Shown: in pieces, positions 1 to 37,586 of the stretch
Layout: each line of letters opens with the position of its first letter
Position numbering within the stretch: the first letter of the stretch is position 1
Assembly: GCA_947623745.1 (NCBI GenBank)
Contig: CANQHN010000026.1
Location: 1 to 37,586, forward strand
Direction of reading: 5' to 3'
DNA from: an uncultured Oscillospiraceae bacterium
Lineage (GTDB): Bacteria; Bacillota; Clostridia; Oscillospirales; Oscillospiraceae
DNA length: 37,586 nt
The notes under the pieces: model-generated
Database searches by the model: none
Told to the model about the DNA's origin: nothing
Seen by the model: only the letters and a program-made list of their open reading frames with translations
Made by a program: the position numbers and the translations under genes

Positions 1-1122
1 TTCACCATCCCCTCCAACGGCCACTTCGACACCACCGAGGGCAACATCAAGCAGATGGGCTCCATCCCCCGCAACCTGTACCACAAGGAGCTGCTGTACG
101 AGGTGCCCGAGGGCGGCGAGTACGAGAAGAACCCCTTCAAGGGCAACATGGACCTGGATAAGCTGAAAGCCCTCATCGAGGGCGTTGGCCCCGAGAACGT
201 GCCCCTGGTGTTCTCCTGCATCACCAACAACCCCGTCTGCGGCCAGGCCGTGGCCATGGCCAACATCCGCGCCGTCAGCGAGATTGCCCACAGCTACAAC
301 ATCCCCTACATCCTGGACGCCGCCCGCTGGGCCGAGAACGCCTACTTCATCAAGATGAATGAGGAGGGCTACGCCGACAAGTCCATCGCCGAGATCGCCA
401 CCGAGATGTTCTCCTACTGCGACGGCTTCACCATGTCCGCCAAGAAGGACGGCCACGCCAACATGGGCGGCATGCTGGCCTTCCGGGACAAGGGCCTGTT
501 CTGGCAGAACTTCTCCGACTTCAACGAGGACGGCTCCGTCAAGACCGACGTGGGCGTGCTGCTGAAGGTCAAGCAGATCTCCTGCTACGGCAACGACTCC
601 TACGGCGGCATGTCCGGCCGGGACATCATGGCCCTGGCCGTTGGCCTGTATGAGTCCTGCGACTTCAACTACATGGACGAGCGGGTCAAGCAGGTGAACT
701 ACCTGGCCAAGGGCTTCTATGACGCGGGCGTGAAGGGTGTGGTGCTGCCCGCCGGCGGCCACGCGGTGTACATCAACATGGACGAGTTCTTCGACGGCAA
801 GCGGGGCCACGACACCTTCGCCGGCGAGGGCTTCTCCCTGGAGCTCATCCGCCGCTACGGCATCCGGGTGTCCGAGCTGGGCGACTACTCCATGGAGTAC
901 GACCTGAAGACCCCCGAGCAGCAAGCCGAGGTGTGCAACGTGGTGCGCTTCGCCGTGGACCGCAGCCGCCTGACCAAGGAGCACCTGGACTACGTCATCG
1001 CTGCGGTGAAGGCCCTGTACGAGGACCGGGAGAACATCCCCAACATGCGCATCGTCTGGGGCCACAATCTGCCCATGCGCCACTTCCACGCCTTCCTGGA
1101 GCCCTACCCCAACCAGGAGTGA
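1..1122 (+). CDS. tnaA: Tryptophanase (beta-eliminating lyase), 5'-truncated by the window edge
   Basis: This PLP enzyme cleaves L-tryptophan to indole, pyruvate and ammonia. The frame is open from base 1, so 373 residues are visible; the family is usually about 460-470 residues, so roughly 90-100 N-terminal residues lie outside. Visible family motifs are the ITNNPVCGQAVAMANIRAV block, an aspartate in LDAARWAENAYFIK, and SAKKDG, where the second lysine (visible residue 149) should carry PLP. The C-terminal AGGHAVYINMDEFF and the MRHFHAFL end also fit. Tyrosine phenol-lyase is the close alternative; tryptophanase is preferred because an SNF-family sodium-dependent transporter follows 126 bp downstream on the same strand, the usual tna pairing. 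The substrate is inferred, the family is certain. Confidence 0.85.
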   Translation, partial: FTIPSNGHFDTTEGNIKQMGSIPRNLYHKELLYEVPEGGEYEKNPFKGNMDLDKLKALIEGVGPENVPLVFSCITNNPVCGQAVAMANIRAVSEIAHSYNIPYILDAARWAENAYFIKMNEEGYADKSIAEIATEMFSYCDGFTMSAKKDGHANMGGMLAFRDKGLFWQNFSDFNEDGSVKTDVGVLLKVKQISCYGNDSYGGMSGRDIMALAVGLYESCDFNYMDERVKQVNYLAKGFYDAGVKGVVLPAGGHAVYINMDEFFDGKRGHDTFAGEGFSLELIRRYGIRVSELGDYSMEYDLKTPEQQAEVCNVVRFAVDRSRLTKEHLDYVIAAVKALYEDRENIPNMRIVWGHNLPMRHFHAFLEPYPNQE

Positions 1123-1130
1123 TCTGACAC

Positions 1131-1200
1131 GGCCGCGCCGGGCGCGGCCAGGAGAGAGACCGTGCCCGCGGAGACCCCGCTGAGCGTTTTCCGCGGGCAC
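1131..1200 (+). promoter_or_regulatory. Two hairpins between tnaA and the transporter gene
   Basis: The tnaA-transporter gap holds two stem-loops. One is GGCCGCGC/GCGCGGCC (1131-1138 with 1142-1149). The other is an 11-bp stem starting GTGCCCGCGG (1162-1172 with 1190-1200) with a 17-nt loop. No long T-run follows either stem, so they look more like an mRNA-processing, stabilising or partial attenuation element than an efficient terminator. The transporter ribosome binding site (GGGAGG) follows 40 bases later. The role is inferred. Confidence 0.35.
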
Positions 1201-1248
1201 TTCAAAAACTGAATAAATTTTTAATGTAACAGAAAAGGGAGGTACAAC

Positions 1249-2670
1249 ATGAGCGACAACACACTGCAGGCCCGCGACGGCTTTAAGAGCAGGTGGGGCT
1301 TCATCCTGGCCTGTATCGGCTCCGCGGTTGGCATGGGGAATATTTGGCGGTTCCCCATCATGGTCTCCAGATACGGGGGCCTGACGTTCCTGATCCCCTA
1401 CTTCATCTTCGTCGTCCTCATCGGCTCCTCTGGCGTGATCGAGGAGTTCGCCCTGGGCCGCCGGGCCCAGGCCGGCCCGGTGGACGCCTTCGGCATGTGC
1501 ACCAAGGAGCGCACCGGCAAGAAGGGCACCGGCGAGGCCATCGGCGCCATCCCCATCGTCGGCTCGCTGATGCTGGCCATCGGCTACACCGTGGTGCTGG
1601 GCTGGATCTTCAAGTACACCTTTATGGCCATCTCCGGCGGCCTGTTCGCCATGGGCCAGGATATGGGCGTCATCGGCGGCACCTTCGGCGCCACCGCCCC
1701 TGAGGCCGGCTCCCTGGGCGAGGCCTTGCGCATGATGTTCAGCAACGGCATCTCCGGCATCTTCGGCATCGGCAACGGCTTATGGCAGCTCATCGGCCTG
1801 ATCATCTCCCTGGTCATCATGGCCATGGGCGTGGCCGGCGGCATCGAGAAGGCCAACAAGGTCATGATGCCCGTCCTGTTCGGCCTGTTCGTGATCCTGG
1901 CTATCTACATCTTCACCCTGCCCGGCTCCCACGACGGCTACCGCTACATCTTCACCCTGGATCCCGCCGGCCTGCTCAACTGGGAGGTCTGGCTGTTCGC
2001 CTTCGGCCAGGCGTTCTTCTCCCTGTCCGTGGCGGGCAACGGCTAGGTGATCTACGGCTCCTATCTGCCCAAGGATGAGGACATCCCCTCCTCCGCCCGC
2101 AACGTGGCCGTGTTCGATACCATCGCCGCCCTGCTGGCCATGCTGGTGATCCTGCCCGCCATGAGCGTCGGCGGCATGGAGCCCTCCAGCAGCGGCCCGG
2201 GCCTGATGTTCGTCTACCTGCCCAACGTGCTCAACGGCATGGCCGGCGGCCGCATCGTGGGCATGATCTTCTTCGTGGCCGTCCTGTTTGCCGGCATCAG
2301 CTCCATCGTGAACCTGTATGAGGCCCCTGTGGCCTTCCTGCAGGAGAAGCTGCACCTGCACCGCGTCCCCGCCGTGGCGGTCATCGGTGTTATCGGCGCC
2401 ATCGTCTCCGTGATGATCCAGCCCTGGACCTCTCAGTGGATGGACCTGGTGTCCGTGTACATCTGCCCCCTGGGCGCCACTCTGGCCGGCGTCATGTTCT
2501 TCTGGGTCCTCCAGAAGGACAAGGCCATGGCCGAGGTCAACCGGGGCGCCAAGAAGCCCATCGGCAGCTGGTTCTACCCCCTGGGCAAGTATGTCTACTG
2601 CGCCCTGGCCCTCATCGCCCTGGTGGGCGGCGCGGCCTACTTCCTGATCAACGGCGTCAGCATCGGCTGA
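1249..2670 (+). pseudogene. Sodium-dependent (SNF/NSS family) transporter interrupted by an in-frame TAG
   Basis: This is a LeuT-fold Na+-coupled amino acid symporter, probably importing tryptophan for the adjacent tryptophanase. The start at 1249 follows GGGAGG. The first transmembrane helix has the family signature GSAVGMGNIWRFP. The frame is open to a TAG at 2044-2046, just after GQAFFSLSVAGNG in the unwound region of TM6, then continues in the same frame from 2047 (VIYGSYLPKDEDI) through the remaining helices to a TGA at 2668-2670. Together the parts give 472 sense codons, the normal family length, with no other lesion. The 265-residue first part lacks half of the bundle and should not transport alone. 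A recent nonsense mutation, a sequencing error or readthrough would all look like this. Confidence 0.85.
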
Positions 2671-2718
2671 TTTTGCTCCCTTCCGAGTGAACCACTGTGT
2701 TTGCTCCTCTCAACACGG

Positions 2719-2755
2719 CGCGGCCCCCTGCCTCTCCCTCGGGCAGGGGGCCGCG
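2719..2755 (+). terminator. GC-rich hairpin after the transporter gene
   Basis: A 14-bp perfect stem (CGCGGCCCCCTGCC at 2719-2732 pairing with 2742-2755) with a 9-base loop lies 49 bases after the transporter stop. No T-tract follows, so its efficiency as an intrinsic terminator is uncertain. It marks the end of the tna region before the accessory island. Confidence 0.5.
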
Positions 2756-2790
2756 TCGTATCCCGGAAAAAGCCGGCCGCCCGCAGGTAG

Positions 2791-2833
2791 TGCCTGATAA
2801 AGAGCGTGACGAAAACCAACAAATTATCAGGCA
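2791..2833. repeat. 10-bp inverted repeat upstream of repA
   Basis: TGCCTGATAA (2791-2800) and TTATCAGGCA (2824-2833) form a perfect inverted repeat around 23 AT-richer bases. Its place at the left limit of the island suggests an element end, a replication-related site or an operator for the initiator gene. None of these can be decided from sequence alone. Confidence 0.35.
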
Positions 2834-2873
2834 GTTGCCGAAAAAGCAAGCCAAAGTGACAACAAAAACACCG

Positions 2874-2905
2874 AAAATGCCACGACCGAAAGGCCGTGGC
2901 ATTTT
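2874..2905 (+). terminator. Hairpin with GAAA loop upstream of repA
   Basis: AAAATGCCACG (2874-2884) pairs with CGTGGCATTTT (2895-2905). The stem is capped by a short CC/GG pair and a GAAA tetraloop, with A-runs before and T-runs after. It sits just before the repA ribosome binding site (AGAGGAGG at 2912-2919). It could block readthrough into the initiator gene or act as an attenuator. It resembles the island palindromes in shape but not in stem sequence. Confidence 0.5.
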
Positions 2906-2931
2906 CGCGTCCAGAGGAGGATGCTCATACT

Positions 2932-3684
2932 ATGTCGAATTTCAACTACTTCCACGGTGGCGAGGGCGAACAATTCAGCTTTTTCCGTATTCCCCGTGAC
3001 CTGATGAAAGACGAGCGGTATCGTAGCCTGTCCGCCGAGGCCAAGTTGCTCTACGGCCTCATGCTTGACCGTATGGGTTTGTCCCGGCAAAATGGCTGGC
3101 TGGACGAGGATGACCGTGTATTCATTTTTTACACCGTTCACGAAGTCGAGGAAACGCTGTCCTGCGGCCACAACAAGGCCGTCCGGCTGCTGGCCGAGTT
3201 GGAGCAGTATGCGCTCATTGAGCGCGTCAGGCAGGGTCAGGGCAAACCGGCCAGAATCTACGTCAGGAACTTTGCCCCAGGGGAAGCCGAAGAACAGACA
3301 GACTCCGAAGAATCCGACCTCAAGAGGTCGGAAAAATCGACCTGCAGTGGTCCCCTTCCCAAACTTCAAGACTTCCCAAAAGGGGAACGTATTTATACTG
3401 ATAAGAATTATACTGATTTCATCCAGATCAATCAATCCATCAATCAGAAGCAGCTGCCGCCGACTTCTGAACAGGAGATCGATGGATGCGGCTGTCAGGA
3501 GGGAGCGCATAGTGGAGAACACGGCGGAAGCGCCGCATTTTGCGGCGCTGTCCGAGCAAGTATGTCATTTGTTAAACACAAACGACCACTTGTCAGGGGG
3601 CGTCGGCCCCCTAAAACCCCCTCCCAGCAAAATGCGTCTCACCGTGAGACGCATTTTCCGCACCCCATTGAGGTAACGACATGA
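2932..3684 (+). CDS. Replication initiator protein A (RepA_N domain), C-terminally truncated
   Basis: The N-terminal ~115 residues match the RepA_N initiator family of Firmicutes plasmids and conjugative elements: FFRIPRDLM, SAEAKLLYGLMLDRM, a winged-helix stretch with CGHNKAVRLLAELE, and ARIYVRNF. The start at 2932 is preceded by AGAGGAGG at 7-13 bases. Full-length relatives carry a further C-terminal domain. Here, after about residue 180, the sequence becomes low-quality (GCGCQEGAHSGEHGGSAAFC), runs through an island palindrome that it translates as QNASHRETHF, and stops inside the mobC start codon (ATGA overlap at 3681-3684). The C-terminal domain therefore seems deleted or frameshifted and the tail is probably not native. 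DNA binding may survive; replication function is doubtful. Confidence 0.75.
   Translation: MSNFNYFHGGEGEQFSFFRIPRDLMKDERYRSLSAEAKLLYGLMLDRMGLSRQNGWLDEDDRVFIFYTVHEVEETLSCGHNKAVRLLAELEQYALIERVRQGQGKPARIYVRNFAPGEAEEQTDSEESDLKRSEKSTCSGPLPKLQDFPKGERIYTDKNYTDFIQINQSINQKQLPPTSEQEIDGCGCQEGAHSGEHGGSAAFCGAVRASMSFVKHKRPLVRGRRPPKTPSQQNASHRETHFPHPIEVTT
3629..3657. repeat. Island palindrome, copy 1
   Basis: AAAATGCGTCTCAC, a central C, then the exact reverse complement (29 bases). It lies inside the 3' end of the truncated repA frame, 23 bases before mobC. The stem followed by T-run and the A-run before it would work as an intrinsic terminator in both directions. Confidence 0.85.
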
Positions 3685-3989
3685 GGAAACGCCTGCATTT
3701 CATTGGGCTGTGGCTTGATGACAGAGAACAGCAACAGCTTCTCAAATTGTGCGAACGATCCGGCCTGACAGCAAGCGCATTACTGCGGAAATGTATCATG
3801 GGCGAGGAAGTCAAGGAAAAACCACCTGGGGAATACGCCGCTCTGCTGCGGGAATTATCCGCTATTGGCAACAATGTGAACCAAATCGCGTATTGGGCAA
3901 ACGCAAACAAGGGTATCAACCAGAGCGAAGTCGCGGAGGCCGCCGCCCTTGTCCGGCAGGCGTGGCGAATGGTCAAGGACGGGCTGTGA
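3681..3989 (+). CDS. mobC: Plasmid mobilization relaxosome protein MobC
   Basis: This is a 102-residue MobC-family accessory protein, which helps a relaxase act at oriT by binding and opening the DNA. Visible features are a short basic N-terminus (MRKRLHFIGLWLDDRE) and a ribbon-helix-helix-like segment (LLKLCERSGLTASALLRKCI). The conserved C-terminal helix LLRELSAIGNNVNQIAYWAN is the hallmark of the family. It starts within the end of the repA frame (ATGA). The relaxase gene that normally follows is missing; 394 noncoding bases follow instead. It could act only with a relaxase supplied in trans. Confidence 0.85.
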   Translation: MRKRLHFIGLWLDDREQQQLLKLCERSGLTASALLRKCIMGEEVKEKPPGEYAALLRELSAIGNNVNQIAYWANANKGINQSEVAEAAALVRQAWRMVKDGL

Positions 3990-4020
3990 GCAGGCCCCCA
4001 CGATAGAGCGGCGCTATGCG

Positions 4021-4184
4021 GGGTATGCCCCCTTGCGGGGGGATTTTACACCGGCGTCCTTTGCCAGTCAAGGCCAAGACGAGCCGCGCCGCCGTTGGCG
4101 GCACGGGCCTTGACAGCCAAAGCCCGCCGGTAGTTTTTGCCACCAAGGGGGGCATACCCACAAAACCGGCTTGCGCCGGTTTTT
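4021..4184. other. Nested inverted repeats after mobC, possible oriT
   Basis: The 394-base gap between mobC and the tyrosine recombinase gene has no credible ORF but is densely palindromic. An outer imperfect repeat pairs GGGTATGCCCCCTTG (4021-4035) with 4144-4159. An inner repeat pairs GTCAAGGCC (4067-4075) with 4106-4114. A third, GCCGCC/GGCGGC (4088-4093 with 4097-4102), lies inside that. A terminator-like stem AAAACCGGC/GCCGGTTTT (4162-4170 with 4175-4183) plus T-run follows. Nested palindromes next to a MobC gene are what an origin of transfer looks like; no known nick consensus was recognised. The rest of the gap holds palindrome copy 2 and the recombinase leader. Confidence 0.4.
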
Positions 4185-4269
4185 CTGTTGTGGGCGGCAG
4201 TGGAGCACCCCGGAAAGGGGGAGCTGTCGCGGAGGGAGCAGGCTGGGCGCGTGTGCGCCCGACACTCAA

Positions 4270-4296
4270 AAATGCGTCTCACCGTGAGACGCATTT
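4270..4296. repeat. Island palindrome, copy 2
   Basis: AAATGCGTCTCAC, a central C, then the reverse complement (27 bases), same orientation as copy 1. It lies 87 bases upstream of the tyrosine recombinase gene and would insulate it from transcription coming from the mobC side. Confidence 0.85.
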
Positions 4297-4383
4297 CGCT
4301 TTTCTGGCGGGAGAACGGGCCGCCGGTATATTTTCCGGCCTCCGGGTAGAATAGCGGTATCTTCTATTTTACAGGAGGCAGTT

Positions 4384-5220
4384 ATGGAAAACAGAATTTC
4401 ACACTCGAATCTACAACATTTTGCCGCTTATCTGCGGCGGGAGGAAAAGAGCGCGGGCACCATCGAAAAGTATCTCCGGGACACGGCGGCCTTTGCCGCC
4501 CACATGGACGGTGCGCCTGTCACAAAGGAGGCCGTGGCCGCGTGGCGGGACGGGCTTGTAGTCCAAGGCTACGCCCCCGTCACCATCAATTCCATGGTGG
4601 CGGCGGTGAACGCCCTTCTGCGTTTTCTGGGCTGGGAGGACTGCCGGGTGAAAGCCCTGCGGCTCCAGCGGCGGGTGTTCCGGGACCAAAGCCGGGAGCT
4701 GACCCGCGAGGAATATGACCGTCTGCTGGCCGCCGCAAGCGGAAAGCCCCGGCTGGCGCTTTTGATGGAAACCGTCTGCGGCACCGGCATCCGGGTGAGC
4801 GAGGTCCGCTATATCACCGTGGAGGCGGCGAGAGAGGGCCGCGCCGAGATCGCCTTGAAAGGGAAAATCCGCGTCATCCTGCTCCCGGCCAAGCTCTGCC
4901 GGAAACTGCTGAAATACGCCCGGCAGCAAAAAACCGCCTCCGGCGAGATATTCCTCACCGGGAGCGGAAAGCCCATTTCCCGCCGCCAGATATGGGCGGA
5001 GATGAAAGCCCTGTGCGGCAAGGCCGGGGTGGAAAAGTCCAAGGTGTTCCCCCACAACCTGCGGCACCTGTTCGCCCGGACCTTTTACCGGGCGACGCGG
5101 GACATCGCCAGGCTGTCCGACGTGCTGGGGCACTCGTCCATTGAAACGACCCGCATCTACCTCATCTCCACCGGCGCGGAACACGCCCGCACCCTGGACC
5201 GGCTGGGGCTGGTGTCATAG
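4384..5220 (+). CDS. Tyrosine recombinase (XerC/D-like), probable DNA invertase
   Basis: A 278-residue tyrosine-family site-specific recombinase. The N-terminal ~95 residues form a SAM-like core-binding domain (YLRREEKSAGTIEKYLRD). The catalytic domain has the full active-site set: Arg137 (GTGIRVSEV), Lys159 (LKGKIR), His224 and Arg227 (HNLRH), His250 (LGHSS) and nucleophile Tyr259 (TTRIYLIS). The start at 4384 follows AGGAGG. The length is that of Xer and phase-variation invertases rather than of larger phage integrases. It ends 9 bases before a 13-bp inverted repeat that, with a partner at 5476, brackets a promoter in front of the SLH surface-protein gene. This suggests that it inverts this segment. 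The family is certain, the invertase role is inferred from context. Confidence 0.88.
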   Translation: MENRISHSNLQHFAAYLRREEKSAGTIEKYLRDTAAFAAHMDGAPVTKEAVAAWRDGLVVQGYAPVTINSMVAAVNALLRFLGWEDCRVKALRLQRRVFRDQSRELTREEYDRLLAAASGKPRLALLMETVCGTGIRVSEVRYITVEAAREGRAEIALKGKIRVILLPAKLCRKLLKYARQQKTASGEIFLTGSGKPISRRQIWAEMKALCGKAGVEKSKVFPHNLRHLFARTFYRATRDIARLSDVLGHSSIETTRIYLISTGAEHARTLDRLGLVS

Positions 5221-5229
5221 CGGCACATC

Positions 5230-5242
5230 ACAAAATAGTAAT
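5230..5242 (+). repeat. Left inverted repeat of the putative promoter switch
   Basis: ACAAAATAGTAAT is the exact reverse complement of 5476-5488. The outer flank (ATC before the left copy, TTGAT around the right copy) extends the match by a few bases if one gap is allowed. It is the proposed crossover site for the adjacent tyrosine recombinase. Confidence 0.75.
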
Positions 5243-5294
5243 GTTGCCCCGCCCGAAGGGGCGCTGTGATCCGCACCGTGGTTATACATAGCAA

Positions 5295-5323
5295 ATTATA
5301 CCGCCACAGCCGCGATAATTCAA
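5295..5323 (-). promoter_or_regulatory. Sigma-A promoter inside the invertible segment
   Basis: On the minus strand, TTGAAT (5323-5318), a 17-bp spacer and TATAAT (5300-5295). Two direct copies of TGTGGCGGTAT (minus strand; 5298-5308 and 5325-5335, period 27 bp) flank and overlap the core, one covering half of the -10. These may be a regulator operator or recombinase accessory sites. A short GCCCC/GGGGC stem (5246-5250 with 5258-5262) would lie in the transcribed leader. Confidence 0.7.
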
Positions 5324-5354
5324 GATACCGCCACAAAAAATGACATGAAAAACT

Positions 5355-5384
5355 GAGCCGCAAAACAGATTTTTTTCGCGGCTC
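5355..5384. terminator. Bidirectional terminator inside the invertible segment
   Basis: GAGCCGC (5355-5361) pairs with GCGGCTC (5378-5384) around an AT-rich loop. T-rich stretches follow on both strands (5396-5403 on plus; AGTTTTTC on minus). As assembled it separates the recombinase gene from the surface gene. Confidence 0.5.
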
Positions 5385-5432
5385 TGGTTTCTATACTTTT
5401 TTTGGTCCGGCAACACCTCCGAGGGCCGCGTT

Positions 5433-5452
5433 TTGCGTCTGCCTCACGGTGA
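5433..5452. repeat. Decayed copy of the island palindrome
   Basis: TTGCGTCT, two extra bases, then CTCACGGTGA keeps the left arm and centre of the island palindrome, with the right arm lost. The central G matches the orientation of copy 3 at 10241 rather than copies 1, 2 and 4. Confidence 0.45.
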
Positions 5453-5475
5453 AAAGCGGGGAGTGCGCCGACTAA

Positions 5476-5488
5476 ATTACTATTTTGT
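5476..5488 (-). repeat. Right inverted repeat of the putative promoter switch
   Basis: ATTACTATTTTGT, exact reverse complement of 5230-5242. It lies 53 bases upstream of the surface-protein start codon, so an inverted promoter would read straight into that gene. Confidence 0.75.
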
Positions 5489-5541
5489 TGATACCGGCAC
5501 GGGGTTGATACGCAATCTCTATTGTTGTGGAGGTTTTGAAT

Positions 5542-8500
5542 ATGAAGCGTCTTTTCAGACAATGGCTGGCGGGCCTGCTGTCCGTGGTGCTGCTTCTTAC
5601 CCTGCTGCCCGCGACGGCCTTGGCAGAGGAAGCCGACGGAGTGACGGGGCCGACTGCTGTGGAGCAGGTGCAGGCCCTGATCGATGAGCTGCCCGACGCG
5701 GCGGAAATTACCGTTGAGAACCGGGCGGACGTGCAGGCGCAGATCGACGCCATCGACGCGGCCATGCTGGAGCTGACCGAGGATCAGACGGCGGCGTTGG
5801 ACACCACCCGCTATGACGCGGCGGCAGCGGCCCTGCTTGCGCTGGACGCTCCTTCCGCGCTGGAACAGGTGCAGGCGCTCATTGACGCCCTGCCCAATGC
5901 GGAGGACATAACAGAGGAGAACCGTGCCGACGTGGAGGCACAGCTCAACGCCATAGACGAGGCGAAACTTGACCTTGATGACGATAAGATTGAAGCTCTG
6001 GACACCACCCGCTATCTGGCGGCCGCAGAGGCGATTCTGGCGTTGGACGGCATGGCTGGGGCGGATATACCCAAAACCATAGCGTTCCCCGAGGGTTTTG
6101 CCGGCCAAGGCAACGAGAACGACCCGTATCAGATTTCGACCAAGGAACAACTTAAGCAGTTGAGCGAACATGTGAACGAAGGGAACAACTGTAGTGGATT
6201 GTTCTTCAAGCTGATGGGAAACATCAACCTTGAGAACATGGAGTGGACGCCCATCGGGGAAAACGGCAACACCCCATTTAGCGGTACCTTTGACGGCGGC
6301 GGATACACAATAAGCGGATTGCTTATTAATCAACCGGATGTGAGTTTTCGAGGCTTGTTTGGGAAGGTTGAAAACGGCGTTATCAGGAATCTCGGAGTGA
6401 CCGGTTCCGTTACCGGAGGAAATATGGATATAGGCGGTATTGTGGGATCGTCCAAGAACAATACAATAGAGAATTGCTATAGCAATGTAACGGTCAAAGG
6501 CAATAATAATCGGGTCGGCGGTATCGTGGGAGAGTGTAATTACACTAACATCAAAAACTGCTTTAATCTTGGAAATGTACAAGGAAGTCTTTACACAGGA
6601 GGCATCACGGGACGGAGTAGTAACAACTGTAACATTACAAACTGCTTTAACCGCGGAACTGTTTCCGGAGGTAGTGACATAGGCGGCATCGTGGGAAAGA
6701 AGGATAGTAACGATAAAATTACAAACTGCTATTATCTTAACACCTGCGGCGCGGGGGGCCAAGGCACGTCAAAAACCGACGCCCAGTTTAAATCCGGCGA
6801 GGTGACGTGGCTGCTGCAAAACGGGCAGAGCGGACAGGTATGGGGACAGAAGCTTCCCGATGACAGCTACCCCGTGCTGACAAACGACGGCAGTAAAAAA
6901 GTATGCAAGGTCACCTTCGTGGCGAATGGTAACAACAATTACGCCACATGTTACACGAACCAGGGCGGAACGGTGACGCTGCCGAATAACCCCTCAAAGG
7001 CAAATTATACGTTTGAAAGATGGTCGCAAAGCAATAGCGCTTCGGGCGAGGAATTTGACGACAGCACACAGGTCACCAAGGATATGACCGTGTACGCCGT
7101 GGGGCGCAGCCATTTCGGCGGCGAGAGTAATGAAATTCCGCTGAACCAAACCTACGGCTACAGCGCGCCGATTACGGAGAATTTGGACAAGCATATGAAG
7201 TACGCCAACGGAAGTATTTCATCCGAAGGTAATTTTACGTACAAAATAGAAAGTGATGTAAATAAAACGAACGCGCGTATAGAAAGCGATAATATGCTGA
7301 ATATCCCCACAGGACTTAACGTGGGTGAGTATACGATTAAGGTTACAGCAACGGAAAAAGCTCCGCAGTATTCGCTTATGAGCGTTAACAGCTACAACAC
7401 AACGGATGTGACGCTCACGTTCAAGTTGACGATTGACAAGGCCACGCCTACGGTGACTGTGGACGCCGTGTCCGGCACATATGGCAGCGATATTACCCTC
7501 ACCGCCGGAGTGACCGCTACTGGTGTTGACAATAACAACATAAACGGCACGATGGAGTTCAAGGCCGGGGAAACCAGCCTTGGTACTGCCGCTGAAAAGG
7601 GCAGTGATGGCAAGTGGACAGTGACGGTGCTCGGTACGGATACCATCAAACAGAAAGCCATCTTTGACAACAAAGTTACCGCCAATTATGACGGGAACGC
7701 CAACATCGAAAGCGGGAGCGGCACGGGGACCGCGACCGTCGCGCCCAAGGCGATTACCTATACCGTCACCGCGGAGGGCAGGGAGTACGACGGCGGGAAA
7801 ACCGTTGACGTGACCCTAACGCCCGATGAACTTGTGGAGGGCGATGATGTGACCCTCACCGCCACCGGCACCTTGTCCGCAGCGGACGCCGCGAAGTACG
7901 AGCAGATTACCCTCACGGACGTGACCGCCAAGGGCTACGACGCTAAGTACTATAGCGTCGAGGAAAACAACCCCAATGCGGAGATACAGGACGGCGTCAC
8001 TATCAGCCGGAGAGTTGTAACGCTCACATGGAAGCTGGACGACGTCGAGACGGATGAGGTGGACTACACCGGCGAGGCCCACACAGCCACCGCCGAGGTC
8101 AGCAATAAAGTCAACAGCGACGACGTCAGAGTGACGGTGCAGGTGACACCCGAAAGCGGCGCAGAGGCGACTGAAGCTATTGCGGTCGGCTCCTATACCG
8201 CCACGGCCACAGACCTCACCGGCGCGGCCATGGGCAACTACACGCTGACAGGCTGCGCCAACACGACCTGGGCGTTCACTGTCCGTAAGGTGACGGCGTC
8301 CGCCACCACCGAGCCTGCGGCGAACGACGGCCTTACCTACTCCGGCAGGGAGCAGGCGCTGGTGACAGAGGGGAGCGCCGCCGACGGCACGGTGATGTAC
8401 GCGCTGGGGGACGAGAGCCACGCGACAGCCGAATACAGCGATACCGTCCCCACCGGCACCAACGCCGGGACCTATTACGTCTGGTGGAAGGTCAAAGGCG

Positions 8501-10152
8501 ACGAAAACCACAGCGACAGTACGCCGCAGTGCGTCATCGTCACTATCGAAAAGGCCGAGGGCACAGGCAGCGTCATCATGAAAGACTACCTCTGCGGGCA
8601 AGAGGGTGTAGAGCCTGAACCGAAGTCGGACACCAACGGCACAGCGAACGTGAAATACACCTACACGGAAAAAGGCAAAGAAAATTATAGAAATGCCAAG
8701 CCCACCACGGCGGGCGAATACACGGTCAAGGCTGAATTTGGGGCGACGAAAAACTATAACTCGTTCACGGCGACAGCGGACTTTACCATCTACCACCATT
8801 TCGATGGCTGGGAGGCGGAGGGCGACGGGTATCAAAACACCTGCGCGTGTAATACCGTCCGCTTGCAGGAAACCGGGCTTACCGAGGTTCCTGAAGGTCT
8901 AAAGGATAATGAGTCCTTGAACGATGTGGATGAAATCAAACAGGCTCTTGTGGAGAAAGTGAAGGAAGGCACTTCTATCCCGACTGAGAATACCGCCGTC
9001 TACGATGTGCGGCTCCAAATCAAGAGCGGCGGCTCCGATTGGAAGGACGTGGACGAAAAGAATTTCCCAGAGGATGGGATCACCGTCATCCTGCCCTACC
9101 CCGCGGGGACAGATTCCAGCTATACATTCACTGTCATCCACATGATTTCGACGGGTGAAAACGCCGGCGAGATGGATAAGCTGGAACCCACCAACAGCGA
9201 GGACGGCATCAGCTTTACCGTGCAAAGTCTGTCGCCCTTCTGTGTTGGCTGGACCGCCCCGCCGTCCAGTTCCTCCGGCTCCTCCAGTTCCTCCGGCTCT
9301 TCCAGCTCCTATCCCTCTTATTACAGCGTTACCGTCCCCTCCGATTTTGAGGGCGGCAGCGTAACATCCGACCGCACATCGGTGCGGCAGGGGAACAAAG
9401 TCACCCTGACGGTAAAGCCCGACGAGGGGTATCATTTCGACTCCCTCACCGTCAATGACAGAAACGGGAAGCCCGTGGAAGTCACGAATAACGGCGACGG
9501 GACTTACACCTTCACCATGCCCTACGGCCAAGTCACCGTGGATGCCGAGTTTGTGAAATGCGGCTCTCTGGACTTCACCGATCTGGACGCCAGCGCGTGG
9601 TATCACGACTACACCGATTACGTCATCGCCCACGGCTTGATGAATGGCACCGGCGGCGGCCTCTTTGCCCCGGATGGCACCGTCAACCGGGCGCAGATGG
9701 CCATGGTGCTGTGGAACATGAGCGGAAAGCCTGTGGTCAACTACTACATGACCTACTCCGATGTCAGCGAGGACTTGTGGTGCGCCGAGGCCATCCGCTG
9801 GGCCACCAGCGAGGGTATCGCGGCTGGATACGGCGGAGGGCTGTTTGGCCCCGGCGACCCCATCACCCGTGAGCAGATGGCCTCCATGATGTACCGCTAT
9901 GAGCAGAAGTACGGCGACGGCGGTTTCACCGGCGATTGGATGTACCGTCTGCCTTTTGCCGACCTGGACCAGATTTCCGATTGGGCCTTTGAAGCGGTTG
10001 CGTGGTGCAACATGAAGGGTGTTATGAGCGGCAAGGCCGATAACATCTTTGATCCCAAGGGGCCTGCCAAGCGCAGCGAGATGGCCGCAATCCTCACGCG
10101 CTATTGTGAGGTGAGCACCACAGTTGAGGCAATCGAAGATACAAAAGAATGA
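5542..10152 (+). CDS. Large secreted S-layer-homology (SLH) surface protein
   Basis: A 1536-residue protein attached to the cell wall by SLH domains. The ATG at 5542 is chosen over a GTG at 5527 because GGAGG (5529-5533) sits 8 bases before it. Order of parts: signal peptide 1-28 (LLSVVLLLTLLPATALAEE); two ~65-residue tandem helical repeats (EQVQALID..PNAEDITEENRAD) at about 38-170; GLUG-like beta-helix repeats (GGIVG..NTIENCYS) at about 245-400; an InlB-type B repeat near 456-523; several Ig-like/MBG/YDG-type repeats to about 1080; a Ser/Gly linker near 1240-1260; a further InlB-like module; three SLH domains at about 1343-1523. No enzyme motif is seen. The GLUG part is clearly more AT-rich than the rest, suggesting a mosaic origin. 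Expression is probably switched by the invertible promoter upstream. Confidence 0.9.
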   Translation: MKRLFRQWLAGLLSVVLLLTLLPATALAEEADGVTGPTAVEQVQALIDELPDAAEITVENRADVQAQIDAIDAAMLELTEDQTAALDTTRYDAAAAALLALDAPSALEQVQALIDALPNAEDITEENRADVEAQLNAIDEAKLDLDDDKIEALDTTRYLAAAEAILALDGMAGADIPKTIAFPEGFAGQGNENDPYQISTKEQLKQLSEHVNEGNNCSGLFFKLMGNINLENMEWTPIGENGNTPFSGTFDGGGYTISGLLINQPDVSFRGLFGKVENGVIRNLGVTGSVTGGNMDIGGIVGSSKNNTIENCYSNVTVKGNNNRVGGIVGECNYTNIKNCFNLGNVQGSLYTGGITGRSSNNCNITNCFNRGTVSGGSDIGGIVGKKDSNDKITNCYYLNTCGAGGQGTSKTDAQFKSGEVTWLLQNGQSGQVWGQKLPDDSYPVLTNDGSKKVCKVTFVANGNNNYATCYTNQGGTVTLPNNPSKANYTFERWSQSNSASGEEFDDSTQVTKDMTVYAVGRSHFGGESNEIPLNQTYGYSAPITENLDKHMKYANGSISSEGNFTYKIESDVNKTNARIESDNMLNIPTGLNVGEYTIKVTATEKAPQYSLMSVNSYNTTDVTLTFKLTIDKATPTVTVDAVSGTYGSDITLTAGVTATGVDNNNINGTMEFKAGETSLGTAAEKGSDGKWTVTVLGTDTIKQKAIFDNKVTANYDGNANIESGSGTGTATVAPKAITYTVTAEGREYDGGKTVDVTLTPDELVEGDDVTLTATGTLSAADAAKYEQITLTDVTAKGYDAKYYSVEENNPNAEIQDGVTISRRVVTLTWKLDDVETDEVDYTGEAHTATAEVSNKVNSDDVRVTVQVTPESGAEATEAIAVGSYTATATDLTGAAMGNYTLTGCANTTWAFTVRKVTASATTEPAANDGLTYSGREQALVTEGSAADGTVMYALGDESHATAEYSDTVPTGTNAGTYYVWWKVKGDENHSDSTPQCVIVTIEKAEGTGSVIMKDYLCGQEGVEPEPKSDTNGTANVKYTYTEKGKENYRNAKPTTAGEYTVKAEFGATKNYNSFTATADFTIYHHFDGWEAEGDGYQNTCACNTVRLQETGLTEVPEGLKDNESLNDVDEIKQALVEKVKEGTSIPTENTAVYDVRLQIKSGGSDWKDVDEKNFPEDGITVILPYPAGTDSSYTFTVIHMISTGENAGEMDKLEPTNSEDGISFTVQSLSPFCVGWTAPPSSSSGSSSSSGSSSSYPSYYSVTVPSDFEGGSVTSDRTSVRQGNKVTLTVKPDEGYHFDSLTVNDRNGKPVEVTNNGDGTYTFTMPYGQVTVDAEFVKCGSLDFTDLDASAWYHDYTDYVIAHGLMNGTGGGLFAPDGTVNRAQMAMVLWNMSGKPVVNYYMTYSDVSEDLWCAEAIRWATSEGIAAGYGGGLFGPGDPITREQMASMMYRYEQKYGDGGFTGDWMYRLPFADLDQISDWAFEAVAWCNMKGVMSGKADNIFDPKGPAKRSEMAAILTRYCEVSTTVEAIEDTKE

Positions 10153-10162
10153 CTCACCGCAG

Positions 10163-10190
10163 AGCGCGGGGCCATCCGGCCCCGCGCTTT
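10163..10190 (+). terminator. Terminator of the SLH protein gene
   Basis: AGCGCGGGGCC (10163-10173) pairs perfectly with 10178-10188, with an ATCC loop, followed by TTTGC. It lies 11 bases after the stop codon. Confidence 0.7.
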
Positions 10191-10240
10191 GCATATACCA
10201 CGTTTCCCATACTGGATAACCTCGGCTTTCACTACACAAA

Positions 10241-10267
10241 AAATGCGTCTCACGGTGAGACGCATTT
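10241..10267. repeat. Island palindrome, copy 3 (opposite orientation)
   Basis: AAATGCGTCTCAC, central G, then the reverse complement. Copies 1, 2 and 4 have a central C, so this copy lies in the opposite orientation. It separates the SLH gene from the sigma-like gene. Confidence 0.85.
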
Positions 10268-10343
10268 CATAAATTGCCGTTTTTCATAGCAGTTTGAAGG
10301 TTTCCCTCTTTCTGAGAATCTCAGGAAAGGCAGGCGATCATCA

Positions 10344-10769
10344 ATGACGAGGTATGAAATATTCAATGAAATGCTGTTTGAAGCCTACTGCAAAAAAGCC
10401 ATTACCAACGCTGTAAAAAAGGAGCGGTATAAAAAAGCCGCAAGAGGGCGGATAGAACAGCCCCTCTCCACCCTGACGGACGCTATGCTCTACACGCTGG
10501 CCGCGCCAGAGGAAGAAACTGACCTCCCAGAGGAACCTTTCCAAGTTTTCCGCTTTCAGAATAGGAGCTTCCCGATTTATGACCGAAAATTGGGCGCGGC
10601 CCTGTCTTATCTCATGCCCAGGGATCGTGAGATCGTCCTGCTCTATTATTATGCTGGGTTGAAGGACAAGGCGGTTGCGCCGCTGGTACACCTGAGCCAG
10701 GCGACCGTCTGCCGGAGGCGAAATGCGGCAATCAAGCGCCTGCGGGAATTGATGGAGGCCCCTGTATGA
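10344..10769 (+). CDS. Sigma-70 region 4-type protein of conjugative transposons
   Basis: A 141-residue protein resembling the small sigma-like factors found near the recombinase end of Tn916-like and other Clostridia conjugative elements. Its C-terminal half has a region-4 helix-turn-helix: LMPRDREIVLLYYYAGLKDKAVAPLVHLSQATVCRRRNAAIKRLREL. The N-terminal half (YEIFNEMLFEAYCKKAITNAVKKERYKKA) is typical of that group and region 2 is absent. The start at 10344 follows AGGAAAGG (10323-10330). That Shine-Dalgarno is paired in a hairpin (10308-10316 with 10320-10329), hinting at translational control. It overlaps the next gene by ATGA. It probably regulates element genes, here left without the transfer module. 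Confidence 0.8.
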   Translation: MTRYEIFNEMLFEAYCKKAITNAVKKERYKKAARGRIEQPLSTLTDAMLYTLAAPEEETDLPEEPFQVFRFQNRSFPIYDRKLGAALSYLMPRDREIVLLYYYAGLKDKAVAPLVHLSQATVCRRRNAAIKRLRELMEAPV

Positions 10770-11002
10770 GACGAGTACCGTTTTCTATGATCGAAGCCGC
10801 GAAGAAATATGATGCCGAGGCCGTCGAATTTGTGTTCCGGCATTTTGAGGGCTTTATCATACACTGCTGCCAAACCGCCAGTACCGGCGGGCGGCCGTTT
10901 ATCGATGGCGACTTATACGATCACGCGCAGGCAGCCCTGTTATCCGCTATCAGCCGCTTTCAATTCCGAACCCCGCCGCCAGATTTCAAAGGCGGCGAAT
11001 AA
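10766..11002 (+). CDS. Small HTH protein of conjugative transposons (Tn916 ORF8-like)
   Basis: A 78-residue protein matching the short helix-turn-helix family that follows the sigma-like gene in Tn916-type elements (FSMIEAAKKYDAEAVEFVFRHFEGFI, then DGDLYDHAQAALLSAISRFQF). It is translationally coupled to the preceding gene through an ATGA overlap. It is probably a regulator of excision or transfer genes. An island palindrome follows 28 bases after its stop. Confidence 0.75.
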   Translation: MRRVPFSMIEAAKKYDAEAVEFVFRHFEGFIIHCCQTASTGGRPFIDGDLYDHAQAALLSAISRFQFRTPPPDFKGGE

Positions 11003-11029
11003 CCCATAAGAGACGGCTCTGCCCATCAT

Positions 11030-11062
11030 AAAAAATGCGTCTCACCGTGAGACGCATTTTTT
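11030..11062. repeat. Island palindrome, copy 4 (longest)
   Basis: The arm AAAAAATGCGTCTCAC and its exact reverse complement around a central C (33 bases). The full T6 tract makes this a textbook bidirectional terminator between the HTH gene and the serine recombinase promoter. Confidence 0.88.
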
Positions 11063-11080
11063 ACATACTCCTGCCGAAAT

Positions 11081-11109
11081 TTGACGAAATACCGGGTGTT
11101 TGATAAAAT
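11081..11109 (+). promoter_or_regulatory. Promoter of the serine recombinase gene
   Basis: TTGACG (11081-11086), 17-bp spacer, TAAAAT (11104-11109). The start codon lies 48 bases downstream of the -10, behind GGAGG. It begins 19 bases after palindrome copy 4, so the gene has its own isolated transcription unit. Confidence 0.65.
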
Positions 11110-11156
11110 AGAATTGTCACAAGGCAGGAATCGGCGGCTGTCGGAACGGAGGCAAG

Positions 11157-12791
11157 ATGAACAGACAGTCCAATATGGAAAAATGGGCGGCGCTCTATGT
11201 CCGCCTCTCCCGCGACGACGAGAACGAGGGGGACAGCAACAGCATCAGCCATCAGATCGAACTGCTCCAAAGGTACTGCAAAGAGCGGAGCATCACAAAT
11301 TGCCGGGTCTATAAAGACGACGGCTTTTCGGGGACGAGCTTCAACCGTCCCGGCTTCCAGGAGATGCTCCGGGACATCGAGGCCGGAATGGTGGATACGG
11401 TCATCGTCAAGGATATGTCCCGTTTCGGACGCAACTACCTGGAGGTGGGCATTTATACGGAGGTCCGTTTCCCGGAGATGGGAGTCCGCTTTATCGCGGT
11501 CAATGACGGCGTGGACAGCGACCGCCAGTTTGACAACGATTTCACTCCTTTTCGGAACATCATCAACGAGTGGTATGCCAAGGATACCAGCAAGAAGATA
11601 CGCTCCGTGTTCTACAACAAGGGGATGTCCGGCCAGCGCCTCTGCACACATATTCCCTATGGCTATATCAAAGGCACAGGCGGCAATCTCGCCATCGACG
11701 AGGAGACGGCCCCGGTGGTCCGGGAGATCTTCTACCTGTGCGCCGAGGGCAACGGCACGGGCAGGATCGCACGGATACTGCGGTCCCGCGGCATCCCTAC
11801 GCCGGGGACCATCGAGTTCCGGCGCACAGGCCGGACACGCAACTATCACCCCGACGACCCCTGCCGCTGGAACGAGAGCAGCATCGCAAATATCCTGGCA
11901 CAGGACGCCTATCTGGGGCGCACAACGAATTTCAAGACCACGAAGCTGTCCTATAAGAGCAGGAAAACCATTCTCAACCCGCCCGAAAAGCAAGTGACCT
12001 TTGAGAATACCCATGAGGCCATCATTGACCCGGACACCTGGGAGGCGGTGCAAAAGGCGCGCCAGCAGCGCCGCCGCCCCACCAAGATGGGGGATATGGG
12101 GATGTTCTCCGGGCTGGTGTACTGCGCGGACTGCGGCCAGAAGCTGTACCTCTGCCGGACCACCTCATGGACGCATGAGCAGGAGTGCTACAACTGCTCC
12201 ACCTATCGCGGCCACAAGGGGTGCTCCGCGCACTATATCCGCACGGTGGTGCTGGAGGCGCTTGTACTTCAGAACATCCAGCGCGTCATCGCCTACGCCC
12301 AGCTGGACGAAAAGCGGTTTGTCCAGGGTCTGTTGGAGGAAAAGAACGCCCTGCGGCACAAGGAACAGGAAACGGCAAAACGGCGGCTTGCCAGATGGGA
12401 GCGGCGCATCGCGGAGATCGACAGTATCATGCGAAAGCTCTATGAGGACAGCTACACGGGCAAGCTGAGCGACGAGCGGTTTATGAAGCTGTCCCAGGGG
12501 TACGAGGCAGAACAGGCTGGGCTGAGAGCGTCCGCTGAAGAATTGCGCGCCGCCATAGACAGCGCGCAGGAACAGGCAAAGGACGTTGAACGCTTTACCA
12601 GGCTCGTTCGGAAAAATCTCTACCCGACGGAACTGACGCCCGCGCTGTTACACTCGCTTGTGGACAAGATCGTGGTGCATGAGAAAACGAAGGACGCAGA
12701 GGGACACCGGCGCCAGAAAATCGAGATATTCTACAAATTCATCGGCGCGAGCGAGTTTTCCCCAGAGTACAGCCAATACTGCAAAAAGTAA
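11157..12791 (+). CDS. Large serine recombinase (TndX/TnpX-type integrase)
   Basis: A 544-residue serine integrase that would excise and insert the element. The resolvase domain has the nucleophile Ser18 in YVRLSRDDE and the motif VDTVIVKDMSRFGRNYLEVG. The recombinase domain follows (HIPYGYIKGTGGNLAIDEETAPVVREIF). Next come a zinc ribbon (CADCGQKLY, CYNCSTYRGHKGCSAHYI) and a coiled-coil C-terminal part (residues ~395-480). The start at 11157 has GGAGG 4 bases upstream; Met7 (11175) is a less likely alternative. It looks full length and intact. Its position at the right end of the island is normal for this class, where the gene lies next to one attachment site. Confidence 0.92.
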   Translation: MNRQSNMEKWAALYVRLSRDDENEGDSNSISHQIELLQRYCKERSITNCRVYKDDGFSGTSFNRPGFQEMLRDIEAGMVDTVIVKDMSRFGRNYLEVGIYTEVRFPEMGVRFIAVNDGVDSDRQFDNDFTPFRNIINEWYAKDTSKKIRSVFYNKGMSGQRLCTHIPYGYIKGTGGNLAIDEETAPVVREIFYLCAEGNGTGRIARILRSRGIPTPGTIEFRRTGRTRNYHPDDPCRWNESSIANILAQDAYLGRTTNFKTTKLSYKSRKTILNPPEKQVTFENTHEAIIDPDTWEAVQKARQQRRRPTKMGDMGMFSGLVYCADCGQKLYLCRTTSWTHEQECYNCSTYRGHKGCSAHYIRTVVLEALVLQNIQRVIAYAQLDEKRFVQGLLEEKNALRHKEQETAKRRLARWERRIAEIDSIMRKLYEDSYTGKLSDERFMKLSQGYEAEQAGLRASAEELRAAIDSAQEQAKDVERFTRLVRKNLYPTELTPALLHSLVDKIVVHEKTKDAEGHRRQKIEIFYKFIGASEFSPEYSQYCKK

Positions 12792-12820
12792 CAGCATGAC
12801 GCTGTTGCGTCATGCTGTTA
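12789..12820 (+). terminator. Perfect 14-bp hairpin overlapping the recombinase stop codon
   Basis: TAACAGCATGACGC (12789-12802) pairs exactly with 12807-12820, loop TGTT. The TAA of the stem is the recombinase stop codon. No T-tract follows directly. It may be a terminator, an mRNA 3' stabiliser, or part of the right attachment site. Confidence 0.5.
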
Positions 12821-12855
12821 CCGCCGAATGGCAGAAAACTTCTTTACCCGGCACG

Positions 12856-12879
12856 GCCGGCAGGCGGCCGGCTTTTTTT
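12856..12879 (+). terminator. Hairpin plus T7 at the right flank of the island
   Basis: GCCGG (12856-12860) pairs with CCGGC (12868-12872), followed by seven T. It would stop plus-strand transcription coming from the recombinase and faces the 3' end of the convergent sulfhydrylase gene, whose stop codon overlaps the T-run. Confidence 0.6.
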
Positions 12880-14161
12880 ATTTTACAGCGGCAAAGCCCT
12901 TCTCCAGATCGGCGATGATGTCGTCGATATGCTCGGTGCCGATGGACAGGCGGATGGTGTTGGGATAGATATCCTGGTCGGCCAGCTCCTCGGTGGACAG
13001 CTGGGAGTGGGTGGTGGTGGCCGGGTGGATCACCAGGGACTTCACGTCGGCCACGTTGGCCAGCAGGGAGAAGATCTCCAGGGCGTCGATGAACTTGTGG
13101 GCCTCCTCCTGGCCGCCCTTGATATTGAAGGTGAAGATGGACGCGCCGCCGTTGGGGAAGTACTTCTCATAGAGGGCGTGGTCCGGATGGTCGGGCAGGC
13201 TGGGGTGGTTGACCTTCTCCACCTGGGGGTGGTTGGCCAGGTACTCCACCACTTTTTTGGTGTTCTCCGCGTGGTGCTCCAGCCGCAGGGACAGGGTCTC
13301 CACCCCCTGGAGGAGCAGGAAGGCGGCAAAGGGAGAGATGGTGGCGCCGGTGTCCCGGAGCAGGATAGCCCGGATGTAGGTGACGAAGGCGGCGGGGCCC
13401 ACCGCGTCCGCGAAGGAGATGCCGTGGTAGCTGGGGTTGGGGGCGGCGATGGGGGCATACTTGCCGCTGGCCTTCCAGTCGAACTTGCCGCTGTCCACGA
13501 TGACGCCGCCCAGGGTGGTGCCGTGGCCGCCGAGGAACTTGGTGGCGGAGTGGACCACGATATCCGCCCCGTGCTCGATGGGCCGGATCAGGTAGGGGGT
13601 GCCGAAGGTGTTGTCGATGACCAGGGGGATGCCGTGAGCGTGGGCGATCCCGGCCAGGGCGTCGATATCGGGGATATCGGAGTTGGGGTTGCCCAGGGTC
13701 TCGATGTACAGGGCCTTGGTGTTGGGCTGGATGGCGCTCTCCACTTCTGCCAGGTCGTGGACGTTGACGAAGGTGGTCTCCACCCCGAACTGGGGCAGGG
13801 TGTGGGCCAGCAGATTGTAGGAGCCGCCGTAGATGGTCTTTTGAGCCACGATGTGCTCGCCCTTCTGGGCCAGGGCCTGGATGGTGTAGGTGATAGCCGC
13901 CGCGCCGGAGGCCACCGCCAGGGCCGCCACGCCCCCCTCCAGGGCGGCGATGCGCTTCTCGAACACGTCCTGGGTGGAGTTGGTCAGCCGGCCGTAGATG
14001 TTGCCGGCGTCCGCCAGGCCGAACCGGGCGGCAGCGTGGGCGGAGTTGTGAAAGACGTAGGAGGTGGTGGCGTAGATGGGCACCGCACGGGCGTCGGTGG
14101 CGGGGTCGGGCTGCTCCTGGCCAACGTGGAGCTGCAAAGTTTCAAATTTATAATTACTCAT
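12878..14161 (-). CDS. metY: O-acetylhomoserine sulfhydrylase (PLP-dependent)
   Basis: A 427-residue Cys/Met metabolism PLP enzyme that makes homocysteine (or methionine) from O-acetylhomoserine and sulfide (or methanethiol). Motifs: ETLQLHVGQ at the N-terminus, [16 protein letters not shown] (cofactor phosphate), [13 protein letters not shown], and [11 protein letters not shown] with Lys208 as the Schiff-base lysine. The length and the extended region after the lysine ([21 protein letters not shown]) fit sulfhydrylases rather than the shorter cystathionine enzymes. The start follows AGAGGT. It is divergent from the MetH pair, so homocysteine made here can be methylated by the neighbours. Its 250-base leader holds a small ORF and an intrinsic terminator, implying attenuation. 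Confidence 0.92.
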
Positions 14162-14200
14162 TGTAATACCTCTTTCTTAATTTACTGATTGGATAGGGAA

Positions 14201-14231
14201 AACAAAAATCCGGGGCGAAAACGCTCCCGGA
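14201..14231 (-). terminator. Attenuator terminator in the sulfhydrylase leader
   Basis: On the minus strand, TCCGGGAGCG and CGCCCCGGA (14231-14209) fold into a strong stem with a TTTT loop, followed by TTTTTGTTTT (14208-14199). This is a complete intrinsic terminator located between the promoter and the coding region of the same gene, 40 bases before its start codon. It should therefore be a regulated attenuator rather than a gene-end signal. Confidence 0.7.
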
Positions 14232-14259
14232 CGGCGTACAGCGGCGCACCCCCGAAGGG

Positions 14260-14364
14260 TCAACAGGCGCGATTCTGCGCCCGGGCCGCGTCCGCAGTCC
14301 GGGAGAACAGCATTCGTCCGCAGCGGAAATTGCCGCGCAGCAGAGTCTCAAACAGGGCCAGCAT
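14260..14364 (-). CDS. Putative 34-residue leader peptide upstream of metY
   Basis: A short ORF in the metY leader begins MLALFETLL and ends ARAQNRAC, with AAGGAGG ideally placed 8 bases before its ATG. It lies after the metY promoter and stops 29 bases before the attenuator stem. Cys codons occur mid-way (FRCGR) and as the last sense codon. By analogy with Cys-containing leader peptides known ahead of actinobacterial sulfur genes, ribosome position at Cys or at the stop could decide terminator folding. The ORF and its ribosome binding site are seen directly; the attenuation role is inferred. No known family was recognised. Confidence 0.5.
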   Translation of the reverse strand: MLALFETLLRGNFRCGRMLFSRTADAARAQNRAC

Positions 14365-14414
14365 CCCGCACCCCTCCTTCGATTCAACCCATCTGTCTTG
14401 TGGGATTTGACCGC

Positions 14415-14443
14415 ATTATAATCCTATATTCCCACTTTGTCAA
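14415..14443 (-). promoter_or_regulatory. Consensus sigma-A promoter of metY
   Basis: Minus strand: TTGACA (14443-14438), 17-bp spacer, TATAAT (14420-14415): a perfect match to consensus. The predicted start is near 14408, giving a ~250-base leader with the small ORF and attenuator. Such a strong promoter makes sense if expression is set by termination. No SAM riboswitch pattern was recognised in the leader. Confidence 0.85.
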
Positions 14444-14569
14444 TAGGTAAATTGGATTTTTCTTCGGCTCCGTTCCTGCAAAATTTGAGCAAAACAGAGA
14501 CTATACAAAAAAGACAAAAAAGGGTATCATGGATTATCGACTTTTCAGGCGGTTCGGGAGGTGAGTGCG

Positions 14570-15229
14570 GTGAAGCTGGATCTGGACGAGGCCCTGCGCT
14601 ACCTGGGCGCGGGGGCGGGCGCGCCGGAGGACCTGCGGACCCAGGCGGCGCAGGCCGCCGGGGAGCTGGAGGCCGCCCTCACGCCCAAGTACACCTACCG
14701 GGTGCTGGAGCTGCAGCGACGGGAGAACAGCTTTTCCATGCCCCAGGCGGGGCTGGCGCTGACCGGGCACACCGCCGGGGTGATGCTGGCCCAGTGTAAC
14801 AGGGCCGTGCTGCTGGCCTGCACCTTGGGCGCGGGGTTCGACGCCATGCTGCGCCGGGAGCAGGCCCGGGACATGGCCCGGGCGGTGATCCTGGACGCCT
14901 GCGGCAGCGCCCTGGTGGAGGCCGGGTGCGACGCGGCGGAGCGGGAGCTGGCCGAGCGCCTGCCCGGACTTTATCTCACCGACCGGTTCAGCCCCGGCTA
15001 CGGCGACCTGCCCCTGGAGCTGCAGCCGCTGATCTGCGCCGCCCTGGACACCCGGCGGCGGCTGGGGCTGCACGTCACCGACAGCCTGCTGCTCAACCCG
15101 GCCAAATCGGTCACCGCCATCCTGGGCGTGTCAGACCGGCCGCAGATGGCCCGGGTCCGGGGGTGCGCCCATTGCTCCATGCGGGAGAGCTGCGCCATAC
15201 GAAAGGGAGGGAAACGCTGTGGCGTCTGA
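14570..15229 (+). CDS. Methionine synthase activation-domain protein (stand-alone)
   Basis: A 219-residue protein resembling the reactivation domain that in long MetH enzymes binds SAM and re-methylates oxidised cob(II)alamin. Conserved-looking parts are TYRVLELQRRENSF, LACTLGAGFDAMLRREQARDMARAVILDACGSALVEAGCD, and DRFSPGYGDLPLELQ. The GTG at 14570 is preferred over the GTG at 14561 because GGGAGG (14556-14561) sits 8 bases before it. The C-terminus carries four cysteines (RGCAHCSMRESCAIRK..RC), perhaps a metal or Fe-S site. It overlaps metH by 11 bases, so it is surely co-translated with its partner. A possible weak -10 (TATACA) lies at 14502. Confidence 0.85.
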   Translation: MKLDLDEALRYLGAGAGAPEDLRTQAAQAAGELEAALTPKYTYRVLELQRRENSFSMPQAGLALTGHTAGVMLAQCNRAVLLACTLGAGFDAMLRREQARDMARAVILDACGSALVEAGCDAAERELAERLPGLYLTDRFSPGYGDLPLELQPLICAALDTRRRLGLHVTDSLLLNPAKSVTAILGVSDRPQMARVRGCAHCSMRESCAIRKGGKRCGV

Positions 15230-17582
15230 ATTTTGGAAGAACGGCCTGCTGTTCCTGGACGGGGCCATGGGCACTCAGCTGCAGAAGCGGGGCCTGCCCC
15301 CGGGGGCCGACCCGATCCTGTGGGGCCTGGACCACCCGGACGCCCTGACGGATATCCACCGGGGGTACATCGCCGCGGGCAGTCAGGTCATCTACGCCAA
15401 CACCTTCGGGGCCAGTCCCCGCAAGCTGCAAAGGGCCGGCCGGGACGTGGACCAGGTGGTCGGCGGCGCCGTCGCCATCGCCAGGCGGGCCGCCGGGACA
15501 AGTGCGAAGGTGGCTCTGGACATCGGCCCCCTGGGGGAGCTGCTGGAGCCCATGGGCAGCCTGCGCTTCGAGGACGCCTACGAGCAGTTCAAGGCCGTCG
15601 CCCTGGCTGGAGAGAAGGCCGGGGCCGACCTGGCGGTCATCGAGACCATGACCGACCTGTACGAGACCAAGGCCGCCCTGCTGGCGGTGAAGGAGAACAC
15701 CCGCCTGCCCGTGTTCGTCACCATGTCCTTCGAGGGGAGCGGGCGCACTTTCACCGGCTGTACGGTGGCCTCCATGGCCCGGACGCTGGAGGGGCTCGGG
15801 GCGGACGCCATCGGCCTGAACTGCTCCCTGGGCCCGGATCAGCTGGCCCCGCTGCTCGCCGAACTGTGCCTCAACACCCGCCTGCCGGTCATCGCCAAGC
15901 CCAACGCCGGCCTGCCCGACCCGGTGGACGGCCACTACGACATGGGACCCGAGGAGTTCGCCGCCGCCCTGCTGCCCTGCCTGGAGGCCGGTGTGACCAT
16001 CTTCGGCGGCTGCTGCGGCACCTCGCCGGAGTACATCCGCACCCTCACCGCCGCCTTGTCGGGCCGGCAGCCCGCCAAACGGCGCTACTTGGAGCAGTCC
16101 TTCGTCTGCACCCCCGTCACCCCCCTGCCCCTGACCGGGGTGCGGGTCATTGGGGAGCGCATCAACCCCACGGGGAAAAAACGGTTCCAGCAGGCGCTGC
16201 GGGAGGACGACCTGGACTACATCCTGGAGGTGGCCGTGGCCCAGGAGGACGCGGGGGCGGACATTCTGGACGTGAACGTGGGCTACCCCGGAGTGGACGA
16301 GGTGCGGATGCTTCCCCGGGTGGTGAAGAAATTGCAGAGCGCCGTCTCCCTGCCCCTCCAGCTGGACTCCTCCAACCCCGACGCCCTGGAGGCCGGCCTG
16401 CGGGTGTACAACGGCAAGCCGGCGGTGAACTCGGTCAACGGCGAGCCCGAGGTGATGGCCCGAATTTTGCCCATTGTAAAGAAGTACGGCGCGGCGGTGG
16501 TGGGCCTGACCCTGGACCAGGGGGGCATCCCCCAGACGGCCGGGCAGCGGCTGAACATCGCCAGACGCATCCTCGCCGCCGCCCAGCGCTGCGGCATCCC
16601 CAGGGAGGACGTGTGGATCGACTGCCTCACCCTCACCGTCTCCGCCCAGCAGGAGCAGGCGGCGGAGACGCTGAAGGCGGTGCGGGCTGTCCGGGAGGAG
16701 TTGGGGCTCCAGACCGTGCTGGGGGTGTCCAACATCTCCTTCGGCCTGCCCAACCGGGGGCTCATCAACCAGAATTTCCTCATCCAGGCCATGGGCGCCG
16801 GGCTGACCCTGCCCATCCTCAACCCCAACCTGGGGGAGATGATGGACGCCGTGGCCGCCTTCAAGGTGCTCTCCGGCCAGGACCAGCAGTGCCGGGCCTA
16901 TGTGGAGCGCTTCGCCGCGCCCCCCGTCGACACCAAATCCGCCGCGCCCAGCGCGGCGGCGGAGCTGACCCTGGACGACGCCATCGTCCGGGGGCTGAAG
17001 GCCGACGCGGGCCGCCTGGCCAAGCGGGCCCTGGAGGGGGAGAGCGAGATGGAGCTGGTGGAGCGGCAGCTCATCCCCGCCCTGGACCGGGTGGGGGTGG
17101 ACTACGAGAAGGGCCGGGTGTTCCTGCCCCAGCTGCTCAGCGCCGCCCAGGCCGCCCAGGCGGTGTTCGAGGTCATCCGGGCCTCCATCGCCGAGAAGGG
17201 GGGAGCGCCGGTGAAGAAGGGCACCCTGCTGGTGGCCACCGTGAAGGGGGACATCCACGACATCGGCAAAAACATCGTAAAGACCGTGCTGGAAAACTAC
17301 GGGTACGAGGCCGTCGATCTGGGCCGGGACGTGCCGCCCCAGGCGGTGGCCGACGCGGTGGTGGAGAAGCACATCCGCCTGGTGGGCCTGTCCGCCCTGA
17401 TGACCACCACCCTACCCGCCATGGAGGAGACCATCCGCCTGCTGCGGGCCCTGCCCGAGCAGCCGGTGACCTTTGTGGGCGGCGCGGTGGTGACGCCGGA
17501 GTTCGCCGCCCAGATGGGGGCGGACTACTACGCCAAGGACGCCCGGGCCTCGGTGGAGATCGCCAGGGCGGTGCTCGGATAG
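15219..17582 (+). CDS. metH: Cobalamin-dependent methionine synthase, short form
   Basis: A 787-residue enzyme that transfers a methyl group from 5-methyltetrahydrofolate via cobalamin to homocysteine. Domains: homocysteine-binding barrel (about 1-290) with zinc ligands Cys202, Cys265 and Cys266 (GGCCGTS); pterin-binding barrel (about 305-560, VIGERINPTGKK, DVNVGYPG); B12 cap (about 580-660); B12-binding Rossmann domain with GDIHDIGKN, where His680 ligates cobalt. It lacks the C-terminal activation domain of the ~1200-residue E. coli type; the overlapping upstream gene supplies it. GTG start at 15219 behind GGGAGGG. A strong terminator follows at 17616. Confidence 0.93.
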   Translation: MASEFWKNGLLFLDGAMGTQLQKRGLPPGADPILWGLDHPDALTDIHRGYIAAGSQVIYANTFGASPRKLQRAGRDVDQVVGGAVAIARRAAGTSAKVALDIGPLGELLEPMGSLRFEDAYEQFKAVALAGEKAGADLAVIETMTDLYETKAALLAVKENTRLPVFVTMSFEGSGRTFTGCTVASMARTLEGLGADAIGLNCSLGPDQLAPLLAELCLNTRLPVIAKPNAGLPDPVDGHYDMGPEEFAAALLPCLEAGVTIFGGCCGTSPEYIRTLTAALSGRQPAKRRYLEQSFVCTPVTPLPLTGVRVIGERINPTGKKRFQQALREDDLDYILEVAVAQEDAGADILDVNVGYPGVDEVRMLPRVVKKLQSAVSLPLQLDSSNPDALEAGLRVYNGKPAVNSVNGEPEVMARILPIVKKYGAAVVGLTLDQGGIPQTAGQRLNIARRILAAAQRCGIPREDVWIDCLTLTVSAQQEQAAETLKAVRAVREELGLQTVLGVSNISFGLPNRGLINQNFLIQAMGAGLTLPILNPNLGEMMDAVAAFKVLSGQDQQCRAYVERFAAPPVDTKSAAPSAAAELTLDDAIVRGLKADAGRLAKRALEGESEMELVERQLIPALDRVGVDYEKGRVFLPQLLSAAQAAQAVFEVIRASIAEKGGAPVKKGTLLVATVKGDIHDIGKNIVKTVLENYGYEAVDLGRDVPPQAVADAVVEKHIRLVGLSALMTTTLPAMEETIRLLRALPEQPVTFVGGAVVTPEFAAQMGADYYAKDARASVEIARAVLG

Positions 17583-17615
17583 GGCTGTGATCGGACAAAA
17601 TTCGACTGTGCGGGG

Positions 17616-17652
17616 GCACGGGGCGCCGGACCGGCGCCCCGTGCTCTGTTTT
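17616..17652 (+). terminator. Terminator of the metH operon
   Basis: GCACGGGGCGCC (17616-17627) pairs perfectly with 17633-17644, loop GGACC, followed by CTCTGTTTTTG. Confidence 0.85.
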
Positions 17653-17668
17653 TGTATCCTGACGAAAT

Positions 17669-17780
17669 GCACAAACTGTGCCCCTTATTTTCCTGGAAAG
17701 GAGCGCAAATTTTGTGCAGTTTTTTCTGTTTTTTCCTCTTTGGACAGAGCAGGTGGAAAAACGGCGGGTGAAATTGTGCG
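17669..17780 (+). promoter_or_regulatory. Repeated TTGTGC-type palindromes upstream of the MATE gene
   Basis: The 334-base metH-MATE gap holds the metH terminator, then GCACAAACTGTGC (17669-17681), GCGCAAATTTTGTGC (17703-17717, palindromic with one G-T pair) and a half-site-like GTGAAATTGTGCG (17768-17780), then the MATE promoter. Related dyads ahead of a drug transporter suggest a regulator operator. No regulator gene lies nearby. Confidence 0.35.
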
Positions 17781-17789
17781 TTTTTGCTC

Positions 17790-17817
17790 TTGCAAACCGG
17801 CGCCGGGCGGCTATAAT
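17790..17817 (+). promoter_or_regulatory. Promoter of the MATE transporter gene
   Basis: TTGCAA (17790-17795), 16-bp spacer, TATAAT (17812-17817). The leader to the GTG start at 17917 is about 95 bases. Confidence 0.65.
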
Positions 17818-17916
17818 ATGCCGTACCCTCGGCCGGGACCGGCGTGAGACAGAACGGCCTCCGCCGCCCGGGACCCGAGCGGGCAATTTCTACATTTTTT
17901 AGGAGGAGTCCTTCCC

Positions 17917-19323
17917 GTGACCAAAGACCTTACCACCGGCAATCCCATGCGGCTGATCGTAGGGTTCACCCTGCCCATGCTGCTGGGACTGCTCTTTCAG
18001 CAAATGTACAACATGGTGGACGCCATGATCGTCGGCAAGCTGCTGGGCGCCAACGCCCTGGCGGCGGTGGGCGCCACCGGCTCCATCAACTTCCTTGTCA
18101 TCGGCTTCTGCGCCGGGGTGTGCGGCGGCTTCGCCATCCCCGTGGCACAGCGCAAGGGGGCCGGCGAGCTGTCCAGGATGCGCCGGTACGTGGCCAACGC
18201 TGCCTACCTGGCGGCGGCCTTCGCCGTGGTGCTCACCACCGCCACCGCCCTGCTGTGCCGCCCCATCCTCACGGCTATGCACACCCCGGACGACATCTTC
18301 CAAGACGCCTACCTCTACATCCTGATCATCTTCCTGGGCATCCCCACCACTTTCCTGTACAACATGCTGGCGGAGACCATCCGCGCCCTGGGGGACAGCA
18401 AAACGCCGGTGTTCTTCCTGGCCCTGTCCTCCTGCCTGAACATCCTGCTGGACTTCGCGCTGATCCTGTACTTCCACGCGGGGGTGGCCGGGGCGGCCAT
18501 CGCCACGGTGGCCTCCCAGGGGGTGTCCGGGCTGGCCTGCCTGGTCTACGTGTGGAAAAAGCTGCCTGTCCTGCACCCCAACCGGGCGGAGCGCCGGCTG
18601 AACGCCCACTCCTGCGCCGTGCTGTGCTCCATGGGGATGCCCATGGGTCTGCAGTACTCCATCACCGCCATCGGCTCCATCGTGCTCCAGGCGGCGGTGA
18701 ACGGCCTGGGCAGCCTCTACGTGGCCGCCGTGGCCGCGGGGAGCAAGGTGTTCCAGCTGCTGGCCTGCCCCTACGACGCCATGGGCGCCACCATGGCGAC
18801 CTACTGCGGCCAGAATGTGGGCGCGGGCAAGCTGGACCGGCTGGGCCGCGGCGTGAAGGACTGCGCCCTGCTGGGGCTGGGGTACTCCCTGGCCGCCCTG
18901 GGGGCCATGCTGCTGTTCGCCCCGGCGTGCACCATGTGGTTCCTCGACCCCCAGGAGGAGCAGCTGGAGCTGCTGGTCTCCCTGACCTCCCGGTACATCC
19001 TGATCCTGACCATGTTCTTCTTCCCCCTGGCCCTGGTGAACATCGTGCGCTTCTCCATCCAGGGGATGGGCTTCGGCACCTTCGCCATCCTGGCCGGCGT
19101 CCTGGAGATGATCGCCCGGGCGGCCATGGGAAAGTTCTTCGTCCCCGTCTTTGGGTTCCATGCGGCCTGCTTCGCCCCGGCCACGGCCTGGATCTGCGCC
19201 GACCTGTTCCTGATCCCCGCCTTTGCCGTCTGCGTGAAGCGGCTGCGCCGCCAGTACCGGAACCTGTCCGGCGCGGAGGCCCAGACCCGGCCCGCGCTGC
19301 GCCCCCAGAAATCAAACGCCTAA
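17917..19323 (+). CDS. MATE family efflux transporter
   Basis: A 468-residue, 12-helix Na+- or H+-driven exporter of cationic compounds. The N-terminal helix has the family pattern PMRLIVGFTLPMLLGLLFQQMYNMVDAMIVGKLLGANALAAVGAT. The internal repeat in the second half starts near residue 235 (MGMPMGLQYSITAIGSIVLQAAVNGLG). GTG start with AGGAGGAG (17901-17908) 8 bases upstream. It has its own promoter and a shared bidirectional terminator, so it is monocistronic. The substrate cannot be told from sequence. Confidence 0.9.
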   Translation: MTKDLTTGNPMRLIVGFTLPMLLGLLFQQMYNMVDAMIVGKLLGANALAAVGATGSINFLVIGFCAGVCGGFAIPVAQRKGAGELSRMRRYVANAAYLAAAFAVVLTTATALLCRPILTAMHTPDDIFQDAYLYILIIFLGIPTTFLYNMLAETIRALGDSKTPVFFLALSSCLNILLDFALILYFHAGVAGAAIATVASQGVSGLACLVYVWKKLPVLHPNRAERRLNAHSCAVLCSMGMPMGLQYSITAIGSIVLQAAVNGLGSLYVAAVAAGSKVFQLLACPYDAMGATMATYCGQNVGAGKLDRLGRGVKDCALLGLGYSLAALGAMLLFAPACTMWFLDPQEEQLELLVSLTSRYILILTMFFFPLALVNIVRFSIQGMGFGTFAILAGVLEMIARAAMGKFFVPVFGFHAACFAPATAWICADLFLIPAFAVCVKRLRRQYRNLSGAEAQTRPALRPQKSNA

Positions 19324-19330
19324 AATACAA

Positions 19331-19376
19331 AAAACGGCCGGACAGCTTTTGCTGTCCGGCTCACTTTTTTCCGCTT
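19331..19376. terminator. Bidirectional terminator between MATE and the Gx transporter gene
   Basis: GCCGGACAGC (19337-19346) pairs with 19351-19360, loop TTTT. TCACTTTTTT follows on plus and CGTTTTTTG on minus. It serves the two convergent genes. Confidence 0.85.
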
Positions 19377-19879
19377 TTTTCCAGCTGCGCGATCAAAAAC
19401 TGGGCGCACAGCCCGGTGAAGGTCCCGGCGCACACGGCGGCCAGCACCAGATAGGGCAGGTAGGCCAGCACCGCCCAGGTGCGCATCACCCCGGCGGCCA
19501 CCGCCAGCTGGCCCAGGTTGTGGCACACCGCCGCCATGGGGCTGCACAGCCACAGCTGCCGTTTCGTGAAGATCCTCCGCAGGACCAGCATGGACAGGTA
19601 GCAGGCCGCGCCGCCCCCCAGGCTGTACAGCAGGGTGGACATCTGCCCGGAGAACACCGCCCCCAGGAACACCCGGGCGAAGAGGATCATCAGCGTGTCC
19701 CCCGGCCCCAGCAGGTACATGGCGTACACCGTGACGATGTTGGCCAGCCCCAGCTTCACCCCCGGGATGGGGACGGGCGGCGGGAGCTGGGCCTCGGCCA
19801 TGAAGATGGTCAGAGCGATGGCGGTGAGCAGGGCGCACCGGGTCAACCGGCGGGCGGGGCTGTCATCCCGTGATGGCAT
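19361..19879 (-). CDS. Gx transporter family protein (EetB-like)
   Basis: A 172-residue integral membrane protein of the family annotated as Gx transporter or heptaprenyl diphosphate synthase component I. It has about five helices, with the typical PGVKLGLANIVTVYAMYLLGPGDTLMILFARVFLGAVFSG followed by SLGGGAACYLSMLVLRR. Relatives are ECF S-component-like proteins; in Listeria the EetB protein of the extracellular electron transfer locus belongs here, but its biochemical role is unsettled. It overlaps the upstream NusG-II gene by 17 bases and is last in a three-gene operon with an ApbE flavinyltransferase. Confidence 0.8.
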   Translation of the reverse strand: MPSRDDSPARRLTRCALLTAIALTIFMAEAQLPPPVPIPGVKLGLANIVTVYAMYLLGPGDTLMILFARVFLGAVFSGQMSTLLYSLGGGAACYLSMLVLRRIFTKRQLWLCSPMAAVCHNLGQLAVAAGVMRTWAVLAYLPYLVLAAVCAGTFTGLCAQFLIAQLEKSGKK

Positions 19880-20237
19880 CGACCTGCGCCCCCTCTCCCC
19901 GAAGTTCGATGATCATCCTGTTGGGCAGGCACACGATGGGCACCAGGTCGTCGCTGATCCACCCCTGGTGGACGCAGATCTGGTCGGGGCAGTTGGCGCT
20001 GTCCACCCGGATGCGCCCGGGCTCGGCGGTGATGACGTTGTGCAGGCCCTCTGGGCCCTCCACCGTAAAGGTGACGGGCTCCTTCAAGGCGGACAGGTCG
20101 ATCTCCCGCACCACCTCGCCGTCCAGGGTCACAACGGCCACTGTGCCCGGCGTCCCGGGCCGCAGCAGCAGGAAGGCGGCGCTGGCCGCGGCCAGAAGGA
20201 GCAGCAGGGCCAGGCCCCATTTCACCGGTCTCGTCAT
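19863..20237 (-). CDS. NusG domain II-containing membrane-anchored protein (EetA-like)
   Basis: A 124-residue protein with one N-terminal membrane helix (VKWGLALLLLLAAASAAFLLL) and an extracytoplasmic NusG-II domain. It carries the family cysteine motif NCPDQICVHQGWI and the closing VCLPNRMIIEL. It is not a transcription factor despite the domain name. Proteins of this kind pair with Gx transporters and ApbE, as EetA does in flavin-based electron transfer loci. The start overlaps the apbE stop (ATGA at 20234-20237) and the end overlaps the Gx gene. Confidence 0.82.
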   Translation of the reverse strand: MTRPVKWGLALLLLLAAASAAFLLLRPGTPGTVAVVTLDGEVVREIDLSALKEPVTFTVEGPEGLHNVITAEPGRIRVDSANCPDQICVHQGWISDDLVPIVCLPNRMIIELRGEGAQVDAITG

Positions 20238-21274
20238 GGGAGCACCGTCACCTCCCGGTCCTCATACCCCTGGGCCAGGGCGAAGGAGCCCTCCAGGCCA
20301 GGGGTGATGGAGATGGCGCCGTCCTCCGTGATAAACACCGCCTCCACCCCCAGCTCCGGGTGGTCCCGCAGGAACCGGGCGCCCCGCTCCAGGCCCATGA
20401 CGAACAGGGCGGTGGACAGGCCGTCGCACACAAGGCCGCTCTCCCCCAGGACCGTCACCGAGCCCAGCCCGGAGCGGGCGGGGGCGGCGGTGTCCGGGTC
20501 GATGATGTGCCAGTAGGTCTGGCCGTCCCGCTCAAAAAAGCGCTGATAGCCCCCGGAGGTGCTCATGTGGCCGGACAGGCCCACCACGGCCAGATAACCC
20601 TCCCCCGCCGGGTCCTGCACGCCGATGCGCCAGGGCCCGCCGCCGGGGCGCTCCCCCAGGGCCAGAATGGTGCTCTGCCCCAGGTTGATCAGGGCCTGCC
20701 CGATGCCGGCGCCGCCCAGCAGCTCCTCCAGCTCGTCCGCCGCCCAGCCCTTGGCCACCGCGCCCAGGTCCAGCTCCATCCCCGCCGGGAGGGTCCAGCC
20801 CTCCGGCGTCTCGGCCACGGCGGCGTAGTCGATCCGCTCCGCCAGGGCGTCCAGCTCCGCCTGTTCCGGCACCCGGTACTCCCCGGTGGTGAACCCCCAG
20901 GCCCGCACGGCGGGGTAGGCGGTCAGGTCCAGCGCCCCGCCGGTGGTCCCGCACAGGTCCAGGGCCCGCTCCAGCAGGGCGGAGGTGTCCCCGGAGAGGG
21001 GGGTGGGGGCGCCGCCGGCACGGTTGAGGGCGGCGATCTCGCTGTCCCCGTCCGTGACGGCCAGCGCGGCGTCCAGGGCGGCCAGCTTCTCCGCCGCCGC
21101 GTCCAGGGCGGCCTGATTCTGTCTTGCAGAGGCAGAATATACCGTCAGCTCCATGGCGGTGTCCATGGCCAGCACCGTCCGCTGGGCAGGCTCCGCCTGG
21201 CCCCGGCAGCCGGACAGGGCCGGGAGCAGCAGGGCCGCGGAGAGCAGCGCGGCGGCGACACGTCTGAAACCCAT
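20234..21274 (-). CDS. apbE: FAD:protein FMN transferase (ApbE family lipoprotein)
   Basis: A 346-residue lipoprotein that attaches FMN from FAD to threonines of extracytoplasmic flavoproteins. Start at 21274 behind AAGGAGG. Signal peptide with lipobox LSGC near residue 21. Family motifs in order: MDTAMELTVYS, DGDSEIAALNRAG, LDLTAYPAVRAWGF, LDLGAVAKGWAADEL, LINLGQSTILALG, SGGYQRFFERDGQTYWHIIDPDTAAPA, and CDGLSTALFVMG with the Mg-binding aspartate. First gene of a three-gene operon with the EetA- and EetB-like genes. No target flavoprotein, Ndh2 or PplA is in the window, so the flavinylated partner must lie elsewhere. Confidence 0.92.
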   Translation of the reverse strand: MGFRRVAAALLSAALLLPALSGCRGQAEPAQRTVLAMDTAMELTVYSASARQNQAALDAAAEKLAALDAALAVTDGDSEIAALNRAGGAPTPLSGDTSALLERALDLCGTTGGALDLTAYPAVRAWGFTTGEYRVPEQAELDALAERIDYAAVAETPEGWTLPAGMELDLGAVAKGWAADELEELLGGAGIGQALINLGQSTILALGERPGGGPWRIGVQDPAGEGYLAVVGLSGHMSTSGGYQRFFERDGQTYWHIIDPDTAAPARSGLGSVTVLGESGLVCDGLSTALFVMGLERGARFLRDHPELGVEAVFITEDGAISITPGLEGSFALAQGYEDREVTVLP

Positions 21275-21310
21275 GGGGACCTCCTTGAAGCGGTGTGATT
21301 GGCAGGCCCT

Positions 21311-21339
21311 ATTGTAGCACATCCCGGCGGATTTGTCAT
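21311..21339 (-). promoter_or_regulatory. Promoter of the apbE operon
   Basis: Minus strand: ATGACA (21339-21334), 17-bp spacer, TACAAT (21316-21311), about 37 bases ahead of the start codon. Confidence 0.65.
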
Positions 21340-21398
21340 CCTCGGCGGGAAAATATCCCGTCCAGGGGGCCCTTTCCCCGCAAATATGCCGGGAAGCG

Positions 21399-21427
21399 TT
21401 GCATTTTCCCGCCGCATGGTGTAAACT
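21399..21427 (+). promoter_or_regulatory. Promoter of the nucleoside phosphorylase gene run
   Basis: TTGCAT (21399-21404), 17-bp spacer, TAAACT (21422-21427). It is divergent from the apbE promoter and the start codon is 58 bases downstream of the -10. It probably drives the co-directional genes from 21486 onward. Confidence 0.6.
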
Positions 21428-21485
21428 AAGAAGTTGAAAATGGAAATCTGCCCCTCTCGCGGGCAGGACCGGGAAGGGGAACACC

Positions 21486-22310
21486 ATGGAGTTTACGTTT
21501 GAACAGTACCAGGAGAGCGCCCAGGCCATCCGGGCCCGGCTGGGCGGCTTTGCCCCCAAGGTCGCCATGATCCTGGGCTCCGGCCTGGGGGAGTTCGGCG
21601 ACCAAGTGGAGGACCCCATCGCCGTCCCCTACGGGGACATCCCCCACTTCAGGCCCTCCACCGCCCCCGGCCACAGGGGGCAGTTCGTGTTCGGCGCCCT
21701 GGAGGGCCGGGACGTGGCGGTGATGCAGGGCCGGATGCACCACTATGAGGGGTACTCCTACCAGGAGGTCACCTACGCTGTGCGGGTGCTGCGCCTGCTG
21801 GGGTGCGAAACTCTCATCGTCACCAACGCCGCCGGCTGCACCCGCACCGACTGGAGCGCCGGGGACCTGATGCTCATCACCGACCACATCAAGCTCTTCT
21901 CCGAGTCCCCCCTGCGGGGGGAGAACCTGCCCCAGTTCGGCCCGCGCTTCCCCGACGCCAGCCACCTCTACACCCCCCGTCTCCAGGAGGTGGCCCGGCA
22001 GGCGGCGGCGGAGCTGTCCATCCCCCTGCGGGAGGGGGTCTACTTCTACTGCTACGGCCCCCAGTACGAGACCCCCGCCGAGGTCCGGGCCGCGAAGATC
22101 CTGGGCGGCGACGCGGTGGGCATGTCCACCGCCCCCGAGGTCGTCGCGGCCGGCCACTGCGGCATGGAGGTGCTGGGCTTCACCCTGCTGTCCAACATGG
22201 CCGCCGGGCTCCAGGAGCATCCCCTGTCCGAGCAGGAGGTGCTGGACGCCGGGGCGGCGGCCAGGGAGAAGTTCTCCGCCCTGGTGCGTGCCTGCCTGCG
22301 GAAACTGTAA
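21486..22310 (+). CDS. punA: Purine nucleoside phosphorylase (trimeric class)
   Basis: A 274-residue enzyme that phosphorolyses inosine and guanosine to base plus ribose 1-phosphate. Motifs: ILGSGLGEFGDQV (phosphate loop), GRMHHYEGYS, VTNAAGCTRTDWSAGDLMLITDHI, YGPQYETPAEVRAAK with the base-binding Glu, AVGMSTAPEVVAA, and LLSNMAAGL with the purine-contacting Asn. Length and motifs fit the trimeric family. The gene is followed after 23 bases by an MTA/SAH deaminase-like amidohydrolase, suggesting joint purine and thionucleoside salvage. Confidence 0.92.
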   Translation: MEFTFEQYQESAQAIRARLGGFAPKVAMILGSGLGEFGDQVEDPIAVPYGDIPHFRPSTAPGHRGQFVFGALEGRDVAVMQGRMHHYEGYSYQEVTYAVRVLRLLGCETLIVTNAAGCTRTDWSAGDLMLITDHIKLFSESPLRGENLPQFGPRFPDASHLYTPRLQEVARQAAAELSIPLREGVYFYCYGPQYETPAEVRAAKILGGDAVGMSTAPEVVAAGHCGMEVLGFTLLSNMAAGLQEHPLSEQEVLDAGAAAREKFSALVRACLRKL

Positions 22311-22333
22311 TCAGTTGTCAAGGAGGGATCTCT

Positions 22334-23644
22334 GTGTCGATTCTGTTTGAACACGCCGCCGTGCTGCCCATGGACGGCAGCCGCGCGGTCCTGAAGGACG
22401 CCTTTGTGGCGGTGGAGGGGGAGCGGATCTCCTACGTGGGGCCGGAGCGCCCCGCGGGGGACTTCGGACGGGTCATCGACTGCGCCGGCAGGGTGCTGCT
22501 GCCCGGCTTCGTCAACGCCCACACCCACCTGCCCATGACCCTGATGCGGGGCTACGGCGGGGGCCACGACCTGCAGAGCTGGCTCCACGACTACATCTTC
22601 CCCGCCGAGGCCAAGCTGGACGAGCGGGCGGTGGCCGCCGGGACGGCCCTGGGCCTGGCGGAGATGATCGCCACCGGCGTCACCTGCGTGGCCGACATGT
22701 ATATGCACACCGGGGCCATCGCGGAGCAGGTGCTCTCCGCCGGGCTGTCCGCCAACCTGTCCCTGGGGGGCGTCTACTTCGGCGCGCCGGAGGACTTCTC
22801 CCCGGACAAGTGCGGCGACTGCGTGGACCAGAGGGCCCTGACCGAGCAGTGGCACGGGGCCGGGGACGGGCGCATTCTGGTGGACGCCTCCATCCACGGG
22901 GAGTACACCTCCTGCGCCCCCCTGTGGCAGTGGATGGCCGATTACGCCCAGGCCCACGGCCTGGGGATGCACGTCCACCTGTCCGAGACCGTCTCGGAGC
23001 ACCAGGCCAGCCTGGAGCGCCACGGCCTGACGCCCCTCCAGACCCTGGATCAGTACGGCGTGTGGGACGTCCGGGCCATCGCCGCCCACTGCGTCTACAC
23101 CACCCCGGAGGACTGGGCCCTGATGTCCGGGAAGGGGGTCTCCTGCGTCCACAACCCCTGGTCCAATTTGAAGCTGGGCTCCGGCGTGGCCCCCACCCCG
23201 GCCATGAAGGCCGCCGGGGTCAACATCGCCCTGGGCAGCGACGGCATGTCCTCCCACAACTGCGCCGACCTGTTCTCCGACATGAAGCTGGCCGCCTGCC
23301 TGCCCTGCGGGGTGGGCCGGGACGCCACCGCCATGGGGGCCTGGGACGCGCTGGAGATGGCCACCGTCAACGGGGCCAGAGCCCTGGGCCGCCCGGACAC
23401 CGGGCGGGTGGAGGCCGGCTGCCTGGCCGACCTGATCCTGGTGGACTTCTCCCACCCCAACCTGACCCCCTGCCACGACATCGCGGAGAACCTGGTGTTC
23501 TCCGCCCGCCCCTCCGACGTGTCCATGAATATGGCTCGGGGGCGGGTCATATATGAGAACGGGAACTTCCTCACCCTGGACCTGGAGCGGGTGCGCGCCG
23601 AGGTGGAGAAGTACGCCCTGCCCCTGCTGTTCGGGACCAGATGA
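22334..23644 (+). CDS. mtaD: Amidohydrolase, MTA/SAH deaminase-like
   Basis: A 436-residue metal-dependent amidohydrolase resembling 5'-methylthioadenosine/S-adenosylhomocysteine deaminases, which convert these adenosines to the inosine forms. GTG start at 22334 behind AGGAGGG. Metal-site motifs: VNAHTHLPMTLMRGYGG (HxH), HVHLSET, AAHCVYTTPED and ALGSDGMSSHNCADLF (metal Asp). The sequence LQSWLHDYIFPAEAKL is typical of this subgroup. Context fits: a phosphorylase for the product precedes it and methionine-cycle genes lie 5 kb upstream. The exact substrate among adenosine derivatives is inferred. Confidence 0.82.
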   Translation: MSILFEHAAVLPMDGSRAVLKDAFVAVEGERISYVGPERPAGDFGRVIDCAGRVLLPGFVNAHTHLPMTLMRGYGGGHDLQSWLHDYIFPAEAKLDERAVAAGTALGLAEMIATGVTCVADMYMHTGAIAEQVLSAGLSANLSLGGVYFGAPEDFSPDKCGDCVDQRALTEQWHGAGDGRILVDASIHGEYTSCAPLWQWMADYAQAHGLGMHVHLSETVSEHQASLERHGLTPLQTLDQYGVWDVRAIAAHCVYTTPEDWALMSGKGVSCVHNPWSNLKLGSGVAPTPAMKAAGVNIALGSDGMSSHNCADLFSDMKLAACLPCGVGRDATAMGAWDALEMATVNGARALGRPDTGRVEAGCLADLILVDFSHPNLTPCHDIAENLVFSARPSDVSMNMARGRVIYENGNFLTLDLERVRAEVEKYALPLLFGTR

Positions 23645-23689
23645 CCCCGGCGCGCGGCGCAGACCAATAAGCCGGTGAGGAGGCTGCCT

Positions 23690-25543
23690 ATGGCCAGGAA
23701 CAACCACGTGCCCAAGCGGGTGGCGCAGACAAAACAGAATACTTTCTTCGGCGGGGCCGCCATCCTGGCCGTGGGCATCATGGTGGTCAAGCTCATCGGC
23801 ATGTTCTACCGCATCCCCCTGGTCAACATCATCGGGGAGCAGGGCACCGCCGACTTCGGCAACGCCTATAACATCTACGCGGTGCTGCTGACCGTCTCCA
23901 CCGCCGGGCTGCCCGTGGCCGTGTCCAAGCTGGTCAGCGAGGCCAACGCCACCGGCCGGAAGAACCAGGTCAAGCGGACCTTCCGCCTGGCCCTGGCCCT
24001 GTTTCTGACCCTGGGCGTGCTGTCCTTCCTGCTGATGTTCTTCCGGGCCGACCTGCTGGCCGGGATGATGCACGACTCCAAGGCCGCCGCCGGCATCCAG
24101 GCCCTGGCCCCGGCGGTGATCTGCGTGGGCTGCCTGTCCGCCTTCCGGGGCTACACCCAGGGCCACGGCAACATGACCCCCACCGCCGTCTCCCAAATCA
24201 TTGAGGCGCTGTGCAAGCTGGTGGTGGGCCTGGGGCTGGCCTTCTGGCTGATCCGCGGGGGCGCGGGCGAGGACGTGGCCGCCGCCGGCGCCATCACCGG
24301 CGTGACGGTGGGCACCATTTTCGCCCTGATCTTCATGCTGGCCTACGTCTTTCACTGGAACGTGGGCCGGGACACCTTGTCCGACGACATCCCCGACCGG
24401 CCGGGCACCATCCTGAAAGACATCCTGCGCATCGCCATCCCCATCACCCTGAGCGCCTCCATGGTGGGCATCGTCACCGTCATCGACTCCTCCCTGGTCC
24501 AGGGCCAGCTCCAGCGGGTGCTGCTGGAGAACCCGGACAGCTGGAAGCTCTACGAGCAGTACGTGGACTTCGCCCCCCTGAGCGCCGCGCTGAAGCAGTG
24601 GCGCTCCAGCCTGAGCGGCGGCTCCGCCGGCGGTCTGGCCGCCCTCTCCGTCCAGATCGAGCAGAACGTCCCCTCCGCGGTGGAGCTCCACGCCCTGCTG
24701 GAGTCGGTCAGCCGCACCCTGTACGGCAATTACAGCAGCGCGCTGAACATCTATAACCTGCCCACCTCCCTCATGGCCGCCATCACCGCCTCGGTCATCC
24801 CCGCGGTGTCCGGGGCCATCGCCCGGCGGGACAGGCGGGCGGCGGGCCGCATCTCCGGCTCCGCCCTGCGCATCACCACCCTGCTGGCCTTCCCCATGGG
24901 GGTGGGGCTGTTCGTCATGGGCACCCCCATCATCAAGCTGATCTTCCCCGCCCTCACCGCCGAGATCGCCGGGCCCCTGCTGTCCGAGCTGGGCATCGCC
25001 ACCCTGTTCGTGTGCATGATGCTGGTGTGCAACTCCATCCTGCAGGCCTATGGCTACGTGAACCTGCCGGTGCTGGTGATGCTGCTGGGCGGCGTGGTGA
25101 AGATCATCAACAACTACAACCTGGTGGCCCTGCCCCAGGTGGGCATCTACGGCGCCCCCTTCGGCAACGTGCTGTGCTTCGGGCTGTGCATGGCGCTGGA
25201 CCTGATCATCATCGCCCGGGTCATCCCCAAGCGACCGGCCTACCTGCCCATCTTCCTCAAGCCCGCCGCAGCCTCCGCCCTCATGGGCCTGGGGGCCTGG
25301 GCGGCCTACGGGCTGGGCTCCAAGCTGCTGATGGGCACCGGCATCCTGTGCGCGGTGGACCGGACCACCCAGGCGGTGACCGGACTCAGCCGCGCGGGCA
25401 ACGCCCTGGTCACCCTGTTCGCCATCGGCGTGGCGGTCGTTTTGTACGGGATTTTGGTGCTCGCCCTCCACGCCATCAGCCGGGATGACCTGAATCTCAT
25501 GCCCAAGGGAGAAAAAATCGCCAAAATTTTGCACATCTCCTAA
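23690..25543 (+). CDS. SpoVB/YabM-like polysaccharide flippase (MOP superfamily)
   Basis: A 617-residue multi-helix membrane protein of the MATE-related flippase superfamily that includes SpoVB and MurJ, which move lipid-linked oligosaccharide precursors outward. Start at 23690 with GAGGAGG 6 bases upstream. The N-terminus TFFGGAAILAVGIMVVKLIGMFYRIPLVNIIGEQGTADFGNAYNIY is typical of the SpoVB group. A hydrophilic insert at about residues 285-345 (LEQYVDFAPLSAALKQWRSS) interrupts the bundle. In many Firmicutes a gene of this type heads the yabM-mazG-rqcP cluster, exactly as here. It may act in envelope synthesis or spore cortex formation. Confidence 0.85.
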   Translation: MARNNHVPKRVAQTKQNTFFGGAAILAVGIMVVKLIGMFYRIPLVNIIGEQGTADFGNAYNIYAVLLTVSTAGLPVAVSKLVSEANATGRKNQVKRTFRLALALFLTLGVLSFLLMFFRADLLAGMMHDSKAAAGIQALAPAVICVGCLSAFRGYTQGHGNMTPTAVSQIIEALCKLVVGLGLAFWLIRGGAGEDVAAAGAITGVTVGTIFALIFMLAYVFHWNVGRDTLSDDIPDRPGTILKDILRIAIPITLSASMVGIVTVIDSSLVQGQLQRVLLENPDSWKLYEQYVDFAPLSAALKQWRSSLSGGSAGGLAALSVQIEQNVPSAVELHALLESVSRTLYGNYSSALNIYNLPTSLMAAITASVIPAVSGAIARRDRRAAGRISGSALRITTLLAFPMGVGLFVMGTPIIKLIFPALTAEIAGPLLSELGIATLFVCMMLVCNSILQAYGYVNLPVLVMLLGGVVKIINNYNLVALPQVGIYGAPFGNVLCFGLCMALDLIIIARVIPKRPAYLPIFLKPAAASALMGLGAWAAYGLGSKLLMGTGILCAVDRTTQAVTGLSRAGNALVTLFAIGVAVVLYGILVLALHAISRDDLNLMPKGEKIAKILHIS

Positions 25544-25580
25544 AAACCTGGAAAAAATACCTTGCGGAAGGGGAAGAATT

Positions 25581-26369
25581 GTGGTAGATTTTCAGTACCT
25601 GGAACATTATGGGTTTCAAGACCTGGTGCGCATCATGGAGCTGCTGCGCGCGCCGGACGGCTGTCCCTGGGACAGAGCGCAGACCCACCAGTCCATCCGG
25701 CGTAATATGCTGGAGGAGGCCTACGAGGCCGCTGAGGCCATCGACGAGGGGGACCCCGCCCACCTGAAGGAGGAGCTGGGGGACGTGCTGCTGCAGGTGG
25801 TGTTCCACGCCCGCATGGCCCAGGAGGAGGGCTGGTTCACCATGGACGACGTGGTGGACGGGGTGTGCCAGAAGCTGGTCTACCGGCACCCCCACGTCTT
25901 TGGCGGCGTGGACGCCCCGGACGCCCAGCGGGCCCTGGCCGCCTGGGACGCCCAGAAGCGCGCCGAGAAGGGCCAGCGCAGCACCGGCGACGTGCTGGAC
26001 AGCGTGGCCCACGCCCTGCCCGGTCTGATCCGGGCCGAGAAGATCCAGGAGAAGGCCGCCCGGGCGGGCTTTGAGTGGGACAAGCCGGAGCGGGCGGCGG
26101 ACAAGCTGTCCGAAGAGGTGGAGGAGCTCAAGCAGGCCATCCGGGAGGGCTCCAACGTGGAGGAGGAGCTGGGCGACCTGCTCTTCGCCGCGGTGAAGGT
26201 GGGCCGGTTCCAGGGCTTGGACAGCGAGAAGGCCCTCCACGCCGCCTGCGAGAAGTTCATCCGCCGGTTCCGGGCGGTAGAGGCCCAGGCGGGGGACAAG
26301 CCCCTGACGGAGTACCCCCTGCCGGAGCTGGAGCGGATGTGGGCCCAGGCAAAGAAAACACAGACTTAA
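25581..26369 (+). CDS. mazG: Nucleoside triphosphate pyrophosphohydrolase MazG
   Basis: A 262-residue house-cleaning enzyme that hydrolyses (d)NTPs to monophosphate and pyrophosphate. It contains two MazG modules. The first has the metal-binding helices EEAYEAAEAID and KEELGDVLLQVVFHA; the second has SEEVEELKQAI and EEELGDLLFAAV. The family opening LRAPDGCPWDRAQTHQSIR is present. GTG start at 25581 with GGAAGGGGAAG upstream. Length is normal for the two-domain form. It lies 37 bases after the flippase gene in the conserved yabM-mazG-hup-rqcP order. Confidence 0.93.
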   Translation: MVDFQYLEHYGFQDLVRIMELLRAPDGCPWDRAQTHQSIRRNMLEEAYEAAEAIDEGDPAHLKEELGDVLLQVVFHARMAQEEGWFTMDDVVDGVCQKLVYRHPHVFGGVDAPDAQRALAAWDAQKRAEKGQRSTGDVLDSVAHALPGLIRAEKIQEKAARAGFEWDKPERAADKLSEEVEELKQAIREGSNVEEELGDLLFAAVKVGRFQGLDSEKALHAACEKFIRRFRAVEAQAGDKPLTEYPLPELERMWAQAKKTQT

Positions 26370-26451
26370 CAGCCGCGCCCTTCGCGGCTTTAAGTAATAT
26401 TCCAAAGACGGCGCAGTATGGTGCGCCAAAAACATTAGGAGGAGCATCACA

Positions 26452-26727
26452 ATGAATAAGACCGAACTGATCAACGCTGTGGCCGAGAAGGCCGATCTGT
26501 CCAAGAAGGATGCCGACGCCGCCGTGGCCGCCGCCCTTGAGGCTATCGCCGGCGCTCTGGCTCAGGGCGAGAAGGTGCAGCTGGTGGGCTTCGGCGCCTT
26601 TGAGGTGAAGGAGCGCGCTGCCCGCACCGGCCGCAATCCCCGCACCAAGCAGACCATCGAGATCCCCGCCTCCAAGGCCCCCGTATTCAAGGCCGGCAAG
26701 GCCCTGAAGGACGCCGTGGCCGGCTGA
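26452..26727 (+). CDS. hup: HU-family DNA-binding protein
   Basis: A 91-residue HU histone-like protein that bends and compacts DNA. The family pattern is complete: [60 protein letters not shown] (the DNA-binding arms with the intercalating proline in RNPRT), and [13 protein letters not shown]. Strong AGGAGGAG at 26437-26444. A small GGCGCA/TGCGCC hairpin (26410-26415 with 26422-26427) lies just ahead. The codon choice is more uniform than in neighbours, as expected for a highly expressed gene. A GC-rich hairpin follows. Confidence 0.95.
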
Positions 26728-26751
26728 GCTCCAACGCTGTCTATCTATCTT

Positions 26752-26779
26752 GGGGCGCCGCGGACCGCGGCGCCCCTTT
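26752..26779 (+). terminator. Hairpin between hup and rqcP
   Basis: GGGGCGCCGCGG (26752-26763) pairs with CCGCGGCGCCCC (26765-26776), followed only by TTTG. It is probably a partial terminator that lowers readthrough from hup into rqcP. Confidence 0.6.
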
Positions 26780-26800
26780 GCGCAGCAAGGGGGGACAGAT

Positions 26801-27043
26801 ATGCGTCTGGATAAGTGGCTGAAGGTGTCCCGGCTCATCAAGCGGCGCACCGTGGCCAACGAGGCCTGCGACAACGAGCGCATCACCGCCAACGGCCGCG
26901 TGGTCAAGGCCAGCTACGACGTCAAGCCCGGCGACCGGCTGGAGCTGCGCTTCGGCGAGCGCACCGTGAAGGTCGAGGTGCTGGTGGTGGCCGACAACGT
27001 GGGCAAGGCGGACGCCGCCGCCATGTACAAGGAGATCCTGTAA
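26801..27043 (+). CDS. rqcP: S4-domain RNA-binding protein RqcP (YabO)
   Basis: An 80-residue single S4 domain (MRLDKWLKVSRLIKRRTVANEACDNERITANGRVVKASYDVKPGDRLEL). The family, related to Hsp15, stabilises peptidyl-tRNA on stalled 50S subunits during Ala-tailing by RqcH. The start at 26801 follows AAGGGGGG; an upstream in-frame ATG at 26750 would run through the hairpin and is rejected. It closes the conserved flippase-mazG-hup-rqcP order. The yabP, yabQ and divIC genes that often follow in Firmicutes are absent. Confidence 0.9.
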   Translation: MRLDKWLKVSRLIKRRTVANEACDNERITANGRVVKASYDVKPGDRLELRFGERTVKVEVLVVADNVGKADAAAMYKEIL

Positions 27044-27357
27044 AATGAGGACGCGCGCCGCGGAAAACCGCGGCGCGCGAGGCTGTCAAAAAAGGCTGAA
27101 AGCCTTTTTTGACAAAGAGCTACGGCCCGCCGCAGCGCACTCGCTGTCCGCCAAAGGCGGACAACTCGCACGTTTGCGGGCCGAGATGTATTTTCCCCGA
27201 CGTACAGAAGGTGAATTGCCCCGCAGGGGCAAGAGAGGCCGCCCTGGGGCGCGCCGCCGGGAAAAATAGATTCCACTTTTTTCGCGCCTGTGGGCGCGAA
27301 CTCTGCGAGGCTTTTTCGACAAGCTGGCGCGCCGCGGTTTCCCGCGGCGCGCGTTTT
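27044..27357. repeat. Highly structured intergenic element (candidate dispersed repeat)
   Basis: This 314-base gap has no credible gene and is almost entirely inverted repeats. A CGCGCGCCGCGG hairpin (27052-27063 with 27068-27079) is nearly repeated at the other end (27327-27337 with 27342-27352, then T6). Between them are a 14-bp stem (27084-27097 with 27101-27114), CGGCCCGC/GCGGGCCG (27123-27130 with 27176-27183) enclosing GTCCGCC/GGCGGAC, a GCCCC/GGGGC stem near 27218-27230, and CGCGCC/GGCGCG near 27283-27298. Matching GC-rich ends around a folded core suggest a mobile or dispersed intergenic unit or a structured RNA. Copy number elsewhere cannot be judged here. Confidence 0.45.
27084..27114 (+). 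terminator. Terminator-like 14-bp stem after rqcP
   Basis: TGTCAAAAAAGGCT (27084-27097) pairs perfectly with 27101-27114, loop GAA. The 3' arm contains T6. With the preceding GC hairpin it should end the flippase-rqcP transcript. Confidence 0.6.
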
Positions 27358-29631
27358 TTATGATAACGTGAGGAAAACTGCGTCCTTCCGCCCCGCCAGG
27401 GCGGCTCGCTCCCGCCCCTGGCAGGTGAACAGCAGGATCTGCCGCTCCCTGCCCAGCTCCGCCAGGGCGTCCAGCGCCAGGGCCAGCCGGGCGTCGTCGA
27501 AGTTCACCAGGGCGTCGTCCAGCACCAGGGGGGCGCTGTCCCCGGGCAGGCACAGCTGGCACACCGCCAGGCGCACCGCCAGATACAGCTGGTCCGCCGT
27601 CCCCCGGGACAGGGCGATGGCCCGCCGGGGCAGCAGGCTGTCCCCGCCCGCGGCGGAGGCCTCCAGCTCTCGGGTGAGGGACACGGCGGCGTACTTCCCG
27701 CCGGTGAGCCGCTCCATCCACGCCCCGGCCAGCCGGTTGAGCTCCGGGGAGAACCGCTCCTGGAGCCGGGCGTTGGCGGCCTTCAGGGCCTCCAGGGCGG
27801 TGGTGATGGCCTGGAGCTCCAGTTTCCGCCGCTCCAGCTCCTCCCGCAGCTCCTCCCGCCGGGCCGCCAGGGCCGCGGGGTCGCCGGTGGAGCGCTGTTC
27901 CCCCTGGGCCGCGGCCAGCTCCCGCTCCACCTGGGACAGCTGAATACTCACCTGGGCCAGGGCCCGCTCTGTCTGCTCCGGGGTGTTCTCCGGCTGGTGC
28001 AGCAGCTCCAGGGTCTGGAAGGGCTGCCCCCCCTGGGCGGCCAGGTCGTCCCGCCGCCGGCGGGTCAGCTCCAGCCGCTCCCGGGCCGCGCGCAGCTCGT
28101 CCTCCAGCCCCAGGGCCCTGGACAGGGCGGCGGAGCAGCCCAGCAGCCCATCGGTCTCCGGGGCGAAGGTGCGCACAAAGCCCAGCAGGTCCCGCTGGCC
28201 GCTCTCCCGGCGGGCCTTCTGATGCTCCAGGGCCCGGCGGGCCTCCTGGACCCGGCGGGCGGCCTCGTCCGCCGCCAGGCGGCGCTCCCGGTAGTCCTGA
28301 GCCAGCTTTTCCAACCCTTCCGGGGAATCCACGCCCCAGGGCCCCAAAAGCGCGGCGGCGTCCGCCCCGGCCCCTCGGGAGCGCAACAGGCAGAACACGG
28401 CGGTCCCGGCGCCCAGGACCGCGGCCACGCAGGGCCCCAGCCCGACGGGGGAGCGCAGGATCGAAAGCTCATTTCCAATGGCGAAGTGGACGCAGAGGAA
28501 CGCCGCGAGGCACACCGCGGCCGCGCCCAGGGCCGCCAGGCCCAACTTGGCGCGCCGGCGGAAGGCGTCTGCCCGCTCCATGTCTTGTTCCCACGCCCGC
28601 CGGACCTCCCCGGCCTTCTGCGCGGCCTCGTCCCCGGTCATGCCGGGAAAACGGGGATCGGACGCGGCCCCGGCGGCCGCCTGGGCGGCCTGTTCCAGCG
28701 CCCGGACGGCGGCCTCGTCCCGACCGATCTCCCCGTCCAGCACCTTCAGGTACTGCAGTTCACCCTGGGCTCGCTTGAGCAGGTCCCGCTCGGGCAGGGG
28801 GCCGTATGTATCCCGCTGCCGGCGCAGGGCGTCCAGAGCACCTTGGGCGGCGTCCAGCTCCTCCTGGGCCTGGGCAAAGCGGGCGTTCAGCTCCCGCTGC
28901 TTCAGCCGGCGGTGGAGCTCCCGCTCCCCCTCCAGCTCCTGTTTGGCCCGCTCCAGGGCGGCGCGCTCCCCAGTGCAGTGGGCGATGGTCTCGGAGGTGC
29001 GCTCCAGCCGGGCGAGCTTGTCCTCGGTCTGGGCCAGCTCGCCCTCCAGTCTGGGGATGAGCCCCACCGTCTTGTTCACCCGGCGGCGGTTGCCCCACTC
29101 CCGCAGCCGGCCCTCGGCCTGGGAGTAGGACACGTCCTCCTCCCCGGTGGTCGCCAGGGCCGCGATGCGCCTCTCCAGCTCCGGCACGGCGGTGACGGCC
29201 ACGCCGCTCTGGCCGATAAAGGCCGAGCGCTCGTACACCTCCCGCTCCGCGCCCACCAGCAGCTGGCCGCAGGAGGCGGCGGTGAGCTCCGGCACCGGCT
29301 CCTGGGTGCCGGTGTACACAGCGGAGAACCCGGCGAAGGGGGCGTTCCCCTGCTTGAACCGGCGGATCGTGATCTCCCGGCCGCCCCACTCCAGGGTCAT
29401 CTCCCCCTCCATGGGGGCGCCGGACCAGGGCTGATAGCGGTTCTTGTCGGCCAGGTAGCCCTTCTTGTCCCTGTCCCTGGTGTCGATGCCGTAAAGCATG
29501 GACTTCAAAAATCCCGCCCAGGTGGACTTGCCCCCCTCGTTGGGGGCCTGGATGACGTTCAGACCGTCCCCCAGCTCCAGCCGTTTCCCGTCCAGGGCGC
29601 CGAAGCTGGCGGTCATGGTTCTCAATCTCAT
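27358..29631 (-). CDS. yhaN: AAA/SMC-like ATPase of the YhaN/SbcC type
   Basis: A 757-residue SbcC/Rad50-like ATPase that pairs with the overlapping metallophosphoesterase. Walker A is APNEGGKSTW near residue 33; the C-terminus has the SRGTADQLYLAVRLAV signature and Walker B LVLDDALVNFDD. Coiled-coil arms fill about 150-650. Two hydrophobic segments near the middle (LAALGAAAVCLAAFLCVHFAIG and a second ending AGTAVFCLL) suggest membrane attachment, as in YhaN-type proteins and unlike classical SbcC with its zinc hook. The start at 29631 is set by the ATGA overlap with yhaO; the frame is open further upstream but that part is antisense-like noise over yhaO. Its role is presumed to be DNA end processing or repair. 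Confidence 0.85.
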   Translation of the reverse strand: MRLRTMTASFGALDGKRLELGDGLNVIQAPNEGGKSTWAGFLKSMLYGIDTRDRDKKGYLADKNRYQPWSGAPMEGEMTLEWGGREITIRRFKQGNAPFAGFSAVYTGTQEPVPELTAASCGQLLVGAEREVYERSAFIGQSGVAVTAVPELERRIAALATTGEEDVSYSQAEGRLREWGNRRRVNKTVGLIPRLEGELAQTEDKLARLERTSETIAHCTGERAALERAKQELEGERELHRRLKQRELNARFAQAQEELDAAQGALDALRRQRDTYGPLPERDLLKRAQGELQYLKVLDGEIGRDEAAVRALEQAAQAAAGAASDPRFPGMTGDEAAQKAGEVRRAWEQDMERADAFRRRAKLGLAALGAAAVCLAAFLCVHFAIGNELSILRSPVGLGPCVAAVLGAGTAVFCLLRSRGAGADAAALLGPWGVDSPEGLEKLAQDYRERRLAADEAARRVQEARRALEHQKARRESGQRDLLGFVRTFAPETDGLLGCSAALSRALGLEDELRAARERLELTRRRRDDLAAQGGQPFQTLELLHQPENTPEQTERALAQVSIQLSQVERELAAAQGEQRSTGDPAALAARREELREELERRKLELQAITTALEALKAANARLQERFSPELNRLAGAWMERLTGGKYAAVSLTRELEASAAGGDSLLPRRAIALSRGTADQLYLAVRLAVCQLCLPGDSAPLVLDDALVNFDDARLALALDALAELGRERQILLFTCQGRERAALAGRKDAVFLTLS

Positions 29632-30725
29632 GGCGCGGCGTCCTCCCCTCCCTCCAGGGCGGCCATGCCGAAGCGCAGGGCCAGCCGGAGCTGCTCGCTG
29701 TCGGGCTCGTCCTCCATGCGCCGGGCCATCTCCTGCAAAAACAGGCCGGTGAGGGTGTCCTCCCCCGCCCGCGCCCACAGCTCCCTGGGGGGCCGGGTGG
29801 CGTCCCGGAGGGTCAGGGCGAAAAAGCCAGGGGAGAGCGCCCGCTCCAGGGCGGCCAGGTCGGGGGGCGTGTCCTGCTCCCCGGTGAGGATAACGCGGCA
29901 GATGTCCCTTGCCGTGTCCCCCGGCAGGGCGGCCCGGACGGCGGACAGGGGCTCGTCCCCGGCGGCCAGGGGGACGGTCAAGATCTGGTAGCGCCGGGTA
30001 CACAGGGGGACGAACTCCGCCCGGCAGGCCCCCTCCTCCAGCTCCACATACAGCACGCCCTTGTCCCCCAGCTCGTCGAACCCCCGCCCCTCGGGGCAGC
30101 CGGGGTAGGCCCAGAAGGTGTCCCCGGCCCTCTGCAGGCCGCTGTACTGGTGGACGTGGCCCAGGGCCAGGTAGGCAAGGCCGCTGTCCGCGATGTCCCG
30201 GGGGGTGATGGGCCCGTAGGCCCCCTGGGGCGCGGTGTCCCCGTGGAGGACCATCACGTGGGTCCTCCCGTCCTGTTCCGCCCGGAACCCGGACAGGGGG
30301 GAGCGCTCCATCCGGGGGGCGGGGAAGGCCGCGCCGTGGACGACGCAGTTTTTCCCGGGCAGCTCTACCCCCTCCACTCCGGCGGAGCGGAAAATATGTA
30401 CGTTCTCCGGCCAGTCCAGGGCCGCATACACCGACCGGGGGGAGCAGAAGTCGTGGTTGCCCGGGGCGATGAACACCGGGCAGGGGACGGCCCCCAGGGC
30501 CCGGGAGAGGGCCTGGGCGGTCTCCCGGTAGCACCACTCCGAGTCCAGCAGGTCCCCCGCCAGCAGCACTGCGTCCGCCTGCCGCTCCCTGGCCAGGGCG
30601 GCCAGCGCGTCCAGCAGGGCGCGCTGCTCCCCCCGGCGGCGCTGGGCCTGCTCCGGTGCGAGGCCGGCGAAGGGGCTGTCCAGGTGGAAGTCCGCGGCGT
30701 GGATGAATTTCAGCACCTGTCCCAC
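29628..30725 (-). CDS. yhaO: DNA repair exonuclease-type metallophosphoesterase (YhaO/SbcD-like)
   Basis: A 365-residue calcineurin-like phosphoesterase. Metal-site motifs are all visible: HAADFHLDSPF (DxH), LLAGDLLDSEW (GD), APGNHDFCSP (GNHD), LHGDT and ALGHVHQYS (GHxH). The C-terminal ~150 residues form the usual non-catalytic cap. GTG at 30725 is one base after the ymdB stop; a GTG at 30716 is an alternative start. It overlaps yhaN by 4 bases, so the two are co-translated as a nuclease-ATPase pair like SbcD-SbcC. Confidence 0.88.
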   Translation of the reverse strand: MGQVLKFIHAADFHLDSPFAGLAPEQAQRRRGEQRALLDALAALARERQADAVLLAGDLLDSEWCYRETAQALSRALGAVPCPVFIAPGNHDFCSPRSVYAALDWPENVHIFRSAGVEGVELPGKNCVVHGAAFPAPRMERSPLSGFRAEQDGRTHVMVLHGDTAPQGAYGPITPRDIADSGLAYLALGHVHQYSGLQRAGDTFWAYPGCPEGRGFDELGDKGVLYVELEEGACRAEFVPLCTRRYQILTVPLAAGDEPLSAVRAALPGDTARDICRVILTGEQDTPPDLAALERALSPGFFALTLRDATRPPRELWARAGEDTLTGLFLQEMARRMEDEPDSEQLRLALRFGMAALEGGEDAAP

Positions 30726-30726
30726 C

Positions 30727-31506
30727 TCACTCCTGGATATCCACCCGCCGCACGTCCACGCACCGCTTCTTCTCGGTGTCGATGACGAACAGGCAGGAAT
30801 TGAGCTTGCAGTTCCCCTCCGCCTCCTCGTACCGGCGGGGCAGGCCGCCCAAAAAGAGGTTCAGGGAGTTCTCCGGCTTAATGCCCAGGACGGAGCGGAC
30901 CGGGCCGGTCATGCCCAGGTCGGTGACAAAGCCGGCGCCTTTGGGCAGGACCTGGGCGTCCGCGGTGGGCACGTGGGTGTGGGTGCCCCACACCGCCTGG
31001 GCCCGGCCGTCCAGATACCAGCCCATGGCCCCCTTCTCGCTGGTGGCCTCGGCGTGGAAGTCCACCACCGTGATATCGCACCGGGCGCTGCGCAGGAGGT
31101 AGTCCGCGCTGCGGAAGGGGCTGTCCAGATTGGAGTTCAGGTCCAGCCGCCCCATGAGGTTCAGCACCCCGATGCGCACCCCTCCGGGGCCGCTGTACAC
31201 CCCGAACCCCCGGCCGGGCACCCGGCCGGCGTAGTTGGCCGGACGGAGGATGTTAGGCTCCTTGTCCAGATACTCGGCGATCTGGATGCGGTTCCAGGTG
31301 TGGTTGCCCAAGGTGATCACGTCGGCCCCGGCCTCGAAGATGCCCCGGGCCTGCCTGGGGGTGATGCCCACCCCGGAGGCGTTCTCCCCGTTGACCACGG
31401 TGAAGTGGACCCCGTGTTCCTCCTTCAGCTCCCCCAGGCGGCGGCGCAGGATGTCCTGTCCGCCCTCGCCCACCACGTCGCCTACGGCCAGCAGATGCAG
31501 CAGCAT
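30727..31506 (-). CDS. ymdB: YmdB-family metallophosphoesterase
   Basis: A 259-residue protein of the TIGR00282 family, whose B. subtilis member YmdB is a phosphodiesterase acting on 2',3'-cyclic nucleotides and affecting biofilm and motility choice. Motifs: AVGDVVGEGGQ, VVNGENASGVGIT, TLGNHTWNR, DFHAEATSEKGAMGWYLDGR, GTHTHVPTAD and DLGMTGP. Length is the family norm. It has a good promoter of its own and heads the ymdB-yhaO-yhaN operon. It is divergent from cinA; in B. subtilis ymdB and cinA also lie in one neighbourhood. Confidence 0.93.
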   Translation of the reverse strand: MLLHLLAVGDVVGEGGQDILRRRLGELKEEHGVHFTVVNGENASGVGITPRQARGIFEAGADVITLGNHTWNRIQIAEYLDKEPNILRPANYAGRVPGRGFGVYSGPGGVRIGVLNLMGRLDLNSNLDSPFRSADYLLRSARCDITVVDFHAEATSEKGAMGWYLDGRAQAVWGTHTHVPTADAQVLPKGAGFVTDLGMTGPVRSVLGIKPENSLNLFLGGLPRRYEEAEGNCKLNSCLFVIDTEKKRCVDVRRVDIQE

Positions 31507-31540
31507 AGTGTCTCCCCCTTGCCCTCGATCAGTCAGGAAT

Positions 31541-31569
31541 ATTATACGGGATTTCCACGGAAATTACAA
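31541..31569 (-). promoter_or_regulatory. Promoter of the ymdB operon
   Basis: Minus strand: TTGTAA (31569-31564), 17-bp spacer, TATAAT (31546-31541), 35 bases ahead of the ymdB start codon. Confidence 0.75.
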
Positions 31570-31594
31570 CGGTACAGATGGCGGCGAAAAGAGG

Positions 31595-31623
31595 TTGACA
31601 CCATTTTTCCCGCGTGATACCAT
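31595..31623 (+). promoter_or_regulatory. Promoter of cinA
   Basis: TTGACA (31595-31600), 17-bp spacer, TACCAT (31618-31623), back to back with the ymdB promoter. The -35 is consensus and the -10 is weak. Confidence 0.65.
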
Positions 31624-31675
31624 TTTATCGCGGCCGGAGGGCCGCCCTGCAATTCAAGGGAACGGGGGTCCTTTT

Positions 31676-32944
31676 ATGTCACATACCGTAGAGATCCTCT
31701 CCGTGGGTACGGAGCTGCTGCTGGGGAATATCGCCAACACCGACGCCCAGATGCTCTCCCAGGGTCTGAGCGCCCTGGGGCTGAACGTGTACTGGCACAC
31801 AGTGGTGGGGGACAACCCCCAGCGGGCGCGGGAGGCGGTGCGGGCCGCCAAACAGCGGGCCGATATCATCATCACCACCGGCGGTCTGGGCCCCACCTGC
31901 GACGATTTGACCAAAAACGTGCTGGCGGAGGCTTTCGGGAAAAAGCTGGTGTTCCACGAGCCCAGCGCCGAGCGCATCCGCAGCTACTTCGCCCGCCTGG
32001 GCCGGCCCATCACCGAGAACAACTACCAGCAGGCCCTGCTGCCCGAGGGGTGCACCGTGCTGGACAACGACTGGGGCACCGCCCCCGGCTGCGCCTTCGA
32101 GGCCGAGGGCTGCCACGTGGTCATGCTCCCCGGCCCGCCCAGCGAGTGCGGCCCCATGTTCCGCCACCGGGTGGTGCCCTACCTCCGGCAGTTCTCCGAG
32201 GGGATCATCGCCTCCCACACCCTCAAGCTCTTCGGCATCGGCGAGTCCCAGGTGGAGTCCCGGCTGCGGGACCAGATGAACGCCATGACCAACCCCACCC
32301 TGGCCCCCTACGCCAAGGAGGGGGAGTGCGAGCTGCGGGTCACCGCCAAGGCCCCCACGGACGGGGAGGCCCAGGCCCTGCTGTGCCCCACGGTGGAGCA
32401 GATCAGAGGGATGTTCGGCGCCAAGGTCTACGGGGTGGACGTGCCCTCCCTGGAGGCAGTGGTGCTGGACCTGCTGAAGGAGAAACATCTCACCCTGGGC
32501 TGCGCCGAGAGCTGCACCGGCGGGCTCATCGCCAAGCGCATGACCGACCTGCCCGGTGCCTCCCAGGTGTTCCGGGGCGGCATCGTCTCCTACACCAACG
32601 AGGTCAAGCACCATGTCCTGGGGGTCCCCCAGGAGCTGCTGGACCGGTGCGGCGCTGTCTCCGCCCCGGTGGCCCAGGCCATGGCCGAGGGGGCCCGGCA
32701 GGTGCTGGGGTGCAACATCGCCGTCTCCTCCACCGGCGTGGCCGGCCCGGACAGGGACGACCGGGGCAACGAGGTGGGCACCATGTTCGTGGCCATCGCC
32801 GCGGCCCAGGGCAGCTATGTGCGCCCCCTGAACCTGGGCAACCGCCCCATGCGCGCCCGGCTGCGCACCCAGACCGCCCACCACGCCTTCGACCTGGCCA
32901 GGCGGTACCTGAGCGGCCTGCCCTTCGAGGACGAAAACGGATAA
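31676..32944 (+). CDS. cinA: CinA-family protein (competence/damage-inducible, NMN amidohydrolase type)
   Basis: A 422-residue two-domain protein. The N-terminal molybdopterin-binding-like domain (about 1-170) has EILSVGTELLLGNIANTDA and ITTGGLGPTCDDLTKN, which in some members hydrolyses ADP-ribose. The C-terminal CinA/PncC domain (about 260-420) has LGCAESCTGGLIAKRMTDLPGASQVFRGGIVSYTNEVK and SSTGVAGPDRDDRGNEVGTMF and deamidates NMN for NAD recycling. The start at 31676 (MSHTVEILSV) is chosen because it begins the conserved domain; the frame is open further upstream. A weak AACGGGGG serves as ribosome binding site. Confidence 0.93.
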   Translation: MSHTVEILSVGTELLLGNIANTDAQMLSQGLSALGLNVYWHTVVGDNPQRAREAVRAAKQRADIIITTGGLGPTCDDLTKNVLAEAFGKKLVFHEPSAERIRSYFARLGRPITENNYQQALLPEGCTVLDNDWGTAPGCAFEAEGCHVVMLPGPPSECGPMFRHRVVPYLRQFSEGIIASHTLKLFGIGESQVESRLRDQMNAMTNPTLAPYAKEGECELRVTAKAPTDGEAQALLCPTVEQIRGMFGAKVYGVDVPSLEAVVLDLLKEKHLTLGCAESCTGGLIAKRMTDLPGASQVFRGGIVSYTNEVKHHVLGVPQELLDRCGAVSAPVAQAMAEGARQVLGCNIAVSSTGVAGPDRDDRGNEVGTMFVAIAAAQGSYVRPLNLGNRPMRARLRTQTAHHAFDLARRYLSGLPFEDENG

Positions 32945-32956
32945 GGGGGCCTTGCC

Positions 32957-33346
32957 ATGTCGGACCAGCAGCACCCCGGCGCTGCGCCGGAGGGGGAGCC
33001 CCGCGGGGACGCCGGCCGCATCCTGGTGACCACCACGCCGGCCCTGGAGGGGTATCGCATCACCAGGTACATCGAGGTCGTCTCCGCGGAGACCATCCTG
33101 GGGACCGGCTTTTTCAGTGAGCTGGCCGCCTGGGCGGCGGACCTGTTGGGCACCGAGAGCCGGGCGCTGGGTTGGAAGACCCGGACCGCCAGGGAGTCGT
33201 CCCTCCAAAAGCTCCGGGAGCGGGCGCTGGAGGTGGGGGCGGACGCCGTCATCGGGACGTCCTTCGCCTATTCCTCCAACTCCCGCAGTATGGTCAGCGT
33301 GATCGTCACTGGCACCGCCGTCAACGCCGTGCCGGTCCCGCGCTAG
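32957..33346 (+). CDS. YbjQ/UPF0145-family protein
   Basis: A 129-residue protein of the small family often called heavy-metal-binding domain or YbjQ, whose function is unproven. Typical features are ILVTTTPALEGYRITRYIEVVSAETILGTG, SLQKLRERALEVGADAVIGTSFAYSSNSRSM and VIVTGTAV. Family members form pentameric rings. A non-conserved polar N-terminus of about 20 residues precedes the domain. It begins 12 bases after cinA with AAGGGGG upstream and so is co-transcribed with it. Confidence 0.85.
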   Translation: MSDQQHPGAAPEGEPRGDAGRILVTTTPALEGYRITRYIEVVSAETILGTGFFSELAAWAADLLGTESRALGWKTRTARESSLQKLRERALEVGADAVIGTSFAYSSNSRSMVSVIVTGTAVNAVPVPR

Positions 33347-33362
33347 CGCGGACACGTCAAAA

Positions 33363-33397
33363 AAGGGCCCCGGGGCCGATCTGACCCCAAGGCCCTT
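33363..33397 (+). terminator. Terminator of the cinA operon
   Basis: AAGGGCC (33363-33369) pairs with GGCCCTT (33391-33397), with an inner GGGG/CCCC pairing, followed by CCCGCTTTTATG. Confidence 0.6.
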
Positions 33398-33442
33398 CCC
33401 GCTTTTATGTTGTGATCGGCTTCCGTTAAGGATTGAAGAACA

Positions 33443-33472
33443 AGGAGGGCAGTCATTTCAGACTGCCCTCCT
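33443..33472 (-). terminator. Terminator of the wall-anchored adhesin gene
   Basis: AGGAGGGCAGT (33443-33453) and its reverse complement (33462-33472) form an 11-bp stem with an 8-base loop, 36 bases past the stop of the minus-strand adhesin gene. On the minus strand TTGTTCTTC follows. Confidence 0.7.
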
Positions 33473-33508
33473 CCATCCTAGTGAGACATATCGTGTTTGT
33501 GCCGATCC

Positions 33509-36500
33509 TTACATATCTTCGCGTTTCTTCTTCGGCAGGACCAGGACGGCCATCCCCGCACCAGAGCCGGCCATCAGGGTAAGCCACAGGAGCTGATGAG
33601 AATTGTCGCCAGTCTGAGGCGTGCTGTCCAGCGGCACGTCCTCATCGGGGATATCCGTCAGCGGGGGTTCCTCCTCAGGGATATCCGACAGCGGGGGCGG
33701 ATCGTCGGGGATTTCCTCCGGCGGAGTGTCCGGGTCGGGGGTGGGATCAGGGTCAGGATCGGGGTCAGGATTCGGGTCGGGATCAGGGTCCGGGTCGGGG
33801 TCGGGGTCGGGATCAGGATCAGGGTCGGGGTCAGGATCGGGGTCGGGCTCAGGCTCAGGGTCGGGATCAGGGTCAGGCGTGGGGGCGTTGGTCACAGCCA
33901 GCACACCGCTGGCGGCAATCACGCCGGGATAACTCACGGGATCCATGTCCTCTGCAAACCCGAAATAGAACAGGATGGGTTTATCCGGCAGCTCGTAGCC
34001 CTCGGGGGCTGTGGTCTCTTTCAGAATGTAGTAGTTGCCCGGCTCCATCTTCTCGGTGATGGTGAAGGTGCCGTTATCATCGGTGGTGTAGGTCCAGCCG
34101 TCCTCGGTGTAGACGCTGTACTCCTTGTCGCCGATGGTGATCTTATCCTTCTCCTCCAGCGTGGAACCCTCGGAGCGGATGATATAGTACTTGAACTCCG
34201 CGCCGGCGAGCTTTTTGGCGCTGTCCTCGCTGTCGGCCTTCTCAACGGTCATCTCATAGCTGCTGCCGCTGCCGCTGCCATAGACCTTTTGTACTGCCAA
34301 GACTTTCTCGTAGCCGCTGTCCGAGCCGGCCACGCCGTCGATGCTGGCGGAGTTGGAGACCAGCACGCCCGTGCCCTTCTTGACGATTATCGCGTTGTAG
34401 GTGATGGTCAGGGCGGTGCTGTCGGGGACCTGGAGCTTGAACTGGCCTTCCGTATTGGGATCGGGCGGGAGAATCTCGTAGTCCACGCTGTTCCCGGCGG
34501 CGTCCACCACCCGGATGGAGTTGGTCTGGATCGCAAGGTTGGTGCTCTTATCGGTCACGACCAAGTCTTCGCTGTTGGGGTCAAAGTCCGCGGCCTCGGG
34601 GTTGACCGTGAGGGTGAACTTCATCAGGTTGGCGTCCTTCTCCACCTGCTCGGCCTTCTTGGTCAGCTTGGCGGGGTAGTAGAGGACGGTGTTGCCATCA
34701 TTCCAATGGGAATTGTCCTTGTCCCTGATCCAGGCGTGGTTAGACACCGGGACCGGATCGTTGGCGGTGGCGTGGGCTTTGAGCCACTCCGGGGTGGCCT
34801 GGAGGGTGTAGTGGAACTCGAGCTCCGTCAGGTGTGGGTCCCCAAGCCTGTTGAAAATCTCAAACCCACCATCGTTCTTGAAACTCACCAGAGGTACGGA
34901 AATATTTCCTTCCTTATCTAACGGGTTAACCTCATTCCTAATACGGTCAAGCTTTATCTCACTGTTTGCATCGCTGGTCCTCGTAACGACATACAGGCTG
35001 TCCTCCACATACTTCCAACCATCGGGCAGCTTGTCGTAAAACTCCGCCTGCATACTGGCAGAATACATCGTATTAAAGTCCCAGCTATTCGTCTTGCCAA
35101 ACGCCGCGAACCAGTCTTTGGCCACGCCATTAAAGTAACCCCGGACGGTGCTGTCGACGGTACTGACGGTGACGGTGTAGTCAATGGTGCCCTCGGCCTT
35201 GTTCAGCACACCGGTCTTGTTTATGGTATCGATGTTGTTGAAGAACACCGAGTATCCGGGCCAATTTTCACTGTAGCGGAGGTTGACGTTGTTGGTGATT
35301 CCTGCCTTCAGGACTTCCGCCGGGGTCAGCTCCCACGTCCCCCTAGGCTTCCCCGTCGAATCGTCTATACCGTGAATCGTCATGGGTTCGGTTGCGGACA
35401 TATCCAGGTCGTACTCGGTGATGATGAGCCGGTCCGTCTCGTACTTCCAGCTGCCCCAGTTGCCCCACTTCTCGTGTGCCTTATCGCCTGCCTCATCGCC
35501 GAAGATGATGTACAGGCTCTTCCCGGCAAAGTAATAGAGGTAATTCTCCGGGGTGGTGAGGTCGTATCCCGGCGGAACAGTCCAGCCGTCATACGAATAG
35601 CCGGTCAGCTCCTTGGCCTCGCTCTTGAGCTCCTGTATATCCGCGATCTTCTCGGAGTCGGTGGTGGACTCGGTCCAGCCGCACCAGCCCGGCACGTCCA
35701 CGGCGCTGACCTTCAGATTCTTGACCTTGCCGCCGCTGCCGAACTCCTCGAGATACCACTTCTGGCCGTTGTACCACGTATACATATCGTCGTAGATATA
35801 GAGGGGCGTCCATTCGCCCGCCGGCACCACCGTGTAGCAGGTGTAGTGCAGGGTCTTGGAGTGCTCGTCGTAGGTCTGCTCCTTGTACACAACGCCGCGG
35901 CCGTCGGGCGTCACCACGACCTCCACGTTGCTGTCCCGGGTTTCCGTCACGGTAACATGCGTGATTTCCCCGGACTTGTCGGGATTCGGCACCTCCATCG
36001 TGCCGGTGAAGGTGGCCTCGTTCAGCGCGTTGCCCCAGAACGTATTGACGGAGCCCTCCATGTACTCGAACGCGTACCGATAGGTGACGGTCAGCTCGTC
36101 GTCCACTTTCAGGGGGAGGGCCGAACCCTTGAGCTTGATCTGGAACGCCTTGTCATCCGGATGACTGGGGTCGCCCTCTCCCTCTTCCAGATCGTAATCC
36201 TCGCCAGCCGTCAGGGCGTTACTAGTCCCGTCGGCCCGCTTGAGCGTGACGGTGACATCGCCCTTCTTCACCAGAGCGAACGAATTGGTTTGGGGCGGGG
36301 TGAGCACGTCGGAGATCAGCGCCTGCTGGAGCTCGCCATAGTCCACCTTGACGGTCACGGTGTAGTCCAGGACGCCGCCGACCCTGCCGTCCTCGTACTC
36401 CGTGAACTTGCCGGTCTTCTCCATGCTGACCCGGGGCTGGTCCACCATCTCAAAGGTGAAGTCCTGGCCCGCGCCGCCGAAGTTGACGCTGCCGCCGGTG

Positions 36501-37387
36501 CTGCCCGGGTTGGCCTGGGCCGTGGCTTCCATGTCAAAGTTCAGGGTGGCGTTTTCGACCTCCTTCAATTTCTCCACGCCATCAGGGGAGAGCACGATGG
36601 TCAGCAGACCGCTGGCGCTGACGGAATAGGTACCGATCTGGACCTCCTTCCCGTTGATCGTGACGGTCAAAGTCTCCCCGTCCTTGGGCTCCACTGTAAA
36701 GAACTCCGGGAGCTGATAGGTCAGGGTCTCACTGCTGGGGAACTGGCCGCCCTGGGCGCCGCCCTCTTTGAACACCAGACTGATGTTGTAGTCCGCACCG
36801 ACCTGCAGCTTGTCGACTTCGTCCCCCTTGCTGTCGGTGATTATGACTTCCGCCAGGAAGTCCGCAAGCTCACTGGAGGTGTCCTCGCCGGGGGCGGCCT
36901 CTTTGGAATAGCAGTCAATCGTGTGAGTGTGCTCGGGGATCCCGCAGATCAGGGGGGTCTCGTAGCAGTCGCCGCTGTGGACATGACCCGTACTCTCCGT
37001 CTGGCCGCAAACGAGCTGCTTAAAGCAGTCGCCGCTGTGGGTGTGGCCCTCGCTCTCGGGCATGGTACACGTCAGGACTTCATCCTCGTCATAGCATTCT
37101 TCAGTGTGCTGGTGGCCCGTGCTCTCCTCTTGACCACAGAGCGGCGTTTCACTGGTTTTGTAGCACTCATCGGTGTGGGAGTGAGCGCCCTCGCCCTCCT
37201 TGATCTCGCAGATCAGTTCGGCGGGGCCATAGCATTCTGCGGAATGAGTGTGCTCCTCCTGCTCACACACAAGAGCGCGGCCGGCCACATCGTCTGCGGC
37301 AAAGGCCGAAACGCCTATGATACTCGTGCAGAGAGAGAGTATAAGCACAACAGCCATGACTTTTTGTATCGTATTCCGACCCTTCAT
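33509..37387 (-). CDS. Wall-anchored adhesin with His/Cys repeats, SpaA-like domain and Asp-Pro stalk
   Basis: A 1292-residue secreted surface protein. Signal peptide about 1-31 (VMAVVLILSLCTSIIGVSAFAADD). Residues about 39-160 hold six modules of the form C-x-x-x-E, a Gly-rich gap, HxH, then C-Y/F, such as CEQEEHTHSAECY. The middle (about 170-1040) resembles adhesive isopeptide-type domains (YTVTVKVDYGELQQALISDVLTPP). A SpaA/CnaB-like domain lies at about 1046-1160 (KADSEDSAKKLAGAEFKYY..NYYILKETTAPEGYEL). An Asp-Pro repeat spans about 1167-1222. The end has TPQTGDN, a hydrophobic helix and KKKRED, a sorting signal with Thr in place of the Leu of LPxTG. Start at 37387 behind AGGAGAGG. No sortase gene is in the window. 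Ligand unknown. Confidence 0.9.
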   Translation of the reverse strand: MKGRNTIQKVMAVVLILSLCTSIIGVSAFAADDVAGRALVCEQEEHTHSAECYGPAELICEIKEGEGAHSHTDECYKTSETPLCGQEESTGHQHTEECYDEDEVLTCTMPESEGHTHSGDCFKQLVCGQTESTGHVHSGDCYETPLICGIPEHTHTIDCYSKEAAPGEDTSSELADFLAEVIITDSKGDEVDKLQVGADYNISLVFKEGGAQGGQFPSSETLTYQLPEFFTVEPKDGETLTVTINGKEVQIGTYSVSASGLLTIVLSPDGVEKLKEVENATLNFDMEATAQANPGSTGGSVNFGGAGQDFTFEMVDQPRVSMEKTGKFTEYEDGRVGGVLDYTVTVKVDYGELQQALISDVLTPPQTNSFALVKKGDVTVTLKRADGTSNALTAGEDYDLEEGEGDPSHPDDKAFQIKLKGSALPLKVDDELTVTYRYAFEYMEGSVNTFWGNALNEATFTGTMEVPNPDKSGEITHVTVTETRDSNVEVVVTPDGRGVVYKEQTYDEHSKTLHYTCYTVVPAGEWTPLYIYDDMYTWYNGQKWYLEEFGSGGKVKNLKVSAVDVPGWCGWTESTTDSEKIADIQELKSEAKELTGYSYDGWTVPPGYDLTTPENYLYYFAGKSLYIIFGDEAGDKAHEKWGNWGSWKYETDRLIITEYDLDMSATEPMTIHGIDDSTGKPRGTWELTPAEVLKAGITNNVNLRYSENWPGYSVFFNNIDTINKTGVLNKAEGTIDYTVTVSTVDSTVRGYFNGVAKDWFAAFGKTNSWDFNTMYSASMQAEFYDKLPDGWKYVEDSLYVVTRTSDANSEIKLDRIRNEVNPLDKEGNISVPLVSFKNDGGFEIFNRLGDPHLTELEFHYTLQATPEWLKAHATANDPVPVSNHAWIRDKDNSHWNDGNTVLYYPAKLTKKAEQVEKDANLMKFTLTVNPEAADFDPNSEDLVVTDKSTNLAIQTNSIRVVDAAGNSVDYEILPPDPNTEGQFKLQVPDSTALTITYNAIIVKKGTGVLVSNSASIDGVAGSDSGYEKVLAVQKVYGSGSGSSYEMTVEKADSEDSAKKLAGAEFKYYIIRSEGSTLEEKDKITIGDKEYSVYTEDGWTYTTDDNGTFTITEKMEPGNYYILKETTAPEGYELPDKPILFYFGFAEDMDPVSYPGVIAASGVLAVTNAPTPDPDPDPEPEPDPDPDPDPDPDPDPDPDPDPDPDPNPDPDPDPDPTPDPDTPPEEIPDDPPPLSDIPEEEPPLTDIPDEDVPLDSTPQTGDNSHQLLWLTLMAGSGAGMAVLVLPKKKREDM
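33731..33878 (-). repeat. Asp-Pro codon repeat (6-bp unit) in the adhesin stalk
   Basis: Near-perfect tandem GA(T/C)CC(T/C/G) hexamers encode about 25 Asp-Pro dipeptides with a few Glu, Asn and Thr variants. On the plus strand this is a G-rich tract (GGGTCGGGATCAGGG style). Such tracts change length by slippage, so stalk length may vary between strains; assembly may also collapse it. Confidence 0.85.
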
Positions 37388-37436
37388 GATTTACCTCTCC
37401 TTTCCTTATGATGATCCTTTTCCAAACACGTTTTAC

Positions 37437-37533
37437 AGTTTGACCCTTCGCCCGCCCTGACCGATGTATCAAACTTCGAAGAACGGGGACCCTATCCTTT
37501 GCTGGGCCCTTCGCAGAGTGCCTTACTCTGCGA
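37437..37533 (-). promoter_or_regulatory. Structured 5' leader of the adhesin gene
   Basis: The ~200 bases upstream of the adhesin start contain no ORF but three stems: TCGCAGAGT/ACTCTGCGA (37511-37519 with 37525-37533, perfect); GGG-CCC with GGGTCCC around AGCAAAGGATA (minus strand, about 37485-37510); and AGTTTGA/TCAAACT (37437-37443 with 37469-37475). It does not fit any riboswitch consensus recalled (c-di-GMP, ZTP and preQ1 were considered). The promoter probably lies at or beyond the window edge. A regulatory RNA role is inferred. Confidence 0.4.
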
Positions 37534-37586
37534 GCGGTTTTAGCTGTTGGTCATGAAAAGCAAAAAGACCACTGACATTCTTATCA

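Follow-up and report, generated by a model that had tools for sequence, protein, structure and literature searches.

In the Bacteroidales, invertible promoters lie between inverted repeats and control surface genes. Two other switches are described in passages of PMC2784873. In E. coli fim, the mRNA of fimE differs with the orientation of the switch, and this pushes switching toward OFF. In C. difficile cwpV, an invertible piece of 195 bp, with 21-bp inverted repeats, precedes a large wall protein; the switch is mostly OFF, with ~5% of cells expressing the protein, and RecV is an Xer-type tyrosine recombinase (passages of PMC2784873). The same passages place the cwpV promoter outside the invertible piece and recV elsewhere in the genome, and an earlier note on the DNA studied here, which spoke of tyrosine recombinases inverting promoters of surface genes in C. 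difficile, needs correcting for this wall-protein switch. For the hCom2 community, parts of PMC11892184 report inverton group 139 and invertase group 35, with 33 invertons, 32 of them from Clostridia, linked to nearby tyrosine-type recombinases; these parts assign Bacteroidales recombinases to other invertase groups and discuss Bacteroidales motifs.

Our window, the whole stretch of DNA that was analysed, is a complete contig (C26) of 37586 bases from a 3.05-Mb assembly of 76 contigs. Along it, a tyrosine recombinase gene is followed by a 259-bp repeat-bounded stretch and then by the gene for an SLH surface protein. This arrangement is very probably a phase-variation switch, fim-like and not cwpV-like, in which a recombinase-linked invertible promoter, OFF here, controls an adhesin-type protein. 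The features are as follows.

4384 to 5220, plus strand: tyrosine recombinase of 278 aa, the probable invertase of the switch (Phage_integrase PF00589, E 2e-24; Phage_int_SAM_1)
5230 to 5242, plus strand: left inverted repeat and putative crossover site, ACAAAATAGTAAT, a perfect 13-bp arm (repeat pair kept in 67/81 loci)
5230 to 5488, no strand: predicted invertible segment, in the OFF orientation in the assembly, 259 bp with the arms and 233 nt between them (homologous segments are inverted among relatives)
5295 to 5323, minus strand: sigma-70-type promoter, TTGAAT-N17-TATAAT, facing the recombinase (consensus match; the -10 stops 65 bp short of the faced repeat's outer edge)
5355 to 5384, minus strand: hairpin upstream of the promoter, a probable bidirectional terminator, stronger on the minus strand (terminator scans and shuffle z; kept in the window's closest relatives in an alignment judged by eye)
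5476 to 5488, minus strand: right inverted repeat and putative crossover site, a perfect 13-bp arm
5529 to 5533, plus strand: ribosome-binding site GGAGG (from the sequence)
5542 to 10152, plus strand: surface protein of 1536 aa, counted from ATG 5542, with GLUG, Flg_new, YDG and InlB-repeat domains and SLH near the C-terminus

The perfect 13-bp inverted repeats enclosing 233 bp that had been noted earlier were borne out at 5230-5242 and 5476-5488, where the pair has an inverted-repeat score of 13. Allowing up to two mismatches, the repeat motif has three matches in the window, two of which are the arms, when 0.07 would be expected; together with the shuffle comparison of arm scores given below, this argues that the arms are not a product of chance. 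The one strong promoter that the earlier note had seen pointing away from the surface gene is likewise present: the segment (5230-5488) holds a single sigma-70-type site, on the minus strand at 5323-5295, and it has that direction. A scan of 3500-7000 gave a single plus-strand promoter-like site, at 4368-4397, the start of the recombinase gene. When the segment is flipped computationally, the promoter moves to 5395-5423 on the plus strand, where 119 bp separate the end of the -10 from the ATG at 5542, in agreement with the earlier reading that the locus is OFF and that inversion would bring the promoter to about 120 bp upstream of the start codon. The locus thus has the inverted repeats of a promoter inverton flanking a promoter (assigned by consensus match) upstream of a gene, and among homologous loci the segment is found in both orientations between fixed flanks.

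The adjoining recombinase has the Phage_integrase catalytic domain and the R-K-H-R-H-Y set of an Xer-type recombinase or DNA invertase. All six of the residues previously claimed are there as candidates, R137, K161, H224, R227, H250, and Y259, located by motif position and by alignment to the XerC-like chain 4a8e_A, and we take their role to be catalytic. The closest solved structures are XerC-like or XerA. Curated NCBI model cut-offs were not reached (the best, NF040815, gave 131.9 bits against 220), and the tyrosine-type DNA invertase models NF007370 and NF007371 scored 29.5 and 24.3 bits against cut-offs of 221 and 222. Since the protein falls below the cut-offs of all named families that it matched (XerA/XerC/XerD and DNA invertases), we file it under none of them.

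The open frame of the surface gene begins at 5527 (1541 aa) and, counted from the ATG at 5542 behind GGAGG, yields exactly the 1536 residues reported before. SLH was detected with an E of 4.8e-37; it matches three separate stretches, among which residues 1410-1452 of 1541 score best, and the N-terminus resembles a signal peptide by eye, giving the protein the SLH domains and, on that visual judgement, the secretion signal of an SLH surface protein. The 5´ part of the gene (5660-6049) contains two direct 189-nt copies that are 74% alike. Elsewhere in the window, the minus strand at 33509-37387 encodes a second very large surface-type protein, of 1292 aa with a SpaA domain, that starts 199 bp from the contig end; neither a repeat pair nor a recombinase was seen by eye in those 199 bp.

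Scanning one genome per species, we found 215 recombinase relatives and retained the best 80 (L032-L111), mostly from Oscillospiraceae. An inverted-repeat pair (score ≥9) lies behind the recombinase in 67/81 loci, i.e., among these best 80 of 215 plus the window, with the pairs at L064 and L096 placed by hand and several of the 67 weak (score 9-9.5). The constant adjacency of repeat pair and recombinase gives good support to the neighbouring recombinase as the probable catalyst of inversion. Seven of the remaining 14 loci have too little sequence before the contig end, and seven have no scored pair (L034, L044, L049, L076, L084, L089, and L105); in four of the latter the contig stops after at most 380 bp, in L076 a 13-bp pair lies farther along, and in L034 and L084 no repeat pair was found. 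With the arms included, the segments span 246-304 bp in 63/67 loci, the others measuring 188, 229, 452, and 462 bp. Among the 69 loci that were testable, with at least 350 bp downstream, an arm score of at least 12 was reached by 56 real regions and by 0/345 single-base shuffles, and a score of at least 10 by 58 real regions and 7/345 shuffles. When left and right sides were taken from different loci, a score of at least 10 was also obtained in 106/414 cases, since the sites are related between loci as well. Many sites resemble the core sites of tyrosine recombinases, with ACAAAAT and ATTTTGT arms and a short spacer between them.

When 400 genomes of the family were searched at the DNA level, 5150-5560 had a match in 52 (the window's own included), mostly over the recombinase 3´ end and the left repeat only. 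Within the genus, the recombinase is matched at E ≤1e-60 in 33/64 genomes, again counting the window's own. A plasmid scan gave one close relative, Pusillibacter faecalis pMM59_01 (65%), which has the same gene order, an annotated SLH protein, and a repeat pair, and for which the promoter rule described below gave no orientation call. Scanning viral contigs with the recombinase gave no relative, and thus no second source of flipped copies there. At L095 and L103, at least three copies of the crossover site can be seen by eye 0-300 bp past the recombinase, and a 78-bp piece is inverted between the two (92%). These loci are perhaps multi-site switches.

Homologous segments are inverted between relatives. 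L058 and L064 carry the segment in opposite orientations (91% over 304 bp) with both flanks collinear; between L043 and L035 (85% over 272 bp) and between L041 and L050 (88% over 467 bp) it is also inverted, the common left flank being the end of the recombinase. Further opposite-orientation pairs are present in alignments of downstream regions. A check proposed earlier, looking for the inverted orientation in any related genome, was therefore positive, for example in L058/L064 and L043/L035. The window and its two nearest relatives, L032 and L033, have one orientation, OFF. Among the relatives examined, none carried the window's own segment in flipped form; the closest opposite copy, in L043, aligns in the reverse direction at 86% over an alignable 57 bp. 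Judging by its homologues, the window's own segment presumably flips too.

The placement of the promoter recurs as well. With no limit set on the place of the promoter, the -10 of the best one ends 60-69 bp away from the faced repeat's outer edge in 46/67 loci, compared with ~3 expected from an even spread over some 230 places (an expectation that does not come from shuffles). The consensus match and this recurrent spacing suggest that the promoter is active. The inversion of homologous segments and the recurrent geometry together support the ON/OFF switch by promoter inversion that the earlier note had proposed.

Orientation was called from a consensus promoter with its -10 limited to 52-85 bp from the faced repeat. 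By this rule, 48 of the 67 loci are OFF (promoter facing the recombinase), 12 are ON, and 7 are unclear; the count covers L032-L111 and the window, L001-L031 and some genus loci having been left out as repeated contigs, judged by their equal lengths (for example, L008 is L043, and L004 is L040). The ON calls include L070, from the cultured relative Intestinimonas butyriciproducens An565. Applied to 1340 single-base-shuffled segments, the rule called 340, of which 180 were OFF and 160 ON, and left 1000 unclear. Because shuffles are called both ways about equally, the direction is not forced by the rule, and some individual calls may be due to chance. The excess of OFF over ON is significant by a two-sided binomial test (3e-6) on loci that are not fully independent, as in L051, L085, and L100, which are in one MAG and are identical in repeats and promoter. 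A tree of the recombinases, for which the bootstrap is not settled, requires at least 11 changes of orientation; shuffled labels gave a mean of 11.2, and 301/500 shuffles were as low. With as many changes as in shuffled labels, orientation follows no phylogeny and switches faster than the genes diverge.

Three further close recombinases, with 61, 61, and 51% identity, are encoded in the window's genome. One, on contig C7, is accompanied by a perfect 14-bp repeat pair and a promoter called ON (score 12.4 vs 9.5) before genes for an ABC-2 permease and an ABC ATPase. Another, on C49, was called OFF (11.6 vs 9.9) before a 1427-aa secreted-looking ORF, and the contig of the third stops 89 bp past the recombinase match. 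One genome thus holds both called states, at different loci.

Among the 80 retained relatives, contig ends crowd behind the recombinase match, with 15/80 in the first 500 bp (L104 inside the gene) and 14/80 in the next 4500 bp. Contig ends are also somewhat crowded just upstream of the recombinase (7/80 in the nearest 500 bp, 17/80 in the 4500 bp beyond), which inversion does not account for. The contigs of L073, L081, L077, and L095 in this set, and of L145, L011, and L031 among further loci, terminate at the final one or two bases of a site, as does that of the further locus L140 by position only, and in pattern searches three site-ending contigs had the site at their first or last base. Ends on the repeat are expected if the reads held both orientations, given how assemblers behave where reads continue into two orientations, and strain mixtures or paralogues could produce them too. 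Searches with the exact repeat pattern for the partner contigs of broken loci, evidently in three assemblies, found none, returning only the contig-end copy and one paralogue. Inversion of the segment may account for the tendency of assemblies to break behind these recombinases.

The segment also contains a hairpin, at 5355-5384. On the minus strand, it has 11 pairs followed by AGTTTTTCAT, with a free energy of -21.3 kcal/mol (z -3.4; 0/200 shuffles as good), whereas plus-strand folding scores less well (z -1.65; 14/200 shuffles as good). A looser scan accepted it both ways, with 7 pairs and a T-rich tail on the plus strand. The earlier note had a terminator facing the surface gene; the chief direction is instead that of the promoter itself, away from the surface gene (z -3.4), and what stands of the claim is a weaker predicted activity on the plus strand (z -1.65). 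Across the 60 orientation-called loci, keeping only the best hairpin per segment and direction, we found terminator-like hairpins that act with the promoter in 32 loci and against it in 34, compared with ~6 and ~5 in single-base shuffles. The best promoter-direction hairpin is wholly upstream of the usual promoter place in 27/32 and lies otherwise in 5/32. These numbers suggest that an insulating terminator, in many cases able to work in either direction, is a common part of the segment.

The presence in the segment of a hairpin flanked by T-rich tails would also suit a cwpV-like mechanism, proposed for C. difficile in passages of PMC2784873, by which inversion moves a terminator and not a promoter, and transcription from the upstream recombinase promoter is stopped in one orientation only. 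We consider this very unlikely here. A near-consensus promoter sits inside the segment, 46/67 loci share its distance to the faced repeat, and the promoter-like site nearest the surface gene is within the segment and not outside it. Moreover, with terminator-like hairpins in both directions across the family (32 and 34 of 60, shuffles ~6 and ~5), flipping would change termination little.

Mobile-element genes in the vicinity (RepA_N, MobC/NikA-like, and a large serine recombinase) bring to mind a different role for the repeats, as attachment sites for integration and excision of a mobile cassette. The repeats are inverted and not direct, however, and segments are inverted in place between relatives, making this reading exceedingly improbable. 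It is also very unlikely that the locus is a fossil, a switch that formerly inverted and is now locked OFF in this strain. The OFF orientation common to the window, L032, and L033 would fit a fossil, as would a 13-bp pair that is shorter than many others in the family, but the arms match perfectly, the recombinase frame is intact with its six candidate catalytic residues, promoter and hairpin are both present, and L043, a relative with the same site type, is in the other orientation.

We therefore favor a working invertible promoter. In this model, the recombinase encoded at 4384-5220 would recognize and pair the sites in both repeats and invert the 233-bp segment. In the OFF state, the promoter would fire toward the recombinase 3´ end, leaving the surface gene without a facing promoter, and the bidirectional terminator in the segment would limit read-through. 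In the ON state, the promoter would read out via the right repeat, and the mRNA for the SLH protein would start ~110-120 nt upstream of the ATG. A tentative extension is that the switch regulates itself: the OFF promoter could drive antisense RNA into the 3´ end of the recombinase gene, lowering recombinase levels and stabilizing OFF; in the ON orientation this brake would be lifted, so that the locus flips back. Such self-regulation would account for the promoter-to-recombinase geometry and the 48:12 excess of OFF across the cassette family, both of which fit the hypothesis of antisense feedback. The OFF excess makes orientation-dependent feedback testable.

The recombinase, switch, and surface gene form a module with a palindrome at each end.

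4270 to 4296, no strand: 27-bp palindrome marking the module on its left (repeated without change at 3630, 10241, and 11033)
10241 to 10267, no strand: 27-bp palindrome, right end of the module (identical copy)

In all, four identical copies (3630-3656, 4270-4296, 10241-10267, and 11033-11059) lie around the MobC, recombinase-switch-surface, and sigma-factor modules, and no other match with up to two mismatches was found in the 3.05-Mb assembly. The palindrome could be a terminator common to these modules, or it could mark a boundary between modules of a mobile element. Around the switch, 2896-3989 and 10344-12791 hold genes for RepA_N, NikA/MobC-like, sigma-70 region 4, and large serine recombinase (DUF4368) proteins; the best NCBIfam model for the last is CcrB, far below its cut-off. 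The presence of these genes suggests that the switch cassette rides on a mobilizable element.

What lies downstream of the switch varies among relatives. We collected 41 large plus-strand ORFs (≥600 aa, starting at most 1900 bp from the right repeat, the window's included). InlB B-repeat (15), SLH (14), and Flg_new (10) domains were the most frequent, with fewer cadherin-like, SpaA, LRR, and Fn3 domains. At some loci, the first genes are instead for treble-clef (DUF4379) proteins, degenerate tyrosine-recombinase-like proteins, or, in convergent orientation, a MerR-type protein. A crude ORF listing in this GC-rich DNA, where many antisense frames are probably spurious, had hinted that a MerR gene generally separates switch and surface gene; this was rejected, as a profile search matched L035, L039, and L047 only. 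In these three loci a convergent MerR-family gene lies to the right of the segment. It is followed by a large ORF in L035 and L039, and the contig of L047 stops before any large ORF. In L035 and L039, the simple link from promoter to gene fails, since the MerR gene intervenes, and an ON promoter would transcribe antisense across it. In one clade (L058, L064, L075, L079, L080, L096, and L109), the gene directly behind the switch has its start in common with a tyrosine-recombinase-like protein (checked with Pfam for L058 and L064). The L064 copy, by eye, has two units in which the HxLR motif is altered, and it lacks an evident catalytic tyrosine. The invertible promoter would here control a degenerate recombinase, perhaps a regulator.

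Our observations point to one recurring cassette, comprising a recombinase, an inverted-repeat promoter, and a surface gene, for phase variation of very large and diverse wall proteins in Oscillospiraceae and neighbouring gut Clostridia. If so, clonal populations of these commensals would be mixtures of surface types, with a bearing on adhesion, phage escape, and immune recognition. Searches of the open-licence literature on invertible promoters, invertons, and phase variation in Oscillospiraceae or Ruminococcaceae found no description of this cassette. The text of PMC10939037 has no occurrence of Firmicutes, Oscillospir, Clostridia, SLH, or Flavonifractor, and "SLH" and "S-layer" are absent from the main text of PMC11892184. 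Broader open-licence searches gave inverton surveys and C. difficile papers, one of which, PMC11892184, may include this family as its group 139. Within the reach of these searches, the wide cassette family around the window is undescribed.

The switch in the window resembles the invertible promoters of Bacteroidales in having a promoter between inverted repeats and surface genes as targets, and differs from them in promoter type and phylum. Inverton group 139 with invertase group 35 is probably the closest published set, probably of the same kind and perhaps of the same family (PMC11892184). With cwpV, as described in passages of PMC2784873, the window shares inverted repeats before a large wall protein, an Xer-type tyrosine recombinase, and a predominance of OFF; in contrast to cwpV, its promoter is inside the segment and its recombinase gene adjoins it. 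These last two features are also those of E. coli fim (FimB/FimE, with the invertible fimA promoter), which is like the window in having adjoining recombinase gene(s), inverted repeats, a promoter inside, and control of a surface structure. Relative to fim, the window has one recombinase in view, an SLH wall protein as its target, and a place in the Clostridia.
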